Source: Craspedostauros australis (lineage: Eukaryota > Bacillariophyta > Bacillariophyceae > Mastogloiales > Achnanthaceae). Taken from it: a stretch of DNA of 64,000 nucleotides. Below are positions 1 through 64,000 of this stretch, piece by piece (position 1 is the first letter of the stretch; each line of letters starts with the position of its first letter). The notes below the pieces were generated by a model. The model was given only the letters and a program-made list of their open reading frames with translations, made no database searches and was not told the origin of the DNA. The translations under genes and the position numbers were made by a program. The stretch lies in NCBI GenBank assembly GCA_026770025.1, contig JAMXDE010000013.1:868001-932000 (forward strand). The letters are read 5' to 3'.

Positions 1-70
1 TGATGTGTTGGATTGAGTTGAGGAGTGGTCTGCAGATAGCAAGAGCCATTCTTGCGATCCGACCTGAGTT

Positions 71-1657
71 TCAATACTCTTCCTCGTCCGAGTCTTCCAT
101 GATTTGATACATGGCGACTCTGAGCTTGTCCGCCTTTGCCTTGCTGAGTGGCTTGTCGGCTTCCTTCTCTTTCTTCTTGTCCTTCGACATGCGGCATTCC
201 TTGGGATCGTGACGGACCCACTTGCCCTTGTCGCCGTGGTTCGGGCACCACCAGATGTCCTTGCCATTCTTGTCGGACTTCTTGTGCGGTTCCCCGGCGT
301 TGGGAGGAGTCAGGTACCAGGGAGTATCGCCCTTTCCCTTCTCCTTCTTGCCGTTCTTCTTCTCTTTGCCCTTGTCCTTGTTGCTGTTGCTGCCTTTCTT
401 GTCGTTTCCTTTCTTGTTGTTGCCCTTGGCCTTCTTCTTGAGTTGATCGATCTGGGCGGTGAGCGCCACGATCTTTCGATCGGCCTCTGTGGGTTCCTTC
501 CATGTTCCGTTCTCGACCATGGTCTTGTACTTGGTGTCTGCAAGTGACATGAGTTGATCTGCTGAGAGGTCTCCGCCTTCGTTGTGCAAGTCCTCCTTCG
601 TGCTGATGTATGACACGAACCTTGGGTCCTCCACAGTGCGGTATGCCTTGAAGAGGTTGACCAGGAGGTCGAGCGTCTTGGCTCCACGTGACGCGAGGTC
701 ATTGCGTTGCTGCTTGACGTACTCGTTGAACTCTGTGACATTTCCTTCGAGCTCGATGATCTTGTCGTCCAGCGATGCGAGTCTGGTTCGAATGACGGAC
801 ACGGTGGCGTTGGTGTCGACTTGAGAGAGCATCATGAGCACCTTGAAGTAGAGAAGTCCACACTGTTCCTTGCGGACCGTATACTTCTTCACCTCCAGTC
901 CCATTCGTGATTTGCCGCTCTCCGTGAGTGAGTTGGAGAGGCATGCAAAGATCATTTGTGAGTTCTGCGCGTCTCTGGTTGGGGACTTGATCATCACTTG
1001 GCAATGTGCTCTGAGTGACTCGTATGGGATCATTCCATGTTCATTGATGAGGTTGTATGATGTTCCTTGGACGTGGAATGTGAGTGTTGGCCACCAGTTG
1101 GACAGAGTTGCTCGGTTGCGCAAGTCGTTGAGGAACACATTGATGGACTGTGACTCCACTCCGAACTCGTGCTGGAGCGGTTCGATCGCCTTGTTGTAAA
1201 TGCTCACGTCTCGCTTGCGTTCCCAGTTGAGTGGCCTGTTGTGCAGCCTTGCTGGGGTGAGTGCGAACGTGTTCGTGCGGCGTCTGCGGATGGCTGGTTC
1301 GATGTCTTCTTCTTCTTCATCGTCGTTGTCATCGTCGTCGTCGTCATCCTCATCATCGCTGTCGTCGTCGTCGTCGTTGTCGTCTCCTCCACCTCCGTCT
1401 CCTCCATTGCCTGCAGGGTTGTTTGCTGGATCTGCTGGTGGAGGCGGATTGTTGCCAGGTGGAATGATGATGTCTCCATTGGTTCCATCGGGGGTTCCCT
1501 CGTTGTTGCCGAGGTCCTCTTTGGTGGGGTCTTGGTCATCATCGTCGTTCTCTTTGTTGCGTTTGTTGCGGTCTGCCTTCCGAGCGAGCGCCACGCTTGC
1601 AGCGTTTCGGGCTTCAGCCGTGGTGCGGCCTCCGGTGCGTCGGACTTGGGTGGACAT
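71..1657 (-). mobile_element. Gag-like reading frame of an LTR-type retroelement
   Basis: An open frame of about 528 residues, reading leftward from an ATG at 1657. Its N-terminal third is acidic and low in complexity, with runs of Asp and Glu. The middle is a helical Gag-like region. A Lys-rich stretch is followed by a Cys/His cluster (CPNH...KEC) that resembles the nucleocapsid-type cluster of Gag-like proteins in diatom retroelements. No protease, integrase or reverse transcriptase lies beside it inside the window, and I found no LTR pair around it. Any polymerase part may lie to the left of base 1. The frame itself looks open throughout. The family assignment rests on overall composition and the Cys/His cluster only, so it is a likely Gag relative and not a firm one. 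Age cannot be judged without its ends. Confidence 0.5.
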
Positions 1658-2702
1658 GTTGATGGTTGGTTTGGTGTGATGGTTTGTCACACTGTTGCTG
1701 TTGTTGTTCGTTGGGTTGTCGATTGTCTTGTGTTGATTGTGTTTTTCTGATGTGTGAGGTGCTCGTTTGGTTTGTCGAGCTCCTGCGTCATGTTGCGCAG
1801 AGGAAGCGTGTTGTTTCCCAGCAGTGGACTCGCCTGGTTTGGACGAGGACGCTGCTTGGCTCTGGTGACAACTAGCAACTTAGGAATGCATTGTAACTGT
1901 GCTGCTAATTGTGAGTGTAATTATGTATGGATGTTGCTTCATTGAGTTGCTTGGCATTCGCGTTGCTATCTGAAGTTTCTCCTCTTTTGGTTTGAATGTA
2001 TCGTGCATCCGTGTCATTGGTGGGCGGGACTGTTTGAACCAATCATGCCTCTCTTCCAGGATCCGATTTGAAGTAGTATACTGTGCGGGGCGGTAGAGCT
2101 ATGCTTCTGGGATCCTTCTCAGTCTCGGATACGATCGTGTCACATGTCTGACTCTCGGATACCTTCGAGTCGATCGATTCGTGCCTTGGATACCAGTTGA
2201 GTCCCGCATGTGATTCTCGGATACCATATTATCCCACACCCAACCCATCACAACCAAGGCGAAAATTGATGTGGCCTCAATGGTGTATCAGGGGGGTGAG
2301 AAGAATGCATGCTGTGCTGTGGCAACAAAATCAAATCAATTGTCACCGAAGTATCTCTGGTTTCAGCGCGAGAGAAAATGGAGACCAGTACGCGGCCGGA
2401 TGATGTTGTCCCACACACCCTCCAGACTTCTCTGGATCGGACTCTACTCGCGCGACTAGTCGTATGGTTAAGATCTCTGCGTTTGTGTCTCGTTTTGGCT
2501 GTCGGTTGGTTTGGAGTGATGCCCTTTTTGGCGCCATTCTGTTGTCCAAAACAACAATCTGAAGTTCGACGGGGATGAGCGTCTGTCTTCAGCATTTTGG
2601 GCATTAATACCGCAGCTCCCATATAGAGAGCGCATTTCGACAACAACACAAAATAGGATACTCTTTGCCAACCATTTCCAAGTATGGATGGTACCTGTGT
2701 AT
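1658..2702. other. Intergenic stretch with a short tandem repeat, no gene
   Basis: No supported coding frame. The only structure I see is a four-unit, roughly 30-bp repeat at 2123-2245, listed separately. The left part is the upstream region of the Gag-like frame and the right end is the 3' flank of the AAA-ATPase gene. Confidence 0.5.
2123..2245. repeat. Degenerate 30-31 bp tandem repeat, four units
   Basis: The core TCTCGGATAC, or its variant CCTTGGATAC, recurs at 2123, 2153, 2184 and 2215, a spacing of 30, 31 and 31 bp. The bases between the cores are only loosely conserved. It lies outside any gene. Confidence 0.7.
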
Positions 2703-5700
2703 TTACTCAAAATCTCGCCGGTATTGCTGCAGCAGAATCTCTACCTTCTTGTTCGCGCCCCACTCTCTAAATAGAGCGATGGACTCCTCTAGATGAACCT
2801 TTGCCTTCTCTCTGTTGCCTCGGCGAGCAAAGAAAGCAGAGTATCTCTCGTTCGCAAGGGCCTGGTTTTGAGTATGCTTCCGTTTCTGCGCCATTCGAAT
2901 GGCAGTTTCGTAGAGCTCCATTGCTTTTTCGTCTTGTCCCTTCAAGGATTTCTTCTCCGCATCCAGCAGCGCGATGTACGGGACGCAATTCGGATTGCCC
3001 TTCTTGGCCCACCTCTTCAATATCTTCAGGAATGTGCGGGCATGTTTTGTGTAGTAGGATGCTTTGTGCTTGTGAGCCATGGCGAAGCAGCAGAGGGTGC
3101 TGAGGAAGAGGAATTTGGCCAGGGGAAAGACGGATGGCGTTTGTTTCAGCCAGTACAGGCAATATTTGATTGCAAGTCGGGAACCAAGCTCGTGGTCACC
3201 AAAGTATGTCGCAAGGTGTAGGTGGAACGTGTCTCGCACTTGATTGTACATTTCAGCCACCGGGTGGTTTTCATCATATATCGGTGATGTTTCATCGTAT
3301 GCGTCTCCTATCAATTTCGTTGTGTGGTTGGAAGCACCTCGGAGATTCAAGACCATCTGCCGTATCATGAGGGTCAGCTGATATGGGATGGTTTGCTGGA
3401 AGTCCCTCATGGTGTTGCCGTAAATCAACGAATCTTGATCAAGTGAAACGAGCGATTTTCCGGTGTTAAACCTGACGACAAGAGAACAGTATAAGCCCCA
3501 TGCACCAGATTCGACGTCACCAACGGACATGCCGGACCTGGATGCTTCCATCAGAGGATTGATACTCTCCTCGAGCGGATGCTTCCAGTGATGGATGCTG
3601 TTATGCTGGTACAGCAGAATCCTCCCGTCCAGGCTACGATCATCCGACGCCCTGCTCACTTTCAGCGCCATCGTCCCATATTTGTGCGCCATGTCGACAT
3701 CTTCCAAGAGAGCAGCAACAAGAATACCCTGGAAGGCCAGAGCTGATGCAGAATACATCGTGATTCCTTGCTTCAAGCTCAATTTCAGTGCCTTCACTGC
3801 GACCAAAGGCACGATATCGGGTGCACTCAAGTAAGTGAACATGCTGAGCTTGTCCAGCGTTTTCATGACGGCTTGGTGATGCTCGTCGCTTGACAAGGAG
3901 AAAGCGCCTGCCATATCGCTTTCCAGGCGTCGAAGGGTGCCCTTGGTTGCCATCAACCCTCGGAGGATGTACGACATCCGACCCAGGGTGGAAGAAGGAA
4001 GATTATGACCAAGCTGTGATAGCAGGTCAAGGCACATCTCCACTGGTCCCTCTCCATCAGCATTCTCTGTGTCTGCAAACGAGATATCGACGAGGACGTG
4101 ATATGCGCGCACTTTGTTGAGGATGCCATAATCATGATTAATGATGGCCTTGCAGTACGATCGTGCGGCGGCGAGGTTGGAGATCACGAAGTGGCTCTCC
4201 GCTGCCGATGAGTACAGCTCCAGGCTCTCCTCACTCAGCGTCTGCCAGTGATCATCTGGAAGGAGATCGATCGCCATGGCGAAGTACGAAGACGCCAGGT
4301 GGAAGGCCGATGCACTGGCGGCCTGCTGTCCAGCCTTGTGGTTGAGCATGACGATCTTCATGCGACGGTCCAGCTTCCGGTGACTGGGCATAAGATCGGG
4401 TCTCGTGTTGAGGAGGTTGGCGATTATGAATATCTTGTTGCTGAGCTCGTTCTCAGAGAGCGCGTACAACAAGATCTCTCCAACACGATACTTGAGCTCC
4501 GAGAGTTGGTCTTCTGTGGGTATCATGGATAGTGCGGCTTCTTGGACCTTGTCGTGACTGAATGAGTATTGAGAGCTGTTGGAGCGTTGCACGCTTGTGC
4601 CCGTGCCCGTGGCTGTGGCTGTGGTCTTATCGGTGTTGGACATGCGTCGCGAGCTGCTGTCGGTTGGTGCCGAGGTTTGGGCATGAGCAGCGTCGACCTT
4701 CTCGATCAACGCTTCTGCCCTGAAAGTCTTGAGGGCAGCGATGATTTCTTCCTCCCTTGCAATCTTGGCGACTTGGAATACCTCGCGGAAGAACTTGGAG
4801 TGGCTGGAGTGAATGAAGAGGCCAGTGATGACTGCGCAGACGTGCGAAGTAGAGAACGTGGCTCCGAGACAGGCCGCAATGGATAGTACCCAGTGCTTGG
4901 AGGCGGACTTTTGGAGTCTCATCTTCATGAGGTCCATGATGTTGTCACCCGCAGCCGCAGATCTGCAGTTGATCTCGTTGACATCCCAGACCCATTCTGC
5001 TGCGTGACTGGCGTCATACGTGGCTCCTGATACTTCTGGGAGTGCCGCTGCTGCTGTTGCGGGCGGTGCTGGTTGAGAAGCCTGAGCGATGAGGCCATCC
5101 TTGACGAGTGAGTCAAGGTACTGCTGGATGAAGAACATGTTGCCTCCAGTCTTCGCATGCACGATCTCTGCCAGAGGCATCAAGTGTTCGAGCGACGATG
5201 AGGTTTCGGACTGTTCTCTCTTGTCGCTCTGTTGTTGAGAAGAGACACGGAAGAGGCATTGCAGATACAAAGCCACTTCATCGATGCTCAAGTCCTCAAC
5301 CGAGAGCTTAATGATCCGAATGGACCGCTCTCTCTTCGATTCCTCCAACGATGCTAGAGTCGCCTTCAGGGTCTGGTTCTCATCCAACATGTTCGAACGG
5401 TACAGTCCGATGATGGTCAATGATACGTTTCGGCTATCCAGCAGCCAGGACTGGACGAGACCCAGTGATTCGCGGTCGGCCCACTGGAGGTCGTCGATGA
5501 CCATCACGACTGGGCAGTAGCTGCAGAGGATCTGCATGAACCTGCGTAGCACGTACTTGATTCGCAGTGTGTGGCTTTTGTAATTCATGGACAAGTCACC
5601 ACCCCCCGCAGCACTGCAAGCGGAAAGGGACACTGCATCATCTGCCACAACAGTTCGAGATGGTACGGCAGGCTCCAGTTTGATGCCACGACTTGCGTTG

Positions 5701-6461
5701 TTGGATGCATTGAGTGTTGTGAGCATCTCGATATTTGGGATGACGTGGGAGAGCAGCGCGAGCTCTCCAGTTGTCAACCCTTGCGACACCAACGATGTGA
5801 CTGTCTGATGTTTGGACCTGGGGATCTGAGCATTCGCTTGCTGCACTGTGGAGGCTTTCATTTCTGACCGGGCCCTCTTAGCGACCTGCTCGCACAGCTC
5901 CATCATAGCTGACTGGATTCCTGCGTAAGGCACGCCCTCCTTCTTGCTGGAGAATTCGCATTTTCCAGTTGCGAAGAAACCGTGGAAAGGTACACCTGCT
6001 TCGTTGTTGTCAACCTGGTCTGGAATGTCCGAGCATGCTGGTTGAGACAGCAGCCTTTCGCGGACTTGGTGGATGAGAGATGACTTGCCGCTGCCCGACT
6101 GGCCAGAGATCAGCACCAACGATCGGATCTGGTTTTGGGCGGTGATTGGTGGCGATAGCTGTGGCAATGGCGGCGAGTGACCTTGTTCCGCATGGCTCCC
6201 GCTGTCACTTGCTGCGCTACTATGGCTGCTGCTACTGCTGCTGCTCGAGGTGGTGATGGTGTCAGTGTGAGTATTGCAGTGAACCTGCTCGGCTGCTGGG
6301 GCTTGATCCGTCGGGGGGCTGGTTGGATCTTCATAGTCTGCGGGTGAAGTCAGTTTCCTCGTTTGTCGGCTTTGGATGGCGTGAAGCAGTATGCGGATCT
6401 CCTTTTCCCGCCCAACTAGACCGACTCTGTCGAATGCGAGTGACACCTTTGGCGCCGTCAT
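2703..6461 (-). CDS. AAA-type ATPase with C-terminal helical (TPR-like) repeats, paralogue A
   Basis: A single-exon gene of about 1252 residues. The frame stays open upstream to 6551, but its first codon there is GTG; the first ATG is at 6461, and from it the protein aligns with the start of paralogue B. Next comes a conserved LVGREKE box, typical of the entry to AAA_16/STAND-like ATPase domains. The Walker A loop GQSGSGKS lies near residues 120-127 and a Walker B segment ending IDDLQWAD near 318-329. The C-terminal half is helical and probably TPR-like, ending in a Lys/Arg-rich tail. Related proteins couple an NTP-switched ATPase to a helical scaffold in signalling; the partner here is unknown. 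No kinase, cyclase or GAF domain follows. Low-complexity Ser-rich inserts sit just before the Walker A loop. Function beyond nucleotide binding is inference. Confidence 0.87.
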   Translation of the reverse strand: MTAPKVSLAFDRVGLVGREKEIRILLHAIQSRQTRKLTSPADYEDPTSPPTDQAPAAEQVHCNTHTDTITTSSSSSSSSHSSAASDSGSHAEQGHSPPLPQLSPPITAQNQIRSLVLISGQSGSGKSSLIHQVRERLLSQPACSDIPDQVDNNEAGVPFHGFFATGKCEFSSKKEGVPYAGIQSAMMELCEQVAKRARSEMKASTVQQANAQIPRSKHQTVTSLVSQGLTTGELALLSHVIPNIEMLTTLNASNNASRGIKLEPAVPSRTVVADDAVSLSACSAAGGGDLSMNYKSHTLRIKYVLRRFMQILCSYCPVVMVIDDLQWADRESLGLVQSWLLDSRNVSLTIIGLYRSNMLDENQTLKATLASLEESKRERSIRIIKLSVEDLSIDEVALYLQCLFRVSSQQQSDKREQSETSSSLEHLMPLAEIVHAKTGGNMFFIQQYLDSLVKDGLIAQASQPAPPATAAAALPEVSGATYDASHAAEWVWDVNEINCRSAAAGDNIMDLMKMRLQKSASKHWVLSIAACLGATFSTSHVCAVITGLFIHSSHSKFFREVFQVAKIAREEEIIAALKTFRAEALIEKVDAAHAQTSAPTDSSSRRMSNTDKTTATATGTGTSVQRSNSSQYSFSHDKVQEAALSMIPTEDQLSELKYRVGEILLYALSENELSNKIFIIANLLNTRPDLMPSHRKLDRRMKIVMLNHKAGQQAASASAFHLASSYFAMAIDLLPDDHWQTLSEESLELYSSAAESHFVISNLAAARSYCKAIINHDYGILNKVRAYHVLVDISFADTENADGEGPVEMCLDLLSQLGHNLPSSTLGRMSYILRGLMATKGTLRRLESDMAGAFSLSSDEHHQAVMKTLDKLSMFTYLSAPDIVPLVAVKALKLSLKQGITMYSASALAFQGILVAALLEDVDMAHKYGTMALKVSRASDDRSLDGRILLYQHNSIHHWKHPLEESINPLMEASRSGMSVGDVESGAWGLYCSLVVRFNTGKSLVSLDQDSLIYGNTMRDFQQTIPYQLTLMIRQMVLNLRGASNHTTKLIGDAYDETSPIYDENHPVAEMYNQVRDTFHLHLATYFGDHELGSRLAIKYCLYWLKQTPSVFPLAKFLFLSTLCCFAMAHKHKASYYTKHARTFLKILKRWAKKGNPNCVPYIALLDAEKKSLKGQDEKAMELYETAIRMAQKRKHTQNQALANERYSAFFARRGNREKAKVHLEESIALFREWGANKKVEILLQQYRRDFE

Positions 6462-7621
6462 GGTGGTCTTTGTCGGCGGCGTCAATCCTCTTGCGAGTGT
6501 TGATGTTGATGTTGATGTTGATGTTGCTGGTTTTGTTGCTGTTGTTGTCACGACCTACGACCGTGGCTGGAGTTGAGTTTGTTGTGCTCTCCCAAGTTCG
6601 AGAAGTGTCGCCAAGACAACAGAGACACCACTTGTCTGCGTTTCGGAATGGTGGAATGTCTCGCCTTGCACACGCACAGAGAGAAGACCATGAGACAGCT
6701 CTCCGTCTGATTCCTGTGGTGCCGACAAATGACATCACGTCCGGCTCCACCCCAACGCGCGAGACACCCTCTCTCTCTCCCTCTCTGTGCATTGGCACCT
6801 CGTCGCGTAGCAGAGAGTCACGATGTGTCGTCTCCGGCTGCTTCAGACGTCTTTGGATGGCGTGGGAGACGCATTGGTGGTGTGTCCTTGGACTTCCCTT
6901 TTTGTTTACTCTTGTCATTTGTTGTTGGTGTTTTGTTTTGATGTGTATGGATTTGATTTGCGATGACTGGCAACGATGTCGTCAAATTGTGACCTTGGGT
7001 TGCCTTGATCGTGCTTCGACAAGAACTCCAATTATGTCATTTTCGTGATCAGTGGCGTTTTTATGGTTTCAATAGTCTCATGGGAGCGTTTTCTTATGGC
7101 TCTCGTATGTCATTCTCAGTTGCTCTGTGATGCTATTGTCGTTCGTTCTTGTTCTTTGAGTAGTTTGGTGATGATGGGATGAAGGAATTTCCGAGTTTCC
7201 GTTCGTTTGCAGAACTTGGCTTTCGCGCCAGTAGCATCAGCGCGACCCCAAATGTCAGTGAAGGATGAGGAGGATGGACACCGAGACATGAATTCGGCTC
7301 GGCAAGATGCCAAGTGAAGCATGCAGCCAATCGCGCCGCCCTGTCCGCTGCGGCAACAGTGGATGCGACAATGGGACACACTGATGAGGTTGAGGTGATA
7401 CCGTTTTTTGGTTTGTGTTTGGCTCAGTTGAAATCTCGTTACCATTTTGCATGATTTTGAGTCACCAACGTGTATCCAAATTTATATTGAGACAAATGTT
7501 CCATTCTACCGCCACTACCACTTGATGATACAAATTCAAGAACAAACGTGCTTCTGATGTTAGGGCGCAATGCAACACAAGGTAACACGCAGCACCACCA
7601 TTCACTCGGGATCAAAGAAGC
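6462..7621. other. Divergent intergenic region
   Basis: It separates the minus-strand AAA-ATPase gene from the plus-strand thioesterase-like gene, so it should hold both promoters. Open frames on both strands here are short, lack recognisable motifs and overlap one another. A GTTGAT-type hexamer run near 6497-6530 is the only local repeat. Confidence 0.5.
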
Positions 7622-8839
7622 ATGATGGACGACATTAGCAAAGAGACGAATGATGCAAAGAGTATCACGGGTATCACGAGCATCGCCAACATCTCTCACA
7701 TCGCAGCGCTGATCGCACATCCCCGTGTGGCATCACGACCTGTCACTCTGCGATGCACATCCGACCTGCAGCCATCAGCCAGCGTTGTGAGCGGGATACC
7801 GATTGGTAGTGGCAACAACGCGCGAGCCGATCAATCGGACGCTAGCCATGATGGAGATTTCGTATCGCATGGAATCAACAGAATCAACGGAATCGACAGA
7901 CTCCGTGATGATCCGCCGTGCATGATCCTCAAACTCCACACAGCCCTGCGCTTGGTCGATCATCACATGCACGCCACGAAGATGCTAATCTGGGAAGACG
8001 GAACAGCACAGCGCATTGGTGGCGCGTGGCTCTGCGCGGGACAGTCCGTCACGTGCTTTCCGCAACCGTTCCCCGACATCATGTCAAGAGTCCACTATGC
8101 GGGAGCAGATGACGTTCATGCCCATGGGTGGATATCCGACTGCGGTAGCAAATCGCTCAAGATGGCGTTCATAATTACGATGCGAGTGGATGGGAAGATG
8201 ATGACAGAGACCAACGGGATGTCAACGAGTTCCGCGGCAGCGCCCATCATCCTGGCATCATGCCAACGAACCTTTGTTTTCCTCCCCAAGTCAGCCAAAA
8301 GACCAATGACGTTGCCACCCGCTGCAAGACGGCTGTTCGTCGCATCCATGTTGCCGATGGCCAACATCCGCGCACCCCGACTGTTCATCCCGCCCATCCA
8401 TCGATTCCAAACCACCGATGCTGCGAAATCGCCACCAAGCACCACGCCTGCGTTCACTGTACCTATCACTCCGCTCATGGTCAACCACGCAGCTCATGTT
8501 GACCATGCGGCGTACGCGGAAGCGATGGTGAATGCAACGCACCGTGATTGGAAAACAAGCATCTCCACCGCGCATCCGACAACCCTCCAAATCCAATACA
8601 TCGGTGCAGCACCCATCCACAACGCGGAGTTGGCTTGCTATACAGAGCGCTTGGCAGGAACAGATGGATCACACGAAACTTCACTCGCCATCGAATTGTG
8701 GGCAAGACGATCATCATCCTCGATGCGCGTCGCGATTGGCCGTATCTTTGTGGAGACGCAAGTAGCACACACTCGTACTAGTATGTCACCCCGCTGGATT
8801 CGGGAGACGAGCGGATCGGCGGTCCGTTCGAGATTGTGA
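7622..8839 (+). CDS. Probable double-hotdog thioesterase-family protein
   Basis: A single-exon frame of 405 residues starting at an ATG. The first ~100 residues look disordered. Residues of about 130-250 show the strand pattern of an acyl-CoA thioesterase hotdog, ending in a loop rich in Pro and Leu before an Arg (TLPPAAR) that commonly closes such a domain. A second hotdog of about 280-390 carries VNHAAHVDHAAY, close to the HVNNxxY signature at the start of the active-site helix in the 4-hydroxybenzoyl-CoA/acyl-ACP thioesterase group. Hydrolysis of an acyl-CoA or acyl-ACP is therefore the likely activity, with unknown substrate. The first domain lacks a matching His signature, so only one active half may remain. 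No targeting peptide is evident. The neighbouring genes give no pathway clue. Confidence 0.62.
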   Translation: MMDDISKETNDAKSITGITSIANISHIAALIAHPRVASRPVTLRCTSDLQPSASVVSGIPIGSGNNARADQSDASHDGDFVSHGINRINGIDRLRDDPPCMILKLHTALRLVDHHMHATKMLIWEDGTAQRIGGAWLCAGQSVTCFPQPFPDIMSRVHYAGADDVHAHGWISDCGSKSLKMAFIITMRVDGKMMTETNGMSTSSAAAPIILASCQRTFVFLPKSAKRPMTLPPAARRLFVASMLPMANIRAPRLFIPPIHRFQTTDAAKSPPSTTPAFTVPITPLMVNHAAHVDHAAYAEAMVNATHRDWKTSISTAHPTTLQIQYIGAAPIHNAELACYTERLAGTDGSHETSLAIELWARRSSSSMRVAIGRIFVETQVAHTRTSMSPRWIRETSGSAVRSRL

Positions 8840-9482
8840 GTTCACGATAGAAAAAGCGGGCACGGGATGCTGCGAAAGGCACAAGATCGTGGTGGCCATA
8901 GCGGCTGCCGGTGCCGCAGCAGTGCTCCTGCAGAAGCATGATGGATGAGGGGAATCTGGAAATGACCTAAAAAGTGCTGCCGAGATCTTCAATCGATCGA
9001 GATGACGCAGATCCGTATGGCACTCTGTTGTGGGTAAGTGTATTTGTACCAAAGTTACATTAGAATACGCGCAAAGACAATGTCGCTTTCATCCGAAACC
9101 TGTCATTGTTCCCGCTCAAGCCATGCGTCGTGGCTGAAGTCTTGTGTTGTTGAAACATTCATGTGGACATTGGCCCCACAGTCACAGCTGCATCACCTGT
9201 GCCGTCCTGTTATCTATCGCACAGCGTCAACCACTGCAACAGCTCTCATTGCTTCTCTTCTGAGTATTGCTCACTGCTTTTGTTACTCGCTGCCATTGAA
9301 TATTTTGTGATATTATTTAGCAAATACTTTGCTTTGTGTTATTGTTGACCATACTTGCACCCCACGGGGGTCAGAATGAAATCAGTGATGATTGAGCACA
9401 CTCGCTGTGGCTCTGCTTTGCGACTGCATCGACATCGTTGCGTGGTCCTTTGCTGACGTTCAAACGAAGATCTGCTGCCTCT
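8840..9482. other. Intergenic region, no gene seen
   Basis: Convergent space between the thioesterase-like gene and the gene fragment to its right. The small open frames here have no recognisable motif or biased composition. Confidence 0.5.
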
Positions 9483-10300
9483 CTACCGTGAATCACCCGA
9501 TTCGTCGCAAACCATGGTGACGAAGAATGAGGTTGGACCGCCGTTCATGCCGACCAGCTGGGCGGTCGCGGTTCCTGCTGCAGTTGTGTCGTACAGGGCG
9601 TTGGATTTGCATTCATTGCCGGTCGGAAGCTTCCCACTTCTGAGGGCATCGTCGTCCAATGCACAAATTTGGATGTAGGCGTCTGTTGGTGTGACACCGA
9701 GCAGGCTCCCCTGAGACTCGGACATGGGGCACATCCAGACGAGCTGGGGAGAGACATCGATGACGGGAAGGGCGAAGAATGGATTGAACTCATCGCAATT
9801 TTCGAGATCCTCGCACAGGACGGAGTCGAAGGTGTTGGCCGTTGAGGTCTTGTCGAAGATAGTGTCGCCACCCTCGGCGTTAGCCTTGGTCTCCGACTCA
9901 ATTTTGGCGGCGTCCTCGCCAACCGCTGCTCCGAAGCCTCCGAAGAAGGATCCGACGCCTCCCGGGCAGTCCCTGATGAAGCGAAACTCGCTCACCGATC
10001 CCGCGTCGCTCTGTTCAATGACTGGGCCTTTCACCAAGATGCTGGCGTCGAGCTAGTTGTCGTAGTTGCAGGTTCTGCAGATGCATTCCATGGTCTTGGA
10101 GGTATCGCGTTGGTTGTTGGTCTCGATTGGGGTGGTGCTGGAATCCACGAAGCGCAGGCTGCAGCTGCGCACCTTCACGGTGGATTCCGCAAAGCGAGTC
10201 GCGAGCAGAGGCAGCGCCACTGAAAGACCCAGCTTCACCAAGTCCGGATCAAGGTCGTCGATGAAGAGCTTTCTTCCATCAGCACGCGTCGCTGCGTCCT
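9483..10300 (-). pseudogene. Truncated gene fragment of unknown function abutting an LTR
   Basis: On the minus strand one frame is open from the LTR edge at about 10300 down to 9483 except for a single TAG at 10053-10055. The part after the stop has no ATG near its beginning, which argues against two independent genes. The translated segments have scattered cysteines (CICRTC, CEDLENC) and many acidic residues, suggesting a secreted or lumenal protein, but I recognise no family. The upstream end stops exactly at the 3' LTR of the neighbouring copia element, so the 5' part is missing. I could not find a convincing continuation beyond the far end of the element at 17495. It is most simply a host gene remnant cut by, or rearranged with, the element. 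Confidence is low to moderate that it was ever a gene. Confidence 0.45.
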
Positions 10301-10931
10301 TATTAGAACGTAATCGTAGATGGGTTTGAAGATACCGCACCGAGAACGTAGAGTGATCAAGTCGTTGTTGTTGGTGAGGAGAGTGTTGGTTTACTGTGTT
10401 ATTCGTATGGTAGTTGGAATGCTGTCGAGCTCACAAGATTGTCTTCTTGGAACTGTGAGCATGATAGAGGCATGACATGATCTCATGCAATTGCAGACGA
10501 AATTAACACGGAGACAACACGACAAATGTGCGTGTTACTGCGTGAAGATGAGGTGCAAAAGGTCAATGAACAAAACACCGCGATAGCCCGTGTTGTGAAT
10601 TACGTCTTCTCACGATGTTGCTAGTAGTACGATCACACGATTGATCGTATTCACTTGAGAAGGTCAGGGCAAGATTCGCACGTGTCACACCCAAGATCCA
10701 AGTCTGTCCTGATTGGGCAGATTGGCTCATCTTGGCAAGAAATCAATTTCCACGACATTTTTGGATCTGTGATTGAGGGAAAACGATTCTTGCGACGCGA
10801 AATGCGACACAAATCTGACACAACGGATTTTCGACCAAAATTTCCGTTCGGAACGGAAAAGGTAAGAAAAGTGAAGATTTCTGATTGGTCGACGGGTGTC
10901 GCTATTGTTAGAGATTTAGCGTGCGCTAATA
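10301..10931 (-). repeat. 3' LTR of the first copia element
   Basis: 631 bp, nearly identical to 16864-17494. Its ends form an inverted TATTAG/CTAATA pair instead of the usual TG/CA. A GGGGAG purine tract adjoins its inner edge on the element's strand. Confidence 0.92.
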
Positions 10932-10955
10932 CTCCCCAAAGCGTGTCCCGGACAT

Positions 10956-13900
10956 TCAGGTCTTGTAGGTCGGGGTAGAGGACTCGGTGTGTCCTTTCCA
11001 GAAGAGGATGGGCTTCACGAGGGGCCAGAAGACAGCCCATGGGAGGAACTTCGTCATCACGTCGGCGACGTTCTGCGTGCCGGGGATCTTGATGAAGTAG
11101 AGGATGCCATCGGCGACAGCGGACCGGACGCGATGGTAGGCCAGTGCGTTGTGGCGCTTGGAGAGCATGCTCTTGGGGACCGTGGAGGAGGTGATGACGG
11201 ACTGGTTGTCGCCCAGCATCCAGCTGGGGCCGTCGATCGGAATGCCCATTTCACGAAAGGGCAAGACGGAGGGAGATGATCTGCTCCGTAGCTTGACGGG
11301 CAGCGACGAACTCGGACCCGTAGGTGGCGGTCTCAACTGTGCCTTGACGCTTGGAGAACCATTCGATGGGGGTCTGGTTGACCAGATGGAGTGCACCGGT
11401 GGCCGATCTGCCAGTGACTTGGCAGTGGAGAAGGTTGGCGTCGACGAACGTGGTGGTTCGGACGGGCTTGCCTTTCGGCTCGGGGATGTCGTCCGGAACC
11501 TCCTCAGAGGTCTTCCCGTAGACGGAGTAGATCCAGTCATGGTTGGGAACCTCGTAGTGAAGATCGAAGCGGGGAACGCAGGTGCGGAAGCGGATGGCAG
11601 CATCAGGGTGCTTACGAAGATATCCGTAGATGCGCTTTGCGCGGTCCAGATGGCCTTGGCGGGGAGCTGAGCGGAAGCGTGCCAGCGTCATGACGGCGAC
11701 AGAGATGTCGAACCGTCCGAGGGAGATACACCACTGGAGTGCACCGATGAGCGACATGAACTTGCGTTTGTCGGTTTCGCTAAGTTCGGAAGAGGTGTCG
11801 AGCTCTGGACTGTCAGCCTTGTCGAGAGGGCAGCTGATCTTGCGGGGAAGCTCGCCGAACATGCGTTCGTAGTTCTCCATCATCCGCTTGATGTAGGATT
11901 GCGGGGAGAGCTTGAGAGTGCCGTCGGGATCACGGCCGAAGTCAGCACCGAGGTGGTACTTGATAGGACCAACTCCCTTGAGCTGGTACCCGTACTTCGA
12001 AGAGAGGATGTCGAAGAAGGCCTTGGGGTCGGCCATCGTCGCGGTGAGATCATCAACGTAGACGCAGACGTACTCCCAATGGGAGTTGGCGTCACGCATC
12101 CAGACGTCGGGATCGGAGCGGCATTGGAGAAAACCCATGTCGCGAAGGGTGTCGGCGAGAGCCTCATGGAATCGGGCGCCCGATGTGCGCAGGCCGTAGA
12201 GTGCCTTGACTATCTGCATGGTATGACCAGCGAAGTCACCGAATTCGTCACCAGCGATGAAGCAGATGCGTTCTTGAGTGAAGGCCTCAAGATACGCATT
12301 GCCGATGTCTCCAACCCATGTTGGAATGCCGTTGAGTTCGCCGGCGAGGAGGGAGAGGCGGAGAGAGCGAAGACTGACCACACCTGCGTAGGATGCATCC
12401 TTGCAGGGGTCGGTGAGATGACCACCAGCGACACATCGCGCCTTGTGGCGGAGGTCGTGCTTCACAGCATAGACCCATTGGAGGCGGATCTTCTGGAAGC
12501 CGGAAGGGACAGGGGCGCCTTTGCCGAGAGACTTGAAGGTGTGGTACCCAAAGAGTTGGTCCATCTCCTTCTTCTCGGCATCGGCCCAGAGAGTGTTGCC
12601 GTTCTTATCGTCGAGTCGCAGCGCTTCTTTGTGGTTGCGGGGGACTTGGACGCCGAACTGGAAGGTGGGAGCGTGGTTGAAGGTCTTGGATTTGTGGACC
12701 TGGCGCTCGAGACGATGGGTGCGGATGGCGAGGCGCTTGAGGCGCTTCCAGCCAGGCTCGTCGAGCAGCTCGTGGCGGCGGCCGTAGGCAGCGCAAGAGA
12801 CAGGATCATCCTGAATCATGATGGAGAGGGGTTCGGTGGAGGTGGAGCCGTCTCCCCATTTCACGATGACGTTGAAACTGGATCCCTTGTAGGAGGGAGA
12901 GGAAGATGAGAGGGGACCCTCGTGTCCGATGATGGAGTCGAACTCCCACTTGGCGTCGGGGTCGTCGTTGTGCTCCTGTTGCCGTTCGATGATGTCGGCG
13001 AGCTCAACGTAGGAGATGAGGTCATGCGTCTCCCCATCGGCCAGTGCGAGTAGCATCTTGACACGTTGGTGGTTGGCTGCGTCAAGGTCATTGACCTTTT
13101 GCACCACCTCCGCTTTGACTTGCTGGCCATCCTTCTCGTGGATGAAGGTCATCCCAACGAGATCCTCAGGAGAGAACTTCGGGATATGGACCTTGGCATT
13201 CCCCACTGTTTCAGGGTCTGTGCCGCGGCGGTCAGCCAGGATGGAATCGGCGAGGGAGTGTACGATGGGGTCGGAGTCAGGAGGGACGGAGATGTCGTCG
13301 TCTGGCTCTCCATTCGCCACATTCATGGCATCAGAGCCATCGTCCTCCCCAACAATGGGGAAGGGGAAGTCCGCACGAAGATTGCGGGTGGCAGAGTCGT
13401 CGGCAGGTCGGATGGCAGACCGAGGAAGAAGTCGTTGGGTCTCGTCGTCGAGGACCCAGAAGGTAAGATCATCGCCTTTGTGCAGGCAGGGACCGGCCCA
13501 GCGTCCACTGCGCTCCTTGGACTGGCTGGGGAAGGTGGGGTTGTCAACCCGGTAGTAGACAGGCTGCCACCATCGGTAGGGCAGGAACTTGGAGATGTCC
13601 GGTCGCTGTCCGAAGGCAGCTTGAAGGGGGGTGATGGAGCCAGCGGTGACCTGCGCGATGTGGTTGAAGAGATCAACCACATAGAGCGTGCAGATCAGCC
13701 AGAAGCGGTCGGGAGTACCCGTGCGATCCATCACACCGTTGGTTGTGCGTTTGATATCCTGGATCCAGCGTTCCGCGCCGTTCTGATGCTGGTGTTCCGG
13801 CTCACTCTGGTGATCACGGATGTGATACTGCCGGAGGATCTCCATAACCTTGTTACCGATCTGCGCCTTGGCGTTGTCGGACATCAGTAGGTCAGGAGCC

Positions 13901-16542
13901 CCATGGCGTCGGATGAAGTCACGGAGAGTGTCGGAGATGCGGCTCTCGGATGGCATGGGAAAGCCGGCCGTGAACCGAGAGTCGAGGGCGACGTACACCT
14001 GAAGCATGGTGCAGCCGCCATGGCCGGGAACCCCGTCGTCGTGAGCAGGGGTATCGGAGAAGAGCGTATCCATCGCAACCGTCTCATGGAGACGGTCGAC
14101 GTTGGCTGCTGGGAACCGAGACTTGAAATGCTTGCGCATGGAGAAGCGCTCGGCGGTACGGTACCACTGGGAGGTGCACCGAAGAGTGTCGCGAACGCGA
14201 CGAGCTGGTATCCAGCCGAAGTGGGGGCGGAGGGCCTCGTAGTCAGCAGGCTTGCGAGTGGCAATGATGCTGCCCGGGTTGTCAGCGATGTTGGCTTGGC
14301 GAGCACCAGTGTAGGCCATGAGAACGGTAGAGTTGTTCTCGCGGCGCTGGAGTGCTGCGGCGTCATCATCGTCGACGTCGTCGAGGTTCATCTCCTGGTC
14401 GAGAGAAGAAGGGTCCCATTCGTCGTCCGCTGTGAAGTCAACATGCGGATACTTGTCGAGTTCAGAGCGGGTGGGCTTGGCCATGTCCATGTAGGACAGG
14501 CCTTGCCGGACAGCCAGTGGGATGATGTGGCCTCCTGGTGTGATGATGGTCTGGCGACCTCCAGGGAGATTCCGTGGGCGTTCGTTGACATCCATTCCAA
14601 AGGCACCAAGCTGGTTGGATGAATGGATGGTCTTGCCCTTTCCGTAGAGCGCATATTGGTGGAATTTACCAATGATGGGCCCTTCGGTGGTCTGGATGAG
14701 ACCAGCAACCGTACCGATGTCGAGGTTGGCGATGGCAGAGTCACCAATGCCACTGACGTCGGCGGTGTGTCCCGTCTTGCAGAGAACGAGGACGTCATTG
14801 CCGGCCAGGCCACCATTGGCACCGCTGTCGACGAGAGAGCCAGAGTGGTCCTTGACAAGCTTGTTGAAGCTGTACCGGACCACCGTGGAGTTGGCAAGGC
14901 GCCAGGTCTGGCCCTTGTAGACCAGTTGAGGAGTATCGTCAGACGAAGAGGTGGACTTGGTCTGTGCGAGAAGGCGATCGATGGCAGTGGACTGGTCACT
15001 GGCCTTGGAAGAGTCCGTGTTACCAGCGGATGGAGTTGCGGAAGGAGTGTCGGTGGTGCCCGAAGATGTGGCAGCGTTGTTGGCAGCTCGGTGGGAGTCA
15101 GCCTTGCCCTTGCCCTTGTTCTTGCGCCACTTTCCCTTTGCCTCAAGGAAAGCCTTACGCTGATCCTTGGACATCTCACGCCATTCATCATTGGGGATGG
15201 AACGACGATCGTCCTTGGCATAGTCCTTGCCATTTCCCTTGCCAGCAGAGCCGCCGGTCTTGGCGTTGTTGACCTTGCGCCGAGATGTGGTGCGAGGCTG
15301 GTTGGCATCGAGGGATTGTGCCTCATCTCGAACGAACTCGAGGAGGTCTTCAAAGGAGACACCAACCTTGATGAAGCCGCGAGATTGCTTGTGACGTTGA
15401 CGGGAGTTGGACTTCACGTTGGTGTAGGCCCGAGTCAAGTCGACATCAGGACCGATGGCGGTACGCAACCATTGCTGCTTGACCGCCTCATCGACACATG
15501 CATCATCGAGCTCTTCGATGTCATCGAGCTTGGTTTCCCAGGCATCGAGGAATTGCTCGCGGGTCTTGGTCCAAGATTGGTCCAATCGGAAGGCGACGAT
15601 GGCATCTCTGTACTTGATGGACAGAGTCTCGCCGACGACGCCACTGGTGTAGCTATCGACGAGATCGGCGTAGGCCGCACGGCCATCGCAAGACTTCTTG
15701 TAGGCACGGATGATGCGCCGACTCTTGGAAGTCTTGACATGCTCAGTGAGCACGGCGAAGAGGTAGCGATTCTGGCTCGCGAAGAAGGCCTCGTCCTTGG
15801 GTGCCGGCATGAAATCCATATCGAGATGGTGGTTGAGTCCATGGGAGAAGGAAAGAGTCTCGAAGGTCCGCATGAAGGTGAGGAAGTGCTTGTCGTCCTT
15901 CAGTGTTGGGAGCGACAGGCTCTCTCGCTTGGTCGCCTTGCTGAACTCCTTGACGTAGTCAGCCGGTAGCTCCATGGCTTGGACACCTTGGAAGTTGGAA
16001 GAGGGTGCCATGGATGGAGTCACAGGCGGTTGCGGGAAGGCAGGATCAGGCACCGAAGCCGAAGGATCGAATGCGAAGTTCACATGCGGAGGTTCTTCAG
16101 GCACCGGACGGAATGCGGATGCTGGAGTGGTGGTGTGGTGGCCCATGCCCATCGGAGACGGAATGGGAGAGCTTGCAGTCGAATGCGAGTGCGAAGACGG
16201 AAGGGAAGGGTTGTTCTGCTCAGCTGTGAACGCCATGAACGAGGTACAATCGAGATCGTTCCAGGTGTTGTCGTCGAGGATGGCTTGGGTGAGATACCAC
16301 TTGCCAAGGTTGAGGATCTTGCGGATGTGGTTCACTCCGAGTACGGCGACGATGGTTTCGCCATCTTCGGTATCATCGCGAAGTTGGAAGCTGCGAAGAT
16401 CATCTTCAGTGAGCGAGACAAGGTCAAGGGGGCTGACAATGTCCGCATGGGCGATGATATCGCGAGGAGTGGAGTCCAAAGGAATGCCAATGACACCGAG
16501 GATGTGATCCAGGGTGGCGAGGTCCATCTCAGGAGTCGACAT
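10956..16542 (-). CDS. Gag-Pol coding region of the first copia element
   Basis: The region begins at an ATG at 16542, about 320 bp inside the 5' LTR. Approximate parts along the strand: Gag at 16.5-15.2 kb, with a helical capsid-like part followed by a Lys/Gly-rich basic stretch; aspartic protease near 14.8 kb; integrase core around 14.0-13.6 kb; reverse transcriptase around 12.5-11.8 kb; and RNase H in the last ~0.6 kb. Gag and Pol appear to be made as one polyprotein, as is usual in copia elements of this kind. The region reads as nearly whole, with about one break. Its close relation to other diatom CoDi elements is inferred from domain order and reverse transcriptase motifs. Confidence 0.9.
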
Positions 16543-16863
16543 GATTGGCGATGGATGGATGGAGCGAGTGGATGAGGATGCTGGAGGCTGAAGGATAGCT
16601 GAGGCTGGAGTGCACTGACTGAATCGTCTTCTGGTGCGGGAGGGTGCTGCAGGAAGTCTTGGATGGCTGAGTGGGAAGGCCCGAACTCAGCAGGGGAACC
16701 GAAAGGAGGGCGTTCTGCGAATGCGAGAAAGCCGAAGGGAAGCCGAAAATCACGTCGTCACGTGATGGAAGGTGAAGGGATCGCTCGTGGATGGACGAGG
16801 GATGAAGGATGGATGGATTGTCACGCAATCAATTCAGTAGGTGAAAGCTTGCGACTGTTAATC

Positions 16864-17494
16864 TATTAGAGCGTAATCGTAGATGGGTTTGAAGATACCG
16901 CACCGAGAACGTAGAGTGATCAAGTCGTTGTTGTTGGTGAGGAGAGTGTTGGTTTACTGTGTTATTCGTATGGTAGTTGGAATGCTGTCGAGCTCACAAG
17001 ATTGTCTTCTTGGAACTGTGAGCATGATAGAGGCATGACATGATCTCATGCAATTGCAGACGAAATTAACACGGAGACAACACGACAAATGTGCGTGTTA
17101 CTGTGTGAAGATGAGGTGCAAAAGGTCAATGAACAAAACACCGCGATAGCCCGTGTTGTAAATTACGTCTTCTCACGATGTTGCTAGTAGTACGATCACA
17201 CGATTGATCGTATTCACTTGAGAAGGTCAGGGCAAGATTCGCACGTGTCACACCCAAGATCCAAGTCTGTCCTGATTGGGCAGATTGGCTCATCTTGGCA
17301 AGAAATCAATTTCCACGACATTTTTGGATCTGTGATTGAGGGAAAACGATTCTTGCGACGCGAAATGCGACACAAATCTGACACAACGGATTTTCGACCA
17401 AAATTTCCGTTCGGAACGGAAAAGGTAAGAAAAGTGAAGATTTCTGATTGGTCGACGGGTGTCGCTATTGTTAGAGATTTAGCGTGCGCTAATA
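16864..17494 (-). repeat. 5' LTR of the first copia element
   Basis: 631 bp matching 10301-10931 with about three differences. As the upstream LTR it should hold the element's promoter, although I could not place a TATA box or start site with confidence. Confidence 0.92.
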
Positions 17495-19636
17495 TGCTTT
17501 GTTGTCGCGGCTGAACATGTTGCTGGGCAACACATCAGAAAGACAAATACGAGTATGCCACGCGCACTGGCAAAGCTACTGTTCCACTTATCACACCACG
17601 ACCTTGCCTACCTTTTTGTCTGAGAATGGTATTATATGTTGTGAGGTGACTTGCTGTGGATTTGATTGTTGTTGGTCTGTTGGAGACTTGCTGGATTTCA
17701 CTTTATGAGCTTCCAAGGTTGCCTCGGATATCTGGAACTTGGGCAATTGCTGTCGATGAATTTGGCGTGAGTTCAAGTGTGTACCCCACATGTGCGCAGG
17801 CATGATGGAGTGTGGTTTTGAAAAGTGGAGGAGGAAACCTCATGGATTTGAGTGGAGGAGAGTACTCTTTGCTACGCAGGCATGCCATGCGTTGGAGCAG
17901 GTCTGGCAAGACTTTGGAGATGATTTCCACCTTGTTTGCATTCTTCGGCGGCTTTGCGTGTGTGAACTGTCCTTGCTCCGGCATTACCGCAACTCATCCG
18001 AACAGTGGTAGAGACCATCTCTGGAGGGAAGACCAGAAGAGAGTAACACTGGAACGTTCATGTGTAGTTCGTCACCAACACCAGAGGGGTGCCGCAAGAC
18101 GACTTCCGTAGCCTGCGATGATTCGCGAAGAAGAACATTGACATGCAGTGCTGTCACAGAACTGGACAGGAATGGCCACCGACCAACAAACACCAACGAA
18201 TTGTGCCACCATAGCTTTCCCCTTTTTCCTTCCACACACGCAGCTCCGTGTTTGAAAACTTGAGGTGACCACTCTACTTCATCTGAATGCGTACTTACTC
18301 GTCTGCACAAATGTTCGGTTCCAGTATTGTCTGAGGTGCGAACTAACAATCACACACGAACCACGCAGACAAACAAGGAAAGCTACACAAAGCGAGAACG
18401 GTGAGAAAAGTCCAACGAAGACCACGGCATGAAGCTGCTTTTCGCTCAGAATCAGACATGATCTTCCTTCCAACTCGCAAAGATATCAGCATCTGCCCTG
18501 GTGGCACCAATTTACGCAGCACGGTTTGCTGTGACCTGTTTTCACAAAGGTGGCTTCATGTGATCGTGAAATGTAGTGTAAGACGATCTTGCGAATGAAT
18601 TTCAACCTGCATGCAGGCATGGTTGCTAACCTCCTGTTTGCTGCACACAGCGGATACAGAAACTCGAGCAGTCGACACCCGAGAACCGGCAATGAAGCAA
18701 CGGCTCTCACGGTATTGGGAACACGATGTGTGGTGCTGTGTATGTCCAAGACACTCGACCGAACTGTTGGACACTTGCGCTTCTCCTCCTACTTCCCCTT
18801 CTCTTCCCATGACACTTTGATGCCTGCCTTGTGCCGGTGGATGTTGGTGTCATGATGCAGCGTCACGATGGAATGTGGTGCCAAGAGTTGTCTTTGCCCA
18901 TGAATTGGCAGTCCTCAAATCGCGAGCATGGCACACTGTACAGCGACAGAGCCAGCGAGCAAGGTTATTGCCACATCACTATGAGCACAATGGCCTCCCC
19001 GCGTCACCCCGGATCGATCTTCGGTAGAAACTGCACAGAACATGGATGAGGTCCAGTGAGCAGAGAAGTTTTCCGTCCAGAGATGACAGTGGCAGAACTT
19101 CAACAGAGTTCACTTGGCTTTTCCTGTCTGGCGCGGACTTGCGAAGATACTTGTATGCGGCATGTCTATGCACTCTTCCACCCCTTCTGTTCAAGTCAAC
19201 TTTTTGCTTCTCGGGAGAGTACAATCAGGATCCACTACCGTGACACACCAAAGATGAACCCCTTATTTTGGGGGTGCATTCTCCAAGGTCATTTGGAACA
19301 CTTCTGCAAGTCGTGGATGGATGACATTACATCGGCCACAAGCACAACAACCGCATTCGACAAACCCACATCAACACAACCAAAGAGGAGGGCGCGAGAA
19401 TACCTACCGTACCATACCATACCATACCATACCATACCATACCATACCATACCATACCAAGCTGATCTTCCACAACGGCACGCTCGGACCACACGGTGAC
19501 TTAACTGCTCCAAAGATTGAAGCGCAATAGCATCTGCATCTGGAGAGGCCGGGCAGATTGGATTCTCACGGGGCAGCTCGGCCGTCGTGACTATCCAGCA
19601 GCATCGACGCAGGATGAGAGCACGTCGATACTGTAG
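17495..19636. other. 2.1-kb intergenic stretch, no supported gene
   Basis: Many short open frames occur on both strands, but none shows a recognisable domain, a plausible splice pattern or biased composition. The one distinct element is a five-base tandem repeat near 19411. The right part is upstream of the SGNH hydrolase gene. Confidence 0.5.
19411..19460. repeat. ACCAT microsatellite
   Basis: About nine perfect tandem copies of ACCAT, ending in an imperfect one. It lies roughly 180 bp upstream of the SGNH hydrolase start codon. Confidence 0.9.
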
Positions 19637-21991
19637 ATGCCAGTCGTACTCGCAAGACATGCGATGAGGGCCTCCTATACCAAACCCACAGACCAGCAGC
19701 GTGTGAATGCCAACACGAATGCGACTGGATTCATGTCGCTGGCGTGCTCTACCAAGAGGAAGATGAAGATCATCCTTGGCATCGCCTTCGGTCTTTGGTC
19801 CGCCAGTCTGTATTCGATCGCAGTGTTGCAACATGCGCACGGCGCGACGAGCGGCAGCGCTGTTCTCCTGGGTGACGGCAGAGAGTTCGTTGCATCGGCA
19901 CGCTACGTTGATTTCGATAGCGATCGTGCAGCGATTCCATTGCAGACCGATGCAGCAATCTCCCGACGCTGTAGCACCTCCATGTGTTGCCACTATGAAC
20001 AGCACGCGGTGGGCCTTCTTGAAGGGCGCAATGCAGAAGACGCGGAGACGAGCAAAAATGGTGGGAATGTCCACCGCGCGAACTACGGCCGGTTGCCATC
20101 CAAGCAGTACCTTTGGCAACACGCCAAACAGACGCTGATCCGATCGTTCCGTCAGTCCGATCTGTCCGGGATACCCGCAGCCGATGCACAGCAGCAGCGG
20201 TATGATGATTGGTTGGAGCAGATCTTCCACCTGCTTTCACCGCACCAGCTGAATCGTTCACGGAAGACTCCGCCAGACCCTGCCGTGATCCGTGAGATCC
20301 ATTCCATTTTGCAACAGCAGTGGGAGCATCAGCAGAAAAGTTTGCGACGGACGAACGATGCGCGACCATCTCGACCGCTCCGTATTGCCGTGTTCGGCGG
20401 CTCTGTCACTGCGGGTCATGACTGGGAGAAGAGCATACCGATCGATGTGAGGATTGCCAAGGACAATGTTTCGCCGACGCAGCAGCATGCCTGGCCGGTG
20501 AGGTTGGAATCCATCATCAACGCGGCGCTTGGCTTTGAGGCTGTTTCGGTCTTGAACATCGCAGTCTCGGCAACGACATCGGATGTCGGCAGCCTCATCT
20601 TGGAGTATGGCCTGTTCCCGCCGGACTACCCACCCGACGGTCCCGATATCATCATCAGTGCATTTGCCACCAACGACGTGCGATCCGGCAAGACGTCGCG
20701 GGGATCCAGGCACATGGCGCAGATGCAGGACTTCATCCGCAAGGCGCAAGAGCTGCGGTGCGGGCCGTTGCCCATGGTCGTAATGTTGAATGACATCGGT
20801 GTTTGGCCAGGTCCGTTGGACGGGCCCATGCGGTACGATTCGCAGCAAGGACTCGTGGCATCATGGAATCATGTCATGGGAATCAGCTACGGCGACGTGA
20901 TTCGCGACATCGTCCTCGCCAATCCCCACTCGACCGACTTCAACAACGAATGGATGCCGGATCCCAAGGCGAAGCGCAGATCGACAGTCAACGGCTGGTC
21001 GTCGCAGTCCAAGGTGCATCCCGGATTGGGATACCACGTCGCGTTGGCTTGGGTGGTGGCATACAACTTCTTCGTTGAAGCATACGATCACTGTCAACAG
21101 GAACTGGATGGCATGGGCATGGACATGGGCATGGACATGGATGCCGACATTGCTCGTGCCGGTGGCAACGACGATGTGGGCGATGGTAGAAACAGAAGGT
21201 CGACATTCGATTTGATCCGTCAAAACGAAAAGCTTGCCATATCGTCGTCATCTTCGAACTTGAAGGCACCACCCGATGGGCCTTTGCCACCGCTCTCGAG
21301 CTTGGATATGGACACGAGGACCGTACTCGATGGATGGGAACGATCCGCCCAAGAGTGGCAGGACGAATGCAAGCATCGAAAGGACGGACAAGCGCGCAAG
21401 GTCTGCAGCTTCGCCTGGGTGTCGAACCGACTGACGCAGATGGGGACAGTCCAGCAGGTGGAGGACCTCATCTTTCCACTGATCACATCGAACGACGGTT
21501 GGATTGTGGATGGTGTGGGGAATTCCGGAGATTGGTTGGACAAGGTCGGTTTGGAGGCGACGAAGGCCAACGCACGTTTCGTCCTGCAACACACGAATGG
21601 GATGGGCATTCCCCATGTTGTCAAAGCCGCGGGAGGATCCAAAATTGATGCCAGGCACGGCGACCATGTGGACGACGGCAGCGAAAGCGCTGCGGAAGTA
21701 CGTCACATGGTGATAATCGCATTGCACAGCTACGGATCCAAATGGGAGGGATCCAAGCTGGAAGTGAAGGTGCGAAACAAGAACAAGGATGCGAATACCG
21801 CAAGTGCAAACAAGGAGATGGCGTTTCATCTCGAAGGCCATCACAGATCTCGAACCTCAATACTGGTGCCATACAAGTTTGATCTCGCAGGAGCCGCCAG
21901 GTTGAAGCCTGGTGAAACATTGGAGGCCGACTTCGAGCTGGTTGGAGGATCGGCGTTCAAGATTCTGGGTTTGGCTTTTTGCTCGCGATAG
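19637..21991 (+). CDS. SGNH/GDSL-type hydrolase with N-terminal membrane anchor
   Basis: A single-exon gene of 784 residues. A hydrophobic segment at about 44-65 behind a Lys/Arg cluster looks like a signal anchor, placing the rest in the ER/Golgi lumen or outside the cell. The catalytic domain covers about 247-485: block I FGGSVTAG (253-260, nucleophile Ser), block III-like AFATND (342-347), and a C-terminal VHPGLGYH (460-467) supplying the catalytic His. The family removes O-acyl groups from lipids or glycans; the substrate here is unknown. Residues of about 490-600 are linker-like, with a Met/Asp/Gly repeat. The last ~200 residues form a beta-rich domain, possibly a carbohydrate-binding or accessory module. 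ATGs at codons 33 and 43 are alternative starts, and the second would still retain the anchor. Confidence 0.85.
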   Translation: MPVVLARHAMRASYTKPTDQQRVNANTNATGFMSLACSTKRKMKIILGIAFGLWSASLYSIAVLQHAHGATSGSAVLLGDGREFVASARYVDFDSDRAAIPLQTDAAISRRCSTSMCCHYEQHAVGLLEGRNAEDAETSKNGGNVHRANYGRLPSKQYLWQHAKQTLIRSFRQSDLSGIPAADAQQQRYDDWLEQIFHLLSPHQLNRSRKTPPDPAVIREIHSILQQQWEHQQKSLRRTNDARPSRPLRIAVFGGSVTAGHDWEKSIPIDVRIAKDNVSPTQQHAWPVRLESIINAALGFEAVSVLNIAVSATTSDVGSLILEYGLFPPDYPPDGPDIIISAFATNDVRSGKTSRGSRHMAQMQDFIRKAQELRCGPLPMVVMLNDIGVWPGPLDGPMRYDSQQGLVASWNHVMGISYGDVIRDIVLANPHSTDFNNEWMPDPKAKRRSTVNGWSSQSKVHPGLGYHVALAWVVAYNFFVEAYDHCQQELDGMGMDMGMDMDADIARAGGNDDVGDGRNRRSTFDLIRQNEKLAISSSSSNLKAPPDGPLPPLSSLDMDTRTVLDGWERSAQEWQDECKHRKDGQARKVCSFAWVSNRLTQMGTVQQVEDLIFPLITSNDGWIVDGVGNSGDWLDKVGLEATKANARFVLQHTNGMGIPHVVKAAGGSKIDARHGDHVDDGSESAAEVRHMVIIALHSYGSKWEGSKLEVKVRNKNKDANTASANKEMAFHLEGHHRSRTSILVPYKFDLAGAARLKPGETLEADFELVGGSAFKILGLAFCSR

Positions 21992-22435
21992 AGACTCGTG
22001 ATTGGAAATGGTGCCTTGAGTCGTGTGTGAGTTTTTGAATTTCGACAACACATCAGTTGGATTTGTGAGAGTTCGCGTTGTTGGTATTGTTGGTGTTGTT
22101 GGTGATGTGAAGATCTCCATTGTCCAATGTCCACCGCATGCGATCCCTCGCCACACCTTGGAGTCATCCACCCGGACGATCTATTATACTCGTAGATCGT
22201 ACATTAGCTCGTAATTGCATCCATACTATTAGTGCAAGCAGAGGACAATACCTCGACATCATCTCGATCATCGCCGTGCGAGGGTTCCATTCGGAAGGAA
22301 CGGCGCGAGGCAGCGAAGCGGGTGATTCCATGGAGCGTTGATAGGTTCCACCCGCATCGTATTATACCTACGTGCCATACGACTACTTGTTCGAGTACAA
22401 CATAGCACGAACAGAGCAGGTTGAACAGATAGGCG
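21992..22435. other. Intergenic region between two plus-strand genes
   Basis: About 440 bp holding the 3' flank of the SGNH hydrolase gene and the upstream region of the esterase gene. No motif can be assigned. The true start of the next gene may be at 22619, which would lengthen this region. Confidence 0.45.
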
Positions 22436-24157
22436 ATGCGATTCGTGCCGCAGACAGCGTGCATCCTCATCCATCGATTGGGACAGCCTGGTTGTGGTCA
22501 CTTGAGTGGGCATCTGTTCCACACATCAGGAGCAGCACAGCTGAGGAGAGGAACAGTTGGTTCGTTGCTGTCGTCATCGGCTGCAGCAAGCCGGTTCCTT
22601 CCTCTCACTTCTGGCGTAATGTTCTCCAACCTCCCCTCACAATCGCAGCGTCACGATGATCTGCGCCGAATGATCTCGACGCAACTGTCGGCGCAGTCCA
22701 TGCCATTGTCATTGCCAATGTCGTCGCCGAGAACAACATCGCTTTCAATGTCGATCGCAAAGGACGATGCCAACCATTTGGAGTCCACTGACAAGAATGG
22801 ATCGGGACAGAAACACCACATCCATGTGATCATCCTGGTGCATGGTTGGCTTGGGAATGACAAGGAGATGGGGTACATCGAGGAGTCTTTGAAGGGGCTC
22901 GTTCCATCGATCCAACAAGATGTCACCAATCTAAATACCAAGACCAAAGCAACAGCGCAGCATCGATTTGTGATCCACAGCGCCAAATGCAACGTCGGCT
23001 GCACCACCGACGGCATCGAAGCTGGGGGGTTGAGGTTGGCGAAGGAAATCGATGATGTTGTGTCCGAAATCGTTGCGCATGAACAGCAACAGCGGCAACA
23101 ACAAAATGACCAAGGGAATGGCTGCGTCCCCTCCATTTCCGTATCGTTGATCGGTAACTCATTGGGTGGCCTATACGCACGATACGCCGTGGGACATGCC
23201 GTCTGTTTGGTATCATCGCACGAGAACGAGTCCAGTCACAACACCGCCCACGCAGCCAACGTCACACCCGCCATCTTCTGCACGACCGCCACACCTCATT
23301 TGGGCGTCAGCCGCAACACATGGATCCCGATTCCTCGCATGCTGGAGACGTTCATCGGCACCATGCTGCAACGCACAGGCCGCGATCTGTTCTGCCTCAG
23401 CGACGTCGTGCAGGATCTGTGCACGCAATCCCAATACACGCGCCCGCTGCGCCAATTCCGACATCGCATCGCGCACGCCAATGCGTTCCACACCGACTTT
23501 CAAGTTCCCACACCGACGGCGGCATTCTTGACGCGCGATGGCATGTCGTTGCAGCGGCGTGTAGATCCAGCTCGGGATATGCCACCGGAACACGTTGTGA
23601 CTGTGACGACGGGGCATGACGCGGAGGGTGGCAAGCAATCCAACGATGCGATGGCGCATTGGGCACGCGCTTTGGATGATCTGGGTTGGCAGAAAGGTGC
23701 GTGGCGAAAGAGCTGTGGACTCGCATGCGGACTCTGTTGTCTGTGCACTCGTCGGGTGTCTGTACATGCACCAAACGCGCTGCGCTGCGATGTGTATGGA
23801 TTGCTTTGTTTTCACATGATGCTCAATCTGCTCTCACCAACTTTCTCCATCGCATGGACTGCATATCCACGTCCAATCTCAGTGTTCTGGGACGTACGAC
23901 CACATCTGCCGTTCGGAGGAGATCGACGCGACAGCCTTCTGCAATCATCATCCCCACAGGAGATGACGTCAAGCCAGTTGCTGGAGATGGTCACGGAATC
24001 ATCGATGCTGCCGACGCTGCCGTTCGGACATACCGTCCTGGTCGCCAACTCGAAGAATGAATGGTATCGCGAATGGAATCGTGGCGGGCGACCGATCATG
24101 GATCATGTTGCACAGACCATGATGCGTGAATTGTTGTCCACGTCCAATGAAAACTGA
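22436..24157 (+). CDS. Putative serine esterase of the DUF676 (lipase-like) family
   Basis: An alpha/beta-hydrolase of 573 residues from the first ATG, or 512 from the ATG at 22619; the shorter form may be real because the extra N-terminus has no recognisable features. The core has the oxyanion-hole strand VIILVHGW (131-138), followed by a long variable region and the nucleophile elbow GNSLGG (240-245). After it comes a TPHLG motif, typical of DUF676 proteins such as yeast Rog1 and animal FAM135. Near the C-terminus a GRPIMDH motif provides a candidate catalytic His. There is no signal peptide; two or three moderately hydrophobic stretches around 440-480 could touch a membrane. Substrates of this family are mainly lipids; the exact one cannot be read from sequence. 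No intron is needed. Confidence 0.83.
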   Translation: MRFVPQTACILIHRLGQPGCGHLSGHLFHTSGAAQLRRGTVGSLLSSSAAASRFLPLTSGVMFSNLPSQSQRHDDLRRMISTQLSAQSMPLSLPMSSPRTTSLSMSIAKDDANHLESTDKNGSGQKHHIHVIILVHGWLGNDKEMGYIEESLKGLVPSIQQDVTNLNTKTKATAQHRFVIHSAKCNVGCTTDGIEAGGLRLAKEIDDVVSEIVAHEQQQRQQQNDQGNGCVPSISVSLIGNSLGGLYARYAVGHAVCLVSSHENESSHNTAHAANVTPAIFCTTATPHLGVSRNTWIPIPRMLETFIGTMLQRTGRDLFCLSDVVQDLCTQSQYTRPLRQFRHRIAHANAFHTDFQVPTPTAAFLTRDGMSLQRRVDPARDMPPEHVVTVTTGHDAEGGKQSNDAMAHWARALDDLGWQKGAWRKSCGLACGLCCLCTRRVSVHAPNALRCDVYGLLCFHMMLNLLSPTFSIAWTAYPRPISVFWDVRPHLPFGGDRRDSLLQSSSPQEMTSSQLLEMVTESSMLPTLPFGHTVLVANSKNEWYREWNRGGRPIMDHVAQTMMRELLSTSNEN

Positions 24158-24639
24158 AGCAAGCAAGCAACATGGATTCAGAGCAGTTGACGTTTGGGTA
24201 GAGCAGGCTATTGTAGTGTTTTGCATTGTTTGTGAGTAGTCAGCAGCTACCATATGCTGGAGATGGTACGACTGATACGTAGCGAAGCACTTGATGCGTT
24301 TGAATTAGTTTGTATGTCCGTATATGTATGTGCATGTATTTATTGTATAATATTACATAGAATAATATGTTGTCTGCCGGTTTACTATACGATTGGCCGG
24401 TTGGTTCGAACGATGTAGTGAAACGGGGTTGGATTCAAGCTCATCCAATGCAACTTGACTTGGTTTCACTTTGTCGAGGGAAGGTGGCGGCTGCTTTACG
24501 GATACTGTGATCCAGGTACATGGCGAAGTAGCGACAACGGTGAATGGTGACGATGGGGAACAGCGATGAGTGCCTGCGTGCAAGGATGGTGGGAGTAAGA
24601 ACATATCGTAGTATACGTAGAATGCATGCTCCACCATCA
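24158..24639. other. Convergent intergenic region, AT-rich
   Basis: It lies between the 3' ends of the esterase gene and the short minus-strand gene, so it should hold both polyadenylation sites. An AT-rich tract with many TGTA/TATT words at 24308-24370 is the most likely location. No gene is seen. Confidence 0.45.
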
Positions 24640-25221
24640 TCACAGAATCCCTTTGACGCTGCCATCCATGTCGATGCGGAACATCATAGTGACGCGACGT
24701 GAAGGTGGTTCCGGAGGTGTCTGCTCACGACAGCAGCGCTGCTGCGATTCTATCTTGTGCTGCGCAGGCAGTTGTTGTTCTGTGTCCTCGTGAGTGCCAT
24801 CACAGGAACTGCTGCTGCTTGTGCTGTCGTCGTCCCGCCATATCCCATCTTCGAACTCGTGGACGATCAATCCGTACGATTCGTTGGCCAGCACCATCGG
24901 CCCTTGCGGCATATACGGCAAAGGCGATCGCACAAGGGCGATGCTGTCATCGCCGCTCGTGTAGATGCTGTTGCAGTCGCTGTCTTGGCTCCGTTGCAGC
25001 ATCAAGGATGCTGGAGACGATGCGGACGACGACGACGACGATGCATCCGTCGTGGACTCCAGCAACGGTGGCTTGTCCATCGAGCCGCTGCGTTCCTGTT
25101 GCCTCTGTCTCTTGCGACGCTGCCGTCGCTCGTAGCCGCGTTCCTGCCGTTGTCTCGACGACTTCCTGCCTCCTTTCTCAAATGCCCAGCGCCGCACGGC
25201 CGATCCGAATAGCGTCGTCAT
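24640..25221 (-). CDS. Unknown protein, basic N-terminus and Ser-rich linkers
   Basis: A frame of 193 residues from an ATG. Residues of about 9-45 are strongly basic (many Arg, Gln and Lys), followed by Ser runs at about 61-70 and again near 134. Short ordered pieces follow, such as YGLIVHEFEDGIWRD near 115-130 and a C-terminal VTMMFRIDMDGSVKGIL. This mixture looks like a real small protein and not a shadow frame, but I know no family. An overlapping plus-strand frame covers almost the same span with Cys/Arg/Ala-rich, motif-free sequence, which I treat as the shadow. The basic block could be a nuclear targeting or nucleic-acid-binding tail; that is speculation. Confidence 0.45.
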   Translation of the reverse strand: MTTLFGSAVRRWAFEKGGRKSSRQRQERGYERRQRRKRQRQQERSGSMDKPPLLESTTDASSSSSSASSPASLMLQRSQDSDCNSIYTSGDDSIALVRSPLPYMPQGPMVLANESYGLIVHEFEDGIWRDDDSTSSSSSCDGTHEDTEQQLPAQHKIESQQRCCREQTPPEPPSRRVTMMFRIDMDGSVKGIL

Positions 25222-26664
25222 GATGCGGGTGCTGCAGAGTGTTCCAGTTTGAGCGTGATCTGCGTTCTGTCGAATTGGTCTTGTGGAGGGATCCGCTGCG
25301 CAATGAATGGAGTGCCAATGATGATGGGTGCTCTCTTTGTTAGGTATTCTATTATGACAGCGAAGAATGATGATGATGTAGTATATGAGTACGGCAGCAG
25401 TGTCGTACTGGTATCCTGTTCTGTTCTACTCTCCTCTGGGATGCTCGCGTCTACTTGTACTTGTGTAAGCCTTTCTCTTTGTCTCTCCTTGTGTCTTCTC
25501 TCCTTGTGTCTCCTTGTGTCTCCTTGTCTCTCCTTGTGTCTTCCTGTGTCTCCTTGTGTCTTCCTGTGTCTGTGTCAGCCTCTCTTTGCCGCCCTGCGGA
25601 TCGTCTTTTGAACTGTTGTGGTTTGATTTGAAGTGATTGTTCGATCAAGACAGACAAAGACAGAGACAGATCACTCACACAACGACCTACTCCACTCAAT
25701 GCTCACTCTTTCGGACTCGAAGAGTTGATGAGTATGGTGATGTCCGCCACGAGTCCGACACGGCACAAGCAATGGAGCACAATGGTATTGAGTGGGTGAA
25801 GGCCACGTGCTGTCCTTTCCACAGAATTTGGTTGCAACTAAACCCCAACAAGCCGTGTGGTGCCGTTGGATGGAGGTGACAACCACGAACACGACCGGTT
25901 GGAGTTGTGGTGAACTTCTCTTCACGGTTTTGCGAGTCTCCGCGTTAAATAACTCTATCGTGTTTGGAGTGTCCATACGCACATTTGAATTACTGCATCA
26001 CGTCCAATGATACAACCATGACCATGTGCATCGCGAAAAACGCGCCAAAACAGACCTCAAAGAGAATTCCTTGACAACTGTGACGTTGATGACTTGTCCG
26101 ACTTCAATCGCCGTTTTCTCATTTGATTCCATACCGGGATTTGCTAATCCGCGTTGGTGTAGAGCGGACTACAGGCACACACGCAGATTCAGACGTTTGG
26201 TCGATGCGACACAATGTGACAGACAACATGAATCCATACGTACATAGTACCAATCCTGAAGACCAACCAACTCTCGCAAGGTCGCGCAATGAATTGCTTG
26301 ATAAGAGATTCAGCGCGTACCATCATCTATGTATCAATTATTGTGGAGTGTCTGCATTTGCTGCTTGCAGAGCACAGGCGTCATGGATTACATCGGAGGT
26401 GGTGGTGGTGGCGGCGGCGGCGGTATCGACATGGGTGCGGACGATGGATGGGCGGGTATCGGTGGTGGCGGAGGAGGTGGCGGTGGAGCTCCAAATCCAC
26501 TGTGGTGGTTGACAGGGAGAATAGGAATCGAGGAAAAGAGTTGACATGATGTGAGAAAGGCAATGCATCCCTTGGGCGAATCTACAATTCGTCACAGACC
26601 AACAACAGAACAAAAATATTACGGAAAGCAACAGCACAGATCCAATCCAAGTCGCGCCTTCGTC
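25222..26664. other. 1.4-kb intergenic stretch with simple repeats
   Basis: It holds the 10-bp minisatellite at 25501-25570 and a GGT/GGC-rich tract near 26397-26490, but no supported gene. Open frames reading through the GGT tract as poly-Gly are low-complexity artefacts. Confidence 0.5.
25501..25570. repeat. 10-bp minisatellite TCCTTGTGTC
   Basis: Seven units in perfect 10-bp register, with small changes such as TTCCTGTGTC alternating in the last four. The preceding 30 bp are a degenerate continuation. It is strongly strand-asymmetric: pyrimidines dominate the plus strand. Confidence 0.9.
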
Positions 26665-27588
26665 TTACCTCGCTCCCATTGGCGGCGGCGGTGGTGGGGG
26701 TGGAGGCGGGGGCGGCATTCCAGGTCCTCCCATGGCAGCACCAGCCGATGGCATCGGCGGCGGCGGCGGCGGGATGCTTCCCTGCATCGGGCCACGGCCA
26801 CCCATCATCATCGGCGGTGGTGGGGGTGGTGGCGGGACACCACCACCGAAGCCTCCAGGTGCAGATCCAAACTGTCCCGCCGGACGTGGCTGGAACCTCG
26901 ATGTGGCACGTTGATCCTGCTGCTGGCGTTCCCTGCGTGCGGCCGCGAGCATCCTCTCGGCTCGGCTGCCATGTCGCTCCATCCTGGCGGCGGGTCGACC
27001 AGCATCGTCACCTCCCGACGACGTGTCCTTCTTGAAGGCGTACTGCACGACGATCTGGCGACTTCCCAAGTACTGCTCATTCATGCAATCGATGGCAGCA
27101 TCGGAGGCCTCGAAGGCATCGTAACTGACAAAGCCGAAGCCCTTGCTGGAGTTGGTCTGCTGATCGCGCATGATCTTGGGCGGCTTGATGAGGGTTCCGA
27201 ATGCCGAGAAGGTATCGTAGAGCAGCTGCTCGTCGACGTCTTTGGGATCGAGATTGCCGACGAAGAGGTTGGCGCCCACGTCGCGCGTGCTGGCCGCCGT
27301 TGATTTGCTGTTGAGCGAGCTCTTGGAGACCTTGAGCGGACGTCCGTAGAGCGGCACCATGTTGAGGATGGCGATGGCGTACTCCGCGTCGATGGTGTCG
27401 AGGAATTCGATGAAGCCGTAGCCGTTGTGCGTCTGCGTGACCTTGTCCTTGGGCATGTAGACGGACTTGACGCGTCCCACCTGCATGAACAGCTCCATCA
27501 GCAGATCTTCGGAACATGCCGGCTCCAGGTTGCCGGCGTAGACGGTCGCATCTTGGTTGCGGTGTTCCACGTTCGCCAGGCTCGCCAT
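26665..27588 (-). CDS. SF3B4: Splicing factor 3b subunit 4 (SF3B4/SAP49/Hsh49)
   Basis: 307 residues from the ATG at 27588; the frame extends further only through a GTG. Two RNA-recognition motifs lie in tandem. RRM1 (about 10-85) has RNP2 VYAGNL and RNP1 YGFIEF, and carries the family hallmark [12 protein letters not shown]2 (about 100-175) has LFVGNL and KGFGFVSY, with the LDPKDVDE(Q)[10 protein letters not shown] pattern of SF3B4. A Pro/Gly/Met-rich tail with long proline runs closes the protein, as in human SAP49. SF3B4 sits in the SF3b complex of U2 snRNP, contacts SF3B2 and binds pre-mRNA upstream of the branch site. The gene is intronless here and is divergent from the membrane-protein gene at 28250. 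The identification is firm. Confidence 0.96.
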
Positions 27589-28249
27589 GTTGGGTGTGTG
27601 CACTGTACGAGCACTGCTGTACTCTCTGGAGTTCTCTGGTATCAGCCGCCTTCGAATTGCTGGATGTCACACCTGATGCCGACCTCCGAGATGTTGATGA
27701 TGATGGCGCAAGTCAATTCTCCTTCGCTCCTCTCATGAATGATGATGGCCATGGTGGTGGCAGTGGTGATGTTGGTTGTTGTTGTCGCATGTTTTGTGTG
27801 TGGTTCGATTTCCGTTGTTTGTTGGTTGGTTTGGATTGAATGGAATGATCGTGTGACGTACGAACGTATTCAATGTTTCCGATAGCAGTGTGATCGACGC
27901 ATTCGGTTGTACGTCATAGATTTCGTCCTTGCGGTGTTCGACTTCCGTGTTGTATCGCGACATCAAAAGCGATACGAAGATCTCCAAAGAACCACAAAGA
28001 GAACTTCCGACGCGAACCGGACTGAAACGAAACGAAGATCGCAACATGACAAACACCACAACAGAGAGGCTGTGACAGAACAACACGCAATCAGTCGCAG
28101 ATTCCAGACAGATTCTCTGTTGGCGCAAGTCAAGAAGCGACACAATCACAATACCCTATCGCAACCACCCAGAGGTGCAACAAGTAAAAACCAACAACTA
28201 ACAAGTAACAAGTAACGACACCACAGACACCAGAAGCAGAAGCAGAAGC
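27589..28249. promoter_or_regulatory. Divergent promoter region shared by SF3B4 and the membrane-protein gene
   Basis: 661 bp between two start codons that point away from each other, so both promoters and both 5' leaders must lie here unless distant exons exist. I could not place a TATA box or initiator reliably. The last 60 bp before 28250 are rich in ACA, AGC and GAAGCA repeats, as expected of an unstructured 5' leader. Confidence 0.55.
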
Positions 28250-29431
28250 ATGTCAACGCAAACCCCGAACGCGCCTGGCGCCAACACCGCTGCGCCGCAA
28301 CGCACAGGACGCGACCCCAGCGGCTACCTGACCAACCCCCCATCCACGGTGGTGAAGGTGGTGAACACCGCACGCGACGACATCAACGGCCTGCTGGGCA
28401 TCGTGGTGTCCTACAACCTCGAGCGCCAGCGGTACCTCGTGCACATGACCAAGTCGCAGTCCACGATGGCCTTCAAGCCAGAGAACATCGCGCAAGGCAG
28501 CATGCGCGAGAAATACGTCTGCCAGTGGCAGCAGCTCAAGAACGACCCGCGCGTGCGCCAGAAGATGGCGCAGTACGTGCGCGAGATGCAGCACTTCGTG
28601 GCGCCCGCGCGCCTCTCGCACGTCATCATCGGCAGCGCCGTGCTCTTCCTCGTGCTGCTCTACTTCGTCGGCTTCTCAAAGACCATCATGGCCGTCTCCG
28701 TCATCGCCCTGCTGGCCGTCATTGCCGGACCCGACATTGCGGCCAAGAAACCGCCCGCGTTGATCGCGCAGAACTTCCCCAACCGCGCGCGCATCCGCAT
28801 CGAGGAGACGCTCCCGCCGTTGCGCGGCAAGCTATCCAACAATCTGGCGCTCGGCATCGTCCTCTTCATGGTCGTCATCACCATTTACAACCTATTCTTC
28901 ACGGGCGCGTCGTCCTCTTCTGCGGCGGCTGCTTCGGCGGGCGGATCCTTCGATTACGGCTCGTCCTATGCGACGCGCAAGCTCACCACCTCGGCGTCGA
29001 TGGAGGATTTCCAACCAGACATCTCCATCTTGAAGAAGTACTACGAAATGGGATTCCAGGATGCTGCGGCTGGCAAGGCCGGGGGAACTTCCATACCATC
29101 CGTCGCCAACATGGAAGCCGAATTGAAGGGACTCTTCGATCCTCAACCGTTGGAAGATGATCGCACGCTCGCATCGGATGACCCCATGATCTATGCCGCT
29201 GGACCGCCGCCATCATCATCGTCGTCGTGGTTCGACTCCAAGAACACATCCAGCATGACCAACGCCATGTCCATGTTCTACCTCTACCGCAACATTATGG
29301 ATCTGGGACGCGATTCATCGACGGGGTTTTTCAGCATCGCGCAGCTCGCAGCCAACATGCAGCATCTCGAGCTGTGGCGTCAAGGATTGTTGATCTTGTC
29401 CGCCTACAAGGTGCTGCGAATATTCTTTTAG
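28250..29431 (+). CDS. Membrane protein with N-terminal SH3-like barrel and three helices
   Basis: 393 residues from an ATG, single exon. Residues of about 32-80 match the small beta-barrel repeat found in many algal regulatory proteins: a strand VVKVVNT, then GLLGIVVSYNLERQRYLV and a closing MAFKPENI. A charged helical segment (85-118) leads into hydrophobic helices at about 122-141, 145-163 and 199-218. A Ser/Ala-rich loop and a soluble helical tail follow, with a short hydrophobic end at 375-393. The soluble barrel is probably cytosolic and the pair 122-163 a hairpin. I do not recognise a named family; its compact layout and strong GC3 bias indicate a real, well-expressed gene. Localisation and function are open. 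Confidence 0.82.
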   Translation: MSTQTPNAPGANTAAPQRTGRDPSGYLTNPPSTVVKVVNTARDDINGLLGIVVSYNLERQRYLVHMTKSQSTMAFKPENIAQGSMREKYVCQWQQLKNDPRVRQKMAQYVREMQHFVAPARLSHVIIGSAVLFLVLLYFVGFSKTIMAVSVIALLAVIAGPDIAAKKPPALIAQNFPNRARIRIEETLPPLRGKLSNNLALGIVLFMVVITIYNLFFTGASSSSAAAASAGGSFDYGSSYATRKLTTSASMEDFQPDISILKKYYEMGFQDAAAGKAGGTSIPSVANMEAELKGLFDPQPLEDDRTLASDDPMIYAAGPPPSSSSSWFDSKNTSSMTNAMSMFYLYRNIMDLGRDSSTGFFSIAQLAANMQHLELWRQGLLILSAYKVLRIFF

Positions 29432-29815
29432 TCGTTTGGCGCAGTGCAGGGATGGTAGCATTGGTGATGATAAAGGATCGCGCTGCGTGTATGTCACGAA
29501 TGGGAGGAAATCAAGCCAAGCGCAAGTCAAACGCAAGGCAAGACGATCACACACATCTCAAGTATGACATGGATATCCGCCAGAGGGAGACTGTCAGAGA
29601 TCAAGTCTACTACAATGTCCAATTACATACCATACGTGACTCAGAGTATTCAATTCAACTCGAGTATTTCATTCGACTACAGTAAGCCTTTGTGTTGTCA
29701 TGACAACCTTCCCATTCAAAGTGAACGCGCACGCGTGTCCGATGTTGCAGATCATCGCTGTTCAACATACCCACCAGTGTGGCGTCTCACATTGCTCCCG
29801 TGGAGCTTCCCATCA
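29432..29815. other. Convergent intergenic region
   Basis: 384 bp between the 3' ends of the membrane-protein gene and the two-exon surface-protein gene. No coding or repeat signal is seen. Confidence 0.45.
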
Positions 29816-32800
29816 TCACCACTCAATGCCAACCTCCAAATCAAAGGCAGCGCCAAGCGAATTCACGGCAATGTAGTACGTCACGGAGGACTTGGCAAAC
29901 CAGACCACGCGATGATGCGATCCGCACGATTTCCTATCGTCCGCACTCAGCTCCAAAAACGTCAACGCACCGCAATTCACGTAATCGTGGTCGATTGTGG
30001 TGTCATCCAGGATCGTGCGGAATCGCATGTGAGGTGAAGGGGGAGCATCGGACAAGTGTCGTGATCCGCCATCCGTCTCAAAGAGAGGCTCGGACACAGT
30101 ACCGTTGTTCCCCTCGTCTGGGCGTACTGGTTTCGGAGGTATGGTCTCCTCTTGTTCTGGTGGAATCTCATATACCCACACCCGCGTCTGCACGGTACTC
30201 TGAGTGTTGCATGTTGTGGCGTGCATTTCCTCACCGGTGCCTTCGACCTTGTACCATACTTGCAGTTCCCCAGTGCTTCTGGCTCCTTCAGGAGAGATGC
30301 CTACTTGGAATCCCCGCGCCCCCTCCGTCGAGCCTTGAATTCTCACCACCGGGCCCTCGGTTTGTGTCGGCGAGAGATCATCCGACGCGGTTAGATTCAA
30401 GGGAATCGCCCGCCTGCAGATGTCATTGTACGGCGCGATGAGGAAGTCGACGACACCGTAATCGTTGTCCACATCACGGCCGGACACGCGGATGAAGTAC
30501 AGCGCGCCTACTTCGGATGTCCAGCGGATGGATCTGCCTCTGGCCTGCGCTATCTTGTTGAAGTCATGATTGTCGCTCAGGATTACATCGCTGCAGTCCA
30601 TCTCCATGCCAATGGATTGAGCTGCACTCTTTTTGGTGGATCCCATCGCATCATCGTTAGTTTCGGTATCAGCAGGAGTGCAGGACAGCGATTTGCAGTC
30701 ATCGCCGCGGTACATCGTCAACTGCGTGTTGAATTGCGTATGGATGGAACAAGTGGATGCGATGAGGTCTCTGCCATTGCCAATGAAGGTGAACCACACA
30801 TCACGACCATTCGCTTGGTCCTTAGCAGGCGAGAGTGTCGATGGGCATGTTGGAAAATCCACAATCGTACCATCCGCCATCACATCCATGAAGCTGCGGG
30901 TTGCGCTGCGCGTTGTGACCGTTCTGTAATTGGTGTCAAGAGGGATTGGGCCTATGGCTGATCTGCATCCGTCGTTGACCGCCGCATTCTCAACTGTGAG
31001 GGTGAACGTTGGACGCAGTGCGGTCGTGTCGCTATCGGTATCCATCATCGTCGTTGTCATCTCTGTCGGTGCGTTCGTCTTCGCCTGTACATCGACTGCG
31101 TTGTCAACAGTGAACTTGACGACGACGAAGTACTCTTTATCGAACGCGCTCTTCCATGTCGCAGACATATGGTCGTTGCAGGGTGTGTAGATCAAGTCTT
31201 CTGGTCTTGGTGATGACATGCTTGCCGAAGTTATGTCCGTGAGCTGACGAAGGTCGCCGCAGGATGAGGTCTCGCCATCGTTGGCGAAAATGTAGATGGA
31301 GGTGGATGTGAGGGTGGGCAGCATGGATCCTGGATGACACGTGGACGCAGTCAACGCCTGGCCAGTTCCCTTGGTGGAGTACCAGAAGAGATATTCGTCG
31401 TGATTGTCAGAGGTTGTGTTGCTGTCATTGACGATGATCGGGATCATGGGTGGCATCTCCTTGACGGTCTTCATGGTTGGATGCACCACTCCGATCGTGG
31501 CAGTCCCATCCGTTGGGATTGGGGTCGCAGATTGGCAGGTCTGGTTCGCGGAAGCCTCGACCTCCTCCAATGTCAACGTGAACCAGGGATCGCCCAAGTA
31601 TGGTCGATCTTCCGATGGGTGGACTGTGCTTGTAGAATGAAGCAAAGCGAGACGACATGATGTGAGTGACAGTCGATTGAGACATACAGTGGATTGCCAA
31701 ATGACGGAGGCAGTTCTGCCAAGCTTCTTTGTCACAGCACGGCACACGCTACATGCAACGCAATCACATTCTCGCGCTCACCAATGAGTTTGTATTCGAC
31801 CCCTTCGTGCGCATACCACTCCACGACACTGCATCCATTATCCGAAGCTCCGTCGTTGTTGGCATCGATGCATTGCAGATCGTCGCAGTCGCCCGTCAGC
31901 ACGCTGATCTTGGTGTCAAAGACGGTGCCGGGATGACACGTCGAGGCACGTACGATGGCGCCTGTGCCGGTCGTGTTGAACCATGAGCCACGGTAGATGA
32001 AATAGTAGGAACCGCGCGTGTCGAGGAGGACGTCGTTGCCGCACGAGACGATGGGGTCGACCTCCTCCGGTCGCAGGGCAGGGATGAAGGCGGTGATGTT
32101 GGATCCGACGGGCAGGCCGGCGGCATCGATGCAGTTGATTAGGAATGGGCGTAGTTGGCGTGATGGAGGGTAGGTTGAGACGACGGAGAATGCAAAATCC
32201 CCCTCCATGTTGCCGACGCCCTTCACGAGGATGTGGTACGTGGTTCCGGCAGATGGGTACACGGTCGCGATTTCGGTGCCGCCGCCGATGCAATCCAAGT
32301 CATCGCAGCTGGAACCATGGAATACGGATATTTCCGGGACGAAGCCTTGCGTGATGGCATCCACCTTGAGGATTGTTGGATTGTTGGATGTTGGCGTTTC
32401 GACGAAAGTGAGCTTGAGCCAAACGCCGGGCGCTGTGGACGTGGCAAGCCCGCAGATGCTCATCTCCGATGGTTGAGCGAAGGCACCTTTCGTCGACGAC
32501 ACGGTCGTCTCCGTTGGAGAAACGACCAGAGCGTCTTCGCACTGCAGGTTGTTGGGCAGCTCGAAGAGCTTCATGGCGAAGGCGCCACGCGAAGAGCGGA
32601 AGCCATGGACGTAGATGTAGTAGGTGTCGTCGCCACCATCAGTGCCGAGCGTAAATGAGGCGCGGCTCTTGTCGGCACAACCCGGCCCTCCTTGATCGTT
32701 GCCTGCGACGCACCGCAAGCGATCGCAGCGATCGCCAGCGAAGATAGAGATTTGGGTGTCGTAGTTGGTCGCCTGCAGGGAGAAAGACTCGACAGAAGGT

Positions 32801-34080
32801 GGTTCGCACAGCGATGCCATGAAACGCCGAGACTGCTGCAACAGGAACGCATCGCGCTGCACACGATACCATACACCCGCACCGTTGGCCGAGACGCTGT
32901 CGCATGTGTTGATCGCATCCGTTGTCGCGCGGGACGTGGTGCCGAAGACGGACGTGCCAAGATGGTCTTCATGGACGTCCACAGCGCACTCGCAGACGTT
33001 GTTGGATGCGCAGGAATCGCGGGCTTGGACCGGCTGCACGGGTGAAGGTGGCGCACTCGCTATCTGGGTCGGTAATGGAGTCGGTACGGAGTTCATCGTC
33101 GGCGCGGCCGTCTGACCGGCACCTGCCGAGTTGGAACTGGAGGTTGAGGTGGAACGTTTACGGGTGAACAACACAACACCGATGATGCCGCCAATCAAAG
33201 CCAAGATGGCAGCGCAGATGATGAGACGGCGCTTGGAGGCAGACGACGCATCATCCTTCATGTCACGCTGGGCCACCGCGGCATGCACCGCGACTGCCTC
33301 GATCTTTTTGCGCGCTTGTTTCTCGGCCTCCTCGCGGATCAGCTGCCGTTCCGTGTCGGGAATGTCCGCAGTGAACGAATCATCCTTGTCCGTCGAAGCG
33401 GTTGCATCGAGCGGAACCGCCAGCGGCAGGGATGCCGGGAAGCTGGAGAGGCTGCCTTGTTGTTGCTGTTGCTGTTGCTGCTCATGGCTGTGGTCTACGC
33501 TGCAATCATCCGCGGAGGATCCATCGGCACAAAGCCTTTGCGCGCCAACGCGGCTCGGTTTGGAACCATCCTCAAGGCCGTCCAGACCCTGCACCACCGC
33601 AAAGTGCGACGCCACTGTCGCTTGATCACCATTGCTGTTGCCATTGCTGACGCTGAGGTTGTCCTCGAGCAGCATCTTGTCGTAACGCGCGGATGCAGGG
33701 ATCGCGTTCCTGCTCGATCGATATCCCACGCCCGACATGGAATGCTCGGAGCCTTCGTGCTTGCTCGAGGATTCGTCATCGCACGACATGCTGAGGGAGG
33801 CCATGAGGCCTTTGCGCTTGGCGCCAACGGGCGACACCAAGGCACCCGACGCATCCAAGCGGCAATGCTTGGATCGGGACGACCTTTGCGTTTGCGCATC
33901 ATCGTCATTGTGCGGCGTCACGAGGCTTGTCGCCTGCGATGGCGAATGGCTCACCGAGACGGCCCCCGCTCTGGTCTGCCCGTTGCGTGGGCTGGTGTTG
34001 CCATTGTCTCGATCAGCTTGCCTCCGCAATCTGCCATGCCTGCTGCGCTTGCTGTTGTCTGAGTCCGAAGGAGTCCCCAT
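29816..34080 (-). CDS. Single-pass surface protein with repeated PPC-like beta modules (two exons)
   Basis: I read two exons, 34080-31782 and 31623-29816, joined across a 158-bp intron (31624-31781). The donor is G|GTGAGC and the acceptor CACAG, both in phase 1, and the splice restores a module that is interrupted otherwise. Product: about 1368 residues. The first ~280 residues are disordered and polar with a poly-Gln run, followed by a charged helix rich in Glu, Lys and Ala and a hydrophobic span at about 285-306 preceded by KRR, giving a type II-like anchor. The rest consists of about six modules of 150-180 residues. Each starts with a Cys-containing motif such as CEDALVV or CRRAIPLN and carries a WYKVEGTG-like strand, a TxIxxFxGxxCxxLxC strand and a YxIxVxG strand, similar to bacterial-type pre-peptidase C-terminal domains. 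Paired cysteines suggest disulphides outside the cell. Ligand and role are unknown. Confidence 0.8.
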
Positions 34081-35117
34081 CGCGCCAATCCAATCCACTA
34101 GGAGGATCTCGTGGACTAGTACTAGAATAGAATTGTGTGCTGTTTGCTATTAATATGATCCAATCTTGATGTTCCAGAGTATTCTTGTGATGGCGTTTGT
34201 GTCCTCTTGCCTTCTTGGTGCGATGATGTGACGACCTTCAACGGATGGATGTTTCGCTGGCGGGAGCTTCGGTGATGGTTGGTGGAGACAATCCAACTCC
34301 TTTGCGCTCATTCTTGTCTGAAACCACTCACACAAATCAACGCCGTGGCCGAACCAAAATGGTATCAGTGCACACGATCTCACACAACACCGTCATTGTT
34401 TCGTCTTGGTCTCATGAACAACTACGACATGGCCAACATGGAGACGCTCGCTTCACAAATCCCGGTTGTGACACAACAACACAAGCCATCAACAAGGTTT
34501 CATGTGATGTTGTGAGATGGGCGTTAAATGTGATTCTACCTTCGGAAGAACTCCATTGTCCCAATGTTGGTCTTGTTCGTGAGTCGCACAGCCAAAAGGT
34601 AGCGTTGTAGTCGTGGAGTGTTATGTGCGTAGGAGTACACAAAAGAAACTATTTAAGAAAGCCACCCCAACAGTCTCGCTGGGGATGTCTGTCTGTTGAC
34701 GAGTCTGTGAAAGCAAATGTGTCTGTTTGCGGATTGTGAGAACGACATGTGTCTGTCAGTTGAATCGAGCAGAACATCCGGGTGGCACTTCCAACCAGCT
34801 ACAAGAGCGATAGCAGGTCGTCGATCACACCCAACACCACGCCGGTGGTGTCGTGAGAGAAGAGCCATGCAAACGAAGCAGGAGAGGCCATGGGCAAATG
34901 ACATGTGGTGCAACCGCAGCCCCACTGCTGTGCTTGGTATTGGAAGCATGTCGCGGCATCCAACGACAACGTCGCTTCAAATGTACAGTTACCCTATTGG
35001 CATTTGCGCAGAGAATGAATGCAAACGTGCGGAGCAAAGTAGAGAACTCTCTCTCTATGGTATTTGGTGTGCATCATCTCGTTCAATTTATTATACTTGT
35101 TGGCTACTCTTGCAGTT
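34081..35117. other. 1-kb intergenic region, no gene
   Basis: It lies between the start of the surface-protein gene and the 3' end of AAA paralogue B. Short frames on both strands carry no motif. AT-rich words near 35080-35110 could include the paralogue's polyadenylation signal. Confidence 0.45.
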
Positions 35118-38100
35118 CTATTCAAAGTCCGTCTTGTGCTGTCGCAACAGCATTTCAACCTTCTTGTTCGCGCCCCACTGTCCGTATAGACTGATGGACT
35201 CCTCCAGATGCGCCTTTGCCTTCTCTGTGTTGCCTCTGCGAGCAAAGAAAGCAGAGTACCTCTCGTTCGCAAGGGCCTGGTCGTGAATGCGCACCTGCCG
35301 CCGCGTCATTTGGATGGCCTCATCGTATTGCTCGATTGCTTTCTTATCTTGTTTCTTCAGAGAGTACTTCTCCGCATCCAGAAGCGCAATGTACGGGATG
35401 CAATTCGGATTGCCCCTCTTGGCCCACCTCTTCAGGATCTTCAAGAATGTGCGGGCATGCTTGGTGTAGTAGGATGGTTTGCATTTGTGCGCCATCCCGA
35501 AGCAGCAGAGCGCACTATGGAACAGCCCGGGAGGCAGAGTGTAGCTGGATGGCGTCGTCTTGAGCCAATTCAAGCAAGATTTGATCGCAAGTTCCGAGCC
35601 GATCTCATACTCACCAAAGTGGGCCGCGAGGCACACTCGAAGGGTCTCACGAGTCATGATGTGTGCGTCTGCCATTTGATGGTTGGCATCATACGCTTCG
35701 TTTGTTTCGTTGTATGCATCCCCAATCAATTGGGTTGTGTGGTTGGAGGCACCTCGAAGGTTCAAGACAAGCTGCCATAGCATGAGGGCCAGCTGGTGTT
35801 GGAGGTTCTGCTGGAAGTCCTTCATGGTGCCGCTGTGAATCAATACATCTTCGTCGAGCGAGTCCAGCGATTTCCCTGTGTGCAGGCCAAAGATGAGAGA
35901 GCCATACAGAGACCAAGCACCAATTTCCACATCACCCATGGACATGCTCAATCTGGAGGCTTCCAACAGTTGGTCGGTACCATGTTCATATGGGTGCGTC
36001 CAGTGATGAATACCGACATGGTTGTAGAACAGGACCTTGCCGTCCAAACTACGATCATCTGATGCCTTGGTGATCTTCAGCGCCATCTCTCCACACTTGT
36101 GAGCCACATCGAAGCGCTCCAGTACGCACACATCGAGGATACCCTGGAAGGATAGGGCTGGTGCTGAATGTATCGTGATTCCTTGCTTCAAGCTCAGCCT
36201 CACTGCCTTCTCGGTGACCACGGGGACCAATTCCGGCGCCGTCAAGTATGCCACGGTATGCAGCTTGCTCAGTGTCTTCATCACTGCTTCGTGATGTTCG
36301 TCACTGAACACTGACAGCGTGTCGCTCATCTCCCTTTCCAACCGTCGAAGGGTTCCCTTGGTTGCCATCATGCCTCGAAGCACGTACACCACCCGACCGA
36401 AGGTTGAAGAAGGAAGATTGCAGCCAAGCTGCGACAGCAGGTCCAGATGCATCTCCGCAGCCCCTTTTTCCTCGGTCGTCTCTGTCTCCGACAAAGATAT
36501 GTCGACCAAGACATGATGCGCACGGACCTTGCTCAGTATGTCGCAGTCCTGATTGACGACGGCCTTGCAGTACGATCGTGCCTTAGCGAAGCTGGCGGTC
36601 ACGAAATGGCTCTCCGCTGCTGATGAGTACAGCTCCAGGCTCTCCTCCATCAACGTCTCCCAGTGATCATCGGGAAGGAGATCGATCGCCATGGCGAAGT
36701 ACGAAGATGCCAGATGGAAGGCAGACGCATTCGCGGCCTGCTGCCCAGCCTTGTGGTTGAGCATGATGATCTTCATGCGACGGTCCAGCTTCCGGTGGCT
36801 GGGCATGAGATCGGGTCTCGTGTTGAGGAGGTTCGCAATCATGAAGATCTTCTTGTCGAGCTGATTCTCAGATAGCGCGTACAGCAGGATCTCTCCAACT
36901 CGATACTTGAGCTCTGCGAGTTGGTCTTCTGTGGGTATCATGGACAGCGCGGCTTCTTGGACCTTGTCATGGATGAAGGCGTATCGCACGGATTTGGCCC
37001 GTCGTACCCGCATGCTCGTGTTCGTGCTGGGCGTCTGTTGGGAACCGCTATCAGTCAACGTGGAGCTTTGGCGATGCAGTACCTTGACTTTCTCGAGCAG
37101 CCCTTCCGTGAAGAATGTCTGGAGCATGGCGATGATCTCATCCTCCTTGACGATCTTGGTGACTTGGAACACCTCGCGGAAGAACTTGGAGTGGCTGGAG
37201 TGGATGAAGAGGCCCGTGATGACTGCGCAGACGTGCGAAGTAGAGAACGTGGCTCCGAGGCAGGCCGCGATGGATAGTACCCAGTGCGTGGAGGCGGACT
37301 TTTGGAGTCTCATCTTCATGAGGTCCATGATGTTGTCGCCCGCGGTTGCAGATCTGTAGGTGATCTCGTTGACATCCCAGGCCCATGCTGCTGCGTGGCT
37401 GGCGTCATTCGTGACTCCTGATACTTCTGGGAGTGTCGCCGCTGCTGTTGTGGGCGGTGTTGGCAGATGATTCTGGGTGATGAGACCGTCCTTGACGAGT
37501 GAGTCAAGGTACTGCTGGATGAAGAACATGTTGCCAGCCGTCTTCCCGTGCACGATCTCTGCCAGAGGCATCAAGTGTGCGAGCGATGATTCGGTTTCGC
37601 GATGATCGGGATGATTGCCTTCGTCTCCTTCATGCGAAGATACACGGAAGAGGCGCTGCAGATACACTGCTACCTCATCCACGCTCAGATCCTCGACCGA
37701 GAGCTTGCTGATGCGAATGGACCGTTCCCTCTTGGATTCTTCCAGCGATGCCAGGGTCGCCTTCAGGGTCTGGTTCACATCCAACATGTTCGAACGGTAC
37801 AGTCCGATGATGGTCAGGGATGTGCTCCGACTGTCCAGCAGCCAGGACTGGATGAGACCCAGCGAGGCTCGATCGGCCCACTGGAGGTCGTCGATGGCCA
37901 TGACCACTGGGCAGTAGCTGCAGAGGATCTGCATGAACCTGCGCAGCACGTACTTGATTCGTTGTGTGTGGCCTTCGTAGCTGATGGACGATCCACGGCC
38001 TCCAGCGATGCTGGCAGCAGAGAGGGAAACGGATCCATCACAGCCGCCATGGACCGATGGTGGCGACGATAATGCCAGGCCAGAATATGTGACCGACGTT

Positions 38101-38978
38101 GCGGAACCTGGGGGGTTGTTATTCCCAACAGCCTGCTGCGATGTCTTCACGGTCGTCAGCATTTCAATGTTAGGGATGACATGAGATAGCAGCGCTAGCT
38201 CTCCCATCGATAGCCCTTTCGACACCAACGCCGCGAGTGTCTGACGCTTCGATCCAGGGCCCTCAGTGCTTGCCTGGTGTTCCATCGAGGCCTTCACTTC
38301 TGACTGGGCCCTGCTTGCCACCTGTTCGCATAGCTCCGTCATGGCTGACTGGATCCCTGTGTACGGGACACCCTCTTTCTTGGTGGATAATTCGCATTTT
38401 CCTGTTGCGAAGAAGCCATCGAAAGGTACGTCTGTGTCACTGTCATTGTCGTTGTTGTCGTCATTGTTGCTGGCTTGATCTGGACTGTCGGAGCATGCTG
38501 TTTGAGGCAGCAAGCTTTTGCGGACTTCCTCGACGAGGGCTGACTTGCCGCTTCCGGACTGGCCAGAAATCAGCACCAATGATCGGATCTGATTTTGAGC
38601 GGCAGATGCTATGGTTGTATTTGGCACCGGCGGCGAGGGTGTTGGCGAGTCCTTCGTCTGCGTATTGTTGCTGTTGCTGCTGGCGGCGTCTTCGGTGCTG
38701 CTGCTTGCGGTGGCGAGAATGGCGGCACGAACATTGTCTTGAATTTGGTTGATGATTTGGGTTGGATCCTTCGGGAGGCTGGCCAAGGGTCCATGGTGTG
38801 AGGATGAATTCGATTGTTTCTTTGGCTGGCTTCGGATTGCGTTGAGCAACACACGGACTTCTTTGTCACGTCCAACCAGACCAACCTTGTCGAATGCGAG
38901 GCGTGGTGGGAGCTTATTTGCGGGTGTTGGTGCTGTGCTCGTGGGTGTCATCGTTTCCATCGCTGTGGTTGCCATCAT
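35118..38978 (-). CDS. AAA-type ATPase with C-terminal helical (TPR-like) repeats, paralogue B
   Basis: A single-exon gene of 1286 residues starting at an ATG at 38978. It shares its whole layout with paralogue A: LVGRDKE box near residue 34, Walker A GQSGSGKS at 139-146, Walker B ending IDDLQWAD near 355-366, an ATPase lid region, and a long helical C-terminal half ending in DFE. Stretches in the middle, for example the segment around SIAACLGATFSTSH, are nearly identical in the two copies, while the Ser/Asn-rich insert before Walker A and the last 400 residues have diverged more. That pattern fits a duplication followed by drift in disordered parts, with the core kept by selection. Both copies look intact. 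As with A, a signalling or scaffold role is inferred from the architecture only. Confidence 0.88.
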   Translation of the reverse strand: MMATTAMETMTPTSTAPTPANKLPPRLAFDKVGLVGRDKEVRVLLNAIRSQPKKQSNSSSHHGPLASLPKDPTQIINQIQDNVRAAILATASSSTEDAASSNSNNTQTKDSPTPSPPVPNTTIASAAQNQIRSLVLISGQSGSGKSALVEEVRKSLLPQTACSDSPDQASNNDDNNDNDSDTDVPFDGFFATGKCELSTKKEGVPYTGIQSAMTELCEQVASRAQSEVKASMEHQASTEGPGSKRQTLAALVSKGLSMGELALLSHVIPNIEMLTTVKTSQQAVGNNNPPGSATSVTYSGLALSSPPSVHGGCDGSVSLSAASIAGGRGSSISYEGHTQRIKYVLRRFMQILCSYCPVVMAIDDLQWADRASLGLIQSWLLDSRSTSLTIIGLYRSNMLDVNQTLKATLASLEESKRERSIRISKLSVEDLSVDEVAVYLQRLFRVSSHEGDEGNHPDHRETESSLAHLMPLAEIVHGKTAGNMFFIQQYLDSLVKDGLITQNHLPTPPTTAAATLPEVSGVTNDASHAAAWAWDVNEITYRSATAGDNIMDLMKMRLQKSASTHWVLSIAACLGATFSTSHVCAVITGLFIHSSHSKFFREVFQVTKIVKEDEIIAMLQTFFTEGLLEKVKVLHRQSSTLTDSGSQQTPSTNTSMRVRRAKSVRYAFIHDKVQEAALSMIPTEDQLAELKYRVGEILLYALSENQLDKKIFMIANLLNTRPDLMPSHRKLDRRMKIIMLNHKAGQQAANASAFHLASSYFAMAIDLLPDDHWETLMEESLELYSSAAESHFVTASFAKARSYCKAVVNQDCDILSKVRAHHVLVDISLSETETTEEKGAAEMHLDLLSQLGCNLPSSTFGRVVYVLRGMMATKGTLRRLEREMSDTLSVFSDEHHEAVMKTLSKLHTVAYLTAPELVPVVTEKAVRLSLKQGITIHSAPALSFQGILDVCVLERFDVAHKCGEMALKITKASDDRSLDGKVLFYNHVGIHHWTHPYEHGTDQLLEASRLSMSMGDVEIGAWSLYGSLIFGLHTGKSLDSLDEDVLIHSGTMKDFQQNLQHQLALMLWQLVLNLRGASNHTTQLIGDAYNETNEAYDANHQMADAHIMTRETLRVCLAAHFGEYEIGSELAIKSCLNWLKTTPSSYTLPPGLFHSALCCFGMAHKCKPSYYTKHARTFLKILKRWAKRGNPNCIPYIALLDAEKYSLKKQDKKAIEQYDEAIQMTRRQVRIHDQALANERYSAFFARRGNTEKAKAHLEESISLYGQWGANKKVEMLLRQHKTDFE

Positions 38979-40406
38979 GGTGATCTCTTGGAATCGGATC
39001 GCTTTTTTATGACTGAAGAGAAGGGAGCATGAGCAAAAATGGGATGGGCATGTGTTGTTGTGCTCATCTTGTCAGACGAAGATCCACCTGGCGTGATGCA
39101 GACGTCGTGCAGAAGGGAGATCCTTGGCGTAGGTACCAGCAATGGCCCGTCCGGGCCGGCCTCTTTGCCGAAACCAAAGAGGAGGATTCAACCATGCGGT
39201 CCCCGTTTTCTGATGTTGCTCGGCCCTTGTCCCGTCTAAGTTTTTCGTGATTGTTCCTCTTTTGATGCGAAATAGCTTCAATAGCTTGTGCAACAAGTGT
39301 CTTTCACGATCATGCTCACCCATGGGCGACTGAATCATTTCGAAGCTATCATGTCAAAGACACAATCAGAGGAGGCTTTTGAACCCGTAAAGACATCTTC
39401 CTCCACGTACAGGTTGGTGCGCCGCACCTTTCTCAGATTTCCAAATGGAGGATGACCGCATGAAGCTGTGATGGTTTGGAGGCAGAATAGAAAAGTCTGC
39501 TCACTGGGGCGTCTGCATCCATGATTTTCGGGGACAAGCGAAGCCCACTCACAAAGGCGATACCTGCGGCTGTGCGCATCCACGAGCCAAAAGCGAAGAG
39601 AGCGAAACGGGAACAGGGATGGAAACTGCACAGGTACAGATACAACATGAGGCCATGGACATCCGAAAGCAGGACACTCTTCAGAGTTTCCTTGTAATCG
39701 TATTAGTCCAATTTGACATTTCCCCCCCAAAAATATTTGGTCTTGGTTTTCTCACGACTGTCCGCCAACACGTTGCGTGTACCCCTCGGTACGAACCAAG
39801 ACCAAATGGGAACTGCAGAGAAACAAGGGATTGGAGACTACCAATCACTGATGTTTATCAAGAGGTTCATTGCAGATTACATTTGAATCACAAAAGTGAT
39901 TGGATTGAACTGCAAAGACTTCTTGTATGTATGACCTCAGCCCTTGACACAAACAGAATGATAGAAGTAGGAGTCATGCCTCTGCTGCTCCAAGACGAAC
40001 CAAGATCAGCAGGAGAACATGAGATGCTTGAAGGATCGATACATTGCAAGAAAGGAGTGAAACAAGGCACACAGCCAAGTGTCTTGCTCTGCAGAGAGTA
40101 CAATGATGTCTGCAGGAAATCTCCTGCAAACAACACTGCCAAGAAACATGTCCTGCATGATTGTTGTCTCTTCATTGTCTTCATCATCATCTTCATTATC
40201 TTCATCATCAACTTAATCATAAAATGCAAAAGTTCACAAGTCAAAACACTCTTCAAACACAGTACAAATCAATTGCATTCACTCTCGTCTTCCCATCGTA
40301 ACTCTGACACCAAACGACTTCATCAGTCGGTCCGAGTTGCGACATTGAACGCTTGCTCAAGGCAACACAACAAACAATTTTCTCACAGCAACAAAACACA
40401 AGTCCG
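38979..40406. other. Intergenic region, gene-poor
   Basis: Upstream region of AAA paralogue B followed by sequence with no supported gene. A plus-strand frame near 39619-40425 is long but runs into the solo LTR, contains a TCATCATCT simple-repeat tract (40183-40215) read as poly-Ile/Phe, and has no domain. A 14-bp inverted repeat at 39735-39807 is listed separately. Confidence 0.5.
39735..39807. repeat. Perfect 14-bp inverted repeat, 45-bp spacer
   Basis: ATTTGGTCTTGGTT at 39735-39748 is matched exactly by its reverse complement at 39794-39807. It could be a transcribed hairpin or the remains of a short inverted-repeat element; nothing else identifies it. Confidence 0.75.
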
Positions 40407-41200
40407 TGTCGAGATGTACATGTGAGTATATGTCAAGATGTACGTGTATATGTGCATCGTTCACCCGTTATTCTCTCATACGTACTTGGACGGTATAACT
40501 ACATTCGTGTCGATAGTATACTGTGATTCGTCAGAATTACAGGGGAAACGGAACACACGAAAAGGGGCAAGATTTCTGGAGGAAATTTGCAAATGACGAT
40601 TTCTGAGAGAATTGGAATATCGTCCGTCCATCCATCAATGGTACCAAGAGAATCTTGAGGTACTTCCCAACTAAACCTCAGATGACGATATCATCTGACA
40701 GACTACTGCATCACCAATGGAACGTGACATCTGGAGAGCAGAAGGACACCTACTGACGTCGACAGGATGTCATCATGTCACCACGTCGACATCTGTCTCC
40801 AAGTCAGAGCAGGAGGCGAAGATCCGATGACCAAAGGACATCAGCATCATGGATACAGAAGGTGAACTTCAAATGGCGAGTACTCATGGAGTAGGAACCA
40901 GTACTGAATGAACGGAGTGTCGAATACGGAGTACGTATCGAACACGGAGTATCGTGCGCGACGAGCACACGATGTTGAGAGAGAGAGAGAATACAGAGAG
41001 GAGCAAGAGAGCATCTCGCGTACCGACTCATAGTCGGAGACCGAATCTACGAAACAGATTGAAGCGCCGAGAGCATCGGGCAAGAGAACGGCGTACACCG
41101 AGAGCATCGGAGTAACCAACTAATGAAATAGCAAACAGAAGACTATCAACCAACACCATCTTCCACGATCGTAGGTTACCGTGCGCGGAACTTGCCAACA
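40407..41200 (+). repeat. Solo LTR of the second copia family, opposite orientation
   Basis: About 794 bp, matching the LTRs at 52258-53050 and 59321-60113 in reverse complement over its full length, including the TGTCGAGATG start and TTGCCAACA end. It is visibly more diverged from them than they are from each other, so it is older. No Gag-Pol sequence adjoins it on either side, and the flanks do not show an obvious target-site duplication. It is best read as the product of LTR-LTR recombination. Confidence 0.85.
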
Positions 41201-43795
41201 TTCATGTACTATCTTCTTTGTTGGGTACTCTGGTGTTGAGGATTTGTAGTTTCTTTATTGTTGCCAATTACTTTGCAGTATATTCGATGCTTGATCCTTT
41301 TCTGCTGCTGGTTGCTTCCTGTTAGATCTTCTCTGTGAATTGGGTTGTGGTTGGATGCTCCTCGTTCTGAATGTTCTTCATTGCTTCACTACTGGTTGCC
41401 AAATGTCATGTGGTGGTGCTCACTGCTAACCCACTAGTACCTGGTTGAAGCCAGATACTCTTCTCGATATTGAGCCGTGTTTGAATTCATTGGCAGTGGT
41501 TGGAAGCCCTTTTGCTTCTTCTGGAAACTGCCTACTACTTGTTGATCAATGACAATGTTCCCAGATCTTGCTGAATGCAGTCTTCTGATCGGTTGGTTGT
41601 TTCAGGAAGCAGTCTGCGCTCTGAATTCTGTGTGGTGCCAGTGATTTGTATGTGCATTGGTGTTTGCCGGATGTTGCCTTTCATGCCTTTGACAGGATGC
41701 GATGCTCTCCGTTTGTTGCGACATACACTGATGATCTGTACTGCATGCTGTGCTCTCTGCCCATCAGTTGCTTCCAGCCAGATGCTCTGCTATTGACCAT
41801 CAGCCGAATATACAACTTCTGAAGACTACTGTGATGTTCATTCCACAGGCTCAATGCTCAGCCATCCACAAGGCTCTGAATGCACCAACTTACTGAGCAT
41901 TGTCCTTGCCGCTGTGATGTCAGTGTTGTTGAGGCTGCTGTTGTCCTGATTCACAGCGTTTGCAGCTCGTTGTGCATTGCCAACTGCTTTTCACTGCCCT
42001 TTGCCCAGCGACATCATGTGGGATGAGAATTTGGCCTGCAGTGGGAGTGCAAGGAGATGCAGCTCCAGATCCACCATTGCCCTTCAACCATACTTGTATT
42101 CCTTGTGTGTCGGTACAAAGTGTTGACGATGGTTGCTGCATCTGCTGACAATGCTGCAGTAGGCGTTGGTGGAGTAGCTTGGTAGATTTCTCCGCTGGTG
42201 TGTTCATGAGATGGTGGTGTCTCATGGTCGTCGACGATGCTGTCGATACTGAACTACGCAGTGACATTCTGCTCAGCACACACTGAGCATATCTTCGACG
42301 GCCACAATGGAGTCGTTGTTAATGATAAGGTTGACCTGCGGCCCTGGTTGACTTGCTGTGCTGGATGCAATTGCGTTGTTGTTCAGTTTCTGTGGTGGAT
42401 GGTGTTGTTGGGACGAATCTGTTGGTCCACCCAACGCCTCCCACCAAACCATGCGTTGAATTTGTTAAGTTCGAATGCTTTGCGAGAACCAGATACTGTC
42501 TGTCCGTGACCCGCATACATACGTCATGATAATGAGACGAAGTGATTGGACAATGAATACTGATGATGACGTTTGACGAATGTCAATGATAAAATACGAG
42601 TACCAACGGATAATTTCAAATTTGAATTTCAAACGTTCACATTTCTCAGTAGACGAAATTGCGTAGATCGTTGCCATCCAATACGAGTAACGTTAATGAG
42701 GTTGCGCGAGCCAATATTTAAAATGGACACTCTCGCTTTGAATTTATGGTGACTAAAGGGGTTCCACCATTGCTTCTTCTCCAGCTTACTCACTGCCACC
42801 CAGAAGACTGCATGTACTTCAATACTTCATAAATGATTTCCTTCAAAGACTTGGGACGATTTCTTCGACAAGGGTTGAATTGGACGACTGAGATCGAACA
42901 CATGTGAACAAGGACATTCGTCACAGTACAACACGGCGATGCACGAGACTGAGCATGTCAATCCCATTCTCCATCGTTATCTCGCTCTTTCAGAAGCTAT
43001 TATACTCGATTACCCCCTGTCCATTGGAAGTACCGCCTTCACCATCATAATCCTGTACGCAGTGAAACGAGAATGAGGAGGGGAAGAGCAGTTTGGGCAG
43101 CTGCACACGTTGACACCGCGAGTTGACCATGTTGTGAGCACCGAATAATTTTCCGTCTGCCCGTCTGTGCGGAAATCGGCATCAAGTTTTGCCTCTGACC
43201 AACGAAAAACAGATTCTCGAACTCGTGAACAAACCAAAATGTCATGAGATAGTCCCAAACTCGAGAAAAACAACACGACAGATCGTGGGCTCCATTCGAG
43301 GTAGCCTGCCCAACTTCATCACCTCATAACTTTAAATGTAAGATCCCCCTGGAGCTTTAATCTCGTATTATGAATCTAAGTATGATAAAGTGTATGTGCG
43401 CCAAGTCTCATCTAAATCGAAGGACCAAAATCAAAGAATCCTGCCTGGACCGCACCGCTATTGACTCACACGGGTCATATTCTGGATATGTTTATTGAGT
43501 CTGTTGTGAGCGACGAAAATAGTAGTACTAGCATGGTTTCGAAGCAAGAACTCTACTAGAAGACAACTCCGTTGTAGACATCGATAGAAGTTTTATGATT
43601 GGATAATCACAAATCTCCGCGTGGAAATGACACTTTTGCCGGGACTCTCTGAGTGGAAACGATTTCCATTTCTGCTGCAGAAGTGGAAATCATGTCCACT
43701 CAGCGAGGGGGTGATTTCTCGCCACCCCCGGAAAAATGTCTCTATCAGGTTATGACTCCCCTGTGGGACTGGGTGAGTAGAATGCGAAACTCCTC
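41201..43795. other. 2.6-kb gene-free stretch with degenerate internal repeats
   Basis: The part 41200-42450 is rich in TTG/CTG and contains loosely repeated phrases, such as GCCAGATACTC near 41450 and GCCAGATGCTC near 41773, without any convincing reading frame. The part 42500-43600 is AT-richer and featureless. A near-perfect hairpin at 43649-43703 sits near its right end, next to the boundary of the old copia element. Confidence 0.5.
43649..43703. repeat. Near-perfect 55-bp palindrome (27-bp arms, 1-base centre)
   Basis: Arms at 43649-43675 and 43677-43703 pair at about 24 of 27 positions around a single central base. Such a compact snap-back could cruciform in DNA or fold as a stable RNA hairpin if transcribed. 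It lies about 90 bp outside the old copia element. Confidence 0.75.
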
Positions 43796-43898
43796 TATTA
43801 TTTGTGAGTGTTGTCCGAAGACAACCCCCGACCAGTATTTGACTAGTACGATTAGTAAAGAAGTGAGAAGTGAGAAGTAAGGAATTCAGTGAAAATTG
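43796..43898 (-). repeat. Short 3' LTR of the old copia element
   Basis: It matches 60172-60270 nearly base for base, with a few changes and a small length difference in a GTGAGAA-type run. Its inner edge follows a purine tract. The precise outer boundary is uncertain by a few bases. Confidence 0.72.
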
Positions 43899-45897
43899 TC
43901 ACGCCCCTTGATCTCGAGGTAGACCTGCATAGAACAGAGTTGTGACAAATGATGTGAGTTCTGGCTTTGCCAGTGCCTTTGTGAGCATATCCGCAAAGTT
44001 CCGTGTTGATGGGACGTAGACTGGTACAAGGATTCCAGCTCCCACAGCCTCCCGGACTCTGTGGAATGATATTGCCACATGCTTCTTTTGTAGCAAGCTG
44101 TCTGCAATGGTCGTGTTCGATATCACTGCAGCATTGTCGCCGAACGTGATCGTTGGCGCTTTGACTGTGACTCCCAGCGATCGGAGTGCATACCGGAGTG
44201 CAATGATTTCCTCTGTTGCTGAGCGCATTGCATTGAATTCTGCTCCGTATGTGGATGTTGCGACTGACGTCTGTCGTTTGCTGGAGAAGTGTACTGGGGT
44301 ACGCCCCAGGAATATGATGATGCCGGTGTTCGATCTCCGTGTGACCAGATCATGTGCATGGTCCGCATTGACGAAGGCGCACATCTGGATCTCAGGATGT
44401 ATCGCTGCCAGTGCCTGATCGTCAATGTCCTCGGTCGCTTTGGGGTACTCTTCCTTCATCTGTGCAACCATCTCTGGGTTGGGCGATTCTGGATTGAAGT
44501 TCTCGAATGCGATGGGCTTTGAGTCAATCATGGTTCTGAGCATTGATTTGTTCTTGAGGTATCCCCATATCTTGAGTGCTCATGTGAGATGCCCTTTCCC
44601 TGGTGTCGACGTGAAGCGTGAGAGAGAAGAGGTTGCAAATGCGACGTCAAAACGTCCGAGCTGTACAACCCAGTTCAGCATGCCGATGAGCTGCTGGAAC
44701 TGTTGTTGCTCGTCAGGTGTTAGTAGTGGCATATCATCTGTTTCTGGATGATCCTTGCTCTTCATGGGTACATGTTGATCATGCAGTTCCCCATGGAGCC
44801 GTTTGATCTTGTCCAGAGCATTGGAAATGTATTTGTTGCATCCGACGCTCCATTTTCCTTTTGCGTTCCTGGAATAATCGTTGCCAAGGTAGTACTTCAG
44901 TGATCCAATGTCTTTGACTGTGTAGACTTGTTGGATTGTTTTCATGTACTGATCTGGGTCTTTGGCGACTATCTTGAAGTCGTCGACGTGGGTGCAGATG
45001 TAATCGTAGCCAGAGTCGTCTCTGTGCTGGATCCATACATCTTGATCGTGCCGTGATGGCATGAATCCCATTGATGAGAGTGTGTTAGCGAAGCGTGTAT
45101 GGAATCTTTGAGCGCTCAACCGAAGACTGTACAATGCTTTCTTGAGCACAATGACTTGTCCTTCTTTGTCATCGAATGCCTTTCCTGCTGTCGTGTAGAT
45201 CTTCTCATTGGTGTACGCATTGATGAATGCGTTGCCGATGTCGCTGCATAGCTGTTGCAGGTTGTTTGCATCTCCTATCGCATCGAGGATGCGAACGCTT
45301 GTCGACTTGACGGTTGATGAGTAGACTTGGATGTTATCAGCCAGCTAGATGAGATGTCCGCCTGCTACCAAGCGCCCCTTGCGTCACAGGTCTTGCTTGA
45401 CCGCGAATATGAGTCGGAGTTTCATGCTCTGGTAGTCTGCTGGTGGTTGGTATGTCGATGGGTGGAATTTGAAACAGTCAAGTTCGATCAATGCGTCGAT
45501 CTCTTTCTTCGCCGCGTCTCTCCATAGGTGATTCCCATTGGCTTCATCCAGTTGCAGTGCATGTTTCATGTTGCATGGGACCTCAACACTGTATTGGTAT
45601 ACAGTTGCAAAGTAGTCTCGTTTCGGCTTTTTCTTGCCTGGGCGGATTCGTCTGGTGATGATGATGTTGTCATTCTCATCCATTGTGAAGGCTCGAGTTT
45701 GCTCGATTCTGCGGATTTTGTGCCTGATGGCTCGCAGTGCATGTTTCGCCCAGTTGCATAGGACTTGCGATTGTTGATTGTGTCGACCGTTGCGTCGTGG
45801 CTCGTTGTCAATGATGTATCTTGCTATCATTTCTGGATGGTTTGCTTGGATCACGTCATATCCACGAGGAAATTCTGTCGCGATAGAGGACCCCTGA

Positions 45898-45952
45898 TGT
45901 CTCAGGAGACAAACTTTTTGACCTTTGTGCGAGGGCCTTGTCTCCTGAGACA
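45898..45952. repeat. Left subterminal palindromes (two copies)
   Basis: TGTCTCAGGAGACA at 45898-45911 and TGTCTCCTGAGACA at 45939-45952, each a self-complementary hairpin core and each the reverse complement of the other. In DNA transposons such subterminal repeats often bind transposase; that role here is inference. Confidence 0.8.
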
Positions 45953-46384
45953 AAACCAAAAATAACACGACGTTTCCTCGCGATGGGAAAAGTGGTCGAC
46001 CAGTTGGACTAAAACTAGAATTGGACGCTCGTCTCGTCGCACATTTTCTTCGTGTATTTTCTTCGTATTTTTTTGTTGTCCACGTTTTCACATAGTAATG
46101 GCGTAGTTTCGGACACTCGGTAGGTGTTGTCGTAGTTTGCATTGGATATAAAGTTGATTGCTCTCTATTTTTAATGCAATACCATTGCTACTAACACACT
46201 GGCAACTACCATAATAAGAATAACACAGAGATTAAACCCACTTATGAGGCTGTGCTGGTGGCGCTATTCTCCGCCTCCTTTCGACTTCGTGCGGAGCACG
46301 AAAGGAGCACAGAATCTATGCTTTGTGTGTGTATGCTGTGTATGTGTCTTCTCCTTGCGTGCTGCCAAGGGAGTCTTTGCCAGT

Positions 46385-46413
46385 GGGGGGGGGGGGGGGG
46401 GGGGGGGGGGGGG
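46385..46413. repeat. Uninterrupted 29-base G run
   Basis: Positions 46385-46413 are all G on the plus strand. It lies inside the inverted-repeat element. The true length may differ, since homopolymers are prone to both slippage and assembly error. It could form a G-quadruplex. Confidence 0.9.
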
Positions 46414-46616
46414 TGAGCTTGTTGTCTACATTTCAGCCACTTGAGCAGGGCGCCAGAGGCGGCCGGTTTGTGTAGCGTCAGCACGGCTTGCTCCACCCAT
46501 ACCGTGACCTGTGCCATCTGTGCCTCGCCGGCCAGCGCCGTATGTAGCTGTCATAGATGCTTGGTGCGGTCCTGCTCAAGGCAAAGACGGAGTGATTCTG
46601 CCCTGTCATGTAGGGC

Positions 46617-47140
46617 TTACACCATCCCAGCTTCAGCCGAGTCTTGACCTTCGAACAATGTCTCGTTGCATGCTCCCCATTGCTCCCAGGCATTGCGCCA
46701 AATGCAATGTATGAGCTGCCTGGACCACTTGTCTTCCAATTTCCAAGGCTGTTGCTGCTGCAGAAATTTGCTCTGCATCGGTTCCCACTTCCTGTCTAGG
46801 AGTCCTTTTCCGAGCGCCTGTGGACCCACAGCAAACTGCTGCCACACTGCCTCATGGAGAGAGCTGCCCAGGCTGGTAGCCCTGAGATGGACCGACCCCT
46901 CAAGCTGGCTTTGCAGGATGGCGGTCATATTGATGGCAATTTCAGGCTTCGTGGGATATCTCCGCATCCAGCGCCGCAACTCCCATAAATGCCTCGTCGA
47001 GATTTTACCCGGCCCTCCCCTGCACACTGCCAGAAGTGCAACGTATCCTTGCAGCCTCCGCAACTGGGGCATTGGTCTGACACACTGGCAACTACCACTT
47101 GTTTTTCTTCACCAATCCAGTTCCAGAATATCACCAGCAA
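46617..47140 (-). pseudogene. Broken fragment resembling the C-terminal region of a retroelement protein
   Basis: On the minus strand, a Cys/His cluster (CPSCGGCKDTLHFWQC) is followed in an adjoining frame by a helical Trp-rich region ending IHCIWRNAWEQWGACN. This pairing resembles the tail seen in several reverse-transcriptase-encoding proteins of diatoms, probably non-LTR type. The fragment is clearly not intact and has no reverse transcriptase beside it. It lies within the inverted-repeat DNA element, either captured cargo or a remnant of an earlier insertion. The assignment is tentative. Confidence 0.35.
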
Positions 47141-48004
47141 CTGCTTTCATTTCATTACGTTTTCATTGCAGCTGTGGCCCTTTCCGTTCCTACTTGCTTT
47201 TGTTCTGTGGCTGTCGCAGGTCTCACACATCGCGTCAACACTGCATTTATACAAATATCTTGCGCCTTGATTGATTTCTGAATCAGTGTTACACTCCTTT
47301 GCAGTTGGATCCAATCTCATACAACGGCGCAACTGATTGGGAGTTTGTATTCATGCTCTTGTCGTCCAAGAGGAGGCTTCTTATTCTACCCAAGCATATG
47401 ACTGATATGTAGTGAATGATGGAGTATTGGTTTTCAATGCAAGAGGGATGGAATGAATAGTAGCTTGCACTTGCACGGTATTGCGGAGAATATTACAGAT
47501 GGTGAACTTGCTATGATGGATGGGCGCAGACAAGCATCAATCCTTGCACTCGCCACAACACTGGAGAGATGGGACGAAGCAAGCAAGCGAATGGACGTGC
47601 CCTTCCAACAGAGCAGGTGCAATAATAGTCAACAAAGCAAGCAAACAGTAAGGTTGGTTTGCACGATGAACGTACACAACAGCAGAGGGGACGAAGATAC
47701 CTGACTCTTGCCCCCTCAATCCCATAGCAAGCAAGTACAGCAACAGCTAGACAACACCATGCATATTCTACACAAGAACTATGTCATTCATGTGCTTTGT
47801 AGTGAGTAGTTTAGTCAGATATCAACGAAGCCAGCATATCACTGCTGATGGTCAAAAAGCACGGGAAAGTACGCAGTATTTGGGTTCCTAGTCGGAAAAG
47901 CACAGGAGACAATTTGCGGTTTTGGGTGTTGTTGTTTTTGGTTTTACTCGATTGAGTCCGCTGTCTCTCGGCTCCGTGTTAATTTACCGCACTATTTTTG
48001 AGTT

Positions 48005-48087
48005 TGTCTCCTGAGACAACAATCTTGGTCCACATCCGGGTGCCTTGTCTCAGGAGACAAAAAGGCCTGATTTTGTCTCCTGAGACA
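48005..48087. repeat. Right subterminal palindromes (three copies)
   Basis: TGTCTCCTGAGACA at 48005-48018 and 48074-48087, with the complementary form TGTCTCAGGAGACA at 48046-48059. Spacing is 41 and 28 bp start to start. Together with the left pair they mark both ends of the inverted-repeat element. Confidence 0.8.
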
Positions 48088-51000
48088 TGAAAATTTCCTC
48101 GTGGATATCGGAATCATTGTGTTTCAGTATTGGACCACTGCACATTGAAGTGTAGATGTCCGTCTCGGAATGCGTGGCTGAGGATGGATTGGACTGCCAA
48201 GTCGTCAGATTTCGCGTTTTCGACCTGGTTTCGGAACAGCTCGTCATGCTCTCGCTCGATGAGAGAGGACTCACGCCCCTGAGAGCGGTGCTCTGGAGGA
48301 TCTGGCATTGCTGTGACTTCGGAGTCATCGGTCTCCTCAGAGATGTTACCTGTGGATGTGTCGCCGTCATCATCCGAGATGACGCCGTGCGCATTATGTT
48401 CCAGCTTGTCGCCGTCATTGGGTATGATATTGGGTTGACTGAACCATCGGTCAGCCGTACCTGCTGGTTTATTGGAAGCGGATACGCCCCTGACCTCCAT
48501 TGTCGTCGGCTCCGGTGGACCCGCCGCTGCCCCTGATTGCACAGCAATCGCGTCGATGGCCTCACGGACCTGTCGAGCGAGCTCCGCCGGCAATGTCTTG
48601 GTTCTGGCGCGTTCGCCGGACTCGCCGCGCGTAGTGGTGTGGATGATATCCAGTTGAGCAATGCGGTGTATCTCCTCGTCTGTGATGCGTGGAGGGATGG
48701 CGTCCTTGACAACACGTGGCTTGACGATGTTGCATACAAGCGCGGTGCTCTTCGTGATGTCATCGCCTCGTGGCGACCAGATGTTGTAGGTGAACGGATC
48801 TCCGTGATTCCATGCGATGCCAAGGAAGTACTCTGGCTTGAATGGATGGTTGGGAAATTTGGTCATGGGTTCGAAGAACCATACGGGTTGGAAGAACGCG
48901 AAGCGAAACATTGAGATGTCAGGAGTGTTCCCGCGAAGAATCCCAATCGGAGTACGCCATTGGAGGCTTGCCTTCGCCGTGTAATTCCATGCGTCGATGG
49001 CATGTAGCACAGCGTAGCACCAGAATGCGAGTGGCTCCAAGGCCGCCCACAGTAGCTGGTATGCATGCCGCTTGACATCGCTGATTGCCCGTTCTGCGTG
49101 GTTCTGGTTCTGGTTCATTGGCACGGTGAACTGGTGTTTGATCAAATATCGTGTGGTCACCGCCTTCCATGCCTTGCCCGATTGCACCAGTTGGGACACA
49201 CTTGGTCCGGGATCCACCCGCGACTCAATCGTCCATGTTGCGTACACGGTACCCGGTATCCGAACCCGATACTGCAATGAAAGGCTACCGCGCGCATGGT
49301 ATATAGTTGAACCACAATCCATGCTCTGCTCACCCTCCAGCTCATGCAACCGTGCCACCTGTTCAGCTAACCATCTTGCAAATCCTGCAGGCATCTTGAA
49401 GCATATCCATACCCATGGATCAAGCACTGCTCTACGGATGGGACTACTGAACAGCTGGGCGTGTGCAGAACCATCACGGCATGTTGCTGTACAACACAAA
49501 CGGCTCAAGCACGACAGCATCAACCCTGCCCTTTGACTCGATCGTCCTGTCCACAGTAAGCTTAACACATAAAACAAGCAATCAGAAACAATCTTCACAG
49601 CTTACTTTCGAGTCTACTACAGTTACATCATCATCTGAAACAGCTTTGTTCTCAACATCAAACGGTGTCAAAACCGGTTGAAGGACAGATCATCCACCTG
49701 ACAACGTGCAAAAGACACGGAATACCAACTGCACCTGTGAATTTTCCGATACGAGTAGATCCGGAGCGCCGACGCAAACGATGAAGTCCGCGAGCGCCCC
49801 TGGCGCCATGGCCTCGCGGCTCAGTGGCTTCGCCCAGATGAATTTCGATTGGTTGTGCGAGAAGAGCTGAAAGCATTTGTAATGCCGGATGGATTGAACC
49901 GTGAAGAAGAACATGTCCGTGTCGACTCTGCCATTGATTCGTGTGGGTTGCAGCACGCCTTCCCGCTGTGCCCGATACTGCCGCGGTATGATTCTTGACT
50001 CTGCTTCGATCGGAGTATCCGCCAGCTGAGTGGATGCCGCCATTGTTTTCTCCACCACGTGTGGTGGAAGGTGTCGGAATTTTTGTGTGAAATCGATCCG
50101 ACCCGCATTGCGTCGCAGACGCTGATGTCTGTCGCATATGATGATATGCTTCGCCGTCGCCATCTCGTGGGATGTCGGCTTTCTGATGGGAATTCGGAGC
50201 GTGTTGCCGTCATGGTTCTCCAGTGGTAAGCTGATAGCACCCAATGAGACCCGCTGCTGTCCCTGATGTTCAATTAGGTGATCGTAAATGTTCAGTCCGG
50301 ACGCGCACATATGATGTTTGTTAAACAGTGATTACGTCTGCTGTGGATGCTTGTCGAGAGCCACGTAGTTCGCTTTGATGAGGGCCACGCCGCCTGATAG
50401 AGGCTCGTATGCTGCCACTGCGTCGACCATCTGGAATGTCTCGATTGGTGAGTCCATCGTCGCCCCTCGGGCACGAAACTCTTGTTGGTGTGTATGGGTC
50501 ACCTCCCAGCCTGATGCATGAACAATGTCTCCGTCCGCCCCTGAGTCTAGGATGATAATGCCTTGGCTATTGTTCGTTACTCTGGCCCTTCGGATGCAAT
50601 GCTTCACTGTCGGGTGGGTTGTGCACGGACGGGACTCTTGTGGTACCTCCGGATGTGCACGTCCGGGCACTCCCGCTGCGGTCGTCACGCTCGCCCCCTA
50701 CAGTCGCAGAGTTTGAGGTGTATGACAATCTCCGACTGACGGCGAGTTGTGCCCGTCTTTGATTGTCAAGAACCGGCGTTCCATGGTCCTTGGGTGCCGG
50801 GTCGTCCGGTCTTGTGGTCGCCCGTGTGAGGACTCTTGGGCCCTCTTTGGGTCATCGGCAACTCGAGGTTGCGGCCGTACTCTGCTGGTTTGTTGCGCTT
50901 GAGGGTTTCCTCATCGATTGGTTTCCCGGTGTTGCGGAAGTGACGAGACGCCTCGACGAGGAGCACTTGAGTGCTCACCGGCATTCGTCGGAACACGGAG

Positions 51001-52251
51001 TCCGGTACCCCAAACGATGCGGCGCCCTTGCGATCCCACTTGGAGGATTCGCGTGGCCTCTTGCGATTGTCCTTGTTTTCCTTCTGCTGGTAGCGACGAT
51101 TTCGCTTGGGAGAGTAGTGTCCTTTAGTCTTCATGAGGAGCGCGTCATGTTGCATGAATGCCTCGCGAATTGCGTTGAAGGATTGTTCCGTATTGCGGAA
51201 TCTGGACATCTCGCTTGTGAAGAAGTCATCCGTGATGTTGCAAAAGAACTTCGCGATCTTTTGCTGGTCGGTCATCTGCTTTCCATTCTGCTCCATGACG
51301 CGGATGCATTTGGAGAAAGCATTGATGAATACTGGGAAGGGTCTGGATCCGTCGTAACAGAGTTTGGTGATCTTCTGTTCTTCCACTGCGATGGCCTCAG
51401 CTTTGTGATCAGTTGACTTGTACGTGTGCACAAGCGCCTGGAACGCATCCTGGCCGTTGGGGTCATGTGCTTCCATGATGAATGCCGTGCATCCTTGTTC
51501 TGTCTTTGTGTGCATGAAAGTGCACAGCTGCTCATTGATCTCCACATTGAAGTGAAAGGGTTTGTCTGGCTTGAGGTATGCTGCGTATCTGGATGTGACC
51601 AGCTACTGCTTGAACACAATCTTCCAGTCATACCAGTTGCTGTTCATCCCTGTGAACTTGGGTGCTTCTGGCATGCTGACCTTGTCAAACTTCCATCCTG
51701 ATGGGGTTCTGGGGGTTTGTGGTGATTGTGTTGTGCGTGTCACTCGGTTTGGAGAGCTGACTGTGATCTTGCAATCTGTTGCATCAGTGATCTCCACTGC
51801 TGCTGCCTCTCTGATCGCAACTTCTGATTGGACTTGAGCGGCTGCGTTCGTGACCGGTGTGCTGACTTCTGGCGGCACATAGTTGTTTGCTTCGTTGAAT
51901 GTGTCGATTGCTGTCCAATTGGTTTGCACGGTGATGGTGTTTGACCTTGCATACGCGAAGATGCGGAGGATGTTGGTAATGTTTATTGATGACAGCATTG
52001 GCAAGAGTGCCAATGCTGCCACGATGGTAACGTCTGGATTGCAGATGGCATGATAGATTCTTCCAAGCTTCATGCCAAGGAACGCCATCTCTTCTTCATT
52101 GAGCTGAACCAGCTCTTGGATGATCTTGTTGAAGGTGTTGATGTTGGTTGGGCGGTCCATGGTGATAATTTGTAAGATGGTAAAGGTGGTGTGGTGTTGG
52201 GTGTTGCTCAGTGTTGGTAAGCACGACTCTTAATCTGTCAAACATGTACAA

Positions 52252-52257
52252 GTAACT
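52252..52257. repeat. Target-site duplication, left copy (GTAACT)
   Basis: GTAACT directly precedes the left LTR of the second copia element and is repeated right after its right LTR at 60114-60119. Copia elements usually make 5 bp, so one base may be a chance match. Confidence 0.85.
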
Positions 52258-53050
52258 TGTTGGCAAGTTCCGCTCACGGTAACCTACGATCGTGGAAGAT
52301 GGTGTTGGTTGATAGTCGTCTGTTTGCTATTTCATTACGTTGGCACTCCGATACTCTCGGTGTCCGTTCGTTCTCTTGCCCGATGCTCTCGGCGCGTCAA
52401 TCTGTTTCGTAGATTCGGTCTCCGACTATGAGTCGGTACGCGAGATCCTCTCTCGCTCCTCTCTGTATTCTCTCTCTCTCTCTCTCAACATCGTGTGCTC
52501 ATGCTACACGATACTCCGTGTTCGATGCGTGCTCCGCATCCGACACTCCGTTCATTCAGTACTGGCTTCTACTCCATGAGTACTTACCATTTGAAGTTCA
52601 CCTTCAGTATCCATGATCTTCATGGGTCATCGTATCTTCGCCTCCTGCTCTGACTTGGAGACAGCTGTCGACGTGGTGACATGTTGACATCCTGTCGACG
52701 TCAGTAGGCGTCCTTCTGCTCTCCAGATGTCACGTTCCATTGGTGATGCAGTAGTCTGTCAGATGATATCGTCATCTGAGGTTTAGTTGGGAAGTACCTC
52801 GAGATTCTCTTGGTACCATTGATGGATGGATGGATGATCTTCTGATTCTCTCAGAAATCGTTATTTGCAAATTTCCTCCAGAAATCTTGCCCCTTTTCGT
52901 GTGTTCCATTTCCCCTGTAATTCTGACGAATCACAGCATACTATCGACACGAGTATAGTTATACCGTCCAAGTGCGTATGAGAGAATAGCGGGTGAACGA
53001 TGCACATATACACGTACATCTTGACATATACTCACATGTACATCTCGACA
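52258..53050 (-). repeat. 3' LTR of the second copia element
   Basis: 793 bp, almost identical to 59321-60113. It contains a TC dinucleotide run of about 16 bases. A purine-rich AGGAAGGG adjoins its inner side on the element's strand. Confidence 0.95.
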
Positions 53051-53070
53051 CCCTTCCTGTGTGCATTCGG

Positions 53071-56000
53071 TCACTCGAATGTTCTCGATGTGTCAAGGTA
53101 CGACTTCTCATGTTCACGTTGTAAGTCGGCCTTGATGTTCTTGGTGAATCCGTCGCTTGTGTTCTGCTCGGATTTGACGAAAATGATTTCGATGGTTTTG
53201 TTGATTACCATGTTCCTCACGTAGTGATGGCGCACGTCGATGTGCCGCGATCGTTGGGATGTTGATGGGTTCTTGGCGATGAAGATCGCCCCGATGTTGT
53301 CCACGCGAACCTTGATCGGTGTCTTCACTGGGACGCCCACACTTTCGAGTAGCTGCACAACGAAGAAGATCTCCTTTGCCGCTTCGGAAAGGGCAACGTA
53401 TTCTGCTTCGGATGAGCTGAGTGTGACGGCCTTCTGTGCCTTGGATCGCCAAAGGATTGGTACCTTGCACAGGTATAGGATGAATCCCCCTACGCTGATT
53501 CTTGTGTTCTTGTCTCCTGCATATTCGCTGTCGCAGAAGAGCTCCATGTCCCAGCCGTCGTCATCTGGACGCGCTGGATGGATCTTCAATCCATAGTCCT
53601 TTGTATCGATCACATACTTGATGATCCGATACATCTCCTTCATTGCGGCCTTGGTGGGCCCGATCAATACCTTGGAGAGTTCCCTCACAGGGTTCGCGAT
53701 ATCTGGTCGCGAGTGCTTGATGAGGAAGAGTAGCATACCGACGCCTCGGCGGTATTCGGCATGTTCTTCCGGTCCGACCTTCTGCAGTCCGTTATCTTCG
53801 GATGGTCGTACGATGATTTGACCCGGGGTTCCCGGTGTCCCATAACGTTGCATCTTCTCAACCTTGGCTCCGAACTCTTCGATGAGGTGTCGGATGAGAT
53901 GTGGTTGACGCAATGTCGCTCTAGTCTTGTCATGGTTCAATTCGATGTTGCAGCTGAGGTAGTCTCCGAGTCCGCGCTCGATTGTCACCTTGAACTTGCT
54001 GCCTTGGATGTCCTTCAGGAATGTCTCCAGTGCCTTGGAGTCTCCGCAACAGAAGCAATCGTCCACGTAGATGGCCACAATCATGCTTCCTTCGTTCGTC
54101 TTCCTGTAGAACAGGCACGGGTCTGCTGCGCTCTGTTCGAAGTTGATATTCTTGAGGGTCGATACCAACATCTTGAACCATTGCCTGGCGCTCTGCACAA
54201 GTCCGTAAATTGGCTTGTGTAGGGTCAGGGCTTCGTCTGGTTGATGATCCATCCCGTTGGGACAGTTCATGTAGATCTCCTCGTCGAGGTCTCCATGTAG
54301 GAATGCCGTTACGACATCGACGAGTGCGCAGTCCATCTTCTTGATTAGCATGATCACCATCATGACCCGATAGGTCACGTCATGGATGACGGGTGAGTAA
54401 TGCTCTTGGAAGTCTACTCCTGCGACTTGTGAATAGCCACATGCAACGAGCCGCGCTCGATGTGTGCCGTCACGCTTCAACTTGAAGACCCATTTGCACT
54501 TGCAGCATCTGCGGCCGCGTGGAATGGCGTCTCGTTTGATCTTACTGTATACCTTGCGTGTATCCATGGAGTCGAACTCTTTCTTGATGGCTGCTCGATA
54601 TCCCTTTCGATGGATAGGATCTGGGTGATTGAAGGCTCCATCGAATGTTGTAGGTTCGATGTGCTTCTCTGGTTCCTTGTTCTCGTCTTGCATCGACAAT
54701 CCGATGTCGATCGCTGGTCTCTCGGTGATGATTGCATTCATTCCGTATAGTCCTGTTGTGCTATAGTGAGTGATCTCGATCTCTTCATCTTCGTCTTCGA
54801 TTTCTTCGTCATCTGTAGTTTCGTTGTTGGGATCGTCGATCATCTCGTCGCTGAGTTCATCACTCGCCTCACTGGATGATGGATCGCTCTCATAGCCTTC
54901 TTCCTTTCGACCTCGTTCGTTGAAGTCTGCGAGCTCACGCAGAGCTCTGGGAATACTCTTCCCTGCAGTTGACTTGGGATTAGCTTCTCCCTTCCTGCCT
55001 CGTGCTTCGTGGCGTCGGATCCTCTCCTTTCTAGCTATGTCACGCTTGTTTGGTTTGCTTGGTGGAGATCTAGATGGTGTGTCATGTGTAGACCTCGCTG
55101 GTGTGTTCGGAGGAGTGACACCTGTCTCGTCGTCGGCTTCGTTGCCGGAGGGTAGGATTTCGTCATCCTCATGATTGGATTCGTTCCGATCTTTCTCGTC
55201 ATTCTGGATTAGTTGAGTCACTACTCCGTCGTCCTCATTATCCTCGTCATCACTGTCTGATAGGATGTAGTACCTGTTGCTGTCAGCGAAAGATACTCTC
55301 TTCGCTTCCGATGTTTGACGCGTTGCCGTCCTTGGCGTTGCTCCCTTCCGTCCGATGGTTGTGAAGCCGTCTGCGTCCGTTGTTCCTGTTTCATTGGATA
55401 TGTTCGGTGCTGGTGCCCAGCCACGGAACTGTCCGTATGATTGGTTGAGCCACTTGATGTCCCGTGAACAGATGAGTGACTTGGTCGATGGTCTGTACAT
55501 GTTGTAGACTCCTGATGCATGTTGGTGTGCATATCCGATGAACACCATCTCTTCTCCTCTGTTCTTGAGTTTGGCGGTGATCCCGCCGTAGGTAGTCTTC
55601 ACAACACCTACCTCTCCAAACGTGCGTAGTGCATCCGCATATGATGGATCGTTGCCGAAGAATTGTCGATGTGGTGACTCCTTTTGGTTCTTCGCTACGG
55701 TGATGTTGGCGATGGCGGTGGCAGTGCTAGCAGCTGCTGCCCACAGGCCATGCCTATACTCTTCGTCGAGCTGTGCTCCGTTGAGCATGGAGCGAATCTT
55801 GGTGTAGAGGTACGCGAACTTGCGTTCCACTCTACCGTTCTGTTGCAGCGTGTTCGATGCCGTGTATTCGAATTTCACGTTGAGTCCTGCATCGATGAGA
55901 ATATCCTCTGTGGATTTGTTCTCTCCGCTGTTGTCACCTCGGAAGATGATCTGTTGGTCACCAGTCTGTGACTTGATCGTCTGGATGAATCGTTTGATGT

Positions 56001-59000
56001 ATCCTGGTTGATCACTCTTGTTCTTGAGAAAGAAACTCCAGCAGTGATCCGTGCAGTCGTCCACGATCAGGGTCCAGTAGCGTTTATCTCCGAAGCTTAT
56101 GTGTTTAGTGTAACTAATGTCAATGAAGAACCGTTCGCCGCGGCGAGTAGCTCTTGGAATAGTTGCCTTCGGAATATTCTTCACTCTTGCGTTCGCGACC
56201 GCGCAGTCACGACACACCGGCATCTCGCCGATGATTTTCCATCCGTACTGAGCGGCCGTCCGCTTCATGGTCTCGAGTGGCGCGTGGCCGAGCATTCGGT
56301 GCAGGTTCACCGCGCTGATCTCCTTGGATGGATTCTTGACGATAGCTGTACAAGCTTTGTCATCGTCTGTTGGCATGATGGGATGCATCTGCACTCCCGT
56401 GATGAATCCGTTGGATGTGGGGAAGACTCGATCGAACACGATCTTCGTTCCGGATCCGTTGATGATGTCCATCAGAATGCCGTTGTTACCAAGCTGGTAA
56501 CCGTTGTACAGAGCCTTGTTCGTGGAGAAAAGGTTCACCGCCATCTTGGGTGTGTACTTCACATCATCGAGCCGGATGACGTGGCCAGTGTTGTCTCGCT
56601 GTTTGACTTTCAAGCGAATGGATCCCATCTTGGGAGAGTCCAGCTTCGTGCTGTCTCCCACTTGGACGAAGGACTTGATATGCCGTACGTTGAAGAGAGC
56701 GGCGTCCGAGTTGACGATGTGACACGAAGCTCCGCTATCGGCGAGCCAGGTGTTTTTGTTAACCTTGTCCTTGTACTTGGTGCTCAGTTCGTGGAGTTGC
56801 TCCACAGCTGCCGCAGCTATCTCGTCGTCGAAGCTGCCGTCGTCGTTGTCTTCGTGGACTCCATCTTCGTTGTATGGATGATGATGGTCTCCGTCATCCA
56901 TGTCGTCGGGTAGTTGCGCGTAGTCCGATGGAATCGTAGTGTTCCGATGAGATCCTGTGGCTGGATCGTATGGATGGACCCGTGGTCGTTCGCGTAAGAG
57001 TACGCGCATACATCCTCCAAGGATGTAATGAAGATCCGTCTCTGGGATTGTCTCTGTCTCGGCTGCTTCCAGTATGCGATTGATCACAACTGAATTGGCG
57101 AGAATCTCTTCAATCGATCTGAAGTTCTCGGATAGGATGGATCCCATCATGTTCACCCATATTGGTCTTAGCACTCCTTGTGCAACTCCTGGGAACAGGC
57201 TCACTCCTGCTTCCATCACTGCATCGAAGATGAGCTGCTTCTGGATCACCAATGCTGTCTCTGTTGCATATGGGACGGTGTCATGACGATGGAGGTAGTT
57301 GGACCTGTTGGGATCCTCGATTGGTGGGAAGTCGATATTCCCTGGGTAGACGACACGCTCGTTTGGATTGAAGCTGTCGTCTGGATGATTGCCGTCCTCG
57401 GATTCGTCGCTGTCATCCTCGTCGAAGATGCCCGATCTGTTGTTCCCCGCCGCTGGAGGAGGAGGCGCCGCGCCGCGGTCCGCCTCATCGTCTTCATCTG
57501 CGCCGTCCTCGTCGGCGTTGTCGTCGTCGTCGCTCATGCCCTCTTCGATGTCGCTATTGTTGGCCTCGTCGTCCATCTCAGCTTCGTCGCCGTATGAACC
57601 GATCAGGTCGTGCGCGTTGAAGCAGCATTCGTAGCTCACTTCGCGTCTTGGATCCACCTCGTGGATGATTGGCTCCTCGCTGAGCCACTCCGGGATGATC
57701 TCATCATCCTGTACTTCGTCGTCACTCCCGACGTATTCGAAGTTATCGAAGAAGGAGTCTTCGATGTAGTCGTCGGACACCAACATGCAGAGCGGCATGT
57801 CCTTTGCAGAGAGTACCATCTCGTGCCCGCTCTTGTCGTGTCCTTGCGTTGCTGTGTTGGCCTGTTCATCGGCCTTCTTCTTCTCGTTGAACTTCTTCTT
57901 TCGGCACTCCGCCTCGCGATGTCCGAAGATGCCGCAGTAGTTGCACTTGCCCTTGAAGCCGCTTCCCTTGTTGCGCTTTCCGTTCATCTTGTTGTTGTTG
58001 TTGTTTTTCTTGTTGTTCGGTTTCTTGCGTTCTGGGCAATCGGCGGATCTATGGCCATACACGCCACAGTTGTGACAAGTACCCTTGAAGTTACCGGTGC
58101 TTGTGAAGCCGGTGTCGTTGCTCTTCGTGTTGCTGTCTTGGAAGTCGTCGACGTATGCCTTGCCTCCTCTGTGGGTGGCGTATGCAGTACGGAGTACTCC
58201 TCTAATCGCGTCGATGGTAACCAGTTCCGGATTGAACGTGAGTTGGTGTTGGAAGTTCACGACGTGGGTTTTGTATTCCACGCTCACCGTGCTGAGGATT
58301 TGCATGATCATTTCCTCGTCTGTGATCTCGTACTTGACATCGTGGAGACGCGATCGTAGACTCTCAAGTTGCGTGATGTAAATATCGGGGTCCGTGTCTC
58401 TCTTCATCTTTTCGTTGTTGAATTGGCGCTTGAGTTTGATCTTCGTCACCGCATCGGATGGTCGGAACTTCTCCGCGAGAACGTTCCACGCTCCGTGTGC
58501 GTCTCCTTCGGGGTAGTCGTCGGAGATGCATTGGTTGATGTACTGGATAGCCTGCTTGCCCTTTCCTTTCTCTGCATCCATCATGAGGATCAGATCGCTG
58601 AAGCAGTCGCATCCCAGCTCGTAGATCTCCTCCATCGCTTCCTTGTCTTCATCGGCGGCTGCCGCGATCTCGCTCACTGTTGGCACCTTGGTCTTGCCCA
58701 ACATCACGTCTCTCGTCTTCTGTGCACGAGCGTATGCCTTCGCTTGGGACTCCCATGCGCTGTAGTCTTCCTGTTCACCGCTGAACATCGGCGCCTTGAT
58801 GCGTCGCTTGTTCACGTTGGCTGATGTCGCCATGTTGATTCGTTGTTTCGTCGTTGGTGCGCTCGCGCCCTTGATTTCCGTTTGTTTCTGTGTTGTCGAT
58901 TCTTCGATTTTCGCCTGTTGTTGCGCGGAGATTGTTTTCGTCACAAATTCTCCTCCTGGTGGTGTCTCACTTTTCCCACCCTGTTTGGCTGTGCGAATGC

Positions 59001-59238
59001 TCTTCGTCACACCAGTCTCCTCTTGCTTGATCGCCTTGAGAATCCTCTTCTCCTTACGATGTAGTCTTGCAGACCGTTCTTCTTCGGTCTCGTCGATCGC
59101 GCTTGCGTCTGCGCTTGATAGGACAGTAGCCGCGGCTGCTTCCTTCTCTTGTCGTGGTGGAGTCTCACTCGCACCTTCTTCTCTCTTGATAGTCGGATTG
59201 GACAGAGGGATGTCTTTCAATTCCTCTTCCTCACTCAT
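53071..59238 (-). CDS. Gag-Pol polyprotein of the second copia element
   Basis: One open frame of 2055 residues from an ATG at 59238, about 80 bp inside the 5' LTR. Parts in order: Gag with a UBN2-like capsid region (about 140-370), two CCHC zinc knuckles (about 385-400 and 430-450), an acidic linker, aspartic protease near residue 850, integrase with a zinc-binding head and catalytic core (about 1000-1250), reverse transcriptase (about 1570-1800) and RNase H (about 1890-2030). Gag and Pol are fused in one frame. It looks whole. The long acidic stretch between the Gag knuckles and the protease, some 350 residues, is larger than in most copia polyproteins. Confidence 0.95.
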   Translation of the reverse strand: MSEEEELKDIPLSNPTIKREEGASETPPRQEKEAAAATVLSSADASAIDETEEERSARLHRKEKRILKAIKQEETGVTKSIRTAKQGGKSETPPGGEFVTKTISAQQQAKIEESTTQKQTEIKGASAPTTKQRINMATSANVNKRRIKAPMFSGEQEDYSAWESQAKAYARAQKTRDVMLGKTKVPTVSEIAAAADEDKEAMEEIYELGCDCFSDLILMMDAEKGKGKQAIQYINQCISDDYPEGDAHGAWNVLAEKFRPSDAVTKIKLKRQFNNEKMKRDTDPDIYITQLESLRSRLHDVKYEITDEEMIMQILSTVSVEYKTHVVNFQHQLTFNPELVTIDAIRGVLRTAYATHRGGKAYVDDFQDSNTKSNDTGFTSTGNFKGTCHNCGVYGHRSADCPERKKPNNKKNNNNNKMNGKRNKGSGFKGKCNYCGIFGHREAECRKKKFNEKKKADEQANTATQGHDKSGHEMVLSAKDMPLCMLVSDDYIEDSFFDNFEYVGSDDEVQDDEIIPEWLSEEPIIHEVDPRREVSYECCFNAHDLIGSYGDEAEMDDEANNSDIEEGMSDDDDNADEDGADEDDEADRGAAPPPPAAGNNRSGIFDEDDSDESEDGNHPDDSFNPNERVVYPGNIDFPPIEDPNRSNYLHRHDTVPYATETALVIQKQLIFDAVMEAGVSLFPGVAQGVLRPIWVNMMGSILSENFRSIEEILANSVVINRILEAAETETIPETDLHYILGGCMRVLLRERPRVHPYDPATGSHRNTTIPSDYAQLPDDMDDGDHHHPYNEDGVHEDNDDGSFDDEIAAAAVEQLHELSTKYKDKVNKNTWLADSGASCHIVNSDAALFNVRHIKSFVQVGDSTKLDSPKMGSIRLKVKQRDNTGHVIRLDDVKYTPKMAVNLFSTNKALYNGYQLGNNGILMDIINGSGTKIVFDRVFPTSNGFITGVQMHPIMPTDDDKACTAIVKNPSKEISAVNLHRMLGHAPLETMKRTAAQYGWKIIGEMPVCRDCAVANARVKNIPKATIPRATRRGERFFIDISYTKHISFGDKRYWTLIVDDCTDHCWSFFLKNKSDQPGYIKRFIQTIKSQTGDQQIIFRGDNSGENKSTEDILIDAGLNVKFEYTASNTLQQNGRVERKFAYLYTKIRSMLNGAQLDEEYRHGLWAAAASTATAIANITVAKNQKESPHRQFFGNDPSYADALRTFGEVGVVKTTYGGITAKLKNRGEEMVFIGYAHQHASGVYNMYRPSTKSLICSRDIKWLNQSYGQFRGWAPAPNISNETGTTDADGFTTIGRKGATPRTATRQTSEAKRVSFADSNRYYILSDSDDEDNEDDGVVTQLIQNDEKDRNESNHEDDEILPSGNEADDETGVTPPNTPARSTHDTPSRSPPSKPNKRDIARKERIRRHEARGRKGEANPKSTAGKSIPRALRELADFNERGRKEEGYESDPSSSEASDELSDEMIDDPNNETTDDEEIEDEDEEIEITHYSTTGLYGMNAIITERPAIDIGLSMQDENKEPEKHIEPTTFDGAFNHPDPIHRKGYRAAIKKEFDSMDTRKVYSKIKRDAIPRGRRCCKCKWVFKLKRDGTHRARLVACGYSQVAGVDFQEHYSPVIHDVTYRVMMVIMLIKKMDCALVDVVTAFLHGDLDEEIYMNCPNGMDHQPDEALTLHKPIYGLVQSARQWFKMLVSTLKNINFEQSAADPCLFYRKTNEGSMIVAIYVDDCFCCGDSKALETFLKDIQGSKFKVTIERGLGDYLSCNIELNHDKTRATLRQPHLIRHLIEEFGAKVEKMQRYGTPGTPGQIIVRPSEDNGLQKVGPEEHAEYRRGVGMLLFLIKHSRPDIANPVRELSKVLIGPTKAAMKEMYRIIKYVIDTKDYGLKIHPARPDDDGWDMELFCDSEYAGDKNTRISVGGFILYLCKVPILWRSKAQKAVTLSSSEAEYVALSEAAKEIFFVVQLLESVGVPVKTPIKVRVDNIGAIFIAKNPSTSQRSRHIDVRHHYVRNMVINKTIEIIFVKSEQNTSDGFTKNIKADLQREHEKSYLDTSRTFE

Positions 59239-59320
59239 TCAGCCTGCTGCTCTTGAATGATGTTCGTCTTCCTCGCACGATACGATTCGCGGGCTCGCCC
59301 TGATCTATCGTTTATAAACG

Positions 59321-60113
59321 TGTTGGCAAGTTCCGCTCACGGTAACCTACGATCGTGGAAGATGGTGTTGGTTGATAGTCGTCTGTTTGCTATTTCATTA
59401 CGTTGGCACTCCGATACTCTCGGTGTCCGTTCGTTCTCTTGCCCGATGCTCTCGGCGTGTCAATCTGTTTCGTAGATTTGGTCTCCGACTATGAGTCGGT
59501 ACGCGAGATCCTCTCTCGCTCCTCTCTGTATTCTCTCTCTCTCTCTCTCAACATCGTGTGCTCATGCTACACGATACTCCGTGTTCGATGCGTGCTCCGC
59601 ATCCGACACTCCGTTCATTCAGTACTGGCTTCTACTCCATGAGTACTTACCATTTGAAGTTCACCTTCAGTATCCATGATCTTCATGGGTCATCGTATCT
59701 TCGCCTCCTGCTCTGACTTGGAGACAGCTGTCGACGTGGTGACATGTTGACATCCTGTCGACGTCAGTAGGCGTCCTTCTGCTCTCCAGATGTCACGTTC
59801 CATTGGTGATGCAGTAGTCTGTCAGATGATATCGTCATCTGAGGTTTAGTTGGGAAGTACCTCGAGATTCTCTTGGTACCATTGATGGATGGATGGATGA
59901 TCTTCTGATTCTCTCAGAAATCGTTATTTGCAAATTTCCTCCAGAAATCTTGCCCCTTTTCGTGTGTTCCATTTCCCCTGTAATTCTGACGAATCACAGC
60001 ATACTATCGACACGAGTATAGTTATACCGTCCAAGTGCGTATGAGAGAATAGCGGGTGAACGATGCACATATACACGTACATCTTGACATATACTCACAT
60101 GTACATCTCGACA
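59321..60113 (-). repeat. 5' LTR of the second copia element
   Basis: 793 bp, starting TGTCGAG and ending CCAACA on the element's strand. As the upstream LTR it carries the presumed promoter. Confidence 0.95.
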
Positions 60114-60119
60114 GTAACT
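60114..60119. repeat. Target-site duplication, right copy (GTAACT)
   Basis: Matches 52252-52257 exactly. Confidence 0.85.
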
Positions 60120-60171
60120 ATGGAAGACGCATTGGCCCATTGTTGAGTGCCCTGGTTGGAGCTCTTGTTGA

Positions 60172-60270
60172 TTATTTGTGAGTGTTGTCCGAAGACAACC
60201 CCTGACCAGTATTTGACTAGTACGATTAGTAAAGAAGTAAGAAGTAAGGAATTCAGTGAGAATTGTCATG
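60172..60270 (-). repeat. Short 5' LTR of the old copia element
   Basis: Partner of 43796-43898. It lies about 50 bp beyond the right edge of the young copia insertion, showing that the young element landed in the leader between this LTR and Gag. Confidence 0.72.
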
Positions 60271-61116
60271 ATCGTAGCTTTTGTACTGTCCTATATCCAG
60301 CATGCTGCGTCAGACATTCACAGGACAAATGGAGTAGGGTACTGCAGCTGCACAAGCCATAGACACGCCTCAGCAAGTGATCGAGAGCCTCATTCGAATC
60401 TTCCAAACATGTGCTGCATCGGCCAATCCACTTGGGTTTTGACACGATCTCCATTTTTGAAGTTGACGATGATGTGCTTTTCTTCGCATGACGTCACTGT
60501 TGGCCGGTCTGCGGCAAAGATTCAGCGTTCGCGTTCAGTAACGTCGCTCAATCCTGTTGATGGATGTGGCGACGCTAGGATTTTGTTGTTAGGAGGAGCT
60601 TTGAGCGAAGACGACGATGATGACTCGTGCTCCAACGGCGGTAACACCTGCAATATCCAACGTTGGTAACGGCAACAGCGCGCAATTGGCATACATACTC
60701 CTCCTCGTGCATCTGACTCATTCACTCTGTATGTCCTCGTACGAGTGAAGAGAGAGAGAGAGAGCAAAACAAACACGATTGATTGATCTTCGAAGGTGCA
60801 ATGGATCGGTAAGGTTGTGCCCTTGGTGGATGTGTGTATTTGTGTTTGAAACGACGAGGACCAGGAGGACAACACGGCGAGTACCACACTCGTCATTCGT
60901 TCTACTTGACGAGTATGCTGATGACCTATATCCTCAGTCTTAGCATGACCATCGGTCAACCCAAAAGATCTTCGTCGACAGCAAAAGCATGTGCCATGCG
61001 CCTCATCATCTGTATCCCTCGAGCGGGCAAGAACACTGTCGAGTCAATCGTGTATTCTGTGATCCACGATCTTCATCGATCGTTCTCACCAATTCTATCC
61101 GAGCTGCTTTGACCTT
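60271..61116. other. Intergenic region, no gene
   Basis: It lies between the old element's end and the epimerase gene's 3' end. A short GA run occurs near 60749-60763. Open frames on both strands are short and motif-free. Confidence 0.45.
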
Positions 61117-62557
61117 TCAAGATTGTGACATCATGAAAGCATCGAACGATTCGTATTGCGCACTCCAGTTCAGCGCTTTGTTGCTGACCGAACCATCGTA
61201 CGTCTTGCCCTTGGGATCGCTGTCTGTGCCCAGAAAATCGGGCAACGACATGCCTTGATACTTCTCGGCTTTTAAAGCACTCACGCAGATCTCACGTCGC
61301 GACATGGGATTGCCGTCGCTGATCAAGAAGGGCTTGCCGCTGACGACGGCCGGGCCTGCACGCAAAGCGGCAAGCACAGAACCGGCGGCATCGTCGTAAT
61401 GTAGCTGGTTCACAATGCCGTCCGATCGACCGCCCACGGGTTTTCCCGATGAAAGCCAGAAGTTGTGCGCGCCGCGATCGAGATTGTAAAGACCCGCCAA
61501 CCGCAATGTGCAACCCCCATTCGCAAGGACAGCAGCTTCGGCATTGACCAACCGTGCAGCACGCGGGTTGCTTTCTGGATCGGCCAATGGAGTTTGTTCG
61601 TCGACGGTCGATCCGTCTTCACCGGGGCCGTACCTGCGAATGGCAACGCGCCAACGCAACATAAGAGCATGCGAAAGGGTGTGAGATGTGGCATATGGGA
61701 TAGGGCAGGAAGTCCGATCATGGATGCCGGGTTCAAACTCCATTCGAATCAAGTAAGTGAGCACTACCGGGCTTCCTTGTCAAGCATCTTTCAAAGCACA
61801 CGCACTGCGCACGTACACGGATCCGGCCGATGTGAAGACGAAGACGCCCTTGTCCGATGACCAGTAATTCTCGACAACATCTCGGACCGCGCCAGGATAA
61901 TCCTCGAACCCCGATGGAGGTGCGCAAAAGACGACGTTGTCGTACTTCGTTCCTTTGCATTCGTCCAATGTCTTGACTTCGAATCTGTCGCTCGAATCAT
62001 CACCGAGCACTTCCGAAAGGATCGTAGCATGCCGGTTGGTTGTTTTCGTGGCGGCCGTGACTGTTGTTATCATGGTTGCGAGCGTTGTTGTTATCGTTGT
62101 CGTTGTCGTTATTGTGATGGTGGAGAGGATGGAGTGGTTGGTTTTGTGTCGCGTTGTGTTGTGTTGTGTTGTGTTGGCAATTGAATACAATTGGAGGAGA
62201 TTTGAGACGATTCACGTCTGCTCTGCTGCCAATCGTCGTCCAGGCACAAAGTGACACCCATCCCAAACTGTAGCACACACACACACTCTCTTTTCAACGC
62301 CCACCCGTACGACTGCAACAAACATTTCTTCCGCCAGGGATAACCAAAGACGATCGCCACTCGGGCTCACCTTTGCAGGAGGCAAGGTCCGGAGACGCGA
62401 CGATCTGCTTGCAGAGGCTCGTTCCCAGAACTCCGCATCCCACCACGAGACATTCCGACACGGCGTTGTCTGCCGTTGCCATTGCGGAGGCCACCGTGAA
62501 GGAAGCAGCCATGACAAAGCTGACGATGCCGAACATGAAGATTGCTGGTTGTCTCAT
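61117..62557 (-). CDS. NAD-dependent epimerase/dehydratase-family protein with signal peptide (three exons)
   Basis: Exons 62557-62371, 62060-61817 and 61633-61117 give 315 residues. Intron 1 (62061-62370, 310 bp) starts GTGAGC and ends CAACAG, phase 1; intron 2 (61634-61816, 183 bp) starts GTACGT and ends TTCGCAG, phase 2. Both joins restore family motifs. Residues 1-27 are a hydrophobic signal-like leader with an ASA cleavage site. The Rossmann fold opens with VVGCGVLG (38-45, dinucleotide-binding GxGxxG), then a TKTTNRH turn, an NVVFCAPPSG strand and FTSAGSVYG, which holds the Ser and Tyr of the SDR active site. The C-terminal part contains a NxLHYDDAAGS-type segment typical of extended SDRs. 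The substrate is probably a nucleotide sugar or a similar polyol; the leader suggests ER or plastid delivery, without the usual aromatic residue of a diatom plastid signal. Confidence 0.86.
61634..61816 (-). other. Intron 2 of the epimerase/dehydratase gene
   Basis: 183 bp, GTACGT...TTCGCAG, phase 2. Splicing joins the codons for SVYGPGEDG, a continuous active-site strand that neither exon gives alone. Confidence 0.82.
62061..62370 (-). other. Intron 1 of the epimerase/dehydratase gene
   Basis: 310 bp, GTGAGC...CAACAG, phase 1. Its 3' half contains AACACA and AACGACA repeats and lacks a strong pyrimidine tract. Confidence 0.82.
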
Positions 62558-63024
62558 TGCCGAAGGTTAATGTAAACGTGATCGTTGGTATTGGTGATGC
62601 CAATGTCTTGTGGGTGCTGTGATGGCCGAAGACGATCTTTGGTGGTGTTCAGTTCCGTTGGTTGTGACGTTGTGGATCTTGCGGTTCTCAGCGCAATCAC
62701 GATTTGTCAGAACTTCAATCGTGACTGAAGTGCAATCAATGACTCATCGCTATCTATCATTTTGTGCATAGCTCAGACGAAAAGAGGACACAGTGCTGGA
62801 GGAAAGGACGGTATGTGCAACGTAGACTTTGACGACAGTCGCAGAGTGTCCCACCAGCATGCCAACAGCAAAGATATTGAAAGCACCATAGTTATGAGCA
62901 TGCTATAATGTATTATATCTTTCAGTCGAGTGGGAGTTTTGCTTTGTCGCGTCAACCACCCACTTCATTTCACTTCTTGTTGAACGGAGCGTGAATGCCA
63001 TCGACATTCCAGTTGCCAAGTGTT
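62558..63024. promoter_or_regulatory. Upstream region of the epimerase/dehydratase gene
   Basis: 467 bp between two same-strand genes. It should hold the epimerase promoter and the terminator or polyadenylation site of the MsrA-like gene. An AT-rich stretch at 62900-62925 is the most notable feature. No factor site is claimed. Confidence 0.4.
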
Positions 63025-63865
63025 TTACACACGATCAGGACATCCGGTGACCTTCAGGCGACCATCCGCGAAGGCCTGGTTGGCAATGTTGTTGTAGGCC
63101 TTGCCGTACGCAGGCGATTGGAAGTCGTTGTGGAATTGGTGGTAGACCTCGGCCTGGTAGAATGGGAACTTGGCGGTGTCGTAGACCCACACGGACTGCG
63201 TTCCAAGGGTGTCGCCGTCGTTGCCCTTGCCTTCTTTCAGGGTGAACCCCGCCTTTGCGGCTGCCTCCAGCACTGCTGGGTAGGATGCGTGCGATGTGCC
63301 GCCTGGCAAGCCCAGCAGGCTGCGATACTCGCCACCTCTGTCCATCGGGTCGACGCGGTCTGCGTTCGTGTTTATTGTTGGTGGTAGTGTTGTTGTTGTG
63401 GTTGTTGTTGTTGCGAGTTTGGGTGGGTGCGTGCATGCATGCATGTGTTGTGTGTGAGATGTGGCTACCACATGGAGACCATCGAGCACTTCACTCCACA
63501 ACCACTCCGAATTCACACGACTGCCTTCACCAACAACTTCATTCAAAGGTGGTCGACAGCAGTATTCAATAAGAATGCAACGATACCACAAATCAAACGA
63601 CCTCACATACCTTTGGTCCTTGGATTGAACAGGGAGAAGTAGAGCTCGGCGAAGTCACCGATCTTGGATTGCGGGATGCTCATGCCGACGACCTCACCGT
63701 GACCCAGTCTGCCGTAGTCGGCGATCTGCTGCATGTTGTGGTAGCAGACGCGTCCTTCCGATCCGATCTTGGTGCCGCCAGCGTAACCAGTCATGCTGGT
63801 CAATTGCGCATCGCTGCGTCCCAGCATCTTGCGTTCACCTTCCACGAATTCGTGCTGGATGTGCC
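63025..63865 (-). CDS. MSRA: Peptide-methionine (S)-S-oxide reductase (MsrA) family, partial at the right edge
   Basis: Two exons are visible: 63865-63611 and 63359-63025, separated by a 251-bp intron (63360-63610; GTATGT...CGCAG, phase 1). The first visible exon starts at a CCGCAG acceptor with two bases that would complete a Trp codon, then HIQHEFVEGERKMLGR, matching the segment right after the MsrA catalytic GCFW. So the catalytic Cys should be in an upstream exon, not found in 63866-64000 and probably beyond the window. Other MsrA marks are present: GYAGGT, GHGEVV, DRGGEYRS (glutamate near the active site), FYQAEVYHQFHNDF and a C-terminal GRLKVTGCPDRV. The enzyme reduces methionine-S-sulfoxide with thioredoxin or a similar donor. 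The HxQHEFV variant is characteristic of an algal/bacterial subgroup, as far as I recall. Targeting cannot be judged without the N-terminus. Confidence 0.85.
63360..63610 (-). other. Intron of the MsrA-like gene
   Basis: 251 bp, GTATGT donor and CGAACGCAG acceptor, phase 1. It contains ACAACAACC-type repeats near its 3' end. It joins FNPRTK to DRVDPMDRGGEYRS. Confidence 0.82.
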
Positions 63866-64000
63866 CTGCGGCGATATGGATGCGTGGTGTAGCAAGTGAA
63901 CGAAGTGCATTGGTCGATCATGGTACAAGAGAGCAGCGCAGAATAGAGCATTATGTGAGCGATGGAAATCGAAGTGGAATCACAGAGAATTCCTCAATCT

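What the first reader, a model, noticed from the sequence alone, without database searches (positions are those of the whole stretch)
45858..48108. Possible new DNA element with clustered palindromes at both ends
A perfect 17-bp terminal inverted repeat encloses 2.25 kb that interrupts an old copia element. Five copies of the 14-bp near-palindrome TGTCTC(AG/CT)GAGACA lie just inside the ends, two left and three right, and nowhere else that I noticed. The two forms are reverse complements, so each copy is also a hairpin core. I recognise no transposase and no matching superfamily signature.
Basis: partly seen in the sequence, partly recalled or inferred. Interest (0 to 1): 0.72.

Follow-up and report, generated by a model that had tools for sequence, protein, structure and literature searches.

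The report
Jumping gene with nuclease-bearing partner
The 2.25-kb piece is a non-coding passenger DNA transposon, and the same genome carries its apparent engine, a piggyBac-like transposase that seems to have a second DNA-cutting enzyme built into its middle, an arrangement that my paper searches did not turn up.

Summary
Its terminus occurs 44 times in the 74.8-Mb genome (reversed-pattern control 0); six other copies match end to end. Empty sites for three insertions show precise insertion with a 4-bp ATAT duplication, so the 17-bp repeat is ATAT plus a 13-bp inverted repeat.

The window copy is non-autonomous. A 5,233-bp copy on contig C50 shares its ends (94-96%) and encodes, in three predicted exons, a DDD transposase of roughly 1,400 aa. 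Motif order, D1-D2 spacing, CC ends, 4-bp target and a C-terminal cysteine-rich region resemble piggyBac. Between the second and third D lies a YqaJ-like PD-(D/E)XK nuclease, active-site residues invariant in 8 of 8 proteins and under purifying selection. No Pfam family matches; profile comparisons fall in register but are not significant.

The palindromes lie at about positions 22, 50 and 91 of the gene-side end in all five related families examined, with compensated arm changes, as expected of sites bound by paired C-terminal domains. Fusion of D2 and nuclease is in one open frame; joining to D3 and all activities are inferred.

The parts
45858..48108 (.). Non-autonomous element, both ATAT target copies included
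   Evidence: Six other end-to-end copies at 90-96% identity; empty site in copia paralogs
45858..45861 (.). Left copy of the duplicated target ATAT
   Evidence: 16 paralogs span the joined flanks; 10 read, each with exactly 4 nt at the site: ATAT 7, GTAT 2, GTAG 1
48105..48108 (.). Right copy of the duplicated target ATAT
   Evidence: Same as the left copy
45862..45874 (+). 13-bp terminal inverted repeat, left (CCACGAGGAAATT)
   Evidence: Perfect match to the right end
48092..48104 (-). 13-bp terminal inverted repeat, right
   Evidence: Perfect match to the left end
45898..45911 (.). Subterminal dyad, position 41 from the left end
45939..45952 (.). Subterminal dyad, position 82 from the left end
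48074..48087 (.). Subterminal dyad, position 22 from the right (gene-side) end
   Evidence: about the same position in the five families examined
48046..48059 (.). Subterminal dyad, position 50 from the right end
48005..48018 (.). Subterminal dyad, position 91 from the right end
45858..46037 (+). Left end shared with the coding copy on C50 (95.6%)
   Evidence: element positions 1-180
47972..48108 (+). Right end shared with the coding copy on C50 (94.2%)
   Evidence: element positions 2115-2251
46191..47097 (.). Probable nested insertion (46212-47076, 865 bp) between 21-bp direct repeats that match at 20 of 21
   Evidence: interior resembles 22 other places at 66-71% and the four shorter copies lack it

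Best explanation
The segment is a non-autonomous cut-and-paste DNA transposon whose engine is encoded by 5.2-kb relatives with the same ends. The partner protein works like a piggyBac transposase. Its DDD core would cut at the CC ends and join them to an ATAT target with a 4-base stagger, leaving ATAT duplicated. Its C-terminal cysteine-rich domains, two per dimer, would bind the TGTCTC..GAGACA dyads, three on the gene-side end and two on the other. Between the second and third catalytic D it carries a YqaJ-like PD-(D/E)XK nuclease. My preferred role for that domain is processing the broken or hairpinned DNA ends during excision. SHOWN: mobility, ATAT duplication, shared ends, nuclease and second D in one open frame, conserved residues, purifying selection, compensated dyads. 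INFERRED: splicing to the third D, piggyBac kinship, nuclease identity and role, dyad binding.
For: Copies and ends. Empty sites for three insertions. A tandem pair on C45 shares a single ATAT. Coding partner in L009. Two introns with GT..AG borders at the same codons in 8 of 8 proteins. Catalytic residues invariant in 8 of 8: first D, second D and nuclease G-H-x-x-E, D, E-x-K, third D. Nuclease spacing is identical in 8 of 8 and D1-D2 is 77 in 7 of 8 (81 in L047), against 75 in the five piggyBac proteins measured before that script stopped. dN/dS of the nuclease core is 0.07-0.18 in four close pairs, within the range of the transposase parts, 0.05-0.29. Dyads. [quoted passage not shown]
Against: No Pfam transposase or nuclease match even at E 10, none in solved structures. 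hhalign against the genome's own piggyBac proteins is in register but not significant: 31, 8 and 13 of 200 shuffles reach the real score for exons 1-2, exon 3 and the core, and 95 of 200 for the whole protein. Against YqaJ: 9 and 23 of 200. Several dyads in other families are imperfect; by the count the L045 gene-side end (0.39 of shuffles reach it), the L038 end (0.11) and the L045 far end (0.07) do not stand out. The target is ATAT, not TTAA. No transcript, structure or activity data.
Confidence: 0.74

Rival explanations
1. The element is mobile, but its transposase belongs to another or an unnamed DDE superfamily; the piggyBac likeness is convergence of a 4-bp target and short motifs.
For: No Pfam match and non-significant profile comparison; target ATAT and third base A or G after CC differ from piggyBac's TTAA and CC[C/T]T.
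Against: Three D motifs, the GT and V(L/M)xVST landmarks and the GGSD/GGVD motif align in order; D1-D2 spacing nearly equal; C-terminal cysteine-rich region and asymmetric palindromes as in published piggyBac ends.
Confidence: 0.3
2. The inserted domain is not a nuclease but an unrelated insertion that happens to show G-H-x-x-E, D and E-x-K.
For: YqaJ comparison is not significant; no PF09588 match among the family (one search finds one place, C25, elsewhere).
Against: Two segments (QG..WF..R..TS and ASVDFL..GD..EMKT) align to YqaJ proteins in the right order; residues and spacing invariant in 8 of 8; purifying selection.
Confidence: 0.25
3. The duplication is 2 bp (TA inside A|TA|T) rather than 4 bp (ATAT).
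For: Sequence alone cannot separate the two: each gives the same occupied and empty sites; one terminus reads CTATCC.
Against: All 22 ends of the 11 complete copies read bear ATAT outside CC (whose search pattern included ATAT, so deviant ends could be missed); CC ends with a 4-bp target suit the piggyBac-like layout.
Confidence: 0.25
4. The palindromes act as DNA or RNA hairpins rather than as protein-bound dyads.
For: Arms are complementary and compensated.
Against: Six-base arms round a 2-nt centre make poor hairpins; fixed positions from the ends suit protein binding; piggyBac precedent.
Confidence: 0.1

Closest known systems
piggyBac superfamily (insect piggyBac, bat piggyBat)
   Same: DDD order and D1-D2 spacing, CC-starting short repeats, 4-bp AT-only target duplicated, C-terminal cysteine-rich region, asymmetrically placed subterminal palindromes (PMC2872659, PMC2533014, PMC11707139, passages)
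   Different: ATAT instead of TTAA; no Pfam DDE_Tnp_1_7 match; about 680 residues between D2 and D3 (104 in piggyBat by its D309 and D413, 124 in this genome's piggyBac) with a nuclease-like domain there; two introns
ISL2EU (PHIS superfamily)
   Same: The eukaryotic DNA transposon group reported with a YqaJ domain (PMC4482050, passages)
   Different: There YqaJ is a separate ORF, the transposase has THAP and HTH domains and the target is A|AT|T; here the nuclease shares one open frame with the second D, and the empty site is 4 nt ATAT
KolobokP
   Same: Transposon that pairs a DDD/E transposase with a nuclease (PMC9587614, passages)
   Different: His-Me finger nuclease on the other strand as a separate gene, long terminal direct repeats

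Membership tests
piggyBac superfamily | TTAA target duplication | tested here: not met
   ATAT at three empty-site comparisons
piggyBac superfamily | Terminal repeats of 12-19 bp starting CC[C/T]T | tested here: not met
   13 bp and starting CC, but CCAC, CCAT or CCGT follow; definition from PMC2872659 passages
piggyBac superfamily | DDE_Tnp_1_7 (PF13843) profile match | tested here: not met
   No match with spliced L041 or with single exons; the genome's 160 PF13843 matches (list cut) show no overlap, by eye, with the 20 transposase loci cut out
piggyBac superfamily | DDD triad in piggyBac-like motifs and spacing | tested here: inconclusive
   In register, D1-D2 77 against 75, third D in GGSD against GGVD; profile score not above shuffles
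piggyBac superfamily | C-terminal cysteine-rich domain | tested here: inconclusive
   Invariant C289, C296, C299, C307, C310, C315 in 8 of 8; only a weak zf-HIT match in 1 of 8, E 0.12
piggyBac superfamily | Hairpin intermediate and precise excision | not testable with these tools
   Needs biochemistry
ISL2EU | AT duplication in an A|AT|T target | tested here: not met
   Empty sites hold four bases, ATAT
ISL2EU | Separate ORF with a YqaJ domain | tested here: not met
   Second D and nuclease motif share one open frame, for example in L025, L028 and L041
ISL2EU | THAP and HTH domains in the transposase | tested here: not met
   No such Pfam match at E 10
YqaJ / lambda-exonuclease nucleases | Active-site motif E, D, E-x-K after a W..R..T.S segment | tested here: inconclusive
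   Residues present and invariant in 8 of 8; profile comparison in register but 9 and 23 of 200 shuffles as good
Kolobok | TTAA duplication and 5'-RR termini | tested here: not met
   ATAT, and termini start CC; definition from PMC9587614 passages

The most novel reading that the evidence does not exclude
A new superfamily-level lineage of eukaryotic cut-and-paste transposons, specific for ATAT, in which one polypeptide holds two metal-dependent DNA-cutting sites: an RNase H-like DDD core and, in the place of the usual insertion domain, a YqaJ-type exonuclease that processes the ends or the donor break. Its end-binding dyads diverged between families in step with the protein while keeping their positions.
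Probability: 0.5. Interest if true: 0.8.

Novelty: new variant of a known kind. Interest (0 to 1): 0.62.

Why it matters
YqaJ proteins travel with ISL2EU transposons, and what such additional ORFs do is stated to be unknown (PMC4482050, passage). A transposase with the nuclease inside its own catalytic core would make that question directly testable by removing one active site at a time. The dyads that keep position while changing sequence give a natural series for the coevolution of a transposase with its binding sites.

Tried and rejected
ISL2EU was my first guess (D...DRGY plus a YqaJ motif) and was dropped when the target, the fusion and the passages of PMC4482050 disagreed. Relatives outside this genome: none in viral contigs with three alignments, none there with the terminus, none in genome contigs with exon 2. 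Family libraries: searches gave only weak unrelated matches, apart from zf-HIT at E 0.12 in 1 of 8. Solved structures: nothing relevant. Of nine joined flanks (40 of 454 candidates scored), two (L009, L015) had a full-length uninterrupted match, L045 matched only in halves, and I saw no uninterrupted match for the other six. In one search a text search for the 21-bp repeat in the four shorter copies found nothing, so their pre-insertion state rests on the alignment. Paper searches: (listings); passages read in PMC4482050, PMC2872659, PMC9587614, PMC12730594, PMC12477816, PMC2533014, PMC11707139 and PMC12324416; no paper was read whole. In none of these did I see a transposase with an internal YqaJ-like domain; subscription journals and Repbase are not held.
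Full report
What is there. The window lies in an unnamed 74.8-Mb eukaryotic genome, contig C11. The claimed features are all present: a perfect 17-bp inverted repeat at the ends and five TGTCTC(AG/CT)GAGACA sites, the only ones in the window with up to 1 mismatch (expected 0.34; 0 of 100 shuffles reach five).

It is mobile. The whole segment matches 63 places (a lower bound); besides itself, six cover 1-2251 at 90-96% identity and one covers 75-2251. The terminus ATATCCAYGAGGAAATT occurs 44 times with 0 for the reversed pattern. TGTCTCNNGAGACA occurs at 83 places with 1 for the control; of the 50 places listed, 44 have the AG/CT centre and lie in copies of this family, 6 do not. Eleven complete copies were read at both ends, the window's included; all 22 ends read ATATCC (the pattern searched included ATAT; two of the eleven, L013 and L014, share flanks in opposite orientation and may be one insertion). 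With 3 mismatches allowed the pattern gives 547 places against 30 for the control, one of the listed ones starting CTATCC.

Target duplication. Joining the window's flanks round a single ATAT finds 39 matches, of which 16 run through the junction from base 3 to 273. Ten of these were read: 10 of 10 align without a gap, with four bases at the site (ATAT 7, GTAT 2, GTAG 1). Two further insertions, the coding copy on C50 and the copy on C34, have a full-length uninterrupted match each; read out, these show ATAT and ATCT, and a second paralog of the C50 site shows ATAT. A tandem pair on C45 shares one ATAT. The duplication is therefore ATAT, though TA within A|TA|T would look the same.

The engine. 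Copy L009 (C50, 5,233 bp) shares only positions 1-180 (95.6%) and 2115-2251 (94.2%) with the window element. It carries three long minus-strand frames of 380, 677 and 451 aa. The 677-aa frame has 95 matches in the genome, the best others at 93% and then 57% downwards. Comparison of eight loci gives three exons and two short introns (94-119 and 126-149 nt) with GT..AG borders at the same codons in 8 of 8. The spliced products are 1,400-1,691 aa counted from the open frame; the start codon was not determined. Exon 1 ends with TLDDDKVH; exon 2 has MADRGYN, later QGDHLWF..R..TSTS, G-H-x-x-E and ASVDFL..EMKTR; exon 3 has WN..KGGSD and a cysteine-rich C-terminus. The acidic residues and the E-x-K are invariant in 8 of 8.

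Kinship. D1-D2 is 77 residues in 7 of 8 (81 in L047), against 75 in the five piggyBac proteins of this genome that were measured; D2-D3 is 676-683 in 7 of 8 and 981 in L047, against 124. hhalign places D1, D2, the GT and VST landmarks and GGSD/GGVD in register with piggyBac, but shuffled templates reach the same score in 31, 8 and 13 of 200 for exons 1-2, exon 3 and the core, and in 95 of 200 for the whole protein. Against YqaJ proteins (one from this genome, ten from phages) the two nuclease segments align in the right order, with 9 and 23 of 200 shuffles as good. As a negative comparison, the nuclease stretch against piggyBac gives 123 of 200. No Pfam match supports either assignment. I therefore say that it works like piggyBac and do not file it as a member.

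Selection. In four close pairs dN/dS of the nuclease core is 0.121, 0.077, 0.066 and 0.175; the other parts range from 0.045 to 0.288. In the four more distant pairs synonymous change is at or near saturation.

The palindromes. Seven gene-side ends from five families were compared. The dyads stand at 22/50/91 in the window and L009, 21/50/91 in L045, 22/50/91 in L038 and L047, and 22/51/90 in L040 and L041; the other end has 41/82 in the window and L009 and 41/81 in L045. The sequence differs by family: TGTCTCAGGAGACA, TGCGTCAGGACGCA (L038), GGACTGAGGAGTCC (L047). Several are imperfect (1-2 mismatched arm pairs), and in the count three of ten ends do not stand out (0.39, 0.11 and 0.07 of shuffles). 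On the 11 distinct 14-mers, oriented alike, 83% of cells are paired and the covariation score is 0.364 against 0.157 in shuffles (1 of 500 as high); the number of pairs with a change on both sides, three, is not unusual (277 of 500); all slid versions score lower. Related sequences can exceed shuffles without selection, so this is support, not proof. In published piggyBac structures the palindrome is bound by the two cysteine-rich domains of a dimer, the piggyBac palindromes are placed asymmetrically, and piggyBat has three on one end only (PMC11707139, passages). The layout here, three on one end and two on the other, fits that.

Mechanism. By analogy with piggyBac (PMC2533014, passage): nicking at the element ends, hairpins over the four target bases, opening to four-base overhangs and joining to a new target. 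I propose that the internal nuclease trims or opens ends, or chews the donor break; no result here tests this.

Host. Silicon transporters (PF03842) match at 88 places, 32 of them above 700 bits, so the host is a silicifying eukaryote; its name was not determined.

Noticed in passing
G000, for example C11:710408-712021 and C11:852576-854189: 88 matches to the silicon transporter family PF03842, 32 of them above 700 bits, which seems very many for one genome.
   Followed up: no
window 46191-47097: Inside the element an 865-bp piece lies between 21-bp direct repeats (20 of 21 alike) and holds a run of 29 G; it resembles 22 other places at 66-71%. It looks like a nested, perhaps retrotransposed, insertion that was later carried along.
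   Followed up: partly
G000:C11:1526404-1537988: A copy of the element split by about 9.3 kb, with element positions 1639-1646 present on both sides, perhaps an 8-bp target duplication.
   Followed up: no
L047 and 22 places in G000: A distant family with terminus ATATCCGTAAGGAATTTTTCGGGACTG at 22 places (control 0), whose transposase has a long low-complexity stretch before the nuclease motif.
   Followed up: partly
G000, listed: A large set of piggyBac-type proteins matching PF13843 (160 matches) coexists with this family in the same genome.
   Followed up: partly
L068 (G000:C25:34400-35400): A single PF09588 (YqaJ) gene outside the transposons, similar to phage exonucleases at about 30% identity.
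   Followed up: partly
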